Shown here: one piece after another, positions 1-64,000 of the stretch | How the letters are laid out: every line of letters begins with the position of its first letter | Position numbering within the stretch: the stretch's first letter is position 1 | Position numbers and translations under genes: made by a program | DNA from: Mesorhizobium loti | GTDB lineage: Bacteria; Pseudomonadota; Alphaproteobacteria; Rhizobiales; Rhizobiaceae | NCBI GenBank assembly: GCA_014189435.1 | Contig: CP050293.1 | Span: 3,415,001-3,479,000, forward strand | Length of the DNA: 64,000 nucleotides | Direction of reading: 5' to 3' | Notes under the pieces: generated by a model | Told to the model about the DNA's origin: nothing | The model's database searches: none | Seen by the model: the letters and a program-made list of their open reading frames with translations, nothing else

Positions 1-589
1 GCTTCGGCGCGACATGCTGCTCGGGGTAATTGAGGGCCCGCAGAGCGCTGATCGGCGCGCCGAGGACGCCGTCGAAATAGTCTTCGCGCAGACCAAGCGC
101 GGTGGCGAAAACACGCATGATGCGCACCGCCAGATCCTCCAGCGCGGAATAATAGGCCTTCCAGGCATCGACGAAGCCGTCCGGCGCTTCCGGCCAGATC
201 GTATCGGCATAGCAGAAGGCCAATGCTTCCGGGTCGCTCATGCCTGGCGGTACGCGAAGCGGTCCGCCATTGAAGCTCTCCTTCAGATCAGGCGGCGTAT
301 CGACGTTGCGCGATTTGGCAAGCGCCTCCAGCTCAGGCCCGAGATAACCGTAGGGATAGCCCTTGTAAGGCGCCTTCGAGCGTTGCTTCTGCTCCGGCGG
401 CAGGTCGAAGAAAGCACGCGCTTTCGACCAGGCGGCATCGATCACAGATTGCGGAATGCCGTGGTTCTTCACGGCCAGAAAGCCGGTGCTGCGGCAGATG
501 CGATCGACCTCGGCGCCGAGCACCTTTTTCTCCTCGGCGCCGGCACTTTCGAACCGCCCGAGATCGAACACCGGGAAGGCAGGCTGCAT
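1..589 (-). CDS. 2-oxoglutarate/Fe(II) oxygenase, isopenicillin N synthase-like (partial)
   Basis: The gene runs off the left edge, leaving the first 196 residues. They form the N-terminal DIOX_N part of a non-haem iron, 2-oxoglutarate-dependent oxygenase: PVFDLGRF near residue 6, FLAVKNHGIP at 37-46, AFFDLPPEQK near 59, and ALNYPEQ at the edge, which in this family lies just before the HxD iron motif. The HxD and distal His that bind iron are outside the window, so catalysis cannot be confirmed. The ATG was chosen because GAGGAG lies 8 bases upstream. It follows the DHA2 pump gene by about 50 bases on the same strand and may be the last gene of that transcript. Family members oxidise small molecules in the cytoplasm; the substrate cannot be inferred. 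Confidence 0.85.
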   Translation of the reverse strand, partial: MQPAFPVFDLGRFESAGAEEKKVLGAEVDRICRSTGFLAVKNHGIPQSVIDAAWSKARAFFDLPPEQKQRSKAPYKGYPYGYLGPELEALAKSRNVDTPPDLKESFNGGPLRVPPGMSDPEALAFCYADTIWPEAPDGFVDAWKAYYSALEDLAVRIMRVFATALGLREDYFDGVLGAPISALRALNYPEQHVAPK

Positions 590-642
590 GGCGATGGTCT
601 CCTCGTTGCCATGGAGACTTACAACGTCGCGGACGACTGCAT

Positions 643-2178
643 CTAGTCCATGTGCGCGGCGGCTGGTGCGCCACCGGCAGGTGCCTGCTTTGGCTTGCGC
701 AGCAGGAAAACAAACGGGATGGCAAGCAGCGTCATCACCATGAGTATTTTGAAGTCATTGACGTAGGAGATCATCATCGCCTGGAGATTGACCATGCGAT
801 CGACCTGCGAAAGCGCCATTGGATCACCGCTCGCGGCTGCCGGAGAGACCGCCCAAAGGTTGGGGTTGAACGGATTGATGAAGGCCGAAAGCTCGGTGTG
901 GTTGATCTGCGTGTTGCGCACCATCAGGACCGTTACGACCGACACGCCGATGGACGAGCCGAGATTGCGCACCAGGCTGAACAAGGCCGTGGCATCGGTG
1001 CGGAAGCGCACGTCGAGCGTGGCGAAGGCGACGGTCGACAGCGGCACGAACACCATGCCCATGCCGAGGCCCTGGATGATGCCGGAGCTGATGATCAGCC
1101 AGTTGTCCATCTGCGGCGTGAAGCTTGACATGGTGTAGAGCGACTGCGCGGTCAGCAGGAAGCCGATGACGACGAGGATCCTGGCGTCGATCTTGCTCAT
1201 GATCCGGCCGACGACGAGCATCGAAATCATCGTGCCGATACCGCGTGGTCCTATGACGACGCCGATGGTGACGGTCGGATAGCCGAAGATGGTCGACAGC
1301 ATCGGCGGCAGCAGCGACATGCTGGCCAGGATGAGCACACCCATGACGAAGATGAACGCCAGTCCGGTGACGAAATTGCGGTCGAGGAAGATCTTGGGAT
1401 CGATGAAGGGGTGTTCCGCTGTCATCGTGTGAATGATGAACACCCAGAAGCCGGTGAGGGAAAGACCAAGCTCGATCCAGATCTCGACCGATGAAAACCA
1501 GTCGACCTCGCCGCCGCGATCGAGCAGCAGCTGAAGCGCGCCGACGCCAAGCGATATCATGGCGAAGCCGAAGAAATCGAAGCCGCGCACGCGCCGGGCA
1601 ACGGCAGGCAAATAGGCGGCCATGCCGAGAAAGGCGACGATGCCAACCGGCAGGTTGATGAAGAACACCCAGCGCCAGTTGAAATTCTCGGTCAGCCAGC
1701 CACCCAGCGTCGGACCCAGGATCGGCCCCAGCATGATGCCGGCGCCCCAGATGGCCATCGCCTGGCCATGGCGTTCCCTGGGATTGATGTCCAGCAGGAA
1801 CGTTTGCGACAGAGGCACGATCGCCGCGCCGAACACGCCTTGCATCAGCCGGAAGAACACTATGCTCTCCAGGCTCCAGGCGATGCCGCACAGCATCGAG
1901 AACACGGTGAAGCCGACCACTGCCGTCAGGAACAGTTCCTTGCGGCCGAAGCGGTCGGCCAGCCAGCCGGTGACCGGCGTCATGATGGCGGCGGCAACGA
2001 TGTAGGAGGTCAGCACCCAGTTGATGTTGTCCGGCGAGGCGCCGAGATCGCCGGTCATGGTCGGCAGCGCGACATTGGCGATCGTCGTGTCGAGCGCCTG
2101 CATGACCGTCGCCAGCATCAGCGCAACCGTGATCAGGCCGCGATGCGGCACTTCTTTGAAGGGTTCGGGCGTGCTCAT
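643..2178 (-). CDS. DHA2-family MFS drug efflux pump (EmrB/QacA type)
   Basis: A 511-residue, 14-helix major facilitator. The N-terminus carries the DHA2 signature around LDTTIANVALPTM (residues 30-42), followed by the motif A loop with DRFGRKE and the antiporter motif C region GIMLGPILGPTLGGW; WRWVFFINLPVG is typical of EmrB proteins. It should export hydrophobic or aromatic compounds by proton antiport across the inner membrane, working with the HlyD-type adaptor encoded upstream at 2489-3670 and an outer-membrane TolC not seen here. Adaptor and pump genes are usually adjacent, but here about 310 bases separate them, holding a structured element (2221-2336). A MarR repressor heads the cluster. 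The gene is intact and ends 54 bases before the oxygenase start. Confidence 0.93.
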   Translation of the reverse strand: MSTPEPFKEVPHRGLITVALMLATVMQALDTTIANVALPTMTGDLGASPDNINWVLTSYIVAAAIMTPVTGWLADRFGRKELFLTAVVGFTVFSMLCGIAWSLESIVFFRLMQGVFGAAIVPLSQTFLLDINPRERHGQAMAIWGAGIMLGPILGPTLGGWLTENFNWRWVFFINLPVGIVAFLGMAAYLPAVARRVRGFDFFGFAMISLGVGALQLLLDRGGEVDWFSSVEIWIELGLSLTGFWVFIIHTMTAEHPFIDPKIFLDRNFVTGLAFIFVMGVLILASMSLLPPMLSTIFGYPTVTIGVVIGPRGIGTMISMLVVGRIMSKIDARILVVIGFLLTAQSLYTMSSFTPQMDNWLIISSGIIQGLGMGMVFVPLSTVAFATLDVRFRTDATALFSLVRNLGSSIGVSVVTVLMVRNTQINHTELSAFINPFNPNLWAVSPAAASGDPMALSQVDRMVNLQAMMISYVNDFKILMVMTLLAIPFVFLLRKPKQAPAGGAPAAAHMD

Positions 2179-2488
2179 GACGTGGAACTTCCAGCAGGTA
2201 ACAAAAACGTGTACAATGGGTTTCCGGGCGGCAAAGCCTTCCGTTGAGAGACCCTCGTCGCGGTGGGACGCGATTGTCGATGTGGGGGTTACATCGACTG
2301 AAAGTCTCTAATGAGCGGATGCCTGCCGCCCGGAAACATGAGGACCGACGGGTCTGCGTCGAAGATTTCAGATTTCGGTCGAGCCGCGACGCGGCTTCGC
2401 CAAACGCTGATCCTTCCAGCTCCTCCCATCAGACCAATCCTGCCATTCACCTCCACCCGCTGGTTCCCCGCGGGATTCTGTTGACTTT
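2179..2488. other. 310-base gap between adaptor and pump genes
   Basis: No convincing coding sequence: the short plus-strand frames here have no ribosome-binding site and no recognisable protein. The pump-proximal half is occupied by a nested stem-loop element (2221-2336). The rest (2337-2488) is pyrimidine-rich on the plus strand and shows no terminator-like hairpin with a T run, so read-through from the adaptor gene into the pump gene remains possible. Confidence 0.6.
2221..2336 (-). other. Nested stem-loop element upstream of the DHA2 gene
   Basis: A 13-bp perfect inverted repeat, TTTCCGGGCGGCA (2221-2233) with TGCCGCCCGGAAA (2324-2336), encloses further pairings: TCCG/CGGA near the base, AGAGAC (2247-2252) with GTCTCT (2304-2309), and two apical hairpins, TCGCG/CGCGA (2258-2262/2269-2273, six-base loop) and GTCGATGT/ACATCGAC (2276-2283/2291-2298, seven-base loop). 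Together they make a three-way junction on a long stem. As RNA on the minus strand it would lie 43 bases upstream of the pump start codon, with C-rich loops. It could be a leader regulatory RNA, a small RNA, or a rhizobial palindromic repeat. I do not match it to a known riboswitch. The pairing is seen directly; the role is unknown. Confidence 0.5.
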
Positions 2489-3670
2489 TTACTGCGCGGC
2501 CTCGCCGGCGTTGGCGTGACCGAAGATCGACGGCAGGCCACGCGCAACGCCGGTGTCGACGGTAACGGTGGCGCTCATGCCGGTGCGCAACGCCATCTTG
2601 GCGTCGGCATCGGTCAGTTCGAGACGCACCGGAATGCGCTGCGTGACCTTGACCCAGTTGCCGGTGGCGTTCTGGGCCGGCAGCAGCGAGAATTCGGCTC
2701 CCGTGCCGGCGCCGATCGCCTTGACCGTCGCCTCGAAGGTGCGCCCCGGATAGGTGTCGACCATGATCTCGGCCTTCTGGCCTGTTGTCATGTGGGTGAG
2801 CTGCGTTTCCTTGAAATTGGCTTCTATCCAGGTGTCGCCGGTCTCGACCAGCGAAAACAGCGGCGTGCCGGAGCCGACATACTGGCCGACCTTGAACGAC
2901 GAGGCCTGGCTGACGACGCCGTCAGCCGGCGCCTTGACCGTGGTCTGCGCCAGATCGTAGGCCGCCTTGTCGCGAGCGGCGAGCGCGGCCATCACGGTCG
3001 GGTGCTTGTCGGTCTCGATGTCGGGATTGCCGCCAAGGGCTGCCTTGGCGCTGATGATGCCTTGCTCGGCAACGGCGAGCTGCTGCTTGGCCTTGTCGAG
3101 ATCGTTCTTGGCTTCGTCCAGCGACGACTTGGCGTTGATGCCCTTCTGGGCAAGGTCGGCGGCGCGGTCGAACTGCGACTGGGCGAAGACGACCTGACTG
3201 GCATCGGATTTTTGCTGAGCCATCGACTGGCCATAGGCGGCGCGCAGCTGCTCGACATTGAGACGCGCTCCCGCCACCGCCGCGTCGGCCTGCGCCAGAG
3301 CGATCCGGTATGGCTCGGGGTCGATGGCAAACAGTTCGTCACCCTGCTTGACCAGCTGGTTATCCAAGATGTCGACCTTAACGATGCGGCCGGCCGTGTC
3401 GGAAGCGATCGACACCTTGGCCTGCTGCAGATTGGCATTCTCCGTTTCCTGGTAGCGGCCGCCGGTGACCCAGACATAGCCGCCGCCGACAGCCAGTGCC
3501 GCGGGCAGCGCGACCATCAGCAGAAGACGGCCCAGCCGACGCTTTTTCTTCACAGGCGCCGGGGCTGGCTGCACCGGAGGAGCAATCGCCACCGGGGCCG
3601 CGGCCGGCTGCGCCGGCGCTTCCATCTCCAACTCGGTCACATTCTCGTCTATCTTGGCTACCGCGTTCAT
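2489..3670 (-). CDS. HlyD-family efflux adaptor (EmrA-like membrane fusion protein)
   Basis: A 393-residue periplasmic adaptor. A cytoplasmic Pro/Ala-rich N-terminus and KKKRRLGR precede one transmembrane helix (about residues 47-66). The lipoyl/barrel-sandwich half begins at ASDTAGRIVKVDILDNQLV, then a long alpha-helical hairpin rich in Ala, Gln and Lys (about 125-215), and the second half with APADGVVSQ and VGQYVGSGTPLF, which is the order of HlyD/EmrA proteins. It should link the DHA2 inner-membrane pump to an outer-membrane channel. Its start overlaps the end of the MarR gene by four bases (ATGA), so the two are translationally coupled and presumably autoregulated together. Confidence 0.93.
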   Translation of the reverse strand: MNAVAKIDENVTELEMEAPAQPAAAPVAIAPPVQPAPAPVKKKRRLGRLLLMVALPAALAVGGGYVWVTGGRYQETENANLQQAKVSIASDTAGRIVKVDILDNQLVKQGDELFAIDPEPYRIALAQADAAVAGARLNVEQLRAAYGQSMAQQKSDASQVVFAQSQFDRAADLAQKGINAKSSLDEAKNDLDKAKQQLAVAEQGIISAKAALGGNPDIETDKHPTVMAALAARDKAAYDLAQTTVKAPADGVVSQASSFKVGQYVGSGTPLFSLVETGDTWIEANFKETQLTHMTTGQKAEIMVDTYPGRTFEATVKAIGAGTGAEFSLLPAQNATGNWVKVTQRIPVRLELTDADAKMALRTGMSATVTVDTGVARGLPSIFGHANAGEAAQ

Positions 3671-4146
3671 GCTGCTGCGCCCTCTGTATTCTTTACTTTT
3701 TCGATGGACGGCGTCTCGTCGTCGGTCAGGTTGCGAACCATCGCCTCAAGCCCCTCGACGAGGACGCGACGGGCTTCCGGCTTCACGCCGACCAGCGATT
3801 CCTCATAGACTTCCCCGGCAATGCTCTTGATCACGGCGTAGGCGTCGCTTGCCTTAGGTGTCAGGAAGATCATGCGGACGCGGCGATCGGTGGCGTCGGG
3901 ACGACGCTCGATCCAGCCGCCCTCCTCCATGCGATCGACCAGGCGCGAAACGCTGATCGGCTCGATTTCGAGAAGTTCGGCCAGCCGCGCCTGCGCCACA
4001 CCGTCTTCCTTGGCGACGCGGACCAGAAGCCGCCATTGCGCCGAAGAAAGCCCCAAGCCACTGGCCCTCGCCTCGAAGCGCTTGCGCATCAAGCGCTGCA
4101 CGTCGTGGATCAAGAAGCCCAATCTGTCGATGCCATCGGAAACCAT
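3667..4146 (-). CDS. MarR-family transcriptional repressor
   Basis: A 159-residue winged-helix regulator with the MarR core: recognition helix region SVSRLVDRMEEGGWIERRP and the wing DATDRRVRMIFLTPKA, about residues 70-108. It is the first gene of the minus-strand efflux cluster and overlaps the adaptor start by four bases. MarR proteins bind palindromes in their own promoter and release on binding small aromatic ligands, so this gene most likely represses the marR-adaptor-pump operon. A 12-base palindrome lies 16 bases upstream of the start codon. The start has only a weak ribosome-binding site, but no better in-frame start is visible. Confidence 0.93.
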   Translation of the reverse strand: MVSDGIDRLGFLIHDVQRLMRKRFEARASGLGLSSAQWRLLVRVAKEDGVAQARLAELLEIEPISVSRLVDRMEEGGWIERRPDATDRRVRMIFLTPKASDAYAVIKSIAGEVYEESLVGVKPEARRVLVEGLEAMVRNLTDDETPSIEKVKNTEGAAA

Positions 4147-4161
4147 GAGCGGGATATATAA

Positions 4162-4173
4162 TAAGCGTGCTTA
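4162..4173. promoter_or_regulatory. Candidate MarR operator
   Basis: TAAGC-GT-GCTTA, with 5-base arms, sits 16 bases upstream of the marR start in an AT-rich stretch (TATATAATAAG). Position and symmetry fit an autoregulatory MarR site overlapping the promoter. This is inference; no binding data are available. Confidence 0.4.
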
Positions 4174-4362
4174 CTATTCAAGGTGCCGTATTTCGCCAAA
4201 GCTGGGCAAATGTGCATGACAGCCATGCCGGGCAAATCATGGTTAGCAATTTCGCAACGGCTAGCGTGCGCGGTCGGTCGGATCGCGCCCCGCCCTTTGG
4301 AGACGCTGGCAGCGTCCGAGATATTGATGTACAGCCGCTGTCAGGATCGGGGGATCACGAAA

Positions 4363-4971
4363 ATGCCGACGCTTTACGCTCTCAAGCCGGCTTTCCAGGG
4401 ACGACTGCGGCCACTGGTCAATCGGCTGGCGGCAATCGGGGTGACCGCAAACAGCATCACCATCCTGGCGGCCGTGATGTCGGTCGCGGCCGGGGCGGCG
4501 ATCGCGATCCTGCATGAATGGCGCTGGCTGCTGCTGCTGATCCCCGCAGTGATGTTCGTGCGCATGGCGCTGAACGCCGTCGATGGCATGTTGGCACGGG
4601 AACATGGCCAAGCCTCGACGCTCGGCATGTATCTGAACGAGTTGTGCGATGTCGTTTCGGATCTCGCGCTCATTCTCCCTTTTGCCGTCTTTCCGCAGTT
4701 TGCCCCATGGGGCGTCGTCGCCTTCGCGATATCGGCCGTGCTGACCGAGTTCGCCGGCGTGCTCGGCATCGCTGCCAAGATCGGACGTAATTATGCCGGG
4801 CCGTTCGGCAAGAGCGACAGGGCGCTGGCGCTCGGCGTGGTCGCCGTCTTGTGCGCCGCCGGGCTTTGGCCGGCATCCATCGCGCCATTTGTGTTTCCAG
4901 CCATGGCAACGCTTTCGCTGCTGACCGCCATAAACCGGATACGCGCCGGCCTTATTGGCAGCGCCAGTTGA
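4363..4971 (+). CDS. ynbA: CDP-alcohol phosphatidyltransferase, YnbA homologue
   Basis: A 202-residue polytopic membrane protein (about six helices). It closely resembles E. coli YnbA as I recall that protein, including the conserved C-terminal YAGPFGKSDRA. The CDP-OH signature DG-x2-AR-x8-G-x3-(D)-x3-D is present from residue 71, but the first and third acidic positions are Asn (N71, N92), while D74 and D96 are kept. Enzymes of this class join a CDP-activated lipid to an alcohol in the inner membrane. The ATG at 4363 follows GGGGGA and matches the family N-terminus; an upstream in-frame ATG at 4183 would add an unlikely leader. It is the first gene of a six-gene plus-strand operon. Confidence 0.88.
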   Translation: MPTLYALKPAFQGRLRPLVNRLAAIGVTANSITILAAVMSVAAGAAIAILHEWRWLLLLIPAVMFVRMALNAVDGMLAREHGQASTLGMYLNELCDVVSDLALILPFAVFPQFAPWGVVAFAISAVLTEFAGVLGIAAKIGRNYAGPFGKSDRALALGVVAVLCAAGLWPASIAPFVFPAMATLSLLTAINRIRAGLIGSAS

Positions 4972-5007
4972 GCATCGAGGCTCGCCATGCCGCCAAAGGG
5001 AAAGACC

Positions 5008-6795
5008 ATGATGCACGAACCGATCGCCACCGCGACCACGGAAAACCTTGAGCGGCAGGCACAGGAGCGGGTCTTCCGCAGCCATGACGGGACGGAGATC
5101 TTCTACCGCTTCTGGCCGGCAGCTTCCGCCGATGCCAAGGGCGCGGTGGTGCTCTTCCATCGCGGCCATGAGCATGGCGGCCGCATGGCCCATCTCGTCG
5201 ACGAATTGCAGATGCCCGACCACGCCTTCTATGCCTGGGATGCGCGTGGCAATGGCCGTTCGTCCGGCGAGCGTGGCTATGCCCCCTCCTTCTCGGCCCT
5301 GGTGCGCGACATCGACTGCTTCATGCGCGAGATCGCCGCCAGGGATGGCTTCGCCACGCAGGATGTCGCGCTGATCGCGCAGTCCTTCGGCGCCGTGCTT
5401 GCCGCCGCCTGGGTGCACGACTATGCGCCGAAGCTGCGCGCCATGGTGCTGGCCTCACCGGCCTTTTCGGTAAAGCTCTACGTGCCCTTCGCCAAGGAAG
5501 GCATCGCGCTCTGGCAGAAGATCAAGGGCCGCTTCTTCGTCAACTCCTACGTCAAGGCGAAATTCCTGACCCACGATCCCGTGCGCATCGCCTCTTTCGA
5601 GAGCGATCCGCTGATCACGCGGCCGATCGCCTCCAACATCCTGGTCGAGCTCTACCAGCACGCCGCGCGCATCGTCGCTGACGCCCGCGCCATCACCGTG
5701 CCGACGCAGCTTCTGCTCTCGGGCAGCGACTGGGTGGTGCGCCATGGCCCGCAGCACGAATTCTTCGTCAATCTCGGCAGCCGCACCAAGGAACGCCACG
5801 TGTTGCCGGGCTTCTTCCACGACACGCTGGGCGAGCGCGACCGGGCAAAAGCCCTCGAGCTGATCCGGCCATTCCTGGCCAGGCAGTTCGCGGCACCGGA
5901 CGCGCCGGTCGACCTGAAGCAGGCGGACATTGCCGGCTACACCCGCGACGAGGCCGACAGGCTTGCCTCGCCGCTCGATCTCATGTCGCCCAAGGGCCTC
6001 TATTGGGCCTTCAGCCGCGCCTCCATTCGCATGGGTGCCTGGGTTTCCCAGGGCATGAGGGCCGGCGTCACCACCGGCTTCGATTCCGGCTCGACGCTGG
6101 ACTATGTCTACGAAAACGACGCGCGCGGTCTTACACCTCTCGGCCGCGTCGTCGACCGTGTCTTCCTGGAGGCCATCGGCTGGCGCGGCATCCGCCAGCG
6201 CAAGCTGCATCTCGAAGAACTCATCGGCGCTTGCCTGGCGACGCTCAAGGCCACTGGCCGGCCAGCGCACATTCTCGACATCGCCGCCGGCCACGGCCGC
6301 TATGTTCTCGACGCCATCGTGAAGAGCCCCGACCAGCCGGCGAGCGTGCGCCTGCAGGATTATTCCGACCTCAACGTGCAGCTTGGCCGCAAGCTGATCG
6401 CCGATCGGCAATTGCCGGCTGATGTCTCGTTCCAGCGTGCGGACGCCTTCGATGCCGACATGCTCGCTTCGATCGCTCCGGCGCCCGACCTCGCCATCGT
6501 TTCCGGCCTCTACGAGCTGTTCTCCGACAATGCGATGATCGCCCGCTCGCTCGGTGGATTGGCCAGCGCGATGCAGCCGGGCAGCCTGCTGCTCTACACC
6601 AATCAGCCCTGGCACCCGCAGCTCGAGATGATCGCCCGCAGCCTGACCTCGCATCGCGGCGGCGAGGCCTGGGTGATGCGCCGGCGTACGCAAGGCGAGA
6701 TGGACCAGCTCGTCGAAGCCGCCGGTTTCGACAAGCTCGACCAGCGCATCGACCAATGGGGCATCTTCACCGTCTCGCTTGCGCGGCGCCGCTGA
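5008..6795 (+). CDS. ynbC: Alpha/beta hydrolase fused to SAM methyltransferase, YnbC homologue
   Basis: A 595-residue two-domain protein. Residues about 20-305 are an alpha/beta hydrolase: the oxyanion region VVLFHRGHEHGGRM, the nucleophile in IAQSFGA (Ser126), Asp in LLSGSDW and His in LPGFFHDTLG. Residues about 330-595 are a class I methyltransferase with motif I HILDIAAGHGRYVLD. The serine elbow has Ala where GxSxG usually has Gly. The same fusion is found in E. coli YnbC. In this operon it may hydrolyse and methylate a lipid or its head group; the substrate is unknown. The ATG at 5008 follows AAAGGGAAAG; an in-frame ATG at 4987 is the alternative. Confidence 0.88.
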   Translation: MMHEPIATATTENLERQAQERVFRSHDGTEIFYRFWPAASADAKGAVVLFHRGHEHGGRMAHLVDELQMPDHAFYAWDARGNGRSSGERGYAPSFSALVRDIDCFMREIAARDGFATQDVALIAQSFGAVLAAAWVHDYAPKLRAMVLASPAFSVKLYVPFAKEGIALWQKIKGRFFVNSYVKAKFLTHDPVRIASFESDPLITRPIASNILVELYQHAARIVADARAITVPTQLLLSGSDWVVRHGPQHEFFVNLGSRTKERHVLPGFFHDTLGERDRAKALELIRPFLARQFAAPDAPVDLKQADIAGYTRDEADRLASPLDLMSPKGLYWAFSRASIRMGAWVSQGMRAGVTTGFDSGSTLDYVYENDARGLTPLGRVVDRVFLEAIGWRGIRQRKLHLEELIGACLATLKATGRPAHILDIAAGHGRYVLDAIVKSPDQPASVRLQDYSDLNVQLGRKLIADRQLPADVSFQRADAFDADMLASIAPAPDLAIVSGLYELFSDNAMIARSLGGLASAMQPGSLLLYTNQPWHPQLEMIARSLTSHRGGEAWVMRRRTQGEMDQLVEAAGFDKLDQRIDQWGIFTVSLARRR

Positions 6796-6800
6796 ACAGC

Positions 6801-8120
6801 ATGGTCTCATCGCCTGCATCCGTGGCGCGTGCCGAACCCTATAGCCGGGTGATCATCAGGGCAGCCCTGTGGCTGGCCTTCCTGGCGCCGTTCTTCTATC
6901 TCAGCTACGGCTTCGCCAACTGGCTGGCGTCGCGGCGCGACGACGTCGGCAGCATCGTGTTCTCCTGGGAACACCGCATCCCGTTCGTCGCCTGGACCAT
7001 CGTGCCCTACTGGTCGATCAACCTGTTCTACGGCCTGTCGCTGCTGCTCAACAACGACAGGCAAGGGGTCGACCGCCTGGCCGGGCGCTACCTCACCGCG
7101 CAGATCGTCGCCGTTGCCTGCTTCATCCTGTTCCCGCTGACGGCGACCTTCGTGCGGCCGGCAACGACCGGCCTGCCCGGCTTCCTGTTTGCCGTGCTCG
7201 GCGGTTTCGACAAGCCGTTCAACCAGGCGCCCTCGCTGCACATCGCCCTGCTGGTGATCATCTGGGATCATTGGCGCCACCGGCTCGGCGGCTTTCTCCT
7301 GCCGCTCTGGCATGGCTGGTGCTTCCTGATCGGCGCCTCGGTGCTGACGACCTGGCAGCATCATTTCATCGACATCCCGACCGGCGCGCTGCTCGGGTTT
7401 TTTGCGCTGTGGCTGTTTCCGCGCAGTGGCGAACTGCCGTTTTCGGGCACCCAATTGACCGATGATGCGAAGGCGCGACGGCTGGCGCTGTTCTATGCGC
7501 TGGGCGCCGTTCTTGCGCTGGCGGGCGCCGCGCTCGGCGCCTTGTTTTGCGCCGTCGCGCTGTTCCTGCTTTGGCCGGCGCTGGCGCTGGCCATCGTCGC
7601 CCTCGCCTATGCCGGGGCCGGCGCAAAGGTGTTCCAGAAATTCGCCGATGGCAACATCACGCTTGCAAGTCGCATCCTGCTCTTGCCTTACCGCCTTGGC
7701 GCCAGGACAAACATATGGGCGTGGACGCGCAAACTTGCTCCTCAGGTAGCGATTGCCGACGGCGTCTTTCTCGGGCGCTTTCCCACAGCACGCGAGGCCA
7801 ACGGCTTCGGCACGGTCATCGACCTCGCCGCCGAACTTGAAAAACCGACCGGAGCCGATCGACGCTGGATCAGCCTTCCGATGATCGACCTATTGCCGCC
7901 GCCGGCGGCAATACAGCAGCAGGCAGCCGGCGCGCTGGAGACTGCGCGCCGCGACGGTCCCGTGCTGGTGTGCTGCGCGCTCGGCTTCCAGCGCAGCGCC
8001 GGCGTCGTCGCCGAATGGCTGGTGGCGACCGGCAGGGCGCAAACGCCGGCAGATGCCCTCAACATGCTCACCGCCGCCGGCCGACCGGTGCATCTGGCCG
8101 CGGAGCCGGCCTCGTCATGA
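6801..8120 (+). CDS. ynbD: PAP2 phosphatase fused to dual-specificity phosphatase, YnbD homologue
   Basis: A 439-residue membrane protein, matching the length of E. coli YnbD. The N-terminal multi-helix part has a PAP2-like phosphatase site (APSLHIALL, then TTWQHHFIDIPTG). The cytoplasmic C-terminal domain carries the CxxxxxR loop of dual-specificity phosphatases, CALGFQRS, with Cys392 and Arg398, after the general-acid region. It could dephosphorylate a phospholipid intermediate such as a phosphatidyl-head-group phosphate. It starts five bases after ynbC and ends in an ATGA overlap with the next gene. Confidence 0.87.
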   Translation: MVSSPASVARAEPYSRVIIRAALWLAFLAPFFYLSYGFANWLASRRDDVGSIVFSWEHRIPFVAWTIVPYWSINLFYGLSLLLNNDRQGVDRLAGRYLTAQIVAVACFILFPLTATFVRPATTGLPGFLFAVLGGFDKPFNQAPSLHIALLVIIWDHWRHRLGGFLLPLWHGWCFLIGASVLTTWQHHFIDIPTGALLGFFALWLFPRSGELPFSGTQLTDDAKARRLALFYALGAVLALAGAALGALFCAVALFLLWPALALAIVALAYAGAGAKVFQKFADGNITLASRILLLPYRLGARTNIWAWTRKLAPQVAIADGVFLGRFPTAREANGFGTVIDLAAELEKPTGADRRWISLPMIDLLPPPAAIQQQAAGALETARRDGPVLVCCALGFQRSAGVVAEWLVATGRAQTPADALNMLTAAGRPVHLAAEPASS

Positions 8121-8560
8121 CCGGCAATGCCTATCAAGACCGTACCACGCGCTTTGCCCGTATGCTGATCGTCCAGGCGTCGTGGCCGGCCGCGGTCGTG
8201 GTAGCCGGAAACATCCTCGAGCCGCTGGCGGCGTCGGAGCGCGGTGCATTCGACACCTTGCGTGCGGCTCTTCCTCTGTCGCTCGCCGCCGCGAGCGCGG
8301 TGGCCGTGCTGGCGCTGTCGGCATTGCTGGCGTTCGACGCGCTGCTGTTCCGGATCATGGCCAGTCACGACGACGAAGCTTCCGGCGGCGCCGCGATCGA
8401 TGACATACTGGCGCGCATGCGCCTGAAACCCTCGCCGCCTACCACCCGCTCGCTCGATGACCGGATAGCCGGCACGCGCCGCCTGCTGTTCAAGCAGCGC
8501 GTCGCCTTCTGCCTGTTCCTGGCGATGCTTTTCGCTGCGGCGTTCTGGGCGCCGCGATGA
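8117..8560 (+). CDS. Small membrane protein of the ynb-like operon, unknown function
   Basis: A 147-residue protein that I do not recognise. A long hydrophobic stretch (about residues 50-77, rich in Ala, Leu and Val) and a second near the C-terminus (about 127-144) predict two membrane helices separated by a charged cytoplasmic loop. Start and stop are both coupled: ATG overlaps the ynbD stop (ATGA) and the stop overlaps the next start. E. coli ynbABCD has no equivalent that I know of. The tight overlap implies co-production with the lipid enzymes, perhaps as a scaffold or transporter subunit; that is speculation. Confidence 0.8.
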   Translation: MTGNAYQDRTTRFARMLIVQASWPAAVVVAGNILEPLAASERGAFDTLRAALPLSLAAASAVAVLALSALLAFDALLFRIMASHDDEASGGAAIDDILARMRLKPSPPTTRSLDDRIAGTRRLLFKQRVAFCLFLAMLFAAAFWAPR

Positions 8561-9219
8561 ACAAGCTTTCGCTCAAGACCTTCACCTTGCTGCAGACGGT
8601 AACCTCCGTCGGCCTCTCGGCGCTTGCCTGGATGGTGACCGGGGTCCGTCCGATCTGGAACGGCAGCCTGCCGTCCGACCGGCAGCGCATCTATTTCGCC
8701 AATCACACCAGCCATGGCGACTTCATCTTGCTGTCGGCCTGCCTCAGTGAAAAGGAGCGCGCGATCACCCATGCCGTTGCCGCCGGCGAATATTGGGGAA
8801 AATCGCGGCTGCGCCGCTTTATCGCGCAGGACATGCTGTCGTCCGTGCTCATCAACCGGCAATGGACGACGCCTGAGGAAAACCCGATCGAGATCATGCT
8901 GTCGGTTCTCGACCAGGGCCACTCGCTGATCCTGTTTCCCGAGGGCACCCGCAACATGACGGAAGAGCCGCTGCTGGCCTTCCGCTCCGGGCTCTACAAT
9001 CTGTCGATGGCACGGCCACAGGTCGAACTGATCCCGTGCTGGATCGAGAACATGTCGCGCGTGCTGCCCAAGGGCCAGTTCCTGCCGGTGCCGCTGCTGT
9101 GCCGCGTCGTTTTCGGCGCGCCGGTCGCGGTTGGCCCGGGCGAAGAACGCCGCGCCTTTCTCGAGCGCGCCCACGCCACGCTTCTGGCGCTCAACCCGCG
9201 TCCCGAGCGAGACGATTGA
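8557..9219 (+). CDS. 1-acyl-glycerol-3-phosphate acyltransferase (PlsC-like)
   Basis: A 220-residue acyltransferase. The catalytic HX4D motif is NHTSHGD (His50, Asp55) and the glycerol-phosphate-binding motif is FPEGTR (127-132), in the usual order and spacing; one hydrophobic helix lies near residues 10-30. PlsC enzymes add the second acyl chain to lysophosphatidate. In this operon it would feed phosphatidate, or a related lipid, to the CDP-activating enzyme encoded next. It overlaps the small membrane gene by four bases and the next gene by one. The chromosomal housekeeping plsC is expected elsewhere. Confidence 0.9.
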   Translation: MNKLSLKTFTLLQTVTSVGLSALAWMVTGVRPIWNGSLPSDRQRIYFANHTSHGDFILLSACLSEKERAITHAVAAGEYWGKSRLRRFIAQDMLSSVLINRQWTTPEENPIEIMLSVLDQGHSLILFPEGTRNMTEEPLLAFRSGLYNLSMARPQVELIPCWIENMSRVLPKGQFLPVPLLCRVVFGAPVAVGPGEERRAFLERAHATLLALNPRPERDD

Positions 9220-10154
9220 TGCGCCACGAGATTTCCATCCTGATCATCGGCCTGCTGGCGGTTTTGACCACCGCCAGCATCGTCGCCGCCATCCTTTCGG
9301 CGCGGGCGCCGAAGCCGCTCAGTTCGACGCTGGTCAATCTCACCCAGCGCATCAATGCCTGGTGGGTGATGGTGGCGCTGATGACGGTCGCCTTCTTCTT
9401 CGGCCGTTACGGGATGACCATCCTGTTTGCGCTGATTTCCTTCGCAGCACTGCGCGAATTCGTGACGCTGACACACACGCGCCGCAGCGACCATTGGGTG
9501 CTGCTTGGCATGTTCGGCATTATCATACCGTTTCAGTACTGGCTGGTGTGGACCGCCTGGTACGGGCTCTTCGTCATCTTCATTCCAGTCTACTGCTTCC
9601 TGCTGATGCCGGCCATCACGGCGCTGCATGGCGACACCGAACGCTTCCTCGAGCGGATCGCCGCGCAGCAATGGGCGGTGATGATCTCGGTCTATTGCGT
9701 CAGCCACGTCCCTGCCCTGCTGACACTCAACGTGCCTGGCTTCGAAGGCCGCACCCTGCTGCTGATCGCCTTCCTGATCATCGTCGTGCAAGGCAGCGAC
9801 GTGCTGCAGTACATCTTCGGCAAGCTGTTTGGAAAACACCGGTTTTCGCCGAACGTCTCGCCGTCGAAAACCTGGGAAGGCCTGATCGGCGGACTGGTGT
9901 CGGCGAGCCTGCTCGGCGCGCTGTTGTCGTTCGTGACGCCCTTCTCGCCGCTGCAGGCGGCGGCCGTGGCCTTCGTCGCCTGCTCGATGGGATTTCTCGG
10001 CGGGCTGGTCGCCTCGGCTATCAAGCGCGACCAGGGCGTCAAGGACTGGGGCCATCTGATCGAAGGCCATGGCGGCATGATGGACCGCACCGACAGCCTG
10101 GTCTTCGCCGCCCCGGTGTTCTTTCACATTGTGCGCTATTTCTGGACGGTCTGA
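9219..10154 (+). CDS. ynbB: Phosphatidate cytidylyltransferase (CdsA family), YnbB homologue
   Basis: A 311-residue integral membrane protein with about eight helices and the CdsA signature near the C-terminus: SAIKRDQGVKDWG followed by GHGGMMDRTDS, containing the metal-binding Lys-Asp and Asp-Arg-Asp residues. CdsA enzymes make CDP-diacylglycerol from CTP and phosphatidate. The start ATG overlaps the upstream stop (TGATG). E. coli YnbB occupies the same role next to YnbA. With the acyltransferase and the CDP-alcohol transferase it forms a full activation and transfer route. It is the last gene of the operon; the next gene is convergent, 28 bases away. Confidence 0.9.
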   Translation: MRHEISILIIGLLAVLTTASIVAAILSARAPKPLSSTLVNLTQRINAWWVMVALMTVAFFFGRYGMTILFALISFAALREFVTLTHTRRSDHWVLLGMFGIIIPFQYWLVWTAWYGLFVIFIPVYCFLLMPAITALHGDTERFLERIAAQQWAVMISVYCVSHVPALLTLNVPGFEGRTLLLIAFLIIVVQGSDVLQYIFGKLFGKHRFSPNVSPSKTWEGLIGGLVSASLLGALLSFVTPFSPLQAAAVAFVACSMGFLGGLVASAIKRDQGVKDWGHLIEGHGGMMDRTDSLVFAAPVFFHIVRYFWTV

Positions 10155-10182
10155 GAGCTCGGAGCTGGCGAACTCTTGCCCG

Positions 10183-11202
10183 TCACAGCCGGTTGCGGAT
10201 GAGCATGGTGACGACAAAGAACGCACCGACCGAGCTGGTGATGATGCCGATCGGCAGTTCCTGCGGCGGCAGCAGCGTTCGGGCCAGAAGATCGCTGGCC
10301 AGCAACAGCACCGCGCCGAAGACGGCACAGCTGGCAACCAGGCGCAGATGCAAGGGGCCCGCCAGCGGCCGTGACAGATGCGGGATCATCAGCCCGACGA
10401 AGCCGATGACGCCGGCGACCGAAACAAGGATCGCCGTCGAGAAGGCGGCGACGAGAAAGGTCGTCCGGCGCATGCGCGCCACCGGCACGCCAAGGCTTTC
10501 GGCGGCGTTTTCGCCGGCCAGGAAAGCATCGAGCCGGCGGTGGTTCCACAGCGCGTAGGCCAGGATGGTGCCCGCACCCAGTGCGCCCAGCCAGATATTG
10601 TCCCAGCGCGCCAGGCCAAGGCCGCCCATCGTCCAGAACAGCACCGAATGAGCGGCGCGCTGGTCGCCGGCAAAGACCAAATAGTTGGTCAAGGCGGTGA
10701 ACATGAACGAGACGGCAAGGCCGGCAAGGATCAGCCGCTCCGGGCCTTGCCCCCTCACCCGCGCGACCAGCAGCAGGACGACACCGGCAGCCAAGATACC
10801 GCCGGTGAAGGCCGCGACCGGCAACGTCCAAATGCCAAAGCTGTCGCCGAAGACCGTGATGACGGAAACCGCGCCGGCAGCGGCTCCCGACGACAGGCCG
10901 AACAGGAATGGATCGGCAAGATCGTTGCGGGTCACCGTCTGCAGCAGCGCACCGACGACGCCGAGGCCCGCGCCGACGCAAATGGCCAGGATCGTGCGCG
11001 GCAGCCGCAGATCAACGACAATCTTGCCGACCGGCCCGGCCACGTCGTGCCCACCGAAGCCGATTGCACGGCCAAGCGCGGCAACGACGTCGGTCAGCGG
11101 GATCAGCGTCGAACCATAGGCGATCGACAGCAGAGCGAGAGCGGCGATCGCCGCCGCTCCCACCATCATGGCCAGTGCGAATGCCTTGTGCCGCAAGCTC
11201 AA
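10183..11202 (-). CDS. FecCD-family ABC permease, probable cobalamin importer (BtuC-like)
   Basis: A 339-residue permease of the BtuC/FecCD family with about ten helices. Family landmarks are RLPRTILAICVGAGLGVVGALLQ (residues 69 onward), DPFLFGLSSGAAAGA, and the C-terminal PHLSRPL coupling region that contacts the ATPase. Relatives import siderophores, haem or vitamin B12. Here the upstream cobalamin riboswitch and the DUF1636 gene point to B12 or a precursor. The start overlaps the binding-protein gene by four bases. It is the last gene of the operon. Confidence 0.9.
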   Translation of the reverse strand: MSLRHKAFALAMMVGAAAIAALALLSIAYGSTLIPLTDVVAALGRAIGFGGHDVAGPVGKIVVDLRLPRTILAICVGAGLGVVGALLQTVTRNDLADPFLFGLSSGAAAGAVSVITVFGDSFGIWTLPVAAFTGGILAAGVVLLLVARVRGQGPERLILAGLAVSFMFTALTNYLVFAGDQRAAHSVLFWTMGGLGLARWDNIWLGALGAGTILAYALWNHRRLDAFLAGENAAESLGVPVARMRRTTFLVAAFSTAILVSVAGVIGFVGLMIPHLSRPLAGPLHLRLVASCAVFGAVLLLASDLLARTLLPPQELPIGIITSSVGAFFVVTMLIRNRL

Positions 11203-12146
11203 AATGCTTCCGGATGCATGGCCTTGGCGATCTTGTCGATTGCTTCGATGTTGGCCGGTCCGGGAGTCAGTTCGGCGTAGCGCAATGCGACGAAGCGTTC
11301 GTTCTTGACCGCGTCCGTCTCTTTCATCGCCGGATGCGCCTTCAGGAAATCGAGCAGCTTCTTGTAGCCGCCACCGTCCTGGTAATCGAGCAGGATGAGG
11401 AATTGCGGATTGCGCGACGCCACCGTTTCCCAGTCCGTGTTGCCCCAGCTGGTGTCCATGTCGGCCATGATGTTGTCGCCGCCGGCGGCTGATATCATGG
11501 CGCTCGGAATGGCGAACTTGCCCGCGGTGAACGGCTTGTCCTCGCCGGAATCATAGAGGAACACCCGCGTGCCCTTGGCGCTGCCGACCTTGGCCGTGAT
11601 ATCGGCGAGCTGCGTCTTCCAGTCCGAAACGAGCTTCTCCGCCTCGGCCTCCTTGCCAAAGATCTTGCCCAGCTTTTCGACGTCGCCATAGAGCAGGTCC
11701 ATCGAGGCGGCGGGGCGGTTCTTGTCGAGATGGACGCAGCTTTCCGTCAGCACCAGCGTCTTGATGCCATGCGGGGCAAGCGTGTCGGGCGTCACTTCAC
11801 CGCCCGGCTTCATGCCGTAGTACCAGCCGGCGAAGAAAAAATCGGGCTCGACCGCGACGAGGTTTTCGAGCGTCGGATACTTTGGTGCCAGTTCCGGGAT
11901 CGAACCCTGCTCGGCCTTGAATTCGGGGCCGACCTTATACCATCCGGTGATGCCGGTCAGGCCGACGATAGACGGCTGCAGTTTCAGCGCGAAAGCCATC
12001 TCGGCCATGTTGAGATCGTGGATGACGGCGCGCTTCGGCGCCGCATCGAAGGTCAGCGGCTTGCCGCAGCTGTCGACGGTGACCGGGAAGGCGAAGGCGG
12101 TCGAGGCCAGCAGCGAGAAGGCAAGCGAAAAGGCAAGGCGTTTCAC
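11199..12146 (-). CDS. ABC transporter substrate-binding protein (BtuF/FepB-like)
   Basis: A 315-residue periplasmic binding protein with a signal peptide (KRLAFSLAFSLLASTAFA, cleavage near residue 19). The class III fold is indicated by VTVDSCGKPLTFDAAPKRAV and LAPHGIKTLVL, with a long helix joining the lobes. Docking acidic residues of the BtuF type are expected on each lobe. It should capture a cobalamin-type ligand for the permease that its gene overlaps by four bases. Fifty-one bases separate it from the ATPase gene. An iron-siderophore ligand is the alternative, but the riboswitch argues for B12. Confidence 0.88.
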   Translation of the reverse strand: MKRLAFSLAFSLLASTAFAFPVTVDSCGKPLTFDAAPKRAVIHDLNMAEMAFALKLQPSIVGLTGITGWYKVGPEFKAEQGSIPELAPKYPTLENLVAVEPDFFFAGWYYGMKPGGEVTPDTLAPHGIKTLVLTESCVHLDKNRPAASMDLLYGDVEKLGKIFGKEAEAEKLVSDWKTQLADITAKVGSAKGTRVFLYDSGEDKPFTAGKFAIPSAMISAAGGDNIMADMDTSWGNTDWETVASRNPQFLILLDYQDGGGYKKLLDFLKAHPAMKETDAVKNERFVALRYAELTPGPANIEAIDKIAKAMHPEAF

Positions 12147-12197
12147 GGGTTTTGCTCCTTTGTGGATGGGATTGGGTCGAATACGGAACGGCTTCAG

Positions 12198-12986
12198 TCA
12201 GGACGGTGGCGCGGCACGGTTCGGCACCTCGAACACCGTCAGTTCGCGGTCCTCGGTCGGATGGCGCAGATGCAGCACATCGATGCCGAAAATCTCGCGG
12301 ATCAGCTGTTGGGTCAGCGCTTCGCGCGGCGCGGCGAGCGCCTGCAGACGGGCATGGTTCATCACCGCCACCCTGGTTGCGAACGGCGCCACCAGCGCCA
12401 GATCGTGCAGCACCGCGATCACCGTCATCTCGAAGCCGGCCACGAGTTCGAGCAGTTCGCCGCGGGCGCGCGGATCGAGATGGTTGGTCGGCTCGTCGAG
12501 GAACAGGATCTTTGGCTGCTGGGCGATGGCGCGCGCCAGTTGGGCGCGCTGGCGCTCGCCACCCGACAGCGAGCCGATGGTTCGGCCAAGCAGCGGCAGC
12601 AGGCCGGTCCGGCGCAGCGCATCGACGACGATATCGCGTTCCTCGCTCCTGCGTCTCAGCCCGGCGTGCGGGACGCGGCCAAGCTCGACATAATCAATCA
12701 CCGCCAGCCGCGGATCGGGCTGGTCGGTCTGGCCGACAACGGCGATGTGCAACGCCCGCTCGGCCGCCGAAATCCTGTCCAGCCGGCGCCCGCCGAGCTT
12801 CACCTCGCCGGAACTCGGCCGCAGCATGCCCGACAGCATGCGCAGCAGCGTCGTCTTGCCGGCGCCATTGGGGCCGATGATGGCAAGGCGGTCGCCAGCG
12901 GCCACCGCCAGGCTGACCGCCTGAACCAGATCCCGCCCATTCGCCATGGCGCAGAGGTCATGTGCTTCGAGAAGCGCCACGGTCAT
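12198..12986 (-). CDS. ABC transporter ATP-binding protein (BtuD/FecE-like)
   Basis: A 262-residue nucleotide-binding protein with Walker A GPNGAGKTT, the signature LSGGERQRAQLARAI and Walker B ILFLDEPTNHLD. The family is that of BtuD and FecE. The start at 12986 (MTVALLEAHDL) is chosen because it fits the family N-terminus and overlaps the DUF1636 stop by four bases; the longer frame to 13073 would add a low-complexity leader. It powers import through the FecCD permease encoded downstream. Confidence 0.9.
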   Translation of the reverse strand: MTVALLEAHDLCAMANGRDLVQAVSLAVAAGDRLAIIGPNGAGKTTLLRMLSGMLRPSSGEVKLGGRRLDRISAAERALHIAVVGQTDQPDPRLAVIDYVELGRVPHAGLRRRSEERDIVVDALRRTGLLPLLGRTIGSLSGGERQRAQLARAIAQQPKILFLDEPTNHLDPRARGELLELVAGFEMTVIAVLHDLALVAPFATRVAVMNHARLQALAAPREALTQQLIREIFGIDVLHLRHPTEDRELTVFEVPNRAAPPS

Positions 12987-13471
12987 CTGCTGCTGCCCGC
13001 CGGATTGCCCGAACCGGGGATGCGGGCCAGCGTCTTGCCCGCCAATCCCGCCGGACGCTGACCGGAACTGCACCAGCTATCGATGAGCGACGCGTAGAGC
13101 CTGGCGAATCGCACGAGGTCGCCGACATCGGCTCGTGCGTCGATGGAGCCGAAGAGATAGGCAGCCTTGCCTGGCGCCTGGAAGGCGACCGTCAGCGGTC
13201 GCGAGCAGCCTGCCATGCAGGCCACGCCTTCGACCGCGAAGCCCAGCGCCACGGCCGGCTCGTTGTGGGCCGAAAGCCGGGAGCGCAAATCGCTGCAAAG
13301 GTCTTCCCCGGACCTGACCCCGGTCACGAGGTCACGGCAAAGCGTGCACACGATGATGCGATGGATAGGATCGATGGAGCCGGCCACTTCCGTCACTTTC
13401 CAAAATTGGCGACGGAAGGAAGCTGGCGAACCGGCCGACAAGACCGAGATTCGCGTTTCCTCCCGGCACAC
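12983..13471 (-). CDS. DUF1636 metal-binding protein linked to cobalamin uptake
   Basis: Up to 162 residues, starting with GTG at 13471; a GTG at 13396 would give 137 residues, close to the usual family size, so the start is uncertain. The protein has IIVCTLCRD (Cys-x2-Cys), a further Cys in GEDLCSDL and GVACMAGCSRP (Cys-x3-Cys), a thioredoxin-like ferredoxin pattern typical of DUF1636. Such genes commonly sit under cobalamin riboswitches beside B12 synthesis or uptake genes, but their role is unproven. It is the first gene after the riboswitch and overlaps the ATPase start (ATGA). Confidence 0.8.
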   Translation of the reverse strand: MCREETRISVLSAGSPASFRRQFWKVTEVAGSIDPIHRIIVCTLCRDLVTGVRSGEDLCSDLRSRLSAHNEPAVALGFAVEGVACMAGCSRPLTVAFQAPGKAAYLFGSIDARADVGDLVRFARLYASLIDSWCSSGQRPAGLAGKTLARIPGSGNPAGSSR

Positions 13472-13488
13472 CCCGTCCGGTCAACTCA

Positions 13489-13670
13489 GTGATGGCAGGT
13501 CTCCTGGCTCGCGGGTCGTTGCGCCATCCTGCCTTCCCAGCCTTGCCGGCCAGTGGCATTCACGGATTTTGCTCGCCGCTTACAGTTGCGGGGGCAGCCA
13601 CGGCCTCGATCCCTGGGGATCTCACCGTGTTCCCTTTTCACCCCTCGCCTTTCGACTCGGGGACCATCAC
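13489..13670 (-). ncRNA. Cobalamin riboswitch
   Basis: Read on the minus strand, the leader contains the conserved cobalamin riboswitch parts in order: P1 strand GTGATGG (13664-13670), GGGAACACGGTGAGA, CTGCCCCCGCAACTGTAAGC, a GCCACTGG box near 13551, and the B12 box AGCCAGGAGACCTGCC (13494-13509). The closing P1 strand CCATCAC is at 13489-13495. It ends 18 bases before the first possible start of the DUF1636 gene. It should reduce expression of the DUF1636 and btu-like genes when adenosylcobalamin is plentiful. Recognition is from sequence motifs, not a covariance search, but the match is strong. Confidence 0.96.
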
Positions 13671-13780
13671 CGCCTCAGCGTAGTTTTGCGCCGATCGCAT
13701 CGCAACGGATTTCTCGGACGGAGTGATGGGCCACGTGAGGGAGGCAGACATTGCATGCTCGCAGCTTGTAATAATATAAC

Positions 13781-13810
13781 ATTCTAGAAGATATCGCCTA
13801 GCGCTGTCAA
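13781..13810 (-). promoter_or_regulatory. Candidate promoter of the B12 transport operon
   Basis: On the minus strand TTGACA (13805-13810) and TAGAAT (13781-13786) are separated by 18 bases. Transcription would begin near 13774, about 100 bases before the riboswitch. This is a near-consensus housekeeping promoter and the only good one in the gap. Confidence 0.5.
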
Positions 13811-13948
13811 GCGAAGCGCTTGACGTGTTGGGCCATATCGGTGCGCGAACTGCGACGGGATCAGCGCGGATTGCGCCGGATGCGCAATTTCGATCAAACT
13901 GACCGCGCCAGGGAGCGGCATAATGATCTGGCCAATGCGAGGAGAAAA

Positions 13949-14782
13949 ATGAACCCGATCGAGAAAGCGCTGTGGTTCGTCGAGAGCCATCTGCCGGAAG
14001 CGATCTCGCTCGACGATGTCGCCCAAAGCAGCGGCGTGTCGCGTTTTCACGTGACGCGGGCTTTCGGGGCTGCCACCGGCCGCTCGGTGATGGGCTACAT
14101 GCGCTCACGCCGGCTGACCGAGGCGGCGCGCAAGCTGGCCGGCGGGGCGCCCGACATTCTCAGCGTCGCGCTCGACGCCGGCTACAATTCGCATGAGGCT
14201 TTCACCCGTGCCTTCCGCGACCAGTTCGGCACCACGCCGGAACTGGTGCGCGCGCAAGGCACACTCGATAAGCTCGACCTCGTGGAGCCGATCCTGATGG
14301 ACCAGTCCTTCCTCCCCAATCTCGAACCGCCGCGTTTCGAGATCAGCCGGCCGTTCCTCATCGCCGGCCTCGGCGAACGCTACAGCTGCGAAACCAGCGC
14401 CGCCATTCCGATGCAGTGGCAGCGCTTCGGCCCCTATATCGGCAACATTCCGGGCGAGACCGGCGATGTCGCCTATGGCGTCTGCGTCAATGGCGACGAT
14501 GCCGGCAATTTCGACTACATCGCCGGCGTCGAAGTGTCGGACTTTTCCGACCTGCCCAAGGAATTCAGCCGGGTGCGCGTGCCGGCACGGAAATATGCGG
14601 TCTTTGTCCACCGCGAACACATCTCGACCATCCGGCGCACGGTCAACACGATCTGGAACAAATGGCTGCCGGCCTCCGGCCACGAGATATCGGATGCGCC
14701 GGAATTCGAACGCTACGGCCCCGAATTCGATCCGCGCAGCGGCAATGGCGGGCTGGAGATCTGGATACCGGTGAAGGGCTAG
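13949..14782 (+). CDS. AraC-family regulator with GyrI-like effector domain
   Basis: A 277-residue protein. Residues 1-100 are a double helix-turn-helix AraC domain (SLDDVAQSSGVSRFHVTRAF, then ILSVALDAGYNSHEAFTRAF and FGTTPELVR). Residues about 120-277 form a GyrI/SOUL-like ligand-binding domain, the layout of Rob-type regulators. The start is set by GGAGAAAA just before the ATG; the frame is open further upstream without a ribosome-binding site. The product probably senses a small hydrophobic compound. Its target is not evident: the next gene converges on it from the minus strand, and it lies divergent to the B12 operon. Confidence 0.9.
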   Translation: MNPIEKALWFVESHLPEAISLDDVAQSSGVSRFHVTRAFGAATGRSVMGYMRSRRLTEAARKLAGGAPDILSVALDAGYNSHEAFTRAFRDQFGTTPELVRAQGTLDKLDLVEPILMDQSFLPNLEPPRFEISRPFLIAGLGERYSCETSAAIPMQWQRFGPYIGNIPGETGDVAYGVCVNGDDAGNFDYIAGVEVSDFSDLPKEFSRVRVPARKYAVFVHREHISTIRRTVNTIWNKWLPASGHEISDAPEFERYGPEFDPRSGNGGLEIWIPVKG

Positions 14783-14786
14783 GCGA

Positions 14787-15932
14787 TCACGCCATCGGCA
14801 ATGCCGGCCAGCGATCGGTGATCCTGCCGCCGGAAAACACCACGATCGATCCGAATTGCTGCAGCACGGCCTCGCTCTGCGTCGGGCGCAGGAAGGCGTA
14901 ATCGCCTGGCCTTGCCGTCGCATCGGCCGGCAGGCCCATGAATTGCTGGTTGGAAGACAGGCCGAGCAGGCCGTTCGTCATCAAGCCTTCGGGGAACACC
15001 GGCTCGGCCATCCATTTGCCGCCATAGAGAAAGCAACCCTTGCTCGGAAACCGGCCAATCGCCCGCAGCAGGCGGGTGACCGCCGGCGGGCCGGGCAGCA
15101 TCGGCTCGACCACTTTCAGGATCGGCGTGGCGACAAAAGCCGCCGGCTGGAAGCCTTCGAGGCCTGATGTATCGAAGTCGCTGGGCAGCACGAAGGCCGA
15201 GCCCATCGACACTTCATTGGCCGCGCCGCCGTGATGAAGCAGCGCGGTCTTGCTGCCGCCGATGTTGAGGATGCCGCGCTGGTCGGCGCCGAGACGAGCG
15301 ACGAACGCGGCGGCCTGCGCCGACGCCTTTGCCAAGGCTTTCGCCGGCCCACCGAACAGACCCGGAATGAGCGGCGCATGCGCCTCGTAAGCCATGACGC
15401 CTTCGCAACGCAGCCGTTTGTAGGCCTGGAGCGCATTCAATGCCCTCGACAAGGCTTCGGGATCAGCAAAGCCGCCGCGATGCAGCCCGACATCGATCTC
15501 GAAAGCGATGCGCAGTTCGATGTCGAGTTCGGCTGCCAGCGCGCCATATTCCACCAGTCTCTCCTCGCTGTCGATCAGCCAGCAGACACGCGACCAGTCG
15601 GCGTCAGCTTTCACCAGCACCGCCCTTGCCGCGCCGATCGGCATCGGCTTGCCATACAAGAGATCGGCATCCGGAAACGCCTTCAGCACCGCCTCGCTGA
15701 TCGGCGGATGGAAGGTCATGACGTGATTGGTGCCGAGCGCCTTGCCAATATGCGCAAGCAGCGGCAGGCAGGCGAGTGATTTGTCGACCAACCGCACGGC
15801 AAGGCCGGGATCCAGTCGCCGCTTTACCAGGGCAATGTTGCTGTCCAGCCGGTCGCGATCGAGCAGCAGGCAGGGTTGAAAGATGCCAGCTTCCTTCAGC
15901 GCATCCGACAGGGTGGAAAAATAGGCGCTCAT
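14787..15932 (-). CDS. DSD1-family PLP enzyme (D-threonine aldolase / D-serine dehydratase-like)
   Basis: A 381-residue fold-type III pyridoxal-phosphate enzyme. The N-terminal barrel (FQPCLLLDRDRLDSNIALV, then VDKSLACLPL with the candidate PLP lysine) resembles alanine racemase, and the C-terminal domain is of the D-serine-dehydratase type, ending in a region expected to bind metal. Relatives act on D-threonine, D-serine or beta-hydroxy-aspartate. The start at 15932 gives an ATGA overlap with the sugar-lactone oxidase gene upstream; an extension to 16076 would be inside that gene. Coupling suggests that the two enzymes act on related compounds, but no shared pathway is known to me. Confidence 0.85.
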   Translation of the reverse strand: MSAYFSTLSDALKEAGIFQPCLLLDRDRLDSNIALVKRRLDPGLAVRLVDKSLACLPLLAHIGKALGTNHVMTFHPPISEAVLKAFPDADLLYGKPMPIGAARAVLVKADADWSRVCWLIDSEERLVEYGALAAELDIELRIAFEIDVGLHRGGFADPEALSRALNALQAYKRLRCEGVMAYEAHAPLIPGLFGGPAKALAKASAQAAAFVARLGADQRGILNIGGSKTALLHHGGAANEVSMGSAFVLPSDFDTSGLEGFQPAAFVATPILKVVEPMLPGPPAVTRLLRAIGRFPSKGCFLYGGKWMAEPVFPEGLMTNGLLGLSSNQQFMGLPADATARPGDYAFLRPTQSEAVLQQFGSIVVFSGGRITDRWPALPMA

Positions 15933-17209
15933 GTCTCGATGCCGAACAGGCCGGCCATGTAGGGCGAGACGAAGCGGTTTTCCGGATCGATGTCGCGGCG
16001 CACCGCCATGGCATCGTCCCAGCGCGGGTAGAGCTTTTTCAGCTCCGCCGCTTTCAGGCTGTGCATCTTGCCCCAATGCGGCCTGCCGCCGTATCTGCGG
16101 AAGATCGGTTCGGCCGCCCGCATGAACGGCAGCGGATCGTTCGCCGCGTCATGGTGGATGGCGATCGAGCAGGTGAGCCTGTTGTGGAAGGGCGAGAGCC
16201 AGAACTGGTCCGGTGCGACCGAGCGCACCTCCATCGGGAAATAGACCTCGGGAAAACGCTTTTCGGTCAGTTCGATGATCTCGGTCAGCGCCTTCGGCCC
16301 CTCCTCGAACGGCAGATGATATTCCATCTCGTTGAATTTGGTCTGGCGGTCGCTGGCATAGACGTTGAGCCAGTCCTGCACGTAGTCCTCGGCCGGCACT
16401 TTCGCGACGGCGCCCAGGATCAGCCGGCGGCGTAGCGATGGCAGCCAGGCAAGTGCGGTACGAAGCCTGCGCAACGTCCTCAACCCCGCCTCATCATCAT
16501 CGGTCGGGCGCGTGGCGGTCTCCGCGGTGCTAAAATCGCTGGCGATGAACTGAGCATGGCCGGAAAACGGAATGTAGTAGAATTCGGCCGAGCGATGCGC
16601 GGCCATCATCGTCTCGAAATCGCGCAGCATCTCGGCGATCGGCAGCACCCATTTGCGGCGGCGCAACCGGTAGGTCGCGATGTTGTTCAGCGTCACTTCG
16701 CTCAGCACGCCGAAGGCGCCGAGCGCGACGCCGATGGCGTGGATCATGTCCTGATCCCCTGCTCGCTTGAAGTCGCGGACCTTGCCAAGTCCGTCGACGA
16801 TCTGCACCGTCTCCAGCTGCGTGTGATAGGCGCCGAGCGTCGGTCCCGAGCCGTGCGTGGCTGTACCCAGCGCGCCGCCGATCGCCTGGCGGTCGATGTC
16901 GCCCATATTGGGCAGGCCTTGGCCAATGCCTTGCAGGATGTGCATCAGCGGGCCGAGCCGGGTCCCTGCCCGCACCCGTGCCTGCTGTTTTTCGGCGTCG
17001 TGCGAGACCAGCCCTTCCAGTCTCTCCAGGGACAGGATCGTGCCCTCGGATTTTACCAGCGGGGTGAAGGAATGACCGGCGCCGACAACGCGCACCGGGC
17101 CAGGTGCGGTACGAATGAGATCACCCAGTTCGCCCGCATCGGCGGGGCTGGCGATCAGTTTCGGCTCGGCGCGAACAAAGCCCGACCAGTTGCTCCAGCT
17201 GTTCGACAT
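15929..17209 (-). CDS. FAD-dependent sugar-1,4-lactone oxidase (ALO family)
   Basis: A 426-residue flavoprotein. The FAD_binding_4 domain (residues 13-180) carries VRVVGAGHSFTPL and the stretch GGALGTATHGSG; the C-terminal ALO domain ends with the family motif HWGK in RPHWGKMHS. Relatives (D-arabinono-, L-gulono- or L-galactono-lactone oxidases) oxidise aldonolactones, giving ascorbate-like products and hydrogen peroxide. There is no signal peptide, so it is cytoplasmic. The gene overlaps the DSD1 gene by four bases and lies 12 bases downstream of the MFS transporter gene, so the three may form one operon. Confidence 0.9.
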   Translation of the reverse strand: MSNSWSNWSGFVRAEPKLIASPADAGELGDLIRTAPGPVRVVGAGHSFTPLVKSEGTILSLERLEGLVSHDAEKQQARVRAGTRLGPLMHILQGIGQGLPNMGDIDRQAIGGALGTATHGSGPTLGAYHTQLETVQIVDGLGKVRDFKRAGDQDMIHAIGVALGAFGVLSEVTLNNIATYRLRRRKWVLPIAEMLRDFETMMAAHRSAEFYYIPFSGHAQFIASDFSTAETATRPTDDDEAGLRTLRRLRTALAWLPSLRRRLILGAVAKVPAEDYVQDWLNVYASDRQTKFNEMEYHLPFEEGPKALTEIIELTEKRFPEVYFPMEVRSVAPDQFWLSPFHNRLTCSIAIHHDAANDPLPFMRAAEPIFRRYGGRPHWGKMHSLKAAELKKLYPRWDDAMAVRRDIDPENRFVSPYMAGLFGIET

Positions 17210-17221
17210 GGCGCTCCCAGT

Positions 17222-18409
17222 TCAGGCAACGGCGCGGCGGCGCCGCGCCACGAGGACAAACACGACGAGCAGTGCCACGCTGGCAGCAGCACTGGCGGCG
17301 GCGAATTCCGGCACCGGCCGGAAATCCTTGCCGTCGATCAGCAATGACGCCGCGATCGGCCCGATCGCCAGGCCGAACAGCTGGGCTGCCGGCACCAGCA
17401 GCACGGCGGTGCGCGTCTCGTCGGCGGTGATCGCCAGCCGGATCTGGTAGGGCACGATGAACAAGAGGATGAAGCCCATGACCAGGGCGGCGATCCAGAA
17501 TGTCGCGAGGCCTGGCCCACTGGCCAGAACCAGGGAGCTGACCATCGCCACGACACCGATCGTGGCGATGGTGGCGCGATAATCGATGCGCGCCTCGAAC
17601 ACGGTCGCCGTCATCGCGCCCAGGACCTGCACCGCGAGGCTGGCCGAGACGATCAGGCCGACGGTGCGGCCATCGATGCCGTATTGGGCGCCAAGCGGCT
17701 CCAGAAAGGCCCAGACCGCGCCGAAGAACATGAAGTAGCAGAAGACCGACAGCAGCGCGGTGAGCGAAGGAACCGTCAGCACATTGGCCAGGTTCTCCTC
17801 CTTGGGGAGTTCGGCATAGTCACCGGGTACGGTGAAGGCGACCGCCAGCGACGCGACGCAGACGACGGCGAGAACGATGAAGCCGCCCGCCGATCCGGCG
17901 GCCGGGATGACATAGAGCGCCAGCAGCAGGGCAAGCGCGCATTGCGCCAACGTCTGCATGGTGACGAAATAGCCGCCGATGCGCTCGGCGCGCCGCGAAC
18001 GGGCGATCAGTTCGGTGGCGACAGCGACCAGACCGCCTTCGGCGAGTCCGGCCAGGGCGCGGGCCGCTATCAGCGTGCCGGCGCTTGCGGCATAGGCCGT
18101 CCACACATTGGCCAGCGCCAGCAGCAGAAGAAGGACGGCACTTTTCCAGCGCATGTTGCGCGCCGAGAGCAGCATCGCCACGACAGCCGAACCGATGGCG
18201 ATGGCGATCATCTCGGCGGTGGCGACCAGCGCCAGTTCATCGCCGCTGACATGGCCCTCGGTGTAGAGCGCCCCGAGCAGCACCGGCTGCAGGCCTAGAA
18301 TGAGCAGGCCGACCGAACCGATCCACAGGGCCGCGGCAAGCTGCCAGCCGGTCGGATTGCCGACCAGCCAGTCGCCATTGCCTGCGTGGCCGGTATTTGT
18401 CGAAGTCAA
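17222..18409 (-). CDS. MFS transporter
   Basis: A 395-residue, 12-helix major facilitator with a central cytoplasmic loop near residue 190 and no recognisable specificity motif. It is divergent from a TetR-family gene (18534-19160), whose product probably represses it through the palindrome at 18446-18462. Downstream on the same strand are the lactone oxidase and DSD1 enzyme genes; the 12-base gap favours co-transcription, so it could import or export the substrate of those enzymes. That link is inference. Confidence 0.88.
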   Translation of the reverse strand: MTSTNTGHAGNGDWLVGNPTGWQLAAALWIGSVGLLILGLQPVLLGALYTEGHVSGDELALVATAEMIAIAIGSAVVAMLLSARNMRWKSAVLLLLLALANVWTAYAASAGTLIAARALAGLAEGGLVAVATELIARSRRAERIGGYFVTMQTLAQCALALLLALYVIPAAGSAGGFIVLAVVCVASLAVAFTVPGDYAELPKEENLANVLTVPSLTALLSVFCYFMFFGAVWAFLEPLGAQYGIDGRTVGLIVSASLAVQVLGAMTATVFEARIDYRATIATIGVVAMVSSLVLASGPGLATFWIAALVMGFILLFIVPYQIRLAITADETRTAVLLVPAAQLFGLAIGPIAASLLIDGKDFRPVPEFAAASAAASVALLVVFVLVARRRRAVA

Positions 18410-18445
18410 AGGCGCCTCCCAACGTCCTTGCCGCGCGGCAAAAAA

Positions 18446-18462
18446 GCTGACAACCTGTCAGC
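18446..18462. promoter_or_regulatory. Candidate TetR operator between MFS and TetR genes
   Basis: GCTGACA-ACC-TGTCAGC is a perfect 7-base inverted repeat with a 3-base spacer. It lies in the divergent gap, 37 bases upstream of the MFS start. Size and location fit a TetR dimer site. Confidence 0.5.
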
Positions 18463-18533
18463 ATTTCAGAAACTGATACTTGATCATATTTTTTGTCAAC
18501 CGGAATTTGGAAACCCGTGCGAAAGATCGGTGC

Positions 18534-19160
18534 ATGACGGACGTGAAGAGAATGGCGACCGAGCCAAGGCGCAGGCCCAAGCAGGAACGCAGCCGCGAAC
18601 GCATCGATGCGATCCTGTCGACGACCATGCGGCTGATCGGCGAGAAGGGCATCGACGCCGTCACCATGAAGGAAGTCGGCATGCTGGCGGGCGGGCCGAT
18701 CGCCACCGTCTACCATTATTTTCCCAACAAATCGGCGATCCTGGCAATGCTCTATGAGCGGTTTTCAGAGGTCAGCCGCGCACGGCTGACAACGATCATC
18801 ACTGACATCCGCGAAGCGAAGGACGTGATCGTGGCCGCGGACCGGTTGCTTGACGATTACCTCAGCCGTGTTGCCGGCGATCCGGCCATCCAGGATCTGC
18901 AGAACGCCATCCAGGCCGACAAGGCGCTCAAGAATCTCGACATCGCCGAAACCCGACATCAAGCCAAAATGTTCTGCGACCATGTCATCGAACTGCTCGC
19001 GCCCGAGAAGCGCGAGCAGTTCGAACGCATTGTCCTTCTGATCTTCCAGCTCGCCGGCGGCGTGGTGCGCCTGGCGCTTGCCGAGGGCGAAGCGGAAAGC
19101 CGCCGCACGATCGAAGATTACCGTTCGATCATCCACACGCAGCTGCGGCTGTTTCTGTAG
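18534..19160 (+). CDS. TetR-family transcriptional regulator
   Basis: A 208-residue repressor with the TetR helix-turn-helix in residues about 15-62: ERIDAILSTTMRLIGEKG, then VTMKEVGMLAGGPIATVYHYFPNKSAIL. The C-terminal helical domain is variable and presumably binds the inducer. The ATG at 18534 is preferred because the longer frame to 18480 runs through the AT-rich promoter region. It is divergent from the MFS transporter gene and probably controls it, and perhaps the enzymes behind it. Confidence 0.9.
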   Translation: MTDVKRMATEPRRRPKQERSRERIDAILSTTMRLIGEKGIDAVTMKEVGMLAGGPIATVYHYFPNKSAILAMLYERFSEVSRARLTTIITDIREAKDVIVAADRLLDDYLSRVAGDPAIQDLQNAIQADKALKNLDIAETRHQAKMFCDHVIELLAPEKREQFERIVLLIFQLAGGVVRLALAEGEAESRRTIEDYRSIIHTQLRLFL

Positions 19161-19208
19161 GCTGCGATCCGTAGAAAAATTTCACGCTCCCGGTCGGCGC
19201 CGCGCGCC

Positions 19209-19237
19209 TTGACTCTGGCGGGTCAGCGGCCTATTTC
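19209..19237 (+). promoter_or_regulatory. Candidate groESL promoter
   Basis: TTGACT (19209-19214) and TATTTC (19232-19237) are separated by 17 bases and lie just upstream of CIRCE, the arrangement expected for an HrcA-repressed vegetative promoter. Confidence 0.5.
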
Positions 19238-19246
19238 AGCGCCACG

Positions 19247-19273
19247 TTAGCACTCTCCATTGGTGAGTGCTAA
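19247..19273. promoter_or_regulatory. CIRCE operator (HrcA-binding site)
   Basis: TTAGCACTC-N9-GAGTGCTAA, a perfect match to the CIRCE consensus, lies 63 bases upstream of groES. HrcA binds this element to repress chaperone genes at normal temperature. hrcA itself is not in the window. Confidence 0.97.
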
Positions 19274-19336
19274 CCACATGTCCGGCGCCGCCGGATGGAG
19301 GAACTGTTTCTCACCGTTCTCATCGAGGAAGAAAAA

Positions 19337-19633
19337 ATGGCAAAGTCGAAGTTCCGCCCGCTTCATGACCGCGTGGTCGTTCGCCGGGTCGAATCCGAAT
19401 CCAAGACCGCCGGCGGGATCATCATCCCGGACACGGCAAAGGAAAAGCCGCAGGAAGGCGAGATCATCGCTGTCGGCTCCGGCGCTCGTGACGAAGCTGG
19501 CAAGCTGGTCCCGCTGGACGTCAAGGCTGGCGACCGCATCCTGTTCGGCAAGTGGTCGGGCACCGAAGTCAAGCTCAATGGCGAAGACCTTCTGATCATG
19601 AAGGAATCCGACATCATGGGCATCATCGGCTGA
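19337..19633 (+). CDS. groES: Co-chaperonin GroES
   Basis: A 98-residue co-chaperonin beginning [18 protein letters not shown]; the mobile loop [19 protein letters not shown] (residues 18-36) that docks on GroEL is intact, and the C-terminus ESDIMGIIG is typical. The ATG follows GAGGAAG. Seven GroES subunits cap the GroEL ring during protein folding. Expression should be controlled by the CIRCE operator upstream. Rhizobia usually hold several groESL copies; the lack of symbiosis genes nearby and the CIRCE site suggest that this is a housekeeping, heat-inducible copy. Confidence 0.98.
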
Positions 19634-19656
19634 ATATCGGCCTCACCGTCAACTGA

Positions 19657-21351
<1,695 letters not shown>

Positions 21352-21378
21352 TCCAAGCTATCTGGCTTGTGCATACGG

Positions 21379-21410
21379 AAAGGGCGCCGAAAGGCGCCCT
21401 TTCTTGTTTT
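21379..21410 (+). terminator. Rho-independent terminator of groESL
   Basis: A 10-bp stem AAAGGGCGCC / GGCGCCCTTT with a GAAA loop is followed by TTCTTGTTTT, 27 bases after the groEL stop. Confidence 0.93.
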
Positions 21411-21576
21411 GCCAGACGTTTACTTCACTAATGGTACTACAAGGACTTGAATTGGAGCGACGCACCGCGCTGAACGCTTGGCGCGACGTCAAACTAATGT
21501 TCCCGCTGGCGTCGGAATGGGTGTTGGCTGATGTCTACAGGGCACGGCACTCGTGAATGTTGATTTCAGTGAGCGT

Positions 21577-21592
21577 GTGTATTATTTTACAC
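21577..21592. promoter_or_regulatory. Candidate HicB operator
   Basis: GTGTA-N6-TACAC lies 14 bases upstream of hicA in an AT-rich stretch, followed by GGAG as ribosome-binding site. HicB antitoxins repress their own promoter through such repeats; the assignment is by position only. The preceding 21411-21576 shows no gene. Confidence 0.35.
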
Positions 21593-21605
21593 GGAGAATG
21601 CAGTT

Positions 21606-21803
21606 GTGGAACGCGATAGCCGCGCCCTGATCAAATTGTTGGAGGCTGATGGCTGGTTCAGAATTGGCGTGACCGGTTCTCACCACCATTTCAAACACCC
21701 AACGAAGCCGGGCAAGGTTACAATTCCGCATCCGCGCAAGGACATGCCTACAGGAACCGTTCGCGCTTTGTTGAAGCAGGCGGGCCTCCTGAACCAGAAG
21801 TGA
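21606..21803 (+). CDS. hicA: HicA-family toxin (mRNA interferase)
   Basis: A 65-residue double-stranded-RNA-binding-like toxin starting with GTG. It has the HicA pattern: helix with LIKLLEADGW, then GSHHHFKHP, where the His is the catalytic residue of the family, VTIPHPRKDMPTGTV and a final helix ALLKQAGL. HicA cleaves mRNA and is neutralised by HicB, encoded by the overlapping next gene (GTGA overlap). GGAG precedes the start. The toxin looks intact. Confidence 0.93.
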   Translation: MERDSRALIKLLEADGWFRIGVTGSHHHFKHPTKPGKVTIPHPRKDMPTGTVRALLKQAGLLNQK

Positions 21804-22210
21804 GAAGCTTGCGTTACATCGCCTTCATCCACAAAGACCCGGATAGCATCTACGGCGTGAGCTTCCCCGACATGCCTGGCTGCATCTCGGCGGGAGATAC
21901 GATCGATGAAGCCGTGCGCAACGGCGTAGAGGCGCTGTCCGGCCATGTCCGCATGCTGGAAGCGGACGGCGATCCAGTTCCCCCGCCGCGCGACTTCGAT
22001 GCCATCATGAGCGATCCCGAACTTGCGGAGGATCGCGACGGCGCCATGACGACTGTCATTCCGCTGATCCGTGATCGCGGATCAACGACGCGGATCAACG
22101 TGTCGTTCGATCTGGGCCTGCTCGAAGCTATCGATGCGACGGCTCGTGAACGCGGACAGACACGCTCAGCCTTCCTTGCTTCAGCCGCCCGCAAAGACAT
22201 TGTAGATTAG
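21800..22210 (+). CDS. hicB: HicB-family antitoxin
   Basis: Up to 136 residues. The N-terminal partial RNase H-like fold has YIAFIHKDPDSIYGVSFPD, MPGCISAGDTIDEAV and a HicB loop. The C-terminal STTRINVSFDLGLLEAIDA is a ribbon-helix-helix DNA-binding domain. The start may be GTG at 21800 (overlapping the hicA stop) or TTG at 21809, which would give the common MRYIAFIH beginning. The product neutralises HicA and represses the operon. Confidence 0.93.
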   Translation: MRSLRYIAFIHKDPDSIYGVSFPDMPGCISAGDTIDEAVRNGVEALSGHVRMLEADGDPVPPPRDFDAIMSDPELAEDRDGAMTTVIPLIRDRGSTTRINVSFDLGLLEAIDATARERGQTRSAFLASAARKDIVD

Positions 22211-22268
22211 CTGCGCAAAGCCCGCGGCCCCCGGCGACCCGCACGACCACATCAGGCGCGTTGCGATA

Positions 22269-22883
22269 TCAGGCCGCGGAAATCGCCGCGTCGCGATTGC
22301 GGCCTCCGCCGGCAAGCACCGCGGCTTCAATCAGCGCGGCGACCTCGTCGGCCACGGCCTGCAGCGGGGCGCGGTCGCGGGTGGCGCGGGCGATCACCAT
22401 CAGCCCTTCCAGCGACGATTCGACCAGCAGCGCCAATGCATGCGCGCGGCGCTCGGGCACCCCTGCCCTGACGAAGGCGTCCCGCAGCAGGCCTATCCAC
22501 TGTTCGAAGGCCGAGCGGCACAACTCCGCCAGTTCCGGCACGTCGGTCGGCGCGTCCAGCACGACAGGCGCGATCGGACAGCCGAGCGAAAATTGGTTGT
22601 CCTCCAGCATGCGCCCAACCGACTGGTAGATATGATGGACGGCCACCGCCGGATCCTTTTCGGCAGCCAGCGCCTCGCCCAGCCTCTCCGTCACGTCGGC
22701 AACGCTGGCGCGCGTCACCTCGATGACCAATTGGTCCTTGCCGCCGGGAAAATGGAAATAGAGCGAGCCCCGCGGTGCGCCGCTGGCGCTCAATATGTCG
22801 TTGAGCGAAGTGCCGTGATAGCCGCGCTGCCTGAGCAGCAGCCCAGTCGTCTCGAGTATGCGGGTGCGGGTGTCGTTGGCCAT
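22269..22883 (-). CDS. TetR-family transcriptional regulator (LmrA/YxaF type)
   Basis: A 204-residue regulator starting MANDTRTRILETTG. The helix-turn-helix is in GYHGTSLNDILSASGAPRGS followed by LYFHFPGGKDQL, and the C-terminal part contains GCPIAPVVLDAP, a hallmark of the LmrA/YxaF subgroup, whose members sense flavonoids or aromatic drugs in Bacillus. The gene is divergent from an oxidoreductase-OsmC-SnoaL operon, and the palindrome between them is probably its operator. The inducer here is unknown, though a plant flavonoid is plausible for a rhizobium. Confidence 0.92.
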   Translation of the reverse strand: MANDTRTRILETTGLLLRQRGYHGTSLNDILSASGAPRGSLYFHFPGGKDQLVIEVTRASVADVTERLGEALAAEKDPAVAVHHIYQSVGRMLEDNQFSLGCPIAPVVLDAPTDVPELAELCRSAFEQWIGLLRDAFVRAGVPERRAHALALLVESSLEGLMVIARATRDRAPLQAVADEVAALIEAAVLAGGGRNRDAAISAA

Positions 22884-22938
22884 GTCAACCTCTGTCAGCA
22901 GCACTCATTATAGGCCTTGCACAGAATATGACAATCGG

Positions 22939-22955
22939 TCTACATAATATGTAGA
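22939..22955. promoter_or_regulatory. Candidate TetR operator
   Basis: TCTACAT-AAT-ATGTAGA, a perfect 7-base inverted repeat with 3-base spacer, lies midway between the divergent TetR and oxidoreductase genes. GATCAGTCTATA adjoining it could be a second half-site. Confidence 0.6.
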
Positions 22956-22985
22956 TCAGTCTATATATTTCTGGAGGAGATCGAC

Positions 22986-23996
22986 ATGCGCAGCTACCGT
23001 CTCCAAGGGTCCCGTGGCACCGAATCCCTGGTGATGCGCGACGAGGCGCAGCCGGAGCCGAAACCGCATGAGATCGTGGTGCGCGTTCGCGCCACCTCGC
23101 TCAACCGGCGCGATACGCTGATCCTCAACGGCACCTATCCGCTGCCGCCGCGCCAAGGCGTCGTTCCACTGAGCGACGGGGCCGGCGAAATCGTCGCCAT
23201 CGGCAATGCCGTCACCCGCTTTGCCGTCGGCGATCGCGTGACCGGCAGCTATTTCGCCCGCTGGATCGACGGCCGCATCAATGCCGGGCTCATCGACCAG
23301 CTCGGCTGCACGCTGGACGGCATGCTGACGGAATACGCCGTTCTCGACGAACAATGGGCGGTCCGGCTGCCCGAACATCTCGACTGGCATGAGGCGGCGA
23401 CGCTGACCTGTGCCGGCCTGACCGCCTGGAATGCGGTGACGGGCGCCGGAATTCCGAAGCCCGGCCAATGGGTTCTGGTCATCGGCTCGGGCGGCGTCTC
23501 GCTCTTTGCACTGCAGTTCGCCAAGCTGCTCGGCTGCCGTGTCGTCGCCGTCACCTCGCGCGGCGAGAAAGCCGACAGGCTGCGGGCGCTGGGCGCCGAC
23601 CTGGTGATCTCGACATCGGATATGCCGCAATGGGGTGCGACCGTCCGCGACCAGACCGGCGGCATCGATCTCGTCGTCGAGACCGGTGGCCCGGCGACCT
23701 TCGCCCAGTCGCTGATCGCCAGCACGCTTTACGGGCACATCGTGCTCTTGACGCTGCAGGATGCGCAAGGCGGATCGATCCAGCTGCCGGCGGCACTCTA
23801 CCAGCGCAGCCTGGCCACCATCAGCCGCCTGTTCGTCGGCAACCGGACCAATCTCGAAGCCATGCTGCGCGCCGTCTCACAGCACCGCCTGCGGCCTGTC
23901 ATCGACAAGGTCTTCGCCTTCACTGAGGCCGGCGACGCCTACCGCTATTTCCAGCGGGGCGACGTCTTCGGGAAGGTGGTCATCGACGGCGCCTGA
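22986..23996 (+). CDS. NAD(P)-dependent alcohol dehydrogenase/quinone oxidoreductase (MDR superfamily)
   Basis: A 336-residue medium-chain dehydrogenase. The catalytic domain includes RATSLNRRDTLILNGTYP and PLSDGAGEIVAIG; the Rossmann motif is VLVIGSGGVSLFALQFA (residues about 163-179). The Cys and His ligands of the catalytic zinc are absent, which places it with the zinc-less quinone-oxidoreductase-like branch reducing alkenals or quinones. GGAGGAG lies a few bases before the ATG. It is the first gene of an operon with OsmC and SnoaL-like proteins under a divergent TetR gene, suggesting a detoxification function. Confidence 0.9.
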   Translation: MRSYRLQGSRGTESLVMRDEAQPEPKPHEIVVRVRATSLNRRDTLILNGTYPLPPRQGVVPLSDGAGEIVAIGNAVTRFAVGDRVTGSYFARWIDGRINAGLIDQLGCTLDGMLTEYAVLDEQWAVRLPEHLDWHEAATLTCAGLTAWNAVTGAGIPKPGQWVLVIGSGGVSLFALQFAKLLGCRVVAVTSRGEKADRLRALGADLVISTSDMPQWGATVRDQTGGIDLVVETGGPATFAQSLIASTLYGHIVLLTLQDAQGGSIQLPAALYQRSLATISRLFVGNRTNLEAMLRAVSQHRLRPVIDKVFAFTEAGDAYRYFQRGDVFGKVVIDGA

Positions 23997-24029
23997 CCCA
24001 TCAAGTCCTCTAACCAAGGGAGAACGACA

Positions 24030-24476
24030 ATGACAATTCGTGAAGCATCGGCCAAGTGGCAAGGGACGCTGAAGGAAGGTTCCGGGCGGCTGCGGCTCGG
24101 CAGCGGCGTCTTCGAGGGCGCCTATTCCTTCCCGTCGCGTTTCGAAAACGGTCCGGGCACCAATCCGGAAGAACTGATCGCCGCAGCGCATGCGGGCTGC
24201 TTCTCGATGGCGCTGAGCGCCATATTGGGCCGCGCCAATCATGTCCCGACAAGCATCGGCACCGTCGCCAAGGTGCATCTCGGCGCAACCGCTGCCGGGC
24301 CGACGATCACCCGCATCGAGCTCGAAACCGAGGTAGAGGTCGCGGGACTCGCCGAAGATGAATTCGAGCGCCTTGCACAGTCCGCCAAGGCAGGCTGCCT
24401 CGTCTCACGGGCCCTTGCCGGCGTGTCTCAGATCACCCTCAAGGCGACGCTCGTCGAAGCCATCAAAGACCAATGA
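24030..24476 (+). CDS. OsmC-family peroxiredoxin
   Basis: A 148-residue OsmC protein with both family cysteines: Cys57 in AAHAGCFSM and Cys123 in AKAGCLVSRAL, and the conserved Arg and Glu of the N-terminal strand region (RFENGPGTNPEEL). OsmC enzymes reduce organic hydroperoxides as swapped dimers in the cytoplasm. The gene lies 33 bases after the oxidoreductase gene with AAGGGAGAA as ribosome-binding site, so peroxide and aldehyde removal may be induced together by loss of TetR repression. Confidence 0.93.
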   Translation: MTIREASAKWQGTLKEGSGRLRLGSGVFEGAYSFPSRFENGPGTNPEELIAAAHAGCFSMALSAILGRANHVPTSIGTVAKVHLGATAAGPTITRIELETEVEVAGLAEDEFERLAQSAKAGCLVSRALAGVSQITLKATLVEAIKDQ

Positions 24477-24492
24477 AGCCAGGAGAAAGAAG

Positions 24493-24879
24493 ATGACACA
24501 GGAGCTTGTCATGGACGCAACCGCGAACGATCTGTCACGGCAAACGGCCGAGATCATGCGGCGCTACAACGACGTATTCCAACGCCATGATCCCTCTGCA
24601 CTCGCCGAGCTGGTGGCTGAGGATTGCGTGATCGAAAACACCGTGCCAGCGCCGGACGGCGCCCGTCATGCCGGCAAGGCGGCGTGCGTCGGGCTTTGGA
24701 CGGCGATAGCAACCCAGGCCGGCACGCGCTTCGATATCGAGGAAACCTTCATCGCCGGCGAGCGGGCGACGATCCGCTGGCGCTATTTCATGGCCGACGG
24801 CAATTCGCTGCGCGGCGTCAACCTCATGCGCGTGGCCGACGGGCGGATCGTCGAAGCAATGGGCTACGTCAAGGGGTAG
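24493..24879 (+). CDS. SnoaL/NTF2-like protein
   Basis: A 128-residue protein of the cone-shaped NTF2 fold: helix TAEIMRRYNDVFQRHDPSALAE, VAEDCVIENTVP, and strands ending MRVADGRIVEAMGYV, typical of SnoaL_2 proteins. Such proteins can be small isomerases, hydrolases or lipocalin-like binders; the reaction cannot be read from the sequence. AGGAGAAAG precedes the ATG at 24493. It ends the TetR-controlled operon 16 bases after the osmC-like gene. Confidence 0.88.
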   Translation: MTQELVMDATANDLSRQTAEIMRRYNDVFQRHDPSALAELVAEDCVIENTVPAPDGARHAGKAACVGLWTAIATQAGTRFDIEETFIAGERATIRWRYFMADGNSLRGVNLMRVADGRIVEAMGYVKG

Positions 24880-24891
24880 CGCCGGCCGGCG

Positions 24892-24957
24892 CTACCGATC
24901 CGCCAGTGCCAGCCTGGCGCCGAAGGTGCGGCGAACCAAGTCAGCGCCATGGGTCGG
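24892..24957 (-). pseudogene. Fragment of a lysE 3' end
   Basis: These 66 bases resemble the 3' end of the lysE gene at 25491-25577, including the same TAG stop, with a 21-base deletion, a 1-base deletion and scattered substitutions. No upstream part of the gene remains. It looks like the relic of a short duplication or of a former second LysE gene, about 600 bases from the intact copy and immediately after the SnoaL-like gene. Confidence 0.6.
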
Positions 24958-25101
24958 CGGGCCTTCCGCCAATCCATATTGACGCACGTGGACGGCCGAC
25001 CGCAGAAATATAATCCACTCCTAAAATACTTCAATCTGTGCTAAAATCGAGCACGACCGCCATTCGACGATCGAGAAAGACCATTAGGGAGGACTCGTGT
25101 G

Positions 25102-25377
25102 ATGAACATCAGAACCGCCTGCTTTGGAGCACTCGCATTGGCTGTCTTCAGCGGCACGGCGCTTGCCGGGGCGCTCGACTCGCCCAAGATGATGGAACCG
25201 TTCTTCACCGATTCGGGCATGAAGACGATGAAGTCCGACGATGAAATGAAGGCCGCTTGGGCAGCGATGTCCAAGGACGATCAGGCCATGATGACGAAGG
25301 AATGCCAGGACGCTGCGATGAGCAAACCATACGCGCCGTTCTGCGAAAAATTGAAGGCTCTCGGCGGCGCAAACTAA
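25102..25377 (+). CDS. Small secreted Met-rich protein, unknown
   Basis: A 91-residue protein with a clear signal peptide (about residues 1-23, ending ALA-GA). The mature part is acidic and rich in Met and Lys (TDSGMKTMKSDDEMKAAW, then MSKDDQAMMTKECQD), with two Cys that could form a disulfide. I do not recognise the family. AGGGAGGA lies eight bases before the ATG at 25102; a GTG directly upstream is less likely. It is monocistronic, between the LysE relic and the convergent lysE gene. Periplasmic location is inferred from the signal peptide. Confidence 0.8.
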   Translation: MNIRTACFGALALAVFSGTALAGALDSPKMMEPFFTDSGMKTMKSDDEMKAAWAAMSKDDQAMMTKECQDAAMSKPYAPFCEKLKALGGAN

Positions 25378-25411
25378 TGATTGCCTTCGCCCGGAGTTGA
25401 AGAATGCAGAT

Positions 25412-25436
25412 GAAGGCGAGCCCTGGGCTCGCCTTC
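25412..25436. terminator. Strong intergenic hairpin, possible bidirectional terminator
   Basis: GAAGGCGAGCCC-T-GGGCTCGCCTTC is a 12-base perfect palindrome between two convergent genes, the small secreted protein gene and lysE. There is no T run on either side, so intrinsic termination is uncertain; it may instead protect 3' ends. Confidence 0.5.
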
Positions 25437-25490
25437 TGACTATCTGGGCAGGGATTTTGCGCAGAGACGACAGGATCCGCGAACCGGTTT

Positions 25491-26102
25491 CTACCGATCC
25501 GCCAGCGCCAGTTTGGCGCCGAGCATGACGAAGGCACCGGCGAAGGTTCGGCGCATCCAGGTCAGCACCATCGGCCGCGACACGACATGGCTGCGGATCG
25601 ATGCGGCGAAGACGCCGTAACCGACGAAAACCACGAAGGTCAAAAGCATGAAGACGGAGCTGAGCTCCAGCATCTTCGACAGCGCATTGGGCTCGGTGGT
25701 GCTGACGAATTGCGGCAGGAAGGCGAAGAAGAAGATCGACAGTTTCGGATTGAGCACGTTGACGAGTATGCCGGTGGCGATCACCTTGCCGGCCGAGCGT
25801 GGCGTCACATCCTGCTCGACGCTCAGGCCGCCCTTTTCCTTCAGCGTGTTCCAGGCCATGTAGAGCAGATAGGCGACGCCGAGATATTTCAGCGTCTCGA
25901 AGGCGATCGCGCTGGTGTGCAGCAGCGCCGCCAGGCCGGTGATGGCGGCGGCCATATGCGGGATGATGCCGAGCGTGCAGCCGAAGGCGGCGATGATCGA
26001 GGCCCGCGCGCCGCGCGAGAGGCCGGCGCTCAGCGTGTAGAGAACGCCGGTGCCGGGCGAAGCCACGACGATCAGCGACGTCAACAGAAATTCGATGCTC
26101 AT
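25491..26102 (-). CDS. LysE/RhtB-family amino-acid exporter
   Basis: A 203-residue inner-membrane protein with about six helices and the family landmarks SIEFLLTSLIVVASPGTGV at the start (the PGP/PGT motif), LYMAWNTLKEKG and VNVLNPKLSIFFFAFLPQFV. The family exports amino acids or homoserine lactones by proton exchange. The start ATG at 26102 matches the family N-terminus; the longer frame to 26243 would read through a hairpin-rich spacer. It is monocistronic and ends at the same motif as the relic at 24892. Confidence 0.92.
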   Translation of the reverse strand: MSIEFLLTSLIVVASPGTGVLYTLSAGLSRGARASIIAAFGCTLGIIPHMAAAITGLAALLHTSAIAFETLKYLGVAYLLYMAWNTLKEKGGLSVEQDVTPRSAGKVIATGILVNVLNPKLSIFFFAFLPQFVSTTEPNALSKMLELSSVFMLLTFVVFVGYGVFAASIRSHVVSRPMVLTWMRRTFAGAFVMLGAKLALADR

Positions 26103-26174
26103 GAAATCCTCCGCTGCCCTGCCCGCCGCGGAAGGTATCGGGACGGACAATGGCGCACAAGCGGCGGCGAGCTT

Positions 26175-26198
26175 AATCTCCCCCTTGCGGGGAAGATT
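26175..26198. repeat. Short C/G-tract hairpin
   Basis: AATCTCCCCC-TTGC-GGGGAAGATT pairs at nine of ten positions. It resembles the ATCTCCCCC/GGGGGAGAT core of the larger palindromic repeat at 44878-45030 and may be a shortened copy. It lies between lysE and the YkgJ gene and could act as a terminator for the latter, though no T run follows. Confidence 0.4.
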
Positions 26199-26203
26199 GG
26201 CAG

Positions 26204-26584
26204 CTACACCGGCAATCCGTGCGCCCGGCGTGCCATCAGGCAATCGTCGTCACCAGGCATGCAGGCGCGGCAGACATCCGGGCGGACGTCATAGATGCCG
26301 CAAGCAGTCGACTTGCCGATCTCGCCGGACAGCGCCGAGCAGCGCACGCCCTCGCAACGCATGCCGGACAGATTGGCCGCTATATATTTTTCCGGGATGC
26401 GGTCGAGCTGCGCATCATCCTCGGTGGAAAAGCGCGGCCACTCGGCCGAATAGGAACAGCAGGCGCCGCAGCTCTGGCAGTCGAACGGAGCAGCGGTGCT
26501 GCGTTGCGACGCCAAAAGGCTTGCGGCAGTCACCAAGGCAGACAGCCCTGGCGCGGCAGGATTGCGATCGGCGTCATTCGGCAA
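26204..26584 (-). CDS. YkgJ-family cysteine-cluster protein
   Basis: About 126 residues if it begins at TTG 26584, five bases after the preceding stop; the open frame to 26668 overlaps the upstream gene. The cysteine pattern is that of the YkgJ/zinc-or-iron cluster family: FDCQSCGACC (Cys36, 39, 42, 43), MRCEGVRCSALSG, TACGIYDVRPDVCRAC and a final Cys in GDDDC. These proteins probably bind a metal cluster; their reaction is unknown. It is the last gene of a four-gene minus-strand cluster. The Arg-rich leader of the longer frame supports the shorter start. Confidence 0.8.
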   Translation of the reverse strand: MPNDADRNPAAPGLSALVTAASLLASQRSTAAPFDCQSCGACCSYSAEWPRFSTEDDAQLDRIPEKYIAANLSGMRCEGVRCSALSGEIGKSTACGIYDVRPDVCRACMPGDDDCLMARRAHGLPV

Positions 26585-26588
26585 GGCG

Positions 26589-26756
26589 CTATTTCTTCTT
26601 GCCCGTCTTGCGCGACGAGGCTTCGGTCGGCGACTTGAAGAGATCGGTCGCGGTCTCGGCAGCCCCATCGCCTTTCGGCGCGGCAGCCGGCTTGGCCGGC
26701 TTTGCGGCGGCGGCCGGGGCTGCCGGCTGGTCCTTGGCGGAGAATTTTATGGCCAT
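26589..26756 (-). CDS. Small Ala/Pro/Lys-rich protein (55 aa), unknown
   Basis: A 55-residue frame reading MAIKFSAKDQPAAP at the start, an Ala-Pro-Lys low-complexity middle, then DLFKSPTEASSRKTGKKK. Its ATG lies one base after the stop of the 135-residue gene and its TAG lies five bases before the YkgJ start, so it fills the gap exactly. The basic C-terminus recalls small nucleic-acid-associated proteins, but I do not recognise it. Support is operon position and gap-free packing; expression is not shown by the sequence. Confidence 0.65.
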   Translation of the reverse strand: MAIKFSAKDQPAAPAAAAKPAKPAAAPKGDGAAETATDLFKSPTEASSRKTGKKK

Positions 26757-26757
26757 G

Positions 26758-27165
26758 TCAGTCCTCGTCGACGAAGCGCGATGATGGTGCGCGCGGATTG
26801 CGCAGGCGGCCGATCAGCGCCGAAACCGCCGTGATGTTCATTTCCTCGGGCGACCAGTTTCTGACTTCCGCGATGTGGTGGACTGCCAGCTCACGATGCG
26901 TGCTGCCACTGTAGGCGGCATCCTGATGGGTCACGCGCTCATGCGTCTTGGCATCTTCGCGGACATATTCGATCAGGTAGTTCGGGCATTCGGCGCGACC
27001 GCGCACACCAAGCCGCACCTGGGCATCGCCATGGGCGCGTTTGCAGCGCTCCAGCTTCTCCAGCACCCGGCGCACATATTCCACCGGCTTGTTGAGGCCT
27101 TCGACCACGTCGGCGATCGTCGAGTCGGCGGCGATCAGTTTCGGAGGCACGCGCTTGGTAGCCAT
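26758..27165 (-). CDS. Conserved hypothetical protein (135 aa)
   Basis: A 135-residue soluble protein of unknown function. The first half has a helical region with VEYVRRVLEKLERCKRAHGD, the second half ITAVSALIGRLRNPRAP near the C-terminus; there is no signal peptide or membrane segment. The start overlaps the stop of the upstream 74-residue gene (TGATG), and its stop lies one base before the 55-residue gene, so translation is coupled through the cluster. No catalytic motif is evident. Confidence 0.8.
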   Translation of the reverse strand: MATKRVPPKLIAADSTIADVVEGLNKPVEYVRRVLEKLERCKRAHGDAQVRLGVRGRAECPNYLIEYVREDAKTHERVTHQDAAYSGSTHRELAVHHIAEVRNWSPEEMNITAVSALIGRLRNPRAPSSRFVDED

Positions 27166-27389
27166 CAGCGTCTTCCGGCCCGCTTCGGCAAAGCGGCGAG
27201 CGCCGCGGCGGCGGCCAACTCGTCGGCCTCCTTCTCCAGGCGCTGTTCGCGCAGGCGCGCGGTCTTGGCTTCCCGCGCCTCGCTGACGGCATCGCGCTCG
27301 GAATTGATGCGGTTGAGGGACATCGACTGGGTTTGCGTCTTGCTGAACAAGGACACGGCCTGTTCGACTGTCTTCGAATGAGCGGTCAA
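27165..27389 (-). CDS. Small coiled-coil protein (74 aa), unknown
   Basis: If started at TTG 27389, with GGAGAAAG upstream, the product is 74 residues: HSKTVEQAVSLFSKTQTQSM, then a charged helix INSERDAVSEAREAKTARLR and EQRLEKEADELAAAAALAAL that looks like a coiled coil. The longer frame to 27686 has Cys/Arg-rich shadow composition and is rejected. It is the first gene of a cluster of three small proteins and a YkgJ protein. Function unknown. Confidence 0.65.
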   Translation of the reverse strand: MTAHSKTVEQAVSLFSKTQTQSMSLNRINSERDAVSEAREAKTARLREQRLEKEADELAAAAALAALPKRAGRR

Positions 27390-27735
27390 AATCTTTCTCC
27401 TGTCAGGAGCCTGTGCCGATGGAGCGAAACCGGGTCTTCGGTCAGGACCACGCACAAAGCAATACGGCAGCGGATTCAAATTGCTGGAGCGTCCCTTAGC
27501 ACGTCCAGGCCGACGCGCAGCGCACTTTCGGCGACAAGACGCGCAAAATGAAAAAGGCCAGGCACCGCCTGACCTTCCGTAAGAGAACGCCGTGCATCCA
27601 GACGGATGCACAAGGCACGCTCCTCTCATGCGCATGACATGCCGTGGAAACTCAGGTCTCCGCGGCCATGCGCCCGAATTCGCCACTCACCGGTGCCAGT
27701 ACATCCGTGGTCACCGGGAGAGCTGAATTCTGTTT
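27390..27735. other. Intergenic region between small-protein cluster and cspA
   Basis: 346 bases with no supported gene. It holds a terminator hairpin (27551-27577) for transcripts coming from cspA and, near 27390-27420, the leader of the small-protein cluster. The stretch 27578-27735, between the cspA stop and that terminator, shows nothing I can assign. Confidence 0.6.
27551..27577 (-). terminator. Rho-independent terminator downstream of cspA
   Basis: On the minus strand AAGGTCAGGC-GGT-GCCTGGCCTT (10-bp stem with one G-T pair) is followed by TTTTTCATTTT. It lies about 160 bases after the cspA stop, so the cspA mRNA would have a long 3' tail. Confidence 0.8.
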
Positions 27736-27945
27736 TCAGGCCGCCTTCAACTGGTCGGCGGACATCTTGCCCGACTTGTTGTCGCGGACCATCTCGTAGC
27801 CGAGCTTCTGGCCCTCGACGATGTCGCGCATACCGGCGCGCTCTACGGCCGAGATGTGAACAAAAACGTCGGCCGAGCCGTCGTCAGGCTGAATAAAACC
27901 AAAACCTTTGGTGGCGTTGAACCATTTAACTGTGCCGGTGCTCAT
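27736..27945 (-). CDS. cspA: Cold-shock protein (CspA family)
   Basis: A 69-residue cold-shock domain protein: [20 protein letters not shown] contains RNP1 (KGFGFI), followed by RNP2 [10 protein letters not shown]. It binds single-stranded RNA and DNA as an RNA chaperone. AAGGG precedes the ATG at 27945. The gene is followed by a distant terminator. Rhizobia have many csp genes; the symbol is by family only. No GC or codon anomaly is evident. Confidence 0.95.
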
Positions 27946-28265
27946 GACGAACCCTTTCCATGGCAAATATTCGTTCGACGCCATGCGGATGCACAACGTC
28001 GTTTGTCCCGATTTTTGATGTGGGAAGTTCGTCAAAGGCGCGCTCGAAAGCGCGGATAACAAAAGTCAGTCAAACAAATATCGACGAAATGCTTCTAGGC
28101 TTCTTTTGGCGCGCTGTCAAATCTGCATCCCCCGCACCCGCGGAATTCTCGCAAAACCGCTGGCCAAAACACCTGGCACAACGGCAAACCGGACGCCAAA
28201 CAGCGCGCTTGCGCCAACTCGAAAAAAATTTAGCGGCATCCGGAACCATCCGCGCAAACGCGCAT
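27946..28265. other. Upstream region of cspA
   Basis: About 320 bases without a supported gene. The first 120 bases are probably the cspA promoter and leader; cold-shock genes often have long structured leaders, but I see no clear cold-shock box. The rest, up to the GST gene, is AT-richer than the surroundings and holds no recognised element. Confidence 0.5.
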
Positions 28266-29027
28266 TTATTTCGTGTCATCAGCAGTTCGTGAGAGCAATC
28301 GAAAGAAAGGTTGATGGCAAAGACGCCCCCCGCACGATAAAAGGTGCGAGGGGCGTTTTCGTTTGGATCCACCTATTCGTCCGGGCCGGGTTCCGGCCAC
28401 GTCTCCCCTGGCCGCTTCCGCATACCAATGGCGCATCGCCGGGGTCGATAACACGGCATCGACATAGGCTCGCGTATCCGGCGCAAGCGTGCCGCCATAG
28501 GTGTCGAAGCGGGTCACGACCGGTGCATACATGGCGTCGGCCGCGGTGAAATGGCCGAACAGGAAGGGGCCGCCCTTGCCGTATCTTTCCCGGCATTCGC
28601 GCCACAAGGCCTCGATGCGCTCGCGTTGCGCCTCGCCTTCGGCGTCGAGCGGCTTGTGGCCCTTCGGCCGGCGCAAATTCATCGGCCAGCCATAGCGGAC
28701 CTCGCGGAAGCCGGAATGCATCTCGGTCGCCGCCGAGCGCGCCAGCGCACGGGCGTCGATATCGGCCGGCCAGAGTTTTTTGTCCGGGAACAGGTCAGCG
28801 AGATATTCAAGAATAGCAAGGGTTTCCCAGATGATTTTGCCATTGTGATTCAAGACGGGCACCTGGCCGGTCGGCGACACTTTCGCCAGGTTTGCAAAGG
28901 TCTCGGGCGTGCGCAGCCGCACGAAGCCCTCCTCGAACGGAATTTCCAGATGCCTCATCGCCACCCATGGCCGGAGCGACCATGAGGAGAAGCATTTGTT
29001 GCCGATGAAGAGTGTGAATTCAGCCAT
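28266..29027 (-). CDS. Glutathione S-transferase, C-terminus altered by a probable frameshift
   Basis: A GST beginning MAEFTLFIGNKCFSSWSLRP, with thioredoxin-fold residues TGQVPVLNHNG and the helical domain to about residue 215 (YVDAVLSTPAMRHWYAEAAR). As read, the frame gives 253 residues with a basic, cysteine-containing tail. Removing one G from the GGGG run near 28408 instead gives the tail ETWPEPGPDE and a TAG at 28374-28376, just before a strong hairpin; that length (about 217) suits the family. So the gene probably ends at 28374. GSTs conjugate glutathione to electrophiles in the cytoplasm. GGGGAGAAAA precedes the ATG. Confidence 0.85.
   Translation of the reverse strand: MAEFTLFIGNKCFSSWSLRPWVAMRHLEIPFEEGFVRLRTPETFANLAKVSPTGQVPVLNHNGKIIWETLAILEYLADLFPDKKLWPADIDARALARSAATEMHSGFREVRYGWPMNLRRPKGHKPLDAEGEAQRERIEALWRECRERYGKGGPFLFGHFTAADAMYAPVVTRFDTYGGTLAPDTRAYVDAVLSTPAMRHWYAEAARGDVAGTRPGRIGGSKRKRPSHLLSCGGRLCHQPFFRLLSRTADDTK
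28324..28357. terminator. Strong hairpin at the GST 3' end
   Basis: A 13-bp stem ACGCCCCCCGCAC / GTGCGAGGGGCGT with one G-T pair and an eight-base loop. On the plus strand it is followed by TTTCGTTT; on the minus strand only by CTTTG. It lies directly after the TAG at 28374-28376 that results if the GST frameshift is corrected. Confidence 0.7.
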
Positions 29028-29147
29028 TTTTCTCCCCGCATGCACGATCACCTGGAATTCCTTGGTCGGCGCGTGTGCACAGCCTAGCCCGCCAACCTTG
29101 CCGCGGGAGGCGGTTGCGCGACCTGATCTGCTGCCCGGGCGACGCCT

Positions 29148-29172
29148 GGAACCTAACCGACGCCGGCTCGTT
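29148..29172 (+). promoter_or_regulatory. EcfG-type general-stress promoter of csbD
   Basis: GGAAC-N16-CGTT matches the alphaproteobacterial EcfG/RpoE2 general-stress promoter, 53 bases upstream of the csbD-like start. CsbD proteins are stress-induced in many bacteria, so site and gene agree. Confidence 0.75.
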
Positions 29173-29224
29173 AGCCTCCCGCGGATGAATTCCCCCGAAT
29201 TCAAAACTCCAGGAGATGCGAAAA

Positions 29225-29404
29225 ATGGTGAACAAGGATCAGGTCGCGGGCGTGGCCAAGCAGGTCAAGGGCTCGATCAAGGAAGCCGCCGGCAAGGCAA
29301 CCGGCAACAGGCAGACCCAGGCTGAAGGCACGGCCGACAGGATCGCCGGCAAGGTGCAGAAGGCCTATGGCGACGTGAAGGACAAGGTCAAGAAGGCGCT
29401 CTGA
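29225..29404 (+). CDS. CsbD-family stress protein
   Basis: A 59-residue hydrophilic protein with the CsbD repeat pattern VAKQVKGSIKEAAGKATGN and ADRIAGKVQKAYGDVKDKV. The family is intrinsically flexible and strongly induced by general stress; its mechanism is unknown. The ATG at 29225 follows AGGAG. An EcfG-type promoter precedes it and a terminator follows 30 bases after the stop, so it is a single-gene stress transcript. Confidence 0.95.
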   Translation: MVNKDQVAGVAKQVKGSIKEAAGKATGNRQTQAEGTADRIAGKVQKAYGDVKDKVKKAL

Positions 29405-29434
29405 TCCAACATCGAGAACGCTCTTTTATTGGGG

Positions 29435-29461
29435 AAAGGCGGTCGCGAGGGCCGCCTTTTT
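29435..29461 (+). terminator. Terminator of csbD, overlapping the convergent gene end
   Basis: AAAGGCGG-N9-CCGCCTTT followed by TT forms an 8-bp stem with a T run, ending at the stop of the convergent phosphoesterase gene, so it may serve both transcripts. Confidence 0.8.
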
Positions 29462-30594
29462 CATGTGCCCCAGCCCTTGCTGAAAGCATTGGTGAAGGCG
29501 ACCTCGCCATGATCGCCGGTCGCCTCGCCCAGCACCACGTCCATGCCGTCGCTGGTCACCCTGGCAAGCGCGAAACCTCCCATATAGGCAGCCTTCGGCT
29601 TGAACAGATCGAGCCCGTCACGGCGATAGATCAGCGGCGTTTCGTGCTGGTGGCCGTGGAAAATGGCGACGACATTGTAGCCCTTGAGCGCCGCCAGCAG
29701 CGCCTGCCGGTCGGCCTCGCTCCACCAATGCGGCGCGCCAGCGCCGTCATCGTCGTAGTGCCTTTTGGTGGCATCCCAGCGTTCTATCGAGAAAATGTCC
29801 CAGCCATAGTGCTGGAACAGAATGACCGGACGACCATCCGCCGCATAGGTCGCCAGATCCTGCTTCAGCCATGGCAGGCTGCTCTCGGCGCCATGGCCGG
29901 TGTCGCCGGCGAAACGATGCGTCTGGACCAGATGCAGGCCGCCCCAGTCCCAGGAATAGCAGTCGGTGTCGACATCATAGTCGGTGGCCGGCACTGGCGG
30001 CTTGAAGAACACGCCGGCGCGATGGTTGACCTCGACATAGTCGCGCAGTTCGCGCCGATACCAGTCGGCATGGTGCGGTGGCCCGTTCTGGTCGAGATCA
30101 TGGTTGCCGAGCCCGACATAGACCGGCATGTGTACGCGATCCGGGCCGACGCCCTGGCTGTAGCGCTGGCTGAACTGGAGCAGCTGGGTGCCCTCGCTCG
30201 GCTGGGTGATCTGGCCGCCGCCATCGTCGGTCATGTCACCGCCGACGACGAGGCCGAGCGGCGCGGCGATGCGGCTGCCCGCCGAGCGCAGGCCGGTGGC
30301 GACGCCGTCGATCTCGGCCGGCCAGTCCTTGTCGCCGAGACCGTTGAGCGCTGCAACGTTGCGCAGCAGCGCGGCGTCGGTCTTGCCTTCCTGCAGGCAG
30401 TTGGGGCTCAACCCGTTCGCCATGCGGCAGGCATGGACATCGGCGATGAACAGGAAGGTGGCGTCGATGGACTGGACGCGCTGGCCGGTCTGGCTGAATG
30501 CCGGACGCGACAACGCGCCGGCCGCGGCAAATCCTGCCATCTGCTTCAGCAGGCTGCGCCGGGAAATCGAGGGGATCGGCAAGCGAGTCATCAT
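29461..30594 (-). CDS. Tat-exported metallophosphoesterase
   Basis: A 377-residue calcineurin-like phosphoesterase. The N-terminus has a twin-arginine signal (SRRSLLKQMAGFAAAGAL), so export in folded form to the periplasm is expected. Metal and catalytic motifs occur in order: IADVH, GGDMTDDGGG, GLGNHDLD and IFHGHQHE, binding a di-metal centre. The substrate (phosphodiester, phosphomonoester or lipid) cannot be told. The gene stands alone, facing csbD and divided from the TetR gene by about 130 bases on the same strand. Confidence 0.9.
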   Translation of the reverse strand: MMTRLPIPSISRRSLLKQMAGFAAAGALSRPAFSQTGQRVQSIDATFLFIADVHACRMANGLSPNCLQEGKTDAALLRNVAALNGLGDKDWPAEIDGVATGLRSAGSRIAAPLGLVVGGDMTDDGGGQITQPSEGTQLLQFSQRYSQGVGPDRVHMPVYVGLGNHDLDQNGPPHHADWYRRELRDYVEVNHRAGVFFKPPVPATDYDVDTDCYSWDWGGLHLVQTHRFAGDTGHGAESSLPWLKQDLATYAADGRPVILFQHYGWDIFSIERWDATKRHYDDDGAGAPHWWSEADRQALLAALKGYNVVAIFHGHQHETPLIYRRDGLDLFKPKAAYMGGFALARVTSDGMDVVLGEATGDHGEVAFTNAFSKGWGT

Positions 30595-30722
30595 GCGCGA
30601 AATTCAGCACAGGCGGCCCCCTGCCGTCCAGTTGCCTTCACCACGCATCGACACCGCCGCCGCTCGCTCGGTAGCGCCGCAACGTCAAAGCGGCCGCGTC
30701 GAAATCCCTCGTCGCTGCGGTA

Positions 30723-31415
30723 TCAAAGGGTTCTTGGTCGTGGCAGCACCCTGCGGCGGCGCCTGGCTGCCAATCCGCCCTGCGAAGGCGAGAGCGCGCT
30801 CCGCTCCAGTCCCGCCAGGCAATCCCGCAGCACGCTCGCATCCTGCGCCGTCTTGGCCATCGACATCGCCCCGGAATAGGTGGCGACCGTCAGCGCGGCG
30901 AAACGCTCGGGATCCGTGCCCTCCTCCCTGCCCGCCTGCTGGTCGGCTCGCAGCTTGTCGGAGATCGCTCGCCGCCACCCGGCAAAAATACCGGCAAGGG
31001 CAATCCGGAAATCCGGATCGGCAAGCGACAGTTCGTGCGCCAGATTGTTGAGCGGGCAGCCGCGCACGAAACCCTGCTGCTCCAGTTCCGCCGCCACGGC
31101 CTCGAACACCGCGCGCACGCCTTCGCGTGCAGTGCTCGCCGCCAGCACTGGCGCGATCCATGTCTCTTCGACCGCCGCCGCCACACGCTCGTCGATCACC
31201 GCCAGCGCCAGCGCCTTCTTGGTCGGGAAATGGTGGTGCAGCGCGCCACCGCTGACGCAAGCCGCCGCCATCAGGTCGCCGATGCTGGAGGCGTGATAGC
31301 CGCGCGCCTGGAACGCGTCCTCGGCGACATCGAGCACTTTTTTGCGCATGCCCTCAGGGTCGTTGATGCGTTTTCCTGGACGCGGTTTTGGCTGGACGAT
31401 CATCTCTGCTGACAT
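30723..31415 (-). CDS. TetR-family transcriptional regulator
   Basis: A 230-residue regulator with the TetR DNA-binding domain in DPEGMRKKVLDVAEDAFQARG, YHASSIGDLMAAACVSGGALHHHFPTKKAL (residues about 20-65). The C-terminal domain has GCPLNNLAHELS, common in the AcuR/YxaF-like group. The last 20 residues are Arg/Pro-rich and unusual. It is divergent from the NIPSNAP gene, with two tandem 22-bp palindromes between them that are probably its operators. Confidence 0.9.
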   Translation of the reverse strand: MSAEMIVQPKPRPGKRINDPEGMRKKVLDVAEDAFQARGYHASSIGDLMAAACVSGGALHHHFPTKKALALAVIDERVAAAVEETWIAPVLAASTAREGVRAVFEAVAAELEQQGFVRGCPLNNLAHELSLADPDFRIALAGIFAGWRRAISDKLRADQQAGREEGTDPERFAALTVATYSGAMSMAKTAQDASVLRDCLAGLERSALSPSQGGLAARRRRRVLPRPRTL

Positions 31416-31438
31416 TGCCGAACTTTAGCATATTGACA

Positions 31439-31485
31439 AAACAGGACAACCGGTCTGTTTTATAAACAGGATGACTGCCCTGTTT
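31439..31485. promoter_or_regulatory. Two tandem palindromic operators between TetR and NIPSNAP genes
   Basis: AAACAG-N10-CTGTTT occurs twice, at 31439-31460 and 31464-31485, with centres 25 bp apart. Both fall between the divergent starts (31415 and 31499). Two TetR dimers could bind and shut both promoters. The motif is seen directly; the binding is inferred. Confidence 0.65.
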
Positions 31486-31498
31486 TGCGGAGAGACGG

Positions 31499-32278
31499 AT
31501 GAACATGCCCCTGAATGCCACGCTGAAACCCACGCTGCTCGCCTCGCCTGTGGTCGAGCTTCGGCAATACACATTGAAGGCCGGCCGGCGCGACACGCTC
31601 ATCGATATCTTCGACAGCAGATTGATCGAGGGCCAGGAAGGCACCGGCATGACCATCATCGGCCAGTTCCGGGACCTCGACCGGCCGGACATGTTCGTCT
31701 GGATGCGCGGCTTCGACGGCATGGATGCGCGGAAAAATGCTCTCGCCGATTTCTATGGCGGCCCGGTCTGGGCGGCGAACCGCGATGCGGCCAACGCGAC
31801 AATGATCGATTCCGACGACGTGCTGCTGCTCAAGCCGGCGTGGCCGGATGCCGGCTTCGACCTAGCGGGCGCGCAGCGGCCAAGCCTGGCCGCCGACGAA
31901 AAGCCCATTCAAAACAGACCGCTGACCGGCATCGTTGTCATCGAGATTCATCATTTGCAGCCCGGCACGGAGGCAGATTTCGCCACTCGCTTCGAGATTG
32001 AGACGGCGTGCCTGATGACGGCCGACGCACGCCTGCTCGCCGCTTTCGTTACGGAACATGCCGAAAACAGTTTTCCGCGCCTGCCGGTACGGGCTGATGA
32101 AAACGTCTTCATCAGCATCACGGGTTTTGCCAGCGCAGAGGCACATGCCCGCCACAAGGCCACCCTCGTCGCTTCACCGGCATGGCAGGCCTTTTGGCAG
32201 GCCGCGCAGCGCGGCCTGACCAAACCAACGGAGACTTTGCGGCTGTCGCCCACGTCGCAATCGCTGGCCGGGCGTTAA
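31499..32278 (+). CDS. NIPSNAP-family protein
   Basis: A 259-residue protein made of two ferredoxin-like dimeric alpha/beta-barrel repeats: VVELRQYTLKAGRRDTLIDIF with FVWMRGFDGMDARKNALADFY, and a second copy from about residue 140 with IVVIEIHHLQPGTEADFATRF and ADENVFISITGFASAEAHA. NIPSNAP proteins are linked to vesicle or quinol-oxygenase-like functions; no catalytic role is certain. GGAGAGACGG precedes the ATG. A TetR repressor gene lies divergent with tandem operators, implying induction by a small ligand. It overlaps the convergent hydrolase gene by four bases. Confidence 0.87.
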   Translation: MNMPLNATLKPTLLASPVVELRQYTLKAGRRDTLIDIFDSRLIEGQEGTGMTIIGQFRDLDRPDMFVWMRGFDGMDARKNALADFYGGPVWAANRDAANATMIDSDDVLLLKPAWPDAGFDLAGAQRPSLAADEKPIQNRPLTGIVVIEIHHLQPGTEADFATRFEIETACLMTADARLLAAFVTEHAENSFPRLPVRADENVFISITGFASAEAHARHKATLVASPAWQAFWQAAQRGLTKPTETLRLSPTSQSLAGR

Positions 32279-33099
32279 GCCTCAAATGCCTTGATGATGG
32301 CCTTGGCAACAAGGGCCGGATCTTCCCAATGCGGGTTGTGGCCACAGCTCTCGGCGCGGACGAAGACGGCTTCGGGAAGAGCGGACTGCAACGCCTGCTG
32401 GTGCGCCTCGCCGAACAGCGGGTCGCACGCGCCGGCGATGATCAGCGTCTGGGCCTGCGCGGCTCGTGCCGCGTCGGTCAGATCGGCACGGCGGATTTCC
32501 TCGAGAATCGCGCGCCAGCGCGATGACGGCATTGCCGAGGCGTCTTTTGCCAGGCCAGCGAGAAAGGCTGGGGGCACGCCGGGCCGGCAGGCATGCCACC
32601 AGGCATAGAACGGATCGGCCGGCGATATCGGATCGCGCAAGGCCAGAACGCCCGTGACCAGCGGGTGGTCCGGCGCGAAGTCGGGCTTCAACGTGCCGGC
32701 CAGGACCACCAGGCCGCCGATCAGCTCCCTGTGTAGCCCGGCCAATGCGATCGCCACCATGGCGCCCAGCGAATGGCCGACGACGACCGGCCGGTCGAGC
32801 CGCAAGCGCAGAATCAGCCCGGCAATATCGTCGGCGAAATCGGCGATGCCGCAGCCCTTGCCCGCTTGCGAGGCGCCATGGCCGCGCAGATCCGGCATGA
32901 TCAGCCGGCGGCCGGCCAGATGCGGCGCCAAAAGCGAAAAGCTGCGGCTGGTGTCGGTGAAGCCGTGCACCAACAACAGCGCCGGTTCGGCGCCTGATAT
33001 CTCGACATAGGCAATGTCGAGATCGCCCACAGTGACGAACTGCTTGCGGCCGGCCCAGGCGTCCTGGTCAGACAAAGCATCCAGCATCGCCGCTCTCAC
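32275..33099 (-). CDS. Alpha/beta hydrolase
   Basis: A 274-residue alpha/beta hydrolase with LLLVHGFTDTSRSF (oxyanion region), nucleophile elbow VVVGHSLGAM (Ser), Asp in AGACDPLFGE and His in ESCGHNPHW. The order and spacing are complete, so an active esterase, lipase or lactonase is likely; the substrate is unknown. The start is GTG 33099, overlapping the choX stop, or ATG 33087. It lies just downstream of choX on the same strand, so it might cleave choline esters; that is inference. Confidence 0.87.
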   Translation of the reverse strand: MRAAMLDALSDQDAWAGRKQFVTVGDLDIAYVEISGAEPALLLVHGFTDTSRSFSLLAPHLAGRRLIMPDLRGHGASQAGKGCGIADFADDIAGLILRLRLDRPVVVGHSLGAMVAIALAGLHRELIGGLVVLAGTLKPDFAPDHPLVTGVLALRDPISPADPFYAWWHACRPGVPPAFLAGLAKDASAMPSSRWRAILEEIRRADLTDAARAAQAQTLIIAGACDPLFGEAHQQALQSALPEAVFVRAESCGHNPHWEDPALVAKAIIKAFEA

Positions 33100-34034
33100 A
33101 GGCCGAGCTTCTCCTTGACCGCGGCAAGGCCGGGTTGGCCGTCGAAGGTGGTGACGCCGGCGAGCCAGGCGTCGAGGCGGCTTTTGTTCGCCGTGATTGC
33201 CTTCAGCGCCCCGTCTTCCGGCTTCATGCCGTCATTGATCAGATAGCCCATGCCGACATTCTCGAAATCGATGTCGAAGGCGAGGTTCTTCAAGAACTGC
33301 GCGACATTGGGACACTGATCGAGATAACCCTTGCGAACCTGCGTCGTCACCGTCGCGGCGCCGAAGTTCGGGCCGAAGAACTTGTCGCCACCGGTCAAAT
33401 ACTTGAAGTCGTACATCGTGTTCATCGGATGCGGCGCCCAGCCCTGGAAGACGATAAACTGCTTTTCCTTGATCTCGTAGCCGACCTCGGAAAGCATGCC
33501 GGCTTCGCTGGATTCGACCACTTGCCAGCCGTCCAGGCCAAAGATGGGATCGGCGATGGCGTCCATCATCAACTGGTTGGAACCGGGCTCGATGCCGTAC
33601 ATTTTCTTGCCGAACTTGTCAGCGAATTTGTGCAGGTCAGCGATGTCCTTGACGCCGGCCTCCCAGACATAGGTCGGCACGGCGAAGGTGTATTTGGCGC
33701 CTACGAGATTGACGCGCACATTCTCGACCGAGCCGTCCTTCTTGTAGGGCTCGTAGTAGGTGACCATGGCCGGGTCCCAGTAGCCCAGGAACAGGTCGAG
33801 ATCCCTGTTCTTCATGCCCTCGTAGATGACGTTGATGCCAAGAACCTGGCTTTGCGGCTGATAGCCGAGCGCCTGCAGCAGGACGTTGGCGACCCCGGTG
33901 GTGAAGGCAAGATCATTCCAGCCGGGCTCAGCCATGCGGACAGTGCTGCACTGCTCGGCATCGGCCGCCTGGGCCGCATTCGAGGCCAATATCAGCGCGG
34001 CAAGACAGACGCCATTTGCAAGGATGCGCAACAT
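33096..34034 (-). CDS. choX: Choline-binding periplasmic protein ChoX
   Basis: A 312-residue substrate-binding protein of the glycine-betaine/choline class with signal peptide (MLRILANGVCLAALILASNAAQAA). Aromatic and acidic residues that form the choline box of ChoX are visible in AEPGWNDLAF and LFLGYWDPAM, with a further Trp in FQGWAPHPM. The ATG at 34034 has GAGGAGAACCGAA ahead of it. The usual choW permease and choV ATPase genes are absent; a hydrolase gene follows instead, and betI is divergent. It may deliver choline to a permease encoded elsewhere. Confidence 0.9.
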   Translation of the reverse strand: MLRILANGVCLAALILASNAAQAADAEQCSTVRMAEPGWNDLAFTTGVANVLLQALGYQPQSQVLGINVIYEGMKNRDLDLFLGYWDPAMVTYYEPYKKDGSVENVRVNLVGAKYTFAVPTYVWEAGVKDIADLHKFADKFGKKMYGIEPGSNQLMMDAIADPIFGLDGWQVVESSEAGMLSEVGYEIKEKQFIVFQGWAPHPMNTMYDFKYLTGGDKFFGPNFGAATVTTQVRKGYLDQCPNVAQFLKNLAFDIDFENVGMGYLINDGMKPEDGALKAITANKSRLDAWLAGVTTFDGQPGLAAVKEKLGL

Positions 34035-34061
34035 TTCGGTTCTCCTCATTGTGATCAAATT

Positions 34062-34073
34062 GACCAATTGGTC
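34062..34073. promoter_or_regulatory. Candidate BetI operator
   Basis: GACCAATTGGTC, a perfect 12-base palindrome, lies between the divergent choX and betI starts. A related half-site GGGTCAATGATT follows near 34088. BetI repressors bind such sites and release on choline. Confidence 0.6.
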
Positions 34074-34117
34074 TTTTTATTGTCCCATGGGTCAATGATT
34101 GATCTGAGCGGGCGAAA

Positions 34118-34756
34118 ATGTCAACGTGGATTCGCCATGCATGGACCGACCCCGTGAAACTCAAGCGTCTCAGCGAGATACGCCGCAAGGAACTGCGGCA
34201 GGCGGCCTTCGCGGTGCTGGAGCGCGAAGGCATTGCCGGCGCCACACTGGAAAAGGTGGCGGCCCAGGCCGGCGCGTCCAAGGGCATCGTGCTGCATTAT
34301 TTCCGCAACAAGCAGGAATTGTTCGAGCACGCGATGCGCGAGGCCAACGCCGTCCTGTGCCAGGCGGTGATCGCGCGGCTCCGCCGGGCGCATACCCCCA
34401 TGGAGCGCATGGATGCGGTGATCGAGGGCAATTTCGAGGAGCATCTGTTCCAGCCGCCTCTGTGCCATGCCTGGCTGTCGCTCTGCGCCGAGGTGCCGCG
34501 CGACGAGAAGATGGCCCGTATCCAGAGGGTGATCCATGCACGCATGCGCTCGAACCTGTTGTCGGGCCTGCGCGGCCTCGCCTCGCCGGCCGATGCCGAC
34601 GACATCGCCCTTGGTGTCACCGCGCTGATCGACGGGCTTTGGCTGCGGCTCGGCCTGCAGCCGGGCAGCGTCTCGCGCGAACAGGCGGTCCGCCAGGTCA
34701 AGAATTATGTCGCGGGCCGGCTGGCCCTGCGGGAGCTTGCGACCGCCGGCGCGTAA
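34118..34756 (+). CDS. betI: BetI-type TetR regulator of choline genes
   Basis: A 212-residue TetR-family protein. IRRKELRQAAFAVLEREG, the recognition region LEKVAAQAGASKGIVLHYF and RNKQELFEHAMREAN match BetI. The C-terminal domain contains aromatic residues suitable for binding a quaternary ammonium ligand. It is divergent from choX with a palindrome between. The ATG at 34118 is used; a GTG at 34154 is the alternative. The betBA oxidation genes, its usual partners, are not here, so it may control choX and the hydrolase. Confidence 0.82.
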   Translation: MSTWIRHAWTDPVKLKRLSEIRRKELRQAAFAVLEREGIAGATLEKVAAQAGASKGIVLHYFRNKQELFEHAMREANAVLCQAVIARLRRAHTPMERMDAVIEGNFEEHLFQPPLCHAWLSLCAEVPRDEKMARIQRVIHARMRSNLLSGLRGLASPADADDIALGVTALIDGLWLRLGLQPGSVSREQAVRQVKNYVAGRLALRELATAGA

Positions 34757-34879
34757 ACCGGCCTCGGCTAGCCAGCGCAGGCAGCGGTCGAAGTTCATAC
34801 CGGGGGATAGGCCGACGGCTTGACCACGGCCACCACTATACGGTGCTCTCGACGAGGCAGAAATCCCTCGGAGCGTCCC

Positions 34880-35638
34880 ATGAGACTTCACGACAAGCGC
34901 GCGCTGGTTACCGGTGGGTCGGACGGTATCGGCCTGGCGGTCGCCGAGGCCTTTTTGCGCGAGGGTGCGGACGTCCTGATCGTCGGCCGCGACACCAAGA
35001 AGCTCGACGACGCACGCGAGCGCCTCGGCGGCACTATCGAGACGCTGTCGGCCGATCTTGCCACATCGGCCGGCATCGCGGCCGTCGTCGAGCACGTCAA
35101 AAAACCCGGCAGGCCGCTTGATATCCTCGTCAACAATGCAGGCGTGGCTTTCCTGGTGCCGTTCGAAACCGTCAGCGAGGCGCAGTTCCAGCAATCCTTC
35201 GCGCTCAATGTGACGGCGGTGTTCTTCCTCACCCAGGGCCTGCTGCCGCATCTGGCTGCCGGCGCGTCGGTGATCAACATCTCGTCCTATTTCGCCAACA
35301 AGATGATCCCGAAGCGACCGTCGAGCCTCTACTCGCTGTCGAAGGGCGCGTTGAACTCGCTGACCAAATCGCTGGCCTTCGAACTCGGCCCGCGCGGCAT
35401 CCGCGTCAACGCCATCGCGCCCGGCACGGTCGACACCGCGATGCGGCGCAAGACCGTCGACAATTTGTCGGCCGAGGCAAAGGCCGAGCTGAAAGCCTAT
35501 GTCGAGCGCAGCTATCCGCTCGGCAGAATCGGCCGCCCCGACGATCTGGCCGGTATCGCGGTCTATCTAGCCAGCGACGAGGCCGCCTGGACCAGCGGCG
35601 GCATTCTTTCCGTGGACGGCGGCTATACGGCCGGGTGA
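34880..35638 (+). CDS. Short-chain dehydrogenase/reductase
   Basis: A 252-residue classical SDR: cofactor motif TGGSDGIG (residues 12-19), NNAG, catalytic Ser in INISSYF, Tyr and Lys in YSLSKGAL, and the C-terminal GGILSVDGGYTAG. The residue after the second strand is Arg in GRDTKKL, favouring NADP. It acts on an alcohol or ketone in the cytoplasm. The start at 34880 fits the family; the frame is open upstream without a ribosome-binding site. It lies 123 bases after betI and is probably a separate transcript. Confidence 0.92.
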   Translation: MRLHDKRALVTGGSDGIGLAVAEAFLREGADVLIVGRDTKKLDDARERLGGTIETLSADLATSAGIAAVVEHVKKPGRPLDILVNNAGVAFLVPFETVSEAQFQQSFALNVTAVFFLTQGLLPHLAAGASVINISSYFANKMIPKRPSSLYSLSKGALNSLTKSLAFELGPRGIRVNAIAPGTVDTAMRRKTVDNLSAEAKAELKAYVERSYPLGRIGRPDDLAGIAVYLASDEAAWTSGGILSVDGGYTAG

Positions 35639-35817
35639 GAAGCGCGCGCTTCTTCGCTTCCTAGCGCTCAACCACTACTCGACGGAATTTTTTCGGCTTT
35701 TGCAAGGCAATTAACCATCGAACTAAACTACTCATCTTTTCTATGACTTCATAAAAGTATTTTTACTGACTTTTTACTTTACCGATGGAGACTGCGCCCA
35801 TTGACGGCGGGGCATCA

Positions 35818-36366
35818 ATGAATTTCTTGTTTGGATTTTCTGGTCGTATCGGGCGCCAGCAATGGTGGTTAGCCTCGTTCGCGATCGTCCTGGTGTGGGT
35901 GTTGGTCGTGGTGGGATTCGTCATCATCATGGCGGTGGTTGACCCGTCCAGCGAGCACGAGCCTGGAGAGCTATCCCACGGCGGGCTGAGCGTTGGCGTC
36001 GCATTATTCGCTGGCATCATACTTTCTTGCTGGATCAAGGTCGCAGCGATTATCAAGCGCTACCATGATCTGAATAAGCCGGGGGTCTGGCTTCTGTTGA
36101 CCTTCGTCCCCATTATCGGCCCGATCTGGGTGACCATCGAATGCGGGTTTTTCGCGGGTTCATCTGGCGATAACGACTATGGCCCGCCACCCGGCACAAG
36201 CGGTCGTGCAGCTTTTGTGAGCGATGTCGATGCCCATATTTCACGCATGAAGGCCGAGCGCTCAATCCAGCAGCGACCGCTATCCGGCAGTGTGGATATA
36301 GCATCGCCGGCACCGCAAACGAGGAGCCAACCAAATCCAACCGGATTTGGCCGCCGCGGCCTCTAA
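35818..36366 (+). CDS. DUF805 membrane protein
   Basis: A 182-residue protein starting MNFLFGFSGRIGRQQWW, the standard DUF805 beginning (GRIGRxxWW). Three or four membrane helices follow, with KRYHDLNKPGVW near residue 80 and a GDNDYGPPP motif after the last helix, both typical. The C-terminal 50 residues are polar and unrelated to the family core. Function unknown; relatives such as YhaH are inner-membrane proteins. An upstream ATG at 35785 is less likely because GGCGGGG lies before 35818. It stands alone, after about 180 AT-rich bases. Confidence 0.88.
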   Translation: MNFLFGFSGRIGRQQWWLASFAIVLVWVLVVVGFVIIMAVVDPSSEHEPGELSHGGLSVGVALFAGIILSCWIKVAAIIKRYHDLNKPGVWLLLTFVPIIGPIWVTIECGFFAGSSGDNDYGPPPGTSGRAAFVSDVDAHISRMKAERSIQQRPLSGSVDIASPAPQTRSQPNPTGFGRRGL

Positions 36367-36528
36367 GCCCACGGAAGAAGCCCTGACCGCACCGAAGCAG
36401 GAAACCTGCCGGCTGCATTCCTGAGCAGCCTTGCTTCAACCGATTTGCATCCTCACCGCCCGCAATCTCCGCTTGAAGCCGTTTGTGCAACGCGATACGC
36501 CGTTGCCGACTTCGACAAGGAGAGACCC

Positions 36529-37925
36529 GTGACCGCTGCAAAGACCAGAACCGAAACCGACACGTTCGGCCCCATCGAAGTCGCCGCCGATCGCTATTGG
36601 GGCGCGCAGGCGCAGCGTTCCCTTGGCAATTTCAAGATCGGCTGGGAAAAGCAGCCGGCGTCGATCGTGCGCGCGCTGGGCATCGTCAAGCGGGCGGCGG
36701 CGGAAGCCAACATGGAGCTCAAGCGGCTCGACCCGGCGATCGGCAAGACGATTGTCGAGGCGGCACAAGAGGTCATCGACGGCAAGCTCGACGACCATTT
36801 CCCGCTGGTGGTCTGGCAGACCGGCTCGGGCACGCAATCCAACATGAACGCCAACGAGGTGATCTCCAACCGGGCGATTGAGATGCTGGGCGGCGTCATG
36901 GGCTCCAAGAAGCCGGTGCATCCCAACGACCACGTCAATATGAGCCAGTCGTCGAACGACACCTACCCGACGGCCATGCACATCGCCTGCGCCGAGCGCA
37001 TCGTGCACGACCTCTTGCCGGCGCTGAAACACCTGCACAAGGCACTCGAGGCCAAGACCAAGGCCTTCGCACACATCATCAAGATCGGCCGCACGCACAC
37101 GCAGGATGCCACCCCCTGACCCTCGGCCAGGAATTCTCGGGCTATGCCGCCCAGGTCGCCTCGTCGATCAAGCGCATCGAGCTGACGCTGCCCGGCCTGC
37201 AGGAACTGGCGCAGGGCGGCACCGCCGTCGGCACCGGCCTCAACGCGCCGGTCGGCTTCGCCGAACGAGTCGCGGATCGCATCGCCACGATTACCGGCAT
37301 TGCCTTCGTCACCGCGCCGAACAAGTTCGAGGCGCTGGCGGCCCATGATTCCATGGTGTTTTCGCACGGCGCCATCAATGCGGCGGCAGCCGCGCTGTTC
37401 AAGATCGCCAACGATATCCGCTTCCTCGGCTCCGGCCCGCGTTCGGGCCTCGGCGAACTGTCGCTGCCGGAAAACGAGCCGGGCTCGTCGATCATGCCGG
37501 GCAAGGTCAATCCGACCCAGTGCGAGGCGATGACGCAGGTCTGCGTGCAGGTGTTCGGCAACAATGCGGCCCTCACCTTCGCCGGCAGCCAGGGCCATTT
37601 CGAGCTCAACGTCTACAACCCGCTAATGGCCTACAACTTCCTGCAGTCGGTGCAGTTGCTCTCCGACGCCTCGGTCTCCTTCACCGACAATTGCGTCGTC
37701 GGCATCGAAGCGCGGGAAGACAACATCAAGGCCGCCCTCGACCGCTCGCTGATGCTGGTGACGGCGCTGGCGCCGACAATTGGCTACGACAATGCCGCCA
37801 AGATCGCCAAGACCGCGCACAAGAAGGGCACCACGCTGCGCGAGGAAGCGCTCGCCACCGGGCTGGTCAGTGAAGCCGATTATGACCGGCTGGTGCGGCC
37901 GGAGGACATGACGCATCCGGGGTAA
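36529..37925 (+). pseudogene. fumC: Class II fumarase FumC, interrupted by a one-base frameshift
   Basis: The first 196 residues (GTG 36529, ribosome-binding site AAGGAGAG) read as Fum[42 protein letters not shown] and [11 protein letters not shown] stop then follows at 37117-37119. The continuation, beginning [11 protein letters not shown], is in another frame to 37925 and includes the signature [16 protein letters not shown]. Adding one C to the five-C run near 37112 restores a single frame of 465 residues, the normal length. FumC converts fumarate to malate in the TCA cycle. Both halves are otherwise flawless, so a sequencing error is more likely than decay. Confidence 0.9.
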
Positions 37926-38102
37926 ATATTTTTTGGCGGGAGAATTTCCTTACTTCGCGACCTGACCCGACGCGAATTTTGCGTCAGTCGCCCGATCACG
38001 GAAATGTAAGCGCTGTGAACAATGTGTTGCCGGATCGACGGCTTTGGTGAACAGTCGGCTTGGTCTATCTGAGTGGTCATTCAACCCATTCGGAGAGCCA
38101 CC

Positions 38103-38522
38103 ATGTCCATCAATACTTCAGTCGCCGGTTCCGGCGCTTCCAATGCTTCGACCACCATCCTCCTCGGCCGCGTCCTGCTTGCCGTCATCTTCCTGCTTTC
38201 AGGTTTCGGCAAGCTCACCGCCATCGCCGGCACGGCCGGCTATTTCGGCAGCCTCGGCCTGCCCTTGCCGACCGTAACGGCCATTGTCGTCGGCTTGATC
38301 GAGCTTCTCGGCGGCCTCGCCATCCTCGTCGGCTTCCAGACCCGGCTTGTCGCCTGGGTGCTCGCGATCTTCACTGTCGCCACCGGCTTGGTCGCCCACA
38401 CCGGTTGGGCCGACCAGATGCAGATGATCCAGTTTCTGAAGAACCTCGCCATCGCGGGCGGTTTCCTGCTGCTGGCTTCCTCGGGCGCCGGCGCCTATTC
38501 GCTCGACGCCAAGCGCGGCTGA
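38103..38522 (+). CDS. DoxX-family membrane protein
   Basis: A 139-residue inner-membrane protein with four helices and the DoxX pattern: LLAVIFLLSGFGKLTAIAGT, a PLPTVTAIVVGLIELLGGLA helix, VGFQTRLVA and a final helix after LKNLAIAGGFLLL. DoxX-like proteins take part in thiosulfate oxidation or oxidative stress in some bacteria; here no partner is visible. CGGAGAGCC precedes the ATG at 38103. A strong terminator follows, so it is separate from the next, similar gene. Confidence 0.93.
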   Translation: MSINTSVAGSGASNASTTILLGRVLLAVIFLLSGFGKLTAIAGTAGYFGSLGLPLPTVTAIVVGLIELLGGLAILVGFQTRLVAWVLAIFTVATGLVAHTGWADQMQMIQFLKNLAIAGGFLLLASSGAGAYSLDAKRG

Positions 38523-38546
38523 GTTTCCCTTCCCAAGCCTCGGCAG

Positions 38547-38577
38547 AAGCGGCGCGGAATTTTCCGCGCCGCTTTTT
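38547..38577 (+). terminator. Rho-independent terminator after the first DoxX gene
   Basis: A stem AGCGGCGCGGAA / TTCCGCGCCGCT is followed by a T run, 25 bases after the stop. Confidence 0.9.
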
Positions 38578-38683
38578 CGTTGTCTGAAATAGCTGGCTCG
38601 CCGGTTTCGGCCGCGGCTGCGCAGGCGTAAACTGCGCGGCAGTCGGCTTAAGCCCAATCCGGGCGCAGGCAAGGGAGATGGCC

Positions 38684-39088
38684 ATGGCCCGCAACGCACT
38701 GCTTCTGGTTTCGCGACTGCTGTTTGCCGTGCTGTTCGTACAGTCCGGCTTTCAGGCGCTCGCCAACATCGCCGGTACAGCCAGTTATTTCGCCGGCCTC
38801 GGCCTGCCGCTGCCAACGCTTGCCGCCTGGGGCACGGGACTGTTCGAACTGATCGCCGGGCTGCTCATCCTGGTCGGTTTCCAAACACGGATCGTGGCGC
38901 TGCTGCTTGCCGCCTTCTGCATTTTCGCCGGTTTCATCGGCCATTACGGCCAGGGTGGCGGCGACGCGATGCTCGCCTTCCTGCACCAGCAGATGCTGAT
39001 GAAGGACGTTGCCATATCGGGCGGCTTCCTGGCGCTGGCGATGGCCGGCGCCGGTGCGTGGTCGGCCGACGGGCGTGGTTCGGTTTAG
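38684..39088 (+). CDS. Second DoxX-family membrane protein
   Basis: A 134-residue, four-helix DoxX protein, about half identical to the one 160 bases upstream (shared PLPT...G.FELI.GL..LVGFQTR and ISGGFL.LA features), so the two probably arose by tandem duplication. AAGGGAG sits before the ATG at 38684; an ATG at 38678 overlaps that site and is less likely. An independent promoter must lie after the first gene's terminator. Function unknown. Confidence 0.92.
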   Translation: MARNALLLVSRLLFAVLFVQSGFQALANIAGTASYFAGLGLPLPTLAAWGTGLFELIAGLLILVGFQTRIVALLLAAFCIFAGFIGHYGQGGGDAMLAFLHQQMLMKDVAISGGFLALAMAGAGAWSADGRGSV

Positions 39089-39119
39089 TATCTTTGCTTA
39101 GACGCGCCCGAGCTGGCCG

Positions 39120-39290
39120 ACCCCCACTCCGTCTCGGCTTCGCCGAGCCACCTCTCCCCCGATCGACGGGGTAGAGGAAGGGCACGAACCTATTCTAGCC
39201 AACGCTCCTCACGCTAGGCTCCCTTCCTTTCCCTCCGAAGGGGGAAAGGTGGCGCTGCGAAGCAGCGACGGATTGGGGGAAGCCAGTCCA
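39120..39290. repeat. Rhizobial intergenic palindromic repeat remnants
   Basis: Two imperfect hairpins: CCTCTCCCCCG-N5-CGGGGTAGAGG (about 39151-39177) and CCTTTCCCTCC/GGGGGAAAGG (about 39228-39250), flanked by short inverted runs such as CTCGGCTTCGCCGAG (39135-39149). Such mosaics occur between genes throughout mesorhizobia. It occupies most of the 280-base gap between the DoxX and ppx genes, which otherwise holds no gene. Confidence 0.55.
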
Positions 39291-39368
39291 CAAACGCGAG
39301 GCCGCCGACGAGTGAGCACGACCGGGCAGGTCTAGCCAGTTAAGATATGGTCTGCTACCAGGCAGCGC

Positions 39369-40904
39369 CTACTTCACCGACATACTCGGGCCGCCCTCGA
39401 CGGCCAGCACCAGCCGGCGGTTGGTGATCCTTGCCAGTTGCGCCAGGCGCCCGGCCGGCCGTTCGCCGTAGAGATCGGCCAGCGATGCAGGCAAGACCAG
39501 CGCCAGCACGCCGTTGGCGCGCTGTTCCCATTTCAGCCTGGGCATGATGCCGGGCATCGACGCCGTCAGCAGATAGACGACGCGCATCATCGCGGCGAGC
39601 ACGCGGGCGCGCTCCAGATAACGCGGCGAAGCCAGCGCCTTGATCTCGGGGGCGATGGCTTCATTGAAGATGCCGTCGTGGCGATAGGCGTTGGCCAGCG
39701 CCAGGAAGGCGCGGCCGGGGTGGTCGACGCCGAAGAAGGAGGCATGCGCAATGATGTTGAGCGATTGCTTGCCGCGATATTCGGGGTGCGCACGCCAGCC
39801 GATGTCGGCCAGCAATGCCGCCGCATGGCGGTAGCGCGCCTCGTCCTCGGTCTCGTCGATGCCGAAGGCGGCAAAGGTTTTGGCGGTCCAGTCGACGAGC
39901 TCATGTGCATGGGTGACGGAGCGTGAGCGCAGGCGGGCGAGTTCTTCCGAGGCCGAAATCAGCGGATCGGCCTTCTGCTCGGCAGCATCGAGCAGCGAAT
40001 AGAGAAAGCCTTCGCGCACGCCGAGCGCCGAAACGATGATCTTCGACGGCTGCATCGCCGCCATGATCTCCTGCAACACGACGGCGCCGTAAGGCAGCAG
40101 CGAACGGCGGTTCTTGGAAACGCCTTCGATCCCCTTGACCTTCTCGATCTCGGCTTTGGCCACCTGCTTGAGGAAATTCGTCGCGCTTTCGGCCGATATC
40201 TCGTAATGGTGCATGACGCCGAGCGGATAGTTGGTCATTTCCATGTGCAGCCGGGCGAGATTTCGCCAGGTGCCGCCGACGGCGTAGAAGGGCCTGCCCT
40301 GCCCGCCCTTCAACAGCTTCGCCTTCGCCAGTTCGTCACGCGCGATCTTCGCCGCCTGGGTCAGCGAGTTCTTCGCCATGTCCTGCAGGCGCAAGCCACC
40401 CAGCGGCAGCGTTATGCCGTCACCGATCGCTTCGCCGTTGACATCGACCAGTTCGAGACTGCCGCCGCCCAGATCGCCGGCAATGCCATTGGCCGGGTGG
40501 AAGCCCGAAATGACGCCGAGCGCCGAATAGTAAGCTTCCTGACGGCCGCTGATCACGCGGATTTCGGTCTTCAGCACATCTTCGGCGCGGTGGATGAAAT
40601 CGGGACCGTTGACCGCCTCGCGGGCGGCAGCGGTCGCCAACACATACATATGTTCGGCGCCGGCCTGGTCGGAAAGCGCGCGAAAGCGGCGGAACTCTTC
40701 CATCGAGCGGGTCACCGCCTCGGGGTCGAGCTTGCCGGTCGAAACGATGCCACGGCCGAGACCGGCCAGCATCTTTTCGTTGAACAGCATGGTCGGCGAG
40801 CGCGCCAGCCCTTCATAGACGACGAGACGGATCGAGTTCGATCCGATGTCGATGATGGATAGCGGTCGGCGGTCCTGTAGCCGGCCCTGGGAATCAGACA
40901 GCAT
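39369..40904 (-). CDS. ppx: Exopolyphosphatase (Ppx/GppA family)
   Basis: A 511-residue enzyme of the ASKHA fold. The N-terminal phosphate motif SIIDIGSNSIRLVVYEG, then NGIAGDLGGGSLELVDV and AVGGTWRNLARLH mark the Ppx/GppA family, and the C-terminal helical domain has the HD-like region of long Ppx enzymes. It removes terminal phosphates from polyphosphate and may also act on pppGpp. The start touches the ppk stop by one base (TGATG), so synthesis and breakdown of polyphosphate are coupled in one operon. Confidence 0.95.
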   Translation of the reverse strand: MLSDSQGRLQDRRPLSIIDIGSNSIRLVVYEGLARSPTMLFNEKMLAGLGRGIVSTGKLDPEAVTRSMEEFRRFRALSDQAGAEHMYVLATAAAREAVNGPDFIHRAEDVLKTEIRVISGRQEAYYSALGVISGFHPANGIAGDLGGGSLELVDVNGEAIGDGITLPLGGLRLQDMAKNSLTQAAKIARDELAKAKLLKGGQGRPFYAVGGTWRNLARLHMEMTNYPLGVMHHYEISAESATNFLKQVAKAEIEKVKGIEGVSKNRRSLLPYGAVVLQEIMAAMQPSKIIVSALGVREGFLYSLLDAAEQKADPLISASEELARLRSRSVTHAHELVDWTAKTFAAFGIDETEDEARYRHAAALLADIGWRAHPEYRGKQSLNIIAHASFFGVDHPGRAFLALANAYRHDGIFNEAIAPEIKALASPRYLERARVLAAMMRVVYLLTASMPGIMPRLKWEQRANGVLALVLPASLADLYGERPAGRLAQLARITNRRLVLAVEGGPSMSVK

Positions 40905-43105
40905 CAGTCGGACGCTGCGGCGTTCTTCTTGCGACGCTTGAACTGCGCAATGCGCTTGGGCGCATGCGACTTCAGCGCGTCACCCCGTCCCGACAGGCTC
41001 GGATTGGTCATGAAATATTCCTGCGCGTTGAACGGTTCCTCGCCCTCCTCCAGCACCACGCGCCGGGAGGTCCCGTCAGCCAATACGTCGAAACTTTGCT
41101 GATTGTCCATGATGTTGCCCAGCATGATCTGGCCAAGGATCTGTTCATGCACAGTTGGATTGGTGATCGGCACCATGGTCTCGACGCGGCGGTCGAGATT
41201 GCGCGGCATGAGATCGGCCGAAGAGATGTAGACGATGGCCTCGTCCGACGGCAGGCCGTGGCCGTTGCCGAAACAATAGATGCGGCTGTGCTCGAGAAAA
41301 CGGCCGACGATCGATTTGACACGGATGTTTTCCGACAGGCCCGGAACCTGCGGCCGCAGGCAGCAGATGCCGCGCACGACAAGGTCGATCTCGACGCCGG
41401 CGCGGCTGGCATCATAGAGCGCGTCGATGATGATCGGATCGACGAGCGCGTTCATCTTCATCCAGATGCGCGCCGGTTTCCCCTCCACCGCATGGGCAAT
41501 CTCGTCGGCAATGTGCTTCAGGATACGGCTTCTCAGCGTGAACGGCGAGATCGCCAAGCGCATTTCATCCGTCGGCTCGGCATAGCCGGTGATGAAATTG
41601 AAGAGCTGGGCGACGTCGCGGGCAATCGTCGGATCGGTGGTGAAGAAGGACAGGTCGGTGTAGATGCGCGCGGTGACCGGATGGTAGTTGCCGGTGCCGA
41701 GATGCACATAGTTGCGCAGCTTGCCGTCCTCGCGCCGCACCACCAGCGACATTTTCGCGTGGGTTTTCAGCTCGAGGAAGCCGAACACGACCTGCACGCC
41801 GGCACGCTCGAGATCGCGCGCCCAGCGGATGTTGGCTTCCTCGTCGAAGCGCGCCTTGAGCTCGACCAGCGCCGTGACCGACTTGCCGGCCTCGGCCGCG
41901 TCGACCAGCGCGCGCACGATCGGGCTGTCGTTGGAGGTGCGGTAGAGCGTCTGCTTGATCGCCACCACTTCAGGGTCGGCCATCGCCTGGCGCAGGAACT
42001 GCACCACCACATCGAAGGATTCGTAGGGGTGATGGACGACGATGTCCTTCTCGCGGATGGCGGCAAAACAGTCGCCGCCATGCTCGCGGATACGCTCGGG
42101 AAAACGCGGATTGTAGGGCGTGAATTTCAGATCGTCGCGGGGGACAGCGACGATCTCGGAGATCTGGCTGAGCGCCAGCGGACCGGTCAGCACACTGATG
42201 CGGCTCGACGACACGCCAAGCTCGCCGGCCACGAAGTCGCGCAATTCGCCAGGCATCAGTCTGTCGAATTCGATGCGGATCACCGAACCCCGCCGCCGCC
42301 GCTTCAGCGCCGTTTCGAACAGGCGTACCAGATCCTCGGACTCCTCCTCGACCTCGATATCGCTGTCACGAATGATGCGGAACGTGCCGGAGCCCTTGAC
42401 CTCGTAGCCGGGGAAGAGCTTGCCGATGTACAGGCCGACAGCCTCTTCCAGCGGGATGAAGCGGACATGATGCTTGCGGTCCGGCAGACGGATGAAGCGC
42501 TTCAGCGCCACCGGCAGGCGCAGCAGCGCGCTCATCTCTTCACCGTTCTTGCGATGGCGCAATTGCAGCGCCATCGAGAAGCCGAGATTGGGAATGAACG
42601 GGAACGGATGCGCCGGGTCGATCGACAGCGGGGTGAGCACCGGGAACACCTGCTCCTGGAAATGGTCTTCCAGCCAGATTTTCTCGTCCTTGGTCAGCGC
42701 ATCGCGGGTGATGCTCTCGATGCCTTCCTTGTTGAGCAGCACGGTGAGCGCCGAAAGGCTCTTCTGCTGGTCTTCCTGCAGCCGCTCGACCTCACGCAGC
42801 AGCTGTTCGAGCTGCTGTTCGGGGGTGCGCCCGTCAGGGCTCTTCAGCGTGATGCCCTCGCGCACCTGGCCGGCGAGGCCGGCGACGCGGACCATGAAGA
42901 ATTCGTCGAGATTGGCGGCTGAGATCGACAGGAAGCGGACGCGCTCCAGCAGCGGATGATTGAGGTTCAGTGATTCCTCGAGAACGCGGCGGTTGAACTG
43001 CAGCCAGGAAAACTCCCGGTTGACAAAGCGGTCGGGGTTGCCGCCCTCCGGACGGGCCACCTCGACGTTCACGAATTCGCTCTGCACCGGCTTCAGTTCG
43101 TTCAT
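40904..43105 (-). CDS. ppk: Polyphosphate kinase 1
   Basis: A 733-residue Ppk1. [17 protein letters not shown] near the N-terminus, [14 protein letters not shown] with the autophosphorylated His, and SRIYCFGNG following FLEH with the second conserved His are all present. It transfers the ATP gamma-phosphate to a polyphosphate chain, peripherally at the inner membrane. The start [11 protein letters not shown] at 43105 is preferred to the track-like extension upstream. Two palindromic repeats lie 30-140 bases upstream, in the probable promoter region. Confidence 0.97.
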
Positions 43106-43136
43106 GATTCCCGCTCTTCCCACACCGTCAGCCGGC

Positions 43137-43240
43137 TAGAGCGCCGCGCGTCCTTCAGGACGCGCAAAGGACGCTCTACCCACTCCAAAGCGACGCATGA
43201 TCCTTTCCGAAAATCGAAGTCGGTTTTCGGGGTCATGCGT
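43137..43240. repeat. Pair of palindromic repeats upstream of ppk
   Basis: First hairpin: TAGAGCG (43137-43143) with CGCTCTA (43172-43178), enclosing GCGCGTCC-TTCA-GGACGCGC. Second: ACGCATGA (43193-43200) with TCATGCGT (43233-43240), enclosing CCGAAAATCG/CGGTTTTCGG with one mismatch. Both are of the RIME-like type common between rhizobial genes. They lie between ppk and the divergent zinc-finger gene. Confidence 0.7.
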
Positions 43241-43353
43241 TAACCGGCTTAACTTATCCTCTGACAGGCTTTTGCGACAGTTTCATTTCATCGATCTTGC
43301 AAAGAGGCCTGTTATGATCCAGATGCAGAACAGACTGCGTTAAGGAGACGACG

Positions 43354-43599
43354 ATGGCAGGCGGTTCCATTCCCCATTTTCAGAACGATGCGGGCCACCC
43401 GGCAATCGACATCGGCGTCAAGGAATTCATGTGCACGGGCGCCAATCCGCCTTTCGACCACCCGCATGTGTTTCTCGACATGGGCGGCGACAATGAAAAA
43501 GTCTGCCCCTACTGCTCGACGCTCTACCGCTATTCGCCAAAGCTGAAGGCGACCGAAACGCTGCCGGCCGGCTGCATCTATATCGACCAGGCCGCCTGA
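43354..43599 (+). CDS. Zinc-finger CHCC protein (NDUFS6-like)
   Basis: An 81-residue zf-CHCC protein. Ligands are visible in EFMCTGANPPFDHPHVFLD (Cys, His) and KVCPYCSTLY (Cys-x2-Cys). The bacterial family corresponds to the mitochondrial complex I accessory subunit NDUFS6, known in alphaproteobacteria as a small complex I-associated subunit. AAGGAG precedes the ATG. It is followed 18 bases later by a FAD monooxygenase gene, probably co-transcribed. Confidence 0.93.
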   Translation: MAGGSIPHFQNDAGHPAIDIGVKEFMCTGANPPFDHPHVFLDMGGDNEKVCPYCSTLYRYSPKLKATETLPAGCIYIDQAA

Positions 43600-43617
43600 G
43601 CCTTTCGCGACAGCCCG

Positions 43618-44862
43618 ATGAACGACACGCGATCCCGGCAGGTCGTCATCGCCGGGGCGGGTGTCGCCGGATTGACCGCAGCCCTTGCATTCGCCGAGCG
43701 CGGCTACCGGGTACAAGTGTTCGAACAGGCGCAGCGCCTGGAGGCAGCCGGCGCCGGCCTCCAGCTTTCTCCCAACGCGACACGCATTCTTCGCCAGCTT
43801 GGTGTACTCGACCGTTTGCTGCCGGCAGCGGTGCGGCCGGAGGCGGTGGTGTTGAAGGACGCCGCGACGTTGCGCGAACTGGCACGGGTGCCGCTGGGAC
43901 AAGCCGCCGAAGCTCGTTGGCAAGCGCCCTATCTCGTGGCTCACAGGGCCGATCTGCAGAGCGCACTGACCGCGCGCGTTGCCGAGATGCCGGATATCAG
44001 CCTCACCACCGGTGCCCGTATCGGCAGCGTTGCCGCCGGCCCCGATGGCATCACGGCGACGGCCGAGATCGACGGCAAAACCATTGAGGCCGAGGGCTTC
44101 CTGCTGGTCGGAGCCGACGGCGTCTGGTCGTCGGTGCGCGGGCTTGTCGATTCGGCCAAAAGGGCGACCTCGCCAAGAAGCCGGTTTTCCGGCGAACTGG
44201 CCTGGCGCGCGACCATTGCCGCGCAAAGTGCCGCAGGGCAAGCTTTCGCGGCGATCGGCGCTCCGGACTGCGTCTCCACCTTCCTGCACCCGGGCTTCCA
44301 TATGGTGGCCTACCCCGTCAGCAAGGGCGACGCCTTCAACCTCGTCGCCTTCACCAGAGGCGAGCGCATTGCCGAGGGTTGGTCCGGCCATGCCGATTCC
44401 GGCATCCTCGCCAGCGCAATGCGCGGCACCGCGCCTGGTCTTGCAGAACTGGTGGAAATGGTTGGTGCGTGGCTGACTTGGCCGCTCCACACTGTCGAAC
44501 AGAACCGGCCTTGGACAATCCCGGACGGCATCGCGCTGATCGGCGACGCCGCGCATGCTATGACGCCGTTCGCGGCGCAAGGTGCGGCGATGGCGATCGA
44601 GGATGCGGCTATGCTTGCCGATATCATCGCCGACTTCCCCGCCGATCCGGCACAAAGTCTGCAAATCTGGGAGAACCTGCGGCGGCCGCGCGTCGCCAGG
44701 GTCGCGCGTCGCGGCGCCGTCAACCGCTTTGCCTGGCATGCCTCAGGTCCAGTGGCGATTGCGCGCAACCTGTTCCTGAAGATGCGTTCGTCGGAAAAAC
44801 TGGCGGCGGATTTGGACTGGCTCTATGGCTGGCGGGCACCGGAGGCTGTTGTCAGGCGTTGA
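43618..44862 (+). CDS. FAD-dependent aromatic monooxygenase (salicylate hydroxylase/UbiH-like)
   Basis: A 414-residue flavoprotein: the FAD Rossmann motif VVIAGAGVAGLTAALAFAERG at residues 9-29, GADGVWSSVR (DG motif), and IALIGDAAHAMTPFAAQGA with the second FAD motif GD. Such enzymes hydroxylate aromatic rings using NAD(P)H and oxygen. The class of the substrate (salicylate, ubiquinone precursor or other) is not certain. It is coupled to the zinc-finger gene upstream and followed by a palindromic repeat, 15 bases after the stop. Confidence 0.92.
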   Translation: MNDTRSRQVVIAGAGVAGLTAALAFAERGYRVQVFEQAQRLEAAGAGLQLSPNATRILRQLGVLDRLLPAAVRPEAVVLKDAATLRELARVPLGQAAEARWQAPYLVAHRADLQSALTARVAEMPDISLTTGARIGSVAAGPDGITATAEIDGKTIEAEGFLLVGADGVWSSVRGLVDSAKRATSPRSRFSGELAWRATIAAQSAAGQAFAAIGAPDCVSTFLHPGFHMVAYPVSKGDAFNLVAFTRGERIAEGWSGHADSGILASAMRGTAPGLAELVEMVGAWLTWPLHTVEQNRPWTIPDGIALIGDAAHAMTPFAAQGAAMAIEDAAMLADIIADFPADPAQSLQIWENLRRPRVARVARRGAVNRFAWHASGPVAIARNLFLKMRSSEKLAADLDWLYGWRAPEAVVRR

Positions 44863-44877
44863 CAGGCTGGCGGGACA

Positions 44878-45030
44878 GCGCCCCCCTCTGTCCTGCCGGA
44901 CATCTCCCCCACTTGGGGGAGATCGAGTGTCGCGACCGCTTTCGCCAATTGTCAACGTCGAGGAGAAGGCGTCGACGCTACCAATCTCCCCCCTTGTGGG
45001 GGAGATGTCCGGCAGGACAGAGGGGGGCGC
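44878..45030. repeat. 153-bp palindromic element with 34-bp perfect terminal repeats
   Basis: Bases 44878-44911 (starting GCGCCCCCCTCTGTCC) are the exact reverse complement of 44997-45030. Each arm also folds locally: ATCTCCCCCA/TGGGGGAGAT near 44902-44923 and a similar hairpin near 44983-45006. The 85-base centre has no coding potential. It resembles the abundant non-coding repeats of Mesorhizobium and Brucella relatives and could be a MITE-like element; no clear target-site duplication is seen. Confidence 0.85.
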
Positions 45031-45087
45031 GAAGGATCGCGGCGTTGGCGTTCGACAGCAGCGCCTACGCCGAGTAGAAATAGCACT

Positions 45088-45267
45088 ATGGCCAAACTCA
45101 TCCGGTACAAGTTCGACCCGGCAAATCCGCCTCCACTAACAGAGTCTCAGAAAGCGGAAATCGCAGCCTTGAAGGCGCGACCCGAGAGCGATGTCGATAC
45201 AAGCGATATTCCTGAGCTGACCGAAGAATTCTGGCGGAGGGCGATCCGTCGGCACACCGCAGACTGA
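45088..45267 (+). CDS. BrnA-like orphan antitoxin fragment (59 aa)
   Basis: A 59-residue frame, MAKLIRYKFDPANPPPLTES then KARPESDVDTSDIPEL and TEEFWRRAIRR. The SDIPELTEEFW stretch is characteristic of DUF4415/BrnA-type antitoxins, in which it precedes a ribbon-helix-helix tail that is missing here. No BrnT toxin gene flanks it: upstream is the palindromic repeat, downstream an unrelated gene on the other strand. It may be an orphan antitoxin, a truncated remnant or a phage-derived gene. No clear ribosome-binding site is seen. Confidence 0.65.
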   Translation: MAKLIRYKFDPANPPPLTESQKAEIAALKARPESDVDTSDIPELTEEFWRRAIRRHTAD

Positions 45268-45285
45268 AGTCGGCGCACACCCCGC

Positions 45286-45954
45286 CTAATTATACAGCCG
45301 CATAGACAGGCCGAGCGATACAGGCAGCGGGTTCCACCAGCCGGTGCGCAGGCCGGCGGTGCGCAAGGCGGCCGCCGTCCAGGTGTTGCAGCCGACCAGC
45401 GCGTTGAAATGGCCGGTGGCCTCGTAGAAGCCGTCGAACCTGGAATAGGCCGCATCCGGAACAAGGATCGGGCCCTTCGGGTCTCGCTGGAAACTCGCAT
45501 CGATAAAATCGAGCAGTGCCGCGAACCGATTCTCACCGATGTCGAACCCCGCGACATCAGGGCGCGATTCGACGATGTCACCGGCGACATCGACATGCAT
45601 GACCGAAGCATCGATGGTCAGCGCCTTCATCACGGGAACGGCCTTGAGCTCAGACCAGGTCGGCGTTTCCAGATAGAAGGCGCGGCCACCCCAGCCGAAG
45701 ACGATGTAGCGGACCTCCGGACTGTCGGCCGGGATGCCGGCTTCGACCAGAAAATGAAAGCGTTGGCGCACGGCATCGTCGACCGGAATGGCGATGTCGG
45801 TATGGATCGGGTTCTTCAGCACCAGGATATGGCGCGTTGCGGCGGGCCTGTCGGCGCTTGCTTGCCAGAGCGGTCGCGGCACGAACGTACCGAGCGCCAC
45901 TGCGAGCGCGACCACAATCAACAGAAAGCCTAGAAAACGTCCCAGCTTTTTCAT
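45286..45954 (-). CDS. TIGR02117/DUF2459-family protein
   Basis: A 222-residue protein with one N-terminal membrane anchor (LGRFLGFLLIVVALAVALGTF) and the TIGR02117 (DUF2459) core: HTDIAIP, FGWGGRAFYLETPTW, and CNTWTAAALRTAGLRTGWW at the C-terminus. The conserved His and Cys suggest a possible peptidase-like site, but the function is unknown. The protein is periplasmic or anchored at the inner membrane. It is a single gene upstream of the aap operon terminator, on the same strand. Confidence 0.88.
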   Translation of the reverse strand: MKKLGRFLGFLLIVVALAVALGTFVPRPLWQASADRPAATRHILVLKNPIHTDIAIPVDDAVRQRFHFLVEAGIPADSPEVRYIVFGWGGRAFYLETPTWSELKAVPVMKALTIDASVMHVDVAGDIVESRPDVAGFDIGENRFAALLDFIDASFQRDPKGPILVPDAAYSRFDGFYEATGHFNALVGCNTWTAAALRTAGLRTGWWNPLPVSLGLSMRLYN

Positions 45955-46021
45955 GAATGGCGGCCCTGCAAACGCGTCCCGGCGCGACGCGAACCGCCCG
46001 CTCCCTGCTCATCCATACGCA

Positions 46022-46054
46022 AAAGAGCCCGGCGCTGTTTCAGCCGGGCTCTTT
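46022..46054 (-). terminator. Terminator of the aap operon
   Basis: On the minus strand a 12-bp stem AAAGAGCCCGGC / GCCGGGCTCTTT with a nine-base loop is followed by a short T run. It lies 15 bases after the aapP stop. Confidence 0.88.
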
Positions 46055-46069
46055 GTAATCGTCCAAAGG

Positions 46070-46873
46070 CTAGTGCAGGATCTGCGACAGGAACAGCTTC
46101 GTGCGCTCGTGGCGCGGGTGGTCGAAGAACTCGGCCGGCGTGTTCTGCTCGACGATCTGGCCCTGATCCATGAAGATGACGCGATTGGCGACCTTGCGGG
46201 CAAAGCCCATCTCGTGGGTGACGCACAGCATGGTCATGCCTTCTTCGGCGAGCCCCACCATCGTCTCCAGCACTTCCTTGATCATTTCCGGATCGAGCGC
46301 CGAGGTCGGCTCGTCGAACAGCATGATGCGCGGGTTCATGCACAGCGAGCGGGCGATCGCCACACGCTGCTGCTGGCCGCCGGACAGCTGGCCGGGATAT
46401 TTGTGGGCCTGTTCCGGGATCTTGACGCGCTTGAGGAAATGCATGGCGATTTCCTCGGCCTGCTTCTTCGGCGTCTTGCGCACCCAGATCGGCGCCAGCG
46501 TGCAGTTTTCCAGGATGGTCAGATGCGGGAACAGGTTGAAGTGCTGGAACACCATGCCGACCTCGCGGCGCACCTCGTCGATCTTCTTGAGATCGTTGGT
46601 CAGTTCCTTACCGTCGACGATGATCTTGCCCTTCTGGTGCTCTTCCAGACGGTTGATGCAGCGGATCATCGTCGATTTGCCGGAGCCCGACGGGCCGCAG
46701 ATGACGATGCGCTCGCCGCGCATCACTCTCAGGTTGATGTCCTTGAGCACATGGAACTCACCATACCATTTGTGCATGGCGACGATGTCGATGGCGACAT
46801 CGGTGTCGGAGATGTGCATCTTGGCGGCGTTGACCTTGATCTCTTCCGCGCTGACGGCATTTTCGGTGGCCAT
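46070..46873 (-). CDS. aapP: General L-amino-acid ABC transporter ATP-binding protein AapP
   Basis: A 267-residue ATPase: Walker [10 protein letters not shown], signature [15 protein letters not shown] and Walker [13 protein letters not shown], with the polar amino-acid transporter features [12 protein letters not shown] and [14 protein letters not shown]. It energises the AapQM permease for uptake (and exchange) of a wide range of L-amino acids, important for nitrogen exchange in rhizobia. Last gene of aapJQMP, 24 bases after aapM. Confidence 0.97.
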
Positions 46874-46897
46874 GACGGGATCCCCTTGTTCTTTTGT

Positions 46898-48055
46898 TTA
46901 GCGTTTGTGGCCGGTGTCGAGCCGGCGTTCGGTGAACATTGAATAGCGCGACATGCCGAAACAGAACAGCCAGAAGACGAAGGCCGCGAAGATCAAGCCG
47001 GACCTGGCCGTCTGCGCCGTTGCCCAGTTCGGGTCGGAGAAGTTCTGCTTCACGATGCCGAGCAGGTCGAACATCGAGATGATGATGACCAGGCTGGTGT
47101 CCTTGAACATGCCGATGAAGGTGTTGACGATGCCCGGTATGACCAATTTCAGTGCCTGCGGCATGACGATGAAATACATCTTCTGCCAATAGCCGAGACC
47201 GAGCGAATCGGCACCTTCATACTGGCCCTTGGGGATCGCCTGCAGGCCGCCGCGCACCACTTCGGCCATGTAGGCAGCGGAAAACAGCGACACGCCGATC
47301 AGCGCGCGCAGGAACTTGTCGAAGCTGACGCCCTCCGGCAGGAACAGTGGCAGCATGACGCTGGCAAAGAACAACACGGTGATCAGCGGGATGCCGCGCA
47401 CCGTCTCGATGAAGACGACGCACAGCGTCTTGATGATCGGCATCCTGGAACGACGGCCGAGCGCCAGCACGATGCCAAGCGGCAGCGACACGGCAATACC
47501 GACGAAGGACAGGCTGAGCGTAACCAGCAGCCCGCCCCACAGCGAGGTCTCGACATGCGGCAGGCCGAACGTGCCGCCGACCAGCAGGATGAAGGAGACG
47601 ATCGGCAGCACAAAGAACAGCAGAACGGCATTCAGCCCTTTGCGCGGCACCTTCGGGATAAGCATCGGCACCAGCAGCGCCACGAACAGGATGGCGACCA
47701 GGATCGGCCGCCAGCGCTCCTCGATCGGATAGCGGCCGAGCATGAACTGGCCGAATTTGGCATTGACGAAAGCCCAGCAGGCGCCGGTCCAGCCATCGGG
47801 CTGGATGCCGCCTTGCGCCACAGTGGCGCATACGGTCCGGTCCGGTCCCGACCACACAGCGTTGATGAACACCCAGTTGATGATTTGCGGCAGGATCAGC
47901 GCCACCAGCGCGATGCCGGCGATGGTCAGAATGGTGTCGCCGGCGGAAGCGATCAGGTTCTTGCGCACCCACGCGCCAAGACCCGTGACACCGGCTGGCG
48001 CCGGCTGCGCCAGCACCATTTCGGTGCGCACCCAGGACATATCATGTTCTTGCAT
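46898..48055 (-). CDS. aapM: General L-amino-acid ABC transporter permease AapM
   Basis: A 385-residue permease, longer than typical amino-acid permeases because of an N-terminal extension (about 170 residues with helices and a soluble loop [14 protein letters not shown]) characteristic of AapQ/AapM. The C-terminal transport domain has [14 protein letters not shown] and the EAA loop [29 protein letters not shown]. It pairs with AapQ, whose gene ends four bases upstream. Inner membrane. Confidence 0.95.
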
Positions 48056-48059
48056 GTCC

Positions 48060-49247
48060 TTACCTCTCCACCAGCGCCATCTTGGCGTTGAACCAGTTCA
48101 TCACAAGCGAGGTCAGAAGGCTGATGGCCAGATAGATCACCATCATGATCACCACGCCCTCGACGGCCTGGCCGGTCTGGTTCAGCACCGTACCGGCGGT
48201 CGCCGTCAGGTCCGGATAGCCGATGGCGATGGCGAGCGACGAGTTCTTGGTCAGGTTGAGATACTGGCTGGTCAGCGGCGGAATGACGATGCGCATGGCC
48301 TGCGGCACGACGACCAGCCGCAGGATCGATCCGGGCCGCAACCCCAACGCACCGGCAGCTTCCGTTTGCCCCTTGCTGACGCCCCTGATGCCGGCGCGCA
48401 CGATCTCGGCAATGAAGGCGGCGGTATAGCAGGACAGCGCCAGATACAGCGACAGGAACTCCGGCCTAACCTGGAAGCCGCCGGTCAGGTTGAAAGTCGA
48501 TTGCTTCGGGTAATCGAAAGTCAGGGGAAAGCCGCTCAGCGCATAGGCGAGCAGCGGCAGCCCGACGATCAGCGCCAGGGCTGTCCACAACACCGGGAAT
48601 TGCTGGCCGGTCGCCATCTGCCGTTGCCGCGCCTTGCGCGCGACGAACCACGCCATGGCGATGCCGACGAGCAGAGCGACGAAGATCAGCCAGGAGCCGT
48701 CGCCCCACACGGCGCGTGGAAAATAGAAGCCGCGCTGGTTGAGGAAGGAGCCGAACGGCAGGTTGATGCTGTCGCGCGGGGCCGGCAGCACGGCCAGCAC
48801 GCCGGAATACCAGAAGAAGATGACCAGCAGCGGCGGGATGTTGCGGAAGACCTCGACATAGACCGTGCAGATCTTCCTGATCAGCCAGTTCTGCGAAAGC
48901 CGACCAATGCCGACGATGAAGCCGATGATCGTCGCGGTGATGATGCCGACGATGGCGACGATGACAGTGTTGAGGAAGCCGACAAAGATGGCGCGGCCAT
49001 AGGTCGAATCCGACGAATAAGCGATGGCGCTCTCGCTGATGTCGAAGCCGGCGCGGCCCTTGAGGAAGCCGAAGCCTGAAGCGATGTGCAGGCGCGTCAG
49101 GTTGGCGATGACGTTGTGGGCAATCCACCAGACGCCAGCCACCAGCACGACGACGACCACCGCCTGGAAGAATATGCCCCGGACTTTCGGATCGTTGATG
49201 AAGGAACCGCGGCTGGGCTCCTCGCGAAGAACTTCCTGCGATGCCAT
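48060..49247 (-). CDS. aapQ: General L-amino-acid ABC transporter permease AapQ
   Basis: A 395-residue permease with the same extended architecture as AapM. Transport-domain markers are [27 protein letters not shown] and [38 protein letters not shown]. It forms the heterodimeric channel with AapM. The gene lies 63 bases downstream of aapJ, and a stable stem-loop in that gap may lower its expression relative to the binding protein. Confidence 0.95.
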
Positions 49248-49271
49248 TCGACCGTCCCCTGGAAAGAGAAA

Positions 49272-49298
49272 CCGGAAGGCAGACGACCTGCCTTCCGG
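49272..49298 (-). promoter_or_regulatory. Stem-loop between aapJ and aapQ
   Basis: CCGGAAGGCAG-ACGAC-CTGCCTTCCGG forms an 11-bp perfect stem. Such intergenic hairpins commonly stabilise the upstream binding-protein mRNA or partly terminate transcription, giving more AapJ than permease. No T run follows. Confidence 0.65.
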
Positions 49299-49310
49299 AT
49301 CACATTTCGA

Positions 49311-50339
49311 TCAGCGGATCGGCGGAGCGTATTGCAGGCCGCCCTTGGTCCACAACGCGTTGATGCCGCGCGCAATCTTCAGCGGGCTGCCCGAACCGAC
49401 ATTGCGTTCGAACATTTCGCCATAATTGCCGACGGACTTGACGATGTTGACGACCCAGTCATTGGAGACGCCGAGATCGGTGCCGATCTTGGTGTCGGCT
49501 TCCTGGCCGAGCACGCGCTTGATCTCCGGGCTGGGAGAGTTCTTCATCTCGTCGACATTGGCCTTGGTGATGCCGAGTTCTTCAGCCTGCAACAGCGCGA
49601 AATAGGTCCACTTGACGATGTGGTACCACTGGTCGTCGCCCTGGCGCACGGCCGGTCCGAGCGGCTCCTTCGAGATGATCTCGGGCAGCACGACGTGATC
49701 GGCCGGCGATCCCAGCGTCAGGCGGATGCCATAGAGGCCCGACTGATCGGTGGTGTAGACGTCGCAGCGGCCGGCGTCATAGGCGGCGTTGACCTCTTCC
49801 AGCTTTTCGAAGACGACCGGATTGTACTCCATCTTGTTCGCCTTGAAATAGTCGGCGAGGTTGAGCTCGGTGGTCGTTCCGCTCTGCACGCAGACGGCGG
49901 CGCCGGAAAGCTGCAGCGCCGAATTGACGCCCGGCAGCTTCTTGGCATTGATCATGAAACCCTGGCCGTCATAGTAGGTGACGCCAATGAAATTCAGGCC
50001 AAGTGCCGTGTCGCGGTTGATGGTCCAGGTGGTGTTGCGCGACAGGATGTCGATCTCGCCGGACTGCAGTGCGGTGAACCGCTCCTTGGCGCTAAGCGGG
50101 GTGAACTTGACCTTGGTGCCATCACCAAAGACGGCGGCCGCGACAGCGCGGCAGAAATCCGCGTCGATGCCTTGCCAGTCGCCCTTGTCGTCCGGCGCCG
50201 AGAAACCGGCCAGGCCGGTCGAGACGCCGCACTGGATGAAGCCCTTCGCCTTGACGGTGTCGAGCGTGGTTGCCGACGCGGCCGACGCCATCATCCCAAG
50301 CGTGGCGGCGCCAAGAATGCCGATAGCAATATGTTTCAT
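49311..50339 (-). CDS. aapJ: General L-amino-acid binding protein AapJ
   Basis: A 342-residue periplasmic binding protein: signal peptide MKHIAIGILGAATLGMMASA, then TLDTVKAKGFIQCGVSTGLA, FTALQSGEIDILSRNTTWTINRDTA and YDGQGFMI, closely following rhizobial AapJ. It captures a wide range of L-amino acids for AapQMP. The ATG at 50339 is used; an ATG at 50348 (three codons upstream) has AAGGG nearer to it and is equally possible. First gene of the operon. Confidence 0.96.
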   Translation of the reverse strand: MKHIAIGILGAATLGMMASAASATTLDTVKAKGFIQCGVSTGLAGFSAPDDKGDWQGIDADFCRAVAAAVFGDGTKVKFTPLSAKERFTALQSGEIDILSRNTTWTINRDTALGLNFIGVTYYDGQGFMINAKKLPGVNSALQLSGAAVCVQSGTTTELNLADYFKANKMEYNPVVFEKLEEVNAAYDAGRCDVYTTDQSGLYGIRLTLGSPADHVVLPEIISKEPLGPAVRQGDDQWYHIVKWTYFALLQAEELGITKANVDEMKNSPSPEIKRVLGQEADTKIGTDLGVSNDWVVNIVKSVGNYGEMFERNVGSGSPLKIARGINALWTKGGLQYAPPIR

Positions 50340-50978
50340 GACCCACATACCCTTTTCTCTGTTTTCCAGGGGCAAACCCTGATCTTTTTCCCGCGTGAAC
50401 GCAGCTCCCATTCCGGCCCATTCCCGGAACCCCGCATCGTAACCGACGCGCCGCCTCCCATTCACAAATGTCATCGAAGGCGATAATTCCCGTGAGGTCA
50501 AGGGAAATGACCGAAACCGAAAGAGTTTGAAAACCGATTGCAGCAAATGCCTGATTTGCAGACAAACGCGCTCGCGATTTGGTCAGCAGCGCTAACAAAG
50601 TCGGCAAAGCTCATTCAATGCCAATGCGGGGTCAATGCGGGCCGCGACAGCGAAATCCATCCCACGCAATACCTCGGCGTTATTGACCTCAGTGCGCCAT
50701 GAATTGCCATCTCGGAAGACTGTCATCTGACGGATACCGGGCGGTTGCAGGCCAATACCACCCGGACGCCTGACATTGGCGCAGGTAGACGCCCTTCATC
50801 GGCGTCCATTGATAGAGATCGGCGGCCGGTGACCGCTTGGCAGAATCCGTGTCCGCATCGCCGCCTTTTGCCGCGACGAATTGGCATATTCGAAGTCCAT
50901 CCCCTGGCGAACGGCGGCTGTTGCACGGCCGCTGACGCCGCACTATGGCTAGCGGCTTGTCAAACAAGGCGATGCAGA
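50340..50978. other. Divergent promoter region between aapJ and metC
   Basis: 639 bases without a supported gene. It holds promoters for the aap operon (minus) and metC (plus). A short direct repeat CCAATGCGGGG/TCAATGCGGGC occurs near 50620-50640. The long plus-strand extension of metC to 50745 has no ribosome-binding site and a Cys/Arg-rich shadow composition, so I do not accept it. No NtrC or other operator can be named. Confidence 0.55.
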
Positions 50979-52163
50979 ATGGCGAAAGACGGCAGCGAGC
51001 GCTCCAGCGGCGGGATGGGCATCAACACGCGGCTTGCCCATTCGGGCAACAATCCGCATGACTATTTCGGCTTCGTCAATCCGCCGGTGGTGCATGCCTC
51101 GACCGTGCTTTATCGGGACGCGGCTTCGATGGCGGCACGCAGCCAGAAATACACTTACGGCACGCGCGGCACACCGACGACCGATGCGCTTGCCCACGCC
51201 ATAGACGCGCTGGAAGGCTCGGCCGGCACGATCGTGGTGCCGTCGGGTCTTGCGGCGGTGACCGTGCCGCTGCTCGCCTTCGTGTCGTCGGGCGACCATC
51301 TGCTGATCGTCGATACCGTCTATCACCCGACCCGCAACTTCGCCGACACGATGCTGAAGCGGCTGGGTGTGGAGGTCGAGTACTACGCCCCCGATCTCGG
51401 TGCCGGCATCGCTGCGTTGATCAAGCCCAACACCAAGGTGGTGTTCACGGAATCGCCGGCCTCCAACACATTCGAGGTGCAGGACATCCCGGCCATCGTC
51501 AAGGCGGCGCACGCCGCGGGCGCCATCGTCATGATGGACAACACCTGGGCGACGCCGCTGTATTTCCGTCCGCTCGACCACGGTGTCGACATCTCGATCC
51601 ATGCGGCGACGAAGTACCCGGCCGGCCATTCCGACGTGCTGCTTGGCACGGTGTCGGCCAATGAGGACTGCTGGAAGCATCTTTACGAAAGCTTCTGCAC
51701 GCTTGGCTGCTGCGCCGGGCCCGACGACGTCTACCAGGTGCTGCGCGGCCTGCGCACCATGGGCGTGCGTCTCGAACACCATCAGCGCAGCACGCTTGCA
51801 ATCGCCTCCTGGCTCGAGGGCCAGAAGGGCGTGGCGCGCGTGCTCCACCCTGCCCTTCCCAGCCATCCGGACCACGATCTGTGGAAGCGCGACTTCTCCG
51901 GCTCGAGCGGCATCTTTTCCATCGTGCTTGCCGGCGGCGGCCAGAAGCAGCAGCACGCCTTCCTCGACGCGCTGCGGATCTTCGGCCTCGGCTATTCCTG
52001 GGGCGGCTATGAGAGCCTTGCCGTGCCGGTCTGGCTCGGCGACCGCGTCGTTGCGAAAGCGCCCTATGAGGGTCCGTTGATCCGCCTGCAGATCGGGCTC
52101 GAGGATGTCGACGACCTGAAGGCCGATATTTCACGCGGCCTGGCCGCCGCGGCGGCTGCGTGA
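50979..52163 (+). CDS. metC: Cystathionine beta-lyase
   Basis: A 394-residue PLP enzyme of the Cys/Met metabolism family: YTYGTRGTPTTDAL, substrate-binding SGLAAVTVPLLAFVSSGDHLL, and the PLP lysine in ISIHAATKYPAGHSD. The conserved Tyr and Arg region is present, and the sequence follows rhizobial cystathionine beta-lyases. It converts cystathionine to homocysteine, pyruvate and ammonia in methionine synthesis. AAGG precedes the ATG at 50979. Single gene. Confidence 0.92.
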   Translation: MAKDGSERSSGGMGINTRLAHSGNNPHDYFGFVNPPVVHASTVLYRDAASMAARSQKYTYGTRGTPTTDALAHAIDALEGSAGTIVVPSGLAAVTVPLLAFVSSGDHLLIVDTVYHPTRNFADTMLKRLGVEVEYYAPDLGAGIAALIKPNTKVVFTESPASNTFEVQDIPAIVKAAHAAGAIVMMDNTWATPLYFRPLDHGVDISIHAATKYPAGHSDVLLGTVSANEDCWKHLYESFCTLGCCAGPDDVYQVLRGLRTMGVRLEHHQRSTLAIASWLEGQKGVARVLHPALPSHPDHDLWKRDFSGSSGIFSIVLAGGGQKQQHAFLDALRIFGLGYSWGGYESLAVPVWLGDRVVAKAPYEGPLIRLQIGLEDVDDLKADISRGLAAAAAA

Positions 52164-52208
52164 GGAGCTGCCGACGTTACTAAAAGAATCTGCGGGTCAA
52201 GCGCACCT

Positions 52209-53324
52209 TCAAACAGCCAAAAGCATGTCTGCCACCGTGGTTTCGTCCCACAGCCGGCCGGCGGCTATTTCGTCGACCTTGCCGTGGCGGTCGACGAGCA
52301 TCAATTCCAGGCGGTGTCGGTTGACGGTGTTTTGACCGTAGCCGACTCCGAGCTGCAAAGCGGTTTGGATCGGCTCGAAGGCTCCCACCGTACGGAGCAG
52401 TTGGCAGAAGCCAGCAAATGGGAATTCGCGGTCATCACCATAACGGCGCAGACGAGGCGGGTCATCGTAGGCGGGGTCATAGCTGATTGCGGCGACAAGG
52501 ACGTCATTTGCGCGATGCCTTCGCCCCAACTCATCACAGACACGCCCGAGCTGGCTGATTGTCCTGGAGCATTTGTCCGGGTTCATGCACCGCGTGTAGA
52601 AAAATGCCAACAATGCGGGGCGCGCACCGAACAAGTCGCCGACGGTCATACGGACGCCGTCCTGGTTCTCAAGCAGCACGTCGCGGATTCCAGCCAGCGT
52701 ACGCGCTACCGGGCGCGCTCCAGAAACGGGAAGAGCGGCGGGGCCTGCGCAACATGCCCCTCCTCCAATCCTTCCCAGTGCTTCATCGACGAGATTCATC
52801 ATATCGCTGGACAGATGGGGCCCGGCCTGCGCATCGCGGCTCAAGACCCGTAACTCCGACCGGCCATCGGGGGATGCCGCCAGGGCCTCGATGGTTTCCG
52901 CGACCGCCGTACGGCCACCGAACTCAGGAGTGGCTGGGTAGTTTTCGAGGTCGACTATCTCATCAATCTGACGAACTCTGTCGAGTGCCTTGCCCAAAAG
53001 CGAGGCCGTCTCCTGGGGCACGGCCGATGCGCGCCGCACGACCCTTGCAGCGGCGGCGATGCCATAGGGATCGATACTCGTTTCCAGTTCTTGAAGAGCA
53101 AACGGCACGAGGGTGTCGGCCAAGCCGCGTTCAGCAAGTCCTGCCATGACAAAGGCACGAAGCCGTTCAGCTTCGACCGCGCCCCTGCCGCGGTAAAGAG
53201 GGGCATCTTCCCGCAGGAGCGCAAGCAGCGACCCGTCACAGCCGCAATGGACCTCCGATGACGCCAACAGCGCCAGAGCCGCATTGAGAGGGTCTCCAGA
53301 TGATTGTTTGAGGTCACGCCCCAT
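52209..53324 (-). CDS. HEAT-like/SCO1-type copper chaperone, predicted
   Basis: A 371-residue protein. Residues about 1-185 are helical and resemble HEAT-like repeats of the next gene's product; residues about 205-371 form a thioredoxin-like SCO/SenC domain: LLAFFYTRCMNPDKCSRTIS with Cys246 and Cys252 (five residues between), and His337 in NRHRLELMLVDRHG, the copper ligands of SCO proteins. No signal peptide or membrane anchor is present, unlike normal SCO1. It ends a three-gene operon beginning with tyrosinase, so delivery of copper to that enzyme is the likely role. The ATG at 53324 is used; TTG 53339 is possible. Confidence 0.8.
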   Translation of the reverse strand: MGRDLKQSSGDPLNAALALLASSEVHCGCDGSLLALLREDAPLYRGRGAVEAERLRAFVMAGLAERGLADTLVPFALQELETSIDPYGIAAAARVVRRASAVPQETASLLGKALDRVRQIDEIVDLENYPATPEFGGRTAVAETIEALAASPDGRSELRVLSRDAQAGPHLSSDMMNLVDEALGRIGGGACCAGPAALPVSGARPVARTLAGIRDVLLENQDGVRMTVGDLFGARPALLAFFYTRCMNPDKCSRTISQLGRVCDELGRRHRANDVLVAAISYDPAYDDPPRLRRYGDDREFPFAGFCQLLRTVGAFEPIQTALQLGVGYGQNTVNRHRLELMLVDRHGKVDEIAAGRLWDETTVADMLLAV

Positions 53325-53401
53325 GCTGCCGCCACCCAATGTGAACCCGAAAACAAACAGGTAGTCCCGCGTGCGCCCAGTCCATTTGAACCCCCAGGCG
53401 A

Positions 53402-54151
53402 CTACGGTCGGGTCAGCCGATCCGTCGCGCCTTTCACGGTCGCCTTTATTTCCCCGAAGTCACCGTGATCCGCCAGGATACTTCTCGCATTTGTCTCGAA
53501 TTCGCCTGGATCGAGATTCCGCAAGGCCACGGCGCTGGCCCGCCGCACAGCACTAAATTCGGTCTTGTCTGTCATCAGCTCCGACAACAGATTCTTGGCG
53601 CTTGGATCTGATCCAAGAACCCGGGCAGCCTGCTCACGCGTATGAACATCGGTGCTGCTTTTGAGGAGATCGCGCGCCAGAGTGGAGATCGAGCCATGAT
53701 CGTCGCGCGCCAGCAGGCCGAGCGCAACCGCCGGAGATACCAGGGCAGTGCCTGCCCCCTGCAAGCCATCCATCAGCTTCTGCCGGGCGAAATCATCCTT
53801 CAGGTTAGCCAGGATATCGAGTGCCGAATGCCGCAACTCCGCGTCGTCGGCGCTCGTAGCGGCTGTGCGCAACGCAGCGAGATATTTTGCGCGGTATGGA
53901 GCAAACCGGGCGCCGAGGAAGGTGCCAGCCTGCAGAAATTGAAGCGCAACCAGCCGGGCTTCCTCATCCAGCTTGGGGTCGGCAAGCTGCTTTATGGCCT
54001 CGTCCCAGTTCTCGCCGGAAACAGCCGCGCGAATATCCGGAGTATCCGCCCCGACCACGACTTTCGCACTGAAGTCGGAAACACGGGCATTGGATGCAGC
54101 CTTGGCGTTGAGTTCGGCCTCGACTTGACGGCGATACTCTTTGACGTTCAT
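53402..54151 (-). CDS. HEAT-repeat protein of the tyrosinase operon
   Basis: A 249-residue soluble, helical protein. Repeating helical pairs such as DEEARLVALQFLQAG, DAELRHSALDILANLKDDFA, TREQAARVLGSDPSAKN and SAVRRASAVALRNLDP look like HEAT/armadillo-type units. There is no catalytic motif. HEAT proteins act as scaffolds for protein binding. The start overlaps the tyrosinase stop by four bases (ATGA), indicating balanced production. It may hold the copper chaperone and tyrosinase together; that is inference. Confidence 0.8.
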   Translation of the reverse strand: MNVKEYRRQVEAELNAKAASNARVSDFSAKVVVGADTPDIRAAVSGENWDEAIKQLADPKLDEEARLVALQFLQAGTFLGARFAPYRAKYLAALRTAATSADDAELRHSALDILANLKDDFARQKLMDGLQGAGTALVSPAVALGLLARDDHGSISTLARDLLKSSTDVHTREQAARVLGSDPSAKNLLSELMTDKTEFSAVRRASAVALRNLDPGEFETNARSILADHGDFGEIKATVKGATDRLTRP

Positions 54152-55449
54152 GCCACGATCGCTCCCGCATTGAGTTCGAACGGAACGTCATCGTAGTCGA
54201 AGCCAAGCGATTCCGTTCCGTGAACACCCTGGTAGTCTACCATGTCGGCGACTTTTGGGTGAGGACCTGGAAGCGTCCCGGTGCGCGCGGGAGGAAACGA
54301 GCCTCGGGGCGGTGGAAACGTTGGCCGAGGTGGCTTTCTTGATCCATTCCAAGGCCACATCGTATCGCCGAGCTTGTGCCCAAGATCGTTTGGCGGCCGC
54401 TTCGGCCCGGCGAGCGAGTAGCTATCGGTGCTGTTCACATCGTGACGCCGATTCAACCACTGCCAGAACGCCCACAGCCGGTCCACATTGGCATGGAGCA
54501 GAAAAAACAAAGGATCCTTGGCGGCTGTCGGCACAGAGCTTATTGGGCCGCGAAAGCTTGTATGGGCGTTGCCGTGGGGGGCGCCTTCCAGATCTCGAAA
54601 GTCGGCATAGCTGGTGCCGAGCTTCATGGTGTCATCCTGAGAGATTACCCAAGGCTGCGGCCCTGTCGGCGTCGGCACACTCTGCGGGGGAGCGTTCACG
54701 ATGTTGTATCGCGGCCGGCGTTCAATCGGATCGGAGCCATCCGTTTTCCAAAACTCCAGCGGATGCCCGTTCGGGAACTGGATGACATCGCCTGCCATCG
54801 GATTTTGCGGCGGCATTCCCAGGAAGGCCGGTGCAAAAAGGGCCGCGGCTGGTTCGTCGAAGCGCCAATATGGGAGCGCTACCGTATCATCAACATCTTG
54901 GAGTTCACGCTCCAGGTCGAGAAGATAGGCCCGATGCCACGGCGGAAATGCCGGGAAGCCATGTGCCTCATCCGCCGACAATGCGACATGCATGTCACGA
55001 AAGGCCTTAAAAGGGCCAAGTCCGGCATCGTTGAGCTTGCCGATAGCCAGCAGGAAACGGTCCCGCTCCGCGGCCGTGAGCTTTACAGCGTTCTTGCGGA
55101 CCCGCACCATCAGCTCACGCCGGCCAACGCTTGCTCCGGCGGCAACGGCTTCAATAACGGCGTCGCCGTAGCCGAGGCTCGGCTTTTGAAACTCACCGGC
55201 AACCCAGAAGGTGACCTTTGTGCCGTTTGTTGGCAGTCGCAGTTGTAGCTCGCTCAGCCCAGCGTCACTGCGGGCCTTGTCGAATACGACACGGCCTCCG
55301 TTTGCCGACCCGCCATTGCGCAAGGTCACATCGACTTCGCCGACCGCCCCCTCGGCATTTGTAATCTGTGCCGTTGCGGCAACTGGAGTCCAAGTCAAGA
55401 AAGTACGACCGTTCGGTTCAGTCGTGCTCAATTTTATTTCTACAATCAT
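54148..55449 (-). CDS. Tyrosinase/polyphenol oxidase with N-terminal beta domain
   Basis: A 433-residue type 3 copper oxidase. CuA ligands are His154 (RDMH), His163 (EAHGF) and His172 (PWHRAYLLDLE); CuB ligands are His292 and His296 (PHGNAH) and His319 in KDPLFFLLHANVDRLWAFW. An unusual N-terminal region of about 110 residues looks beta-rich and precedes the catalytic core. No signal peptide or twin-arginine motif is present. It would oxidise phenols to quinones, as in melanin formation. First gene of the operon with the HEAT and SCO-like proteins. The ATG at 55449 is used; TTG 55470 is possible. Confidence 0.92.
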   Translation of the reverse strand: MIVEIKLSTTEPNGRTFLTWTPVAATAQITNAEGAVGEVDVTLRNGGSANGGRVVFDKARSDAGLSELQLRLPTNGTKVTFWVAGEFQKPSLGYGDAVIEAVAAGASVGRRELMVRVRKNAVKLTAAERDRFLLAIGKLNDAGLGPFKAFRDMHVALSADEAHGFPAFPPWHRAYLLDLERELQDVDDTVALPYWRFDEPAAALFAPAFLGMPPQNPMAGDVIQFPNGHPLEFWKTDGSDPIERRPRYNIVNAPPQSVPTPTGPQPWVISQDDTMKLGTSYADFRDLEGAPHGNAHTSFRGPISSVPTAAKDPLFFLLHANVDRLWAFWQWLNRRHDVNSTDSYSLAGPKRPPNDLGHKLGDTMWPWNGSRKPPRPTFPPPRGSFPPARTGTLPGPHPKVADMVDYQGVHGTESLGFDYDDVPFELNAGAIVA

Positions 55450-55685
55450 CCGACACCGTTGAGTGCGCAAGACTTCGATAGAACTACACTATCCCCTAAC
55501 TTAAAAATTACAAACCCCTTCTTGCATACCTCGAAGCAGCGAGGGTCAAGGTCTACCGCGGCAGCGTCGCGGGAATTTCATTTCCCCAGATGACCGTTTT
55601 GAGGATCGATTTGGCTTTCCATTTCGGCAGCGAGTTGTCATTGGCTCGTTTGCCAAATGATCTCCCGAGAGAGTTCCCGACCACC

Positions 55686-56747
55686 ATGGCCTTCCGCCTT
55701 TTTGTTCCCATTCTTGCCGGCGCGACGCTGCGCGAGCGTCTCGTCGCCTGTATCGGCGCGACGATCGGCATTGCGCTCACCGGGGTGATCGCCAGCCTCG
55801 TGCTCGGCAACGGTCCGCACGTGCCGTTGCTGGTGGCGCCGATGGGGGCGTCGGCGGTGCTGCTGTTCGCGGTGCCGGCCAGTCCGCTGGCGCAGCCATG
55901 GTCGATCATCGGCGGCAACACGATATCGGCACTGGTTGGCGTGATCGTGGCGCATTTCATCCACGAAACCGCCCTTGCCAGCGGCATCGCGGTGGCATTG
56001 GCCATCGCCGCCATGTCGTTCACGCGCTGCCTGCATCCGCCAGGCGGAGCGGCCGCGCTGACCGCGGTGCTGGGTGGGCCCGCCGTCATCAGCGCCGGCT
56101 TCCTGTTTCCATTCGTGCCGGTGGCGTTGAACTCGATCCTGCTGGTGGCGCTCGGCTACGGCTTCCACAGGCTGGCCCGGCGCAATTATCCGCATGTGCC
56201 GGCTGCAGCACCTGCCAACAGCCACGGCACCGTCGATCCACCGGCACAGTCGCGCGTCGGCTTTCGATCCGAAGACATCGATGCAGCACTTGGCGCACTC
56301 GACGAGACGTTCGATATCGATCGCAACGATCTCGACCGACTGCTGCGGCAAGTCGAATTGCAGGCGATGGTGCGCGCGCACAAGACCCTTCTGTGCGAGG
56401 ATATCATGTCGCGCGATGTGATCTCGGTCGACGCGCACACCTCGGCCGACGCGGCGCGCCAATTGCTGCTTGACCATAACATCCGTACCTTGCCGGTCGT
56501 CAACGCCGAGGCAAGGCTGGCAGGCACCGTGGGGTTGCGGGAACTGACCCTGGCCTCCGGCACGGTTGGATCCGTGATAACGCCCGCGGCGACAGCAGCC
56601 GCCGGTTTCACCGCCATGGGTCTGCTGCCCGTGCTCACCGACGGCCGCAGCCATGCCGTCATCATTGTCGACGACGACAAGCGGATTCTCGGGCTGATCA
56701 CCCAGACCGATCTCCTGGCGGCCACGGCGCGCCTGCAGGCTGCCTGA
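55686..56747 (+). CDS. HPP-family membrane protein with two CBS domains
   Basis: A 353-residue protein. About four or five helices form the HPP domain with its signature in FTRCLHPPGGAAALTA (residues about 115-130), followed by a linker and two CBS domains (EDIMSRDVISVDAHTSADAA with RTLPVVN, and VGSVITPAATAAA with GLITQTDLL). HPP proteins are implicated in nitrite transport in chloroplasts and cyanobacteria; CBS pairs bind adenine nucleotides, so activity may track energy state. The start MAFRLFVPILAGATLRERL matches family N-termini; an in-frame ATG at 55590 is the alternative. Confidence 0.88.
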   Translation: MAFRLFVPILAGATLRERLVACIGATIGIALTGVIASLVLGNGPHVPLLVAPMGASAVLLFAVPASPLAQPWSIIGGNTISALVGVIVAHFIHETALASGIAVALAIAAMSFTRCLHPPGGAAALTAVLGGPAVISAGFLFPFVPVALNSILLVALGYGFHRLARRNYPHVPAAAPANSHGTVDPPAQSRVGFRSEDIDAALGALDETFDIDRNDLDRLLRQVELQAMVRAHKTLLCEDIMSRDVISVDAHTSADAARQLLLDHNIRTLPVVNAEARLAGTVGLRELTLASGTVGSVITPAATAAAGFTAMGLLPVLTDGRSHAVIIVDDDKRILGLITQTDLLAATARLQAA

Positions 56748-56802
56748 CAAGCCTTCACTGGGGCGGTAGGGTAGCTGCCGCCGGACCCGGCGAAAAATCT
56801 TC

Positions 56803-56828
56803 GGGAACCTTTTGCCGGCAACAGCGTC
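56803..56828 (+). promoter_or_regulatory. ECF-type promoter upstream of the sigma factor gene
   Basis: GGGAAC-N16-CGTC lies 52 bases upstream of the ECF sigma gene. The same pattern (GGGAAC-N16-CATC) precedes the DUF4142 gene at 57582. The two spacers also share TTTGCCG and end in CAG. This points to autoregulation of the sigma factor and control of the next two genes. Confidence 0.6.
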
Positions 56829-56879
56829 CAATCTCTCGATCGGGGTTCCGGTCCGGAGATTGGGTTGAGGAAACTGGCC

Positions 56880-57554
56880 ATGCCTGCTGTGTTGACGGCC
56901 GTGCCTTCTGCTGCGTCAGACGACATGCAGCTCGTCCGGCGGGCGCTGGCACGTGACGGCGATGCCTTCCGCAGCATCATCAAGACACACAATCAGCGGC
57001 TCTACCGGATCGCGCGCGGCGTCGTGCGCAATGACAGCGAGGCCGAGGACATCGTCCAGGAGGCCTACGTCAAGGCCTTCGCCCATCTCGATGCGTTTCG
57101 CGGCGATTCCTCGCTTGCCACATGGCTGTCGCGGATCGTCATCAACGAGGCGCTCGGCCGCCTGCGCAAAAGGCGCAGAACTGTTGCACTGCCGGAAAAT
57201 CCGCAAGCCGAGATCATCCGGTTCCCTCTCAACCCCAGCGACGATCCGGAGCGGACGATGGCGCAACGGCAGATCCTGCAACTGGTCGAACGGGCCACAG
57301 ACAGCCTTCCCGATGTCTACCGGACGGTGTTCGTGGCGCGGGTGATCGAGGGGCTGAGCATCGAAGAGACCGCCGATCTTCTCGGCGTGCGGCCGCAAAC
57401 CGTCAAGACGAGGCTGCACCGCGCCCGCACCCTGGTGCGCAAGGCGCTGGACGACCAGATCGGGCCGGTGCTGCTCGATGCCTTCCCCTTCGCCGGCCGA
57501 CGTTGCGAAAGGCTGACCAGCGCCGTCATGCAGCGACTCGGGCTCGAAAGCTGA
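56880..57554 (+). CDS. ECF-family RNA polymerase sigma factor
   Basis: A 224-residue sigma-70 family factor. Region 2 is clear: FRSIIKTHNQRLYRIARGV, RNDSEAEDIVQEAYVKAF and SLATWLSRIVINEALGRLRKR. Region 4 has SLPDVYRTVFVARVIEGLSI and ETADLLGVRPQTVKTRLHRAR. GAGGAA precedes the ATG at 56880. A C-terminal tail of about 25 residues with one Cys follows region 4. No anti-sigma gene is adjacent; the DUF4142 and cupredoxin genes follow. It should recognise GGAAC-type promoters such as those at 56803 and 57582. Confidence 0.93.
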   Translation: MPAVLTAVPSAASDDMQLVRRALARDGDAFRSIIKTHNQRLYRIARGVVRNDSEAEDIVQEAYVKAFAHLDAFRGDSSLATWLSRIVINEALGRLRKRRRTVALPENPQAEIIRFPLNPSDDPERTMAQRQILQLVERATDSLPDVYRTVFVARVIEGLSIEETADLLGVRPQTVKTRLHRARTLVRKALDDQIGPVLLDAFPFAGRRCERLTSAVMQRLGLES

Positions 57555-57581
57555 CCTTCACCGGATTCAGTTGATTTTGGC

Positions 57582-57607
57582 GGGAACGTTTGCCGCCGAC
57601 CAGCATC
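57582..57607 (+). promoter_or_regulatory. ECF-type promoter upstream of the DUF4142 gene
   Basis: GGGAAC-N16-CATC, matching the site before the sigma factor gene in -35 element, spacing and spacer sequence. It lies about 64 bases before the DUF4142 start and would drive the DUF4142-cupredoxin pair. Confidence 0.6.
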
Positions 57608-57670
57608 AAATGACCGTCAACCGAGAAACACTGTCCGGGGCGATTTCAGCGTCCGGACGAAGGAGATGCC

Positions 57671-58195
57671 ATGTCTATCCGACACACTGCCGCGCTCGCC
57701 GCCCTGCTGCTGCTTGGCACTGCCCCGTTCGCACAAGCCGCCGACAAGCCAACCGATCCGCAGATCGCCCACATCGCCTACACGGCCGGGGTCATCGATG
57801 TTGAAGCGGCCAAGCTGGCGATCGAGAAGTCAAAGACCAAGGCGGTCGTGGATTTCGCCAACGACATGGTGCGCGACCATGAAGCCGTGAATGTGCAGGC
57901 GCTCGACCTGGTGAAGAAACTCAAGGTCACGCCGCAAGACAACGCCACCAGCCAGGGGCTGAGCAAGGCGGCCGCCGAGGAGAGGGCCAAGCTCGCCAAG
58001 CTCGACGGCGCTGCCTTCGACAAGGCCTATGTCGACAATGAGGTCGCCTACCACAAGCAGGTCAACGGCGCGCTCGAAACGCTGCTCATTCCGTCGGCCA
58101 GCAATGCCGAACTGAAGAGCCTTCTGGAAACCGGCCTGAAGATATTCCAGGGCCATGAGCAGCATGCCGAACACGTCGCCGGCATGCTGAAGTAA
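57671..58195 (+). CDS. DUF4142 periplasmic protein
   Basis: A 174-residue protein with signal peptide (RHTAALAALLLLGTAPFAQAA) and the DUF4142 helical core: TDPQIAHIAYTAGVIDVEAA, FANDMVRDHEAVNVQALDLV and AYVDNEVAYHKQVNGALETL. Family members are ferritin-like four-helix bundles in the periplasm; His in DHEAV and YHKQV may bind metal. Function unknown. AAGGAGATG precedes the ATG. It is probably transcribed with the cupredoxin gene 11 bases downstream, under the ECF sigma factor. Confidence 0.92.
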   Translation: MSIRHTAALAALLLLGTAPFAQAADKPTDPQIAHIAYTAGVIDVEAAKLAIEKSKTKAVVDFANDMVRDHEAVNVQALDLVKKLKVTPQDNATSQGLSKAAAEERAKLAKLDGAAFDKAYVDNEVAYHKQVNGALETLLIPSASNAELKSLLETGLKIFQGHEQHAEHVAGMLK

Positions 58196-58206
58196 GGACC
58201 GGGGGC

Positions 58207-58515
58207 ATGCCAAAACGCCATCTGTGGATTGCGTTGATGCTGGCCGCCGGTATCGTTCCGGCGAAAGCTGAAACCATCCAGGTCACCATCGACAGGCTGG
58301 TGTTCTCGCCAGCCACCGTCGAGGCGAAGGTCGGCGACACGATCGAGTGGGTGAACAAGGATGTGTTCGCCCACACGGCCACCGTGAAAGGTAGCTGGGA
58401 GGTGATGATCCCGCCGAAGAAATCCGCAAGCCTGACATTGAAGGCCGCGGGACCGGTCGACTATTTCTGCCGCTTTCACCCCAACATGAAAGGCCGCTTG
58501 GTGGTGGCGCCCTGA
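58207..58515 (+). CDS. Cupredoxin (amicyanin/pseudoazurin-like)
   Basis: A 102-residue periplasmic blue copper protein: signal peptide ending near residue 21 (KAE), VFSPATVEAKVGDTIEWVN, first copper His in FAHTATV, and the C-terminal ligand loop YFCRFHPNMKG with Cys, His and Met. All four type 1 ligands are present. It should carry electrons or bind copper in the periplasm. It follows the DUF4142 gene by 11 bases. Its last 40 bases overlap the end of the convergent enoyl-CoA hydratase gene, which is unusual. Confidence 0.92.
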   Translation: MPKRHLWIALMLAAGIVPAKAETIQVTIDRLVFSPATVEAKVGDTIEWVNKDVFAHTATVKGSWEVMIPPKKSASLTLKAAGPVDYFCRFHPNMKGRLVVAP

Positions 58516-59357
58516 TCCAGCGCCAATGAGACCCGCCTGGCCTCATCCGGCCGGCTGATGTGCGTCCACGAGCCGTCATAGCCCGGCTCGCGGCGTGCGA
58601 TCCAGGCATCCAGCCCTTCGCGCAGATCGGCGGTCGGGGCCATGCGGGCGAACTGCTCGGCCTCGACCAGCAGGCCTTCGGCGATGCTCTGGTTGAGGCC
58701 GCGCGCCACCGCCGTGAGGATGCTGGCGATCGCCAGATCGGAGTGCCGCAGGATACGCCTGGCCAGGCCGATCGCGGCCGGCATCAGCTCGGCATGCGTC
58801 ACAACCTCGTTGACGAGACCCAGCTCAAGCGCCCGCGGCGGCGGAAACCAGTCGCCCGTCAACAGCAGTTCGAGCGCCCGCTTGCGCCCGGCAAGCCTTG
58901 GCAGGCGTTGCGTTCCGCCAAAGGTCGGCGGCATTGCCAGGTTGATTTCCGGCTTGGCGAACAAAGCACGGTCACTGGCGATGGCGAGCGGCACGGCCTC
59001 GGTGATTTCGCAGCCGCCGCCAAAGGCAATGCCGTTGACGGCAGCGATGATGGGCTTGCGGAAGGCCTCCAGCCTCGCCGTCAGCCGCTGCCCGCGTATA
59101 ACGAAGTCCCGCATCGCGACATCGACGCCAAGCGCCACACTGGCCGCGAACTCGGGGATGTCGCCGCCCGCCGAAAACGCCCGCTCCCCTGCTCCGGTGA
59201 GAATGACCGCCCGAACGCCGTCGTCGACTTCAATGTCGTCGAGAGCCGCAAGCAGGCGATCGATCAGGGCATAGTTCAGCGCGTTGAGTTTCTCCGGCCG
59301 GTTGAGGGTGAGGATGGCAATCCCATCCCTGGTTTCGTTGAGGACAAGATCGGTCAT
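58476..59357 (-). CDS. Enoyl-CoA hydratase/isomerase family protein
   Basis: A 293-residue crotonase: ILTLNRPEKLNALN, oxyanion-hole region AFSAGGDIPEFA, NGIAFGGGCEITEAVPLAIA with one catalytic Glu, and KPEINLAMPPTFGG with the second. The C-terminus is longer than usual (about 30 residues after DAWIARREPGYDG). Family members hydrate or isomerise acyl-CoA esters. The start at 59357 fits the family; the upstream frame to 59384 adds nine residues. A TetR gene is divergent with a palindrome between, probably its regulator. Confidence 0.9.
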   Translation of the reverse strand: MTDLVLNETRDGIAILTLNRPEKLNALNYALIDRLLAALDDIEVDDGVRAVILTGAGERAFSAGGDIPEFAASVALGVDVAMRDFVIRGQRLTARLEAFRKPIIAAVNGIAFGGGCEITEAVPLAIASDRALFAKPEINLAMPPTFGGTQRLPRLAGRKRALELLLTGDWFPPPRALELGLVNEVVTHAELMPAAIGLARRILRHSDLAIASILTAVARGLNQSIAEGLLVEAEQFARMAPTADLREGLDAWIARREPGYDGSWTHISRPDEARRVSLALDQGATTKRPFMLG

Positions 59358-59413
59358 TGGCTCTTCCTTCTCCATCATGGTCATGGCCGGAAGACTATGC
59401 CCTTCGTCGCTTG

Positions 59414-59437
59414 TGTATATTCACTAGTCGGTATACA
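59414..59437. promoter_or_regulatory. Candidate TetR operator
   Basis: TGTATA (59414-59419) and TATACA (59432-59437), separated by 12 bases containing ACTAGT at the centre, form a symmetric site in the divergent gap between the enoyl-CoA hydratase and TetR genes, 8 bases before the TetR start. Confidence 0.55.
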
Positions 59438-59444
59438 TAGGTTC

Positions 59445-60032
59445 ATGCCTGACACGCAAAGCCCTACCCGCAAGCGCATTGTCGATGCAGCGACCAAGCT
59501 CTTCTATGCCGAGGGAATCGGTCGCGTCAGCGTCGATGCCGTTGCCGAGGAAGCGGGTCTCACCAAGCGGACGCTCTACTACCATTTCAAGAGCAAGGAC
59601 GACCTCATCGCCGCCTATCTCGATGGCCGCGACCAACCCAACCTGAAGCGGATGGCCGGCTGGTTCGATGCTGCCGAAGGCAGCGCGGATCGCAAGGTCG
59701 AGGCGATCTTCACCAATCTGGCGAGAGCCGCCCGCCATCCGAAATGGAAAGGATGCGGCTTCCTGCGCACGGCCGCCGAACTCGCCTCGATGCCTGGACA
59801 TCCGGCGATCAAGGCCGGGTCGCGGCACAAGTCAAATTTCGAAACATGGCTGGCTGGCGCGCTGTCGGACCACGGCGTCGCTGAGCCGCAAACCTTGGCC
59901 CGCGAGATCGTCGTGCTGATCGACGGCTCCTTTTCGATCATGCTGATCCACCGCAACCCCGACTACATCGAGGCGGCCGGCCGCGCCGCGGCGACGCTTG
60001 TGCGGGCGCGCATTTCAAGCAGCCAGGTCTAG
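59445..60032 (+). CDS. TetR-family transcriptional regulator
   Basis: A 195-residue TetR protein: TRKRIVDAATKLFYAEG, then VSVDAVAEEAGLTKRTLYYHFKSKDDLI (residues about 8-55). The C-terminal part, with GCGFLRTAAELAS, resembles the family that regulates acyl-CoA or aldehyde metabolism. The start at 59445 is selected because the palindrome lies immediately upstream. It probably represses the divergent enoyl-CoA hydratase gene. Its 3' end overlaps the convergent transporter gene by four bases. Confidence 0.93.
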   Translation: MPDTQSPTRKRIVDAATKLFYAEGIGRVSVDAVAEEAGLTKRTLYYHFKSKDDLIAAYLDGRDQPNLKRMAGWFDAAEGSADRKVEAIFTNLARAARHPKWKGCGFLRTAAELASMPGHPAIKAGSRHKSNFETWLAGALSDHGVAEPQTLAREIVVLIDGSFSIMLIHRNPDYIEAAGRAAATLVRARISSSQV

Positions 60033-61255
60033 AACCCAAACGCCAACCATGCGGTGCCGGCCGCCAGCGTTATCAGCGTCAGCGGCAAGCCGACCTTGAA
60101 GAAAGCGCCGAATGACAGCGGCGTACCGGCGGCCCGTGCCTGTTCGGCGACGATCAGGTTGGCGACCGAACCCAGCAGCGTGAAATTGCCGGCCAGCGTC
60201 GAGCTCATGGCGACGACCAGCCAGGCGCGCTCGGGATTTTCGAGACCGGGTATGAAGGGCCGGAGCGCCAGCACGGCCGGGACATTGCTCATGATGTTGG
60301 AGAGCACCGCGGTGAAGCCGGACAGCCGCCAGACATCATCCAGCCCGAGGTTCCTTGCCGAGGCGATCATGTCTGATGTGAGAAGTGTCTTTTCGGCGCC
60401 GGCGACAACCACGAACAGACCGGCGAACATGAACAGCAACGGACCGTCGATCTCGCGGTAGATGCGTTCCGGCTTGATGGCACGGGTGAGCAGGAGGATG
60501 GCGCCGCCGATGAGCGCGGCCTTGGCGACTGGCACGCCGGCGAAGAAGGCGATTGCCAGTCCGACGCAGACCACCACCGCCTTCAGCACCTGCCCTCTAT
60601 GCATGCGGCCACGCGAAACCTCGGGCGTCAGTTGGACCGTGCGGGCGAATTCGGCCCGGTAGACGATGCGGATGATGATGACGACCGCGACGAGACCGAA
60701 CAGGGCGACCGGAGCGAGCGCCGCCGAAAAGGCCGGATAGGAAATGCCCGACAGCGCGCCGATGACCATGTTTTGCGGATTGCCGGTGATGGTGGCGACG
60801 CTGCCGCAATTCGACGCGGTGGCGGTGGCGATCAGATAGGGGATCGGGTTGCGCTTGATCACACGGGTGACGTGGACGACGATCGGCGCCATGACAAGGC
60901 AGATGGCGTCGTTGACCAGGAAGGCCGACAGCACGCCGGTCAGCAGCGTCACCATCACCAAAAGCATGAAGGGCGCGTGGGCGTGCTCGATGGCAATGGC
61001 GCCAAGGCCGCGAAAGGCGCCCGACACTTTCAGATGCGCCACCACGATCATCATGCCCAGCAGAAGAGTGATGGTGTCGAAATTGATCGCCCGGTAGGCA
61101 TCCTCCATGCTGAGCGCGCCGATGGCGATCATCGCGGCGCCGCCGAGCAGCGCGATCCCCGCCCGGTCGAGGCGCAGGCCGGGGATGCGGCCGATCGCGA
61201 CGCCGGCGTAAGTCAGGACCAGGATCAGCAGTGCCGCCGCGCCCATCAATGTCAT
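60029..61255 (-). CDS. SLC13/ArsB-type anion transporter
   Basis: A 408-residue transporter of about 11 helices in the ArsB/NhaD/CitM superfamily, shown by TLLLGMMIVVAHLKVSGAF, AFLVNDAICLVMAPIVVHV and ASNCGSVATITGNPQNMVIG in the first half and SNIMSNVPAVLALRPFI with SSTLAGNFTLLGSVANLIV in the second, two inverted repeat re-entrant regions. Possible substrates are citrate, arsenite or sulfate-like anions. The ATG at 61255 is used instead of TTG 61261. Single gene, convergent with TetR. Confidence 0.88.
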   Translation of the reverse strand: MTLMGAAALLILVLTYAGVAIGRIPGLRLDRAGIALLGGAAMIAIGALSMEDAYRAINFDTITLLLGMMIVVAHLKVSGAFRGLGAIAIEHAHAPFMLLVMVTLLTGVLSAFLVNDAICLVMAPIVVHVTRVIKRNPIPYLIATATASNCGSVATITGNPQNMVIGALSGISYPAFSAALAPVALFGLVAVVIIIRIVYRAEFARTVQLTPEVSRGRMHRGQVLKAVVVCVGLAIAFFAGVPVAKAALIGGAILLLTRAIKPERIYREIDGPLLFMFAGLFVVVAGAEKTLLTSDMIASARNLGLDDVWRLSGFTAVLSNIMSNVPAVLALRPFIPGLENPERAWLVVAMSSTLAGNFTLLGSVANLIVAEQARAAGTPLSFGAFFKVGLPLTLITLAAGTAWLAFGF

Positions 61256-61413
61256 CGTCAAGAAGTCCTGCTCAGTCTGTGGCGCGCCGCTGCCTGTCGG
61301 CCTCGATGGTTCGTTTGCATGCCAGCTTTAGCGTGATGTGGAGATCGATGACAAACACGCCGGGCATGTTGTTGCGCCGAGGGTATCCGCGGAGCCCGGC
61401 GGATGACGTGCCG

Positions 61414-62376
61414 CTAGCGCAGATAGAAATCCAGCCGCTGTCGAAACGCCTGCGAGGAAAACAGCTCCTCAACGGTCCGCCGCGCCTCGCGCCCCACTGT
61501 CGCCCGCAGCCCCGGATCGGCTTTGAGATCGGCCAGGATCCGTGACGCTTGTTGTGTCGTCTCGAACAGAAAACCGTTTTCGCCATGCCTGATATGGTCA
61601 GCGTAGCCGCCATGCGAATGACAGACCACAGGCAAACCACAGGCCATCGCCTCGAACACCACGCGACCGAACGTCTCGACGTGCGAGCCGGTGCGATAAT
61701 AGAACACGTCAAGCGTCTGCAGGAACTCTTCAGCCGCAAATTGGCCCTGCGGCAGGAGTTCGAGTTGCCGATGCGGCGCGAGTTTGTCCGCGAGCAGCAT
61801 CCCGCCCTGAATCCGCACCTTGGCGCCCTCCGCCAGCAATGCTTCATAGAGCGGCACATCGTCGGCGTGATGCTTGTCAGGTGCGTCGCGGCTCAACCGC
61901 CCCACCGTGAACGGACCAGCCGGTCGGACCAGCCGTGGCGAAAAACGTCCGATCTCGATCGGCGACGGATGCACGACACCGTCGATTTGCAGCATGCGCC
62001 GTTGAAAGTCGGAAATCAGCACCAGCTCGGCGGCGGGCCAGCCCAGCATAGGTGGCATGCGCGTCGTCAGCGCGATGACTTTCGGATGAAAGGTGTTGAA
62101 GACATAGATCAGCCGGCGCGGTCGCGGGATCAGGTAGGGCCACACCTTGTTGCGCCAATGCGCGCCGAGAAAGACGTAGGTGCCGCCGTCCGGCACGTTC
62201 CGCGTTAGCGGCGAGATGCGGCGAATCGGGAATTGCCGCATCAATTCGCCGGACACCCTGGAGGTGGTTGCCCACAGACGCACCTCGGAGTCGGCGCTCA
62301 ACAGCCGGTACAGTTCCAGGGCTTCAAGGTCACTGCCGCCAAAGGGGTTCTGAAAGCCATTGAACAGATGGAGCAT
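61414..62376 (-). CDS. Glycosyltransferase, GT-B fold (GT1/GT4-like)
   Basis: A 320-residue glycosyltransferase. The C-terminal half has the nucleotide-sugar region FGRVVFEAMACGLPVVCHSHGGYADHI, with the E-x7-E-like motif of GT4 proteins, and FTVGRLSRDAPDKHH typical of the family. The N-terminal half carries LFNGFQNPFGGSDLEALEL with the GGS loop. It is a cytoplasmic enzyme that transfers a sugar, perhaps to surface polysaccharide, as the GT25 gene follows divergently. Single gene; the C-terminal end is complete. Confidence 0.87.
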   Translation of the reverse strand: MLHLFNGFQNPFGGSDLEALELYRLLSADSEVRLWATTSRVSGELMRQFPIRRISPLTRNVPDGGTYVFLGAHWRNKVWPYLIPRPRRLIYVFNTFHPKVIALTTRMPPMLGWPAAELVLISDFQRRMLQIDGVVHPSPIEIGRFSPRLVRPAGPFTVGRLSRDAPDKHHADDVPLYEALLAEGAKVRIQGGMLLADKLAPHRQLELLPQGQFAAEEFLQTLDVFYYRTGSHVETFGRVVFEAMACGLPVVCHSHGGYADHIRHGENGFLFETTQQASRILADLKADPGLRATVGREARRTVEELFSSQAFRQRLDFYLR

Positions 62377-62731
62377 GGTCGCTGCGCTTTATTCGCCTGG
62401 CCGGCTGTTTGCTGCTGGTGCACAGGCTAAGTCAATTACGGGGCGATCAATAACCGCTAAGTAGTCGATCTGTTGCTCAAATACATCAACCCGCATCTCG
62501 CACGCGTTCCCGTCCGCCTCGCTTGCTCGTCGATCACGCAAGGGGGAACTCGCCGGGTTCGAGGTCGACGGGTCCAGACCTATGACAGTGTCTCCAGAAC
62601 CTTCTCTTGATGGCGAAGGACGAGACAGGCGCGAGCTGTTAGGTTAAGCCCGCGCCTCCGGGGCATGGAAGATCGTTCCGGGTCAAGTCCAAAGCAGTAC
62701 TAAAATCGGCACATAGCCTTTGGGGGCATCA
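62377..62731. other. Divergent gap between two glycosyltransferase genes
   Basis: 355 bases with no supported gene, terminator or recognised repeat. It must contain promoters for both genes, but none can be picked with confidence. Confidence 0.5.
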
Positions 62732-63491
62732 ATGAAATGCATGGTCATCAATCTCGATCGGTCTCCCGATCGACTTGCCCATGTCACGGCTGAATTCGCG
62801 AAGATTGGTGTTTCGTTCGAGCGGATTCCTGCCGTGGACGCGTTGCATCGACCGGAATTTACCGCAACTTCACCGAATTTGACCCCCCACGGAAACGGCT
62901 TGCCTCATGAGCCACAAGGTTTGCTGGAAAATCATCGCGGATGGCGACGATGCCTTTGGCGCGATCTTCGAGGACGACATCCTGCTGTCCGAAGTGGCCG
63001 GCCCTATCCTCTCCGACGATGGATGGGTTCCGGCCGACGCCGATATCGTCAAGCTGGAAACGTACTTAAAGAAGACGGTCATCGCGATGAAGCGCACTTC
63101 CGTCGGCGGTCCGTTTTCAGTGGCCAGACTATATGGGTTCCACATCGGATCGGCCGGTTACATCCTTTCGAAGCGAGCAGCGCGCGATCTGATCACCCGA
63201 AGCCTCGATGCGCCCGCCGATCATTTTATCTTCGATCCGTCGCTTCCGACGTCGTCGAGCAAAGCGATCTACCAACTCTTACCCGCGCTATGCGTGCAAC
63301 ATGATCGTGTGCGCGAGAAGACCCCCGGATTGACCAGCCTACTTGGTGAGGAGCGGCTGGTGAAATCTGGGGCAAATTCTGCTGCAAAGAGGAGCCCGAC
63401 CGAAAAGCTCGTGGTCGAAACGAGGCGCATAGGTCGGCAGATATTCGATATCTGCCGCTTCAGGCGCGAGCAGACCATCTCTCTGGCGTGA
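62732..63491 (+). pseudogene. GT25-family glycosyltransferase, interrupted by a one-base frameshift
   Basis: The first part (ATG 62732, GGGGG upstream) reads MKCMVINLDRSPDRLAHVTA with EFAKIGVSFERIPAVDA, typical of LPS-biosynthesis GT25 enzymes. After SPNLTP the expected TETACLMSHKVCWKIIA is in another frame, and runs to 63491 with IFEDDILLS (metal-binding EDD) and FHIGSAGYILSKRAARDLI. Removing one C from the six-C run near 62893 joins both into 252 residues, a normal size. GT25 enzymes add galactose or glucose to LPS or to other acceptors. As in fumC and the GST gene, the break is in a homopolymer run. Confidence 0.85.
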
Positions 63492-63582
63492 CGTCGGGAA
63501 AGCGAAAGCGCCATCTGCGCGACGACCTGTCCCAACCGTGCCGGGACGCGACGGTTCGAGGTTGCGACGACCGTCTTTGCCG

Positions 63583-64000
63583 TCAATGCACCGTGGCGAC
63601 GCTGGGCTGAGGCACCGGAGTGGCGCCCGCCGGATCGAAGCTGACCTGATCGCGTCCGTTCGACTTGGCCGTGTAAAGCCTTCTGTCGGCGGCGGAGAAG
63701 ATCTCCTCATAGGTGATCGGGCCGGTAAAGCTCGTGCCGCCGATGCTGACGGAAAGCGGGCAAGGTCTGCCGCCGGGCGAAAAGTCCATCTCCCGGATGC
63801 GCCGGCGGATGCTTTCGGCAACCACCCAGGATTGGGAGGGATCGACGCCTGGAAGAAACACGCCGAATTCTTCGCCGCCGATGCGGCCGACAATATCGCC
63901 GCCACGCAATTGCCCTTTGATGGCCTGCGCGATCAGCTTGAGCGCCTGATCGCCGCAGTCATGGCCCAGGCGGTCGTTGATCAACTTGAAATGGTCGGCG
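63583..64000 (-). CDS. GGDEF-domain diguanylate cyclase (partial)
   Basis: The gene enters from the right edge; the visible 138 residues are the C-terminal GGDEF domain. ADHFKLINDRLGHDCGDQAL at the edge, the active site GRIGGEEFGVFLPG (GGEEF, catalytically competent), and an RGGD inhibitory site five residues before it for product feedback. PLSVSIGGTSF and ADRRLYTAKSNGRDQV complete the fold. It makes cyclic di-GMP from GTP. The sensory part lies outside the window, so the signal is unknown. Confidence 0.93.
   Translation of the reverse strand, partial: ADHFKLINDRLGHDCGDQALKLIAQAIKGQLRGGDIVGRIGGEEFGVFLPGVDPSQSWVVAESIRRRIREMDFSPGGRPCPLSVSIGGTSFTGPITYEEIFSAADRRLYTAKSNGRDQVSFDPAGATPVPQPSVATVH

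What the first reader, a model, noticed from the sequence alone, without database searches (positions are those of the whole stretch)
52209..55449. Tyrosinase operon with its own SCO-like copper protein and a HEAT scaffold
Tyrosinase, a HEAT-type protein and a HEAT/SCO fusion are consecutive, the first two overlapping. Streptomyces tyrosinase uses the unrelated caddie MelC1 for copper loading; here a thioredoxin-like copper protein (Cys246, Cys252, His337) may do this instead. All three lack export signals, which is odd for SCO. Together they could be a cytoplasmic copper-insertion system not described before.
Basis: partly seen in the sequence, partly recalled or inferred. Interest (0 to 1): 0.74.

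Follow-up and report, generated by a model that had tools for sequence, protein, structure and literature searches.

The report
Tyrosinase with dedicated SCO-like copper partner
Three neighbouring genes (a copper oxidase that seems to stay inside the cell, a helical repeat protein and a relative of the SCO copper chaperones) travel together through very different bacteria, which suggests a private copper-loading kit for the oxidase.

Summary
The trio is a real, mobile cassette. A genome-wide scan keyed on the SCO protein returned 28 loci in five phyla (three are the seeds); all 28 carry tyrosinase, HEAT and SCO in that order. In 72,556 plasmids the tyrosinase and SCO queries separately hit the same six records, side by side. 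The SCO domain keeps Cys, Cys and His in 29 of 29 rows, but as CX5C instead of CX3C. Its predicted fold is SCO. Window tyrosinase and HEAT protein have no cysteine, so the SCO protein cannot be their disulfide partner. Two Bacteroidota fuse tyrosinase to HEAT; 6 of 33 SCO proteins carry a membrane domain with a CPxC motif. Three exported relatives of the tyrosinase have no SCO gene nearby. Best reading: a copper-loading system for a cytoplasmic type-3 copper oxidase. Copper transfer is inferred, not shown. No paper on the trio was found.

The parts
54148..55449 (-). Tyrosinase-family type-3 copper oxidase, 433 aa, no visible export signal, no cysteine
   Evidence: Pfam PF00264 1.5e-31; six Cu histidines H154, H163, H172, H292, H296, H319 kept in 29 of 29 rows; 0 Cys
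55120..55449 (-). N-terminal ~110-residue beta domain of the tyrosinase, shared with exported relatives
   Evidence: alignment A3; beta strands 2-117 in the model of relative L071
54148..54151 (-). 4-nt ATGA overlap of tyrosinase stop and HEAT start (translational coupling likely)
   Evidence: sequence; the same -4 overlap in 8 of 28 loci
53402..54151 (-). HEAT-repeat protein, 249 aa, no cysteine
   Evidence: HEAT_2 1.7e-7; 18 of 27 family rows have no Cys; fused to tyrosinase in L059 and L071
52209..53324 (-). SCO-like protein, 371 aa: helical N-terminal domain plus SCO/thioredoxin-fold domain, no visible export signal
   Evidence: SCO1-SenC 1.4e-9; model pLDDT 85.5, pTM 0.78; nearest PDB folds are Sco proteins
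52767..53324 (-). Helical N-terminal domain of the SCO-like protein (HEAT not shown)
   Evidence: helices between residues 12 and 186 in the model; no Pfam family; 0.8% in hhalign with the HEAT partner
52749..52754 (-). Cys-Cys pair (residues 191-192) in the linker before the SCO domain
   Evidence: a CC pair before the motif in 23 of 29 rows, 1.2 expected from shuffles
52569..52589 (-). CMNPDKC motif, Cys246 and Cys252 (CX5C; canonical SCO is CX3C)
   Evidence: both Cys in 29 of 29 rows and in the 4 plasmid proteins read
52314..52316 (-). His337, the third expected copper ligand
   Evidence: 29 of 29 rows; its stretch is of lower confidence in the model (mean pLDDT 59 for residues 331-340)

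Best explanation
The three genes encode a cytoplasmic type-3 copper oxidase and its dedicated maturation pair. The SCO-like protein holds copper on Cys246, Cys252 and His337 and hands it to the tyrosinase. The HEAT protein, probably made by translational coupling with the tyrosinase and sometimes fused to it, holds apo-tyrosinase and SCO protein together or shields the open active site. In some relatives a C-terminal membrane domain with a CPxC motif ties the SCO domain to the inner face of the membrane, a possible copper source. Shown: gene order, conservation, ligand residues, SCO fold (predicted), absence of Cys in the window partners, the fusions. Inferred: copper binding, transfer, complex formation, cytoplasmic location.
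Against: No experiment. CX5C is not the CX3C of canonical Sco proteins; copper binding by CX5C is untested. Some bacterial tyrosinases load copper without a helper (PMC10526336, passages: vsTyr and bmTyr). The stretch with His337 is less well predicted. The linker Cys pair is missing in 6 of 29 rows and the membrane domain in 27 of 33, window included. ResA and PrxQ chains lie close below the Sco chains, and the weakest Sco entries are tied with them. The cassette is rare: order and phylum searches found only the own copy.
Confidence: 0.6

Rival explanations
1. The SCO-like protein is a thiol redox or peroxide-handling enzyme that protects the cell or the oxidase from quinone and H2O2 made in the cytoplasm, with no role in copper loading.
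Confidence: 0.2
2. The trio is a multi-subunit oxidase for a specific, perhaps peptide or natural-product, substrate; the SCO and HEAT proteins are structural or substrate-binding subunits and copper loading is spontaneous.
For: HEAT proteins often bind proteins or peptides (recalled). In Paraburkholderia caribensis the trio lies beside methyltransferase, phytanoyl-CoA dioxygenase and octopine/nopaline dehydrogenase genes. Three of 28 loci have a small WxYRSFxN protein beside the trio.
Against: No common further gene stood out in the 28 neighbourhoods as read by eye (not searched systematically). A subunit role does not explain the invariant C, C, H set.
Confidence: 0.15
3. The SCO-like protein withholds or senses copper to keep the cytoplasmic tyrosinase inactive until needed (a regulator or copper thief), the reverse of delivery.
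For: The same ligand set would serve; a permanently active cytoplasmic tyrosinase looks harmful (inference), and Pfam finds only the central domain in the window tyrosinase.
Against: The constant gene order and the CPxC membrane domain of some relatives fit supply better than removal; no result here excludes it.
Confidence: 0.05

Closest known systems
SCO1/SenC (Sco) copper chaperones of cytochrome c oxidase, e.g. Bradyrhizobium ScoI (PDB 4wbj)
   Same: Fold, Pfam SCO1-SenC, the two Cys aligned with those of Sco chains; a distal His, aligned only very weakly
   Different: CX5C (CMNPxKC) instead of CX3C; extra helical N-terminal domain; no visible export signal; partnered with a tyrosinase. Two other Sco proteins of the same genome, L085 and L086, are canonical CPDVC with a hydrophobic N-terminal stretch by eye
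Streptomyces MelC1/MelC2 caddie-tyrosinase operon
   Same: A tyrosinase gene linked in one operon to an accessory protein that supplies copper (PMC3817396 and PMC11608171, passages)
   Different: None of the three window proteins matches the caddie family PF06236 at E up to 1 (the accession is); Streptomyces tyrosinase is secreted by Tat, this one shows no export signal
Bacterial tyrosinases without a caddie (Bacillus megaterium, Verrucomicrobium spinosum)
   Same: Same catalytic domain and fold
   Different: These work without a helper protein (PMC10526336, passages); here two accessory genes accompany the enzyme in all 28 loci found
Exported relatives of this tyrosinase (L042, L044, L083)
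   Same: Share the N-terminal domain (L042, L044); L042 and L044 are the nearest branch in the tree (L083 was not in it); also followed by a conserved, weakly HEAT-like protein
   Different: Hydrophobic N-termini and no SCO-like gene in the stretch read
MerC mercury transporter (only for the membrane domain of 6 relatives)
   Same: Several TM helices with paired Cys; Pfam MerC 19.7 bits for L055's domain alone
   Different: Below the family cut-off of 27.6 bits; 1 of 5 domains scanned scored better than E 0.01; absent from the window

Membership tests
Type-3 copper protein (tyrosinase family) | Tyrosinase central domain above the family cut-off | tested here: met
   PF00264 110.9 bits, cut-off 22.6
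Type-3 copper protein (tyrosinase family) | Six copper-binding histidines | tested here: met
   29 of 29 rows incl. window
Type-3 copper protein (tyrosinase family) | Monophenolase and/or diphenolase activity | not testable with these tools
   HisB1+1 is Gly in 24, Asn in 3, Ala in 2 of 29 rows; by PMC11608171 section 15 (read) this residue alone does not settle the activity
SCO1/SenC | SCO fold and family score | tested here: met
   38.4 bits, cut-off 22.8; Sco chains are the best structural matches
SCO1/SenC | CX3C motif (recalled as the canonical one; seen in L085, L086) | tested here: not met
   CX5C in 29 of 29 rows; so a divergent SCO-like subfamily, not a canonical Sco
SCO1/SenC | Distal His ligand | tested here: met
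   His337 in 29 of 29 rows; its alignment to the His of ScoI is very weak (a stretch of -2.4 bits)
SCO1/SenC | Exported or membrane-anchored with the domain outside | tested here: not met
   no hydrophobic N-terminus in any of 29 SCO rows or 4 plasmid ones, hydropathy only; 6 of 33 have a C-terminal membrane domain, with the SCO domain predicted inside by charge
SCO1/SenC | Copper binding and delivery | not testable with these tools
   needs protein work
MelC1/MelC2 caddie system | MelC1 (PF06236) partner | tested here: not met
   no match among the three proteins at E up to 1; other genes of the window were not scanned for it
MelC1/MelC2 caddie system | Helper required for tyrosinase copper loading | not testable with these tools
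   this is the proposed resemblance in function only
HEAT-repeat protein (middle gene) | HEAT_2 above cut-off | tested here: met
   31.8 bits, cut-off 27.7
HEAT-repeat (N-terminus of SCO protein) | HEAT family score or profile similarity to the HEAT partner | tested here: inconclusive
   helical model; no Pfam match in the window; hhalign 0.8%
MerC (membrane domain of relatives) | MerC family score | tested here: not met
   best 19.7 bits, cut-off 27.6, of 5 domains scanned

The most novel reading that the evidence does not exclude
A complete cytoplasmic copper-insertion line for a type-3 copper enzyme: copper crosses the membrane through a CPxC membrane domain (fused in some relatives, supplied by another protein elsewhere), is taken by the Cys-Cys linker and the CX5C/His SCO domain on the inner face, and is inserted into a tyrosinase held by a HEAT scaffold. 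It would be a SCO-type chaperone that works in the cytoplasm and on a non-respiratory enzyme.
Probability: 0.3. Interest if true: 0.85.

Novelty: new variant of a known kind. Interest (0 to 1): 0.72.

Why it matters
Most bacterial copper enzymes, and the Sco chaperones, are described as lying outside the cytoplasm (PMC3817396, passages). A conserved, mobile cassette with a cytoplasmic copper oxidase and its own SCO-like partner would add a new route of copper loading, a new job for the SCO fold, and a practical helper pair for making active tyrosinases. The trio is small, occurs in named cultured strains and can be tested directly in E. coli.

Tried and rejected
Chance neighbourhood: rejected, the trio recurs in 28 of 28 loci and tyrosinase and SCO stand side by side in 6 of 6 plasmid records. 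Disulfide exchange between SCO protein and its partners: rejected for the window, because tyrosinase and HEAT have no Cys. The SCO gene as the cell's ordinary cytochrome-oxidase Sco: unlikely, the own genome has three other SCO genes, two of them canonical (the script did not pick out the third, L084). A fourth conserved gene: a small WxYRSFxN protein was found in only 3 of 28 loci and not in the window. A stand-alone copy of the membrane domain beside the other trios: none among the open frames of the 28 loci and the window. Docking of HEAT on tyrosinase from the natural fusion L071: pTM 0.59, arrangement not usable. A joint alignment of separate tyrosinase and HEAT rows went wrong and was not used (A5). 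A HEAT profile rebuilt from 29 rows was contaminated by fused rows, so its hits are disregarded; a clean profile was used. Sigma-70 promoter scan of 52000-55800: none found. The first genome-contig scan with the single sequence found nothing; the alignment found 28. Profile searches of 297 order and 398 phylum genomes returned only the own copy, so the cassette is rare. The structural matches listed span residues 200-371 and say little about the N-terminal helical part, which was not predicted alone.
Full report
What is there. On the minus strand of the window lie, in order of transcription, a tyrosinase (54148-55449, 433 aa), a HEAT-repeat protein (53402-54151, 249 aa) and an SCO-like protein (52209-53324, 371 aa from its ATG). 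The first two overlap by ATGA; the ATG of the third lies 77 nt after the second. Pfam gives Tyrosinase (1.5e-31), HEAT_2 (1.7e-7) and SCO1-SenC (1.4e-9), all above their cut-offs. The window belongs to an 8.33 Mb genome in three contigs. Same-genus genomes G112 and G049 have contigs of the same length as Mesorhizobium sp. CU3 and Mesorhizobium sp. STM 4661, so the genus is Mesorhizobium (inference).

Is the trio conserved? In the genus the full-length tyrosinase type (E 1e-50 or better) occurs in 4 of 146 genomes searched. Three of these (own, G112, G049) also have the SCO protein at E below 1e-40; 13 further genomes have only weak SCO matches (E 6e-7 to 7e-4), probably ordinary Sco proteins. 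The fourth tyrosinase (G106, locus L042) is an exported form without SCO. In the class, 5 of 385 genomes had a tyrosinase match at 1e-15: own, G146 with the trio, G182 exported, and G451 and G152 of another type; the last three show no SCO hit in the stretch read. An alignment of four SCO proteins (A1) was then used to scan the genome collection: 72 stretches matched a pattern, 28 encode a relative by tblastn, giving 28 loci. All 28 hold tyrosinase, HEAT and SCO hits on one strand in this order; in L063 the tyrosinase is split over frames. The HEAT-SCO gap is -26 to 18 nt, measured to the first possible start codon. The organisms span Alphaproteobacteria, Variovorax, Bacteroidota, Nostocaceae, Microbacteriaceae and a Bryobacteraceae MAG. 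The scan keyed on the SCO protein, so it shows that the SCO proteins found are next to the pair; it does not by itself show the reverse.

The reverse was tested in another collection. Of 72,556 plasmid records, the tyrosinase query hit 6 at E 1e-15 and the SCO query hit 6 at E 1e-8; the six accessions are the same and the places adjacent. The cut-off of 1e-15 confines this to near relatives of the window tyrosinase; more distant bacterial tyrosinases are not tested. Two pairs of records come from one species each with almost equal scores, so this is about four independent cases. The HEAT query hit 4 of the 6; in one B. barranii record it was found by profile. I looked at the annotation of 4 of the 6: tyrosinase family protein, HEAT or hypothetical protein, SCO family protein in each. 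Against exclusivity: exported relatives of the tyrosinase (L042, L044, L083) stand without SCO. A profile search with six tyrosinases over 346 family genomes gave 2 matches at 1e-30, own and the exported G1141. SCO profile searches over 297 order and 398 phylum genomes returned only the own copy: the cassette is rare and patchy.

Evolution. A tyrosinase tree of 35 rows puts the 28 trio rows (27 loci and the window; L063 left out) on one side of a branch (support 84/91), with the two exported forms in the tree (L042, L044) as nearest relatives. Inside, Methylobacterium groups with Microbacterium, and Mesorhizobium STM 4661 with Bradyrhizobium nitroreducens and Phaeobacter, so the cassette moves between lineages; 5 of the 6 plasmids are called conjugative. 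Protein distances of the three partners correlate (tyrosinase-SCO 0.79, tyrosinase-HEAT 0.92, HEAT-SCO 0.87; 23 rows, six loci dropped because of fusions or mixed frames; none of 2000 permutations as high). This test is not corrected for shared ancestry, but it fits inheritance as a unit.

Why copper delivery rather than thiol chemistry. The window tyrosinase and HEAT protein have no cysteine, and the same holds for both partners in six loci (window, L050, L051, L053, L054, L068). The SCO protein therefore cannot act on disulfides of its partners there; metal transfer, or chemistry on small molecules, remains. The six tyrosinase histidines are kept in 29 of 29 rows, so the enzyme should need copper. 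No hydrophobic N-terminus is seen in the trio proteins, except in the long frames of the tyrosinases of L068 and L069, where the hydrophobic stretch precedes the start that matches the other members. The three exported relatives do have hydrophobic N-termini and no SCO gene. This association of location and SCO is what a cytoplasmic copper supply would predict, though it rests on few branches.

Fusions. In L059 and L071 tyrosinase and HEAT are one protein, which argues for a physical complex. In L055, L057, L059, L060, L071 and plasmid L080 the SCO protein continues into a hydrophobic domain with the motif PKCPxC: 6 of 33 SCO proteins examined, and not in L079, L081 or L082. The hydropathy scan finds four helices in L055, L059, L060 and L071, three in L080 and two in the domain of L057; by alignment I take it as a four-helix domain. 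Basic residues lie before helix 1, around loop 2 and in the tail, few in loop 1 (cut at fixed offsets), so the SCO domain would face the cytoplasm. The carriers in the tree are the Bacteroidota and the Variovorax-Bryobacteraceae branches. Similarity to MerC is weak (19.7 bits against a cut-off of 27.6 for the best of 5 domains). That the motif passes copper is a guess.

Known background. Two reviews and a structure paper describe bacterial tyrosinases as loading copper through the caddie MelC1 or without help, and one of them Sco proteins as periplasmic helpers of cytochrome oxidase (PMC3817396, PMC11608171, PMC10526336: passages, and section 15 of PMC11608171). In PMC11608171 the words Sco1 and HEAT repeat do not occur in the main text. 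Searches for tyrosinase with SCO, SenC, HEAT repeat, metallochaperone or copper insertion found no description of the trio. These were search listings, some capped (one search listed 12 of 147, 20 of 29); one paper on Frankia metals (PMC4531530) holds tyrosinase, SenC and heat and was not opened. Subscription journals and preprints are not in the library.

Verdict. The trio is real, conserved and, as far as searched, undescribed. That it loads copper into a cytoplasmic oxidase is the best reading (0.6), resting on conservation and on the residues, not on an experiment. It resembles the MelC1/MelC2 arrangement in logic but not in parts, and its SCO protein is a divergent member of the SCO fold that fails two features of canonical Sco (CX3C, export).

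Noticed in passing
L058:3951-4367, L059:3863-4267, L064:3449-3874: A small (134-141 aa) protein with a WxYRSFxN start stands beside the trio in 3 of 28 loci; no Pfam family for the L058 copy at E up to 0.1.
   Followed up: partly
L042, L044, L083: Exported relatives of the tyrosinase are followed by a conserved exported protein with weak similarity to the HEAT partner (hhalign 80% for L044/L083), and in L042 and L044 preceded by a ~400 aa protein (48% identical between the two) without Pfam family, near cytochrome-c-like genes.
   Followed up: partly
G000:C2:56125-56739 and 401914-402726: Two further tyrosinases, very alike and of a very different type, lie on the 453 kb second contig of the same genome.
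   Followed up: no
L082:5821-7407: On a Bradyrhizobium barranii plasmid the tyrosinase reading frame is broken and insertion sequences lie nearby, while the SCO gene is open.
   Followed up: no
L080:1-5500: In Paraburkholderia caribensis the trio sits beside octopine/nopaline dehydrogenase, methyltransferase and phytanoyl-CoA dioxygenase genes, possibly a biosynthetic cluster.
   Followed up: no
window 58207-58515: A small predicted exported protein that looks like a cupredoxin (by eye, no search made) follows a sigma-factor-like gene and another small exported protein on the plus strand.
   Followed up: no
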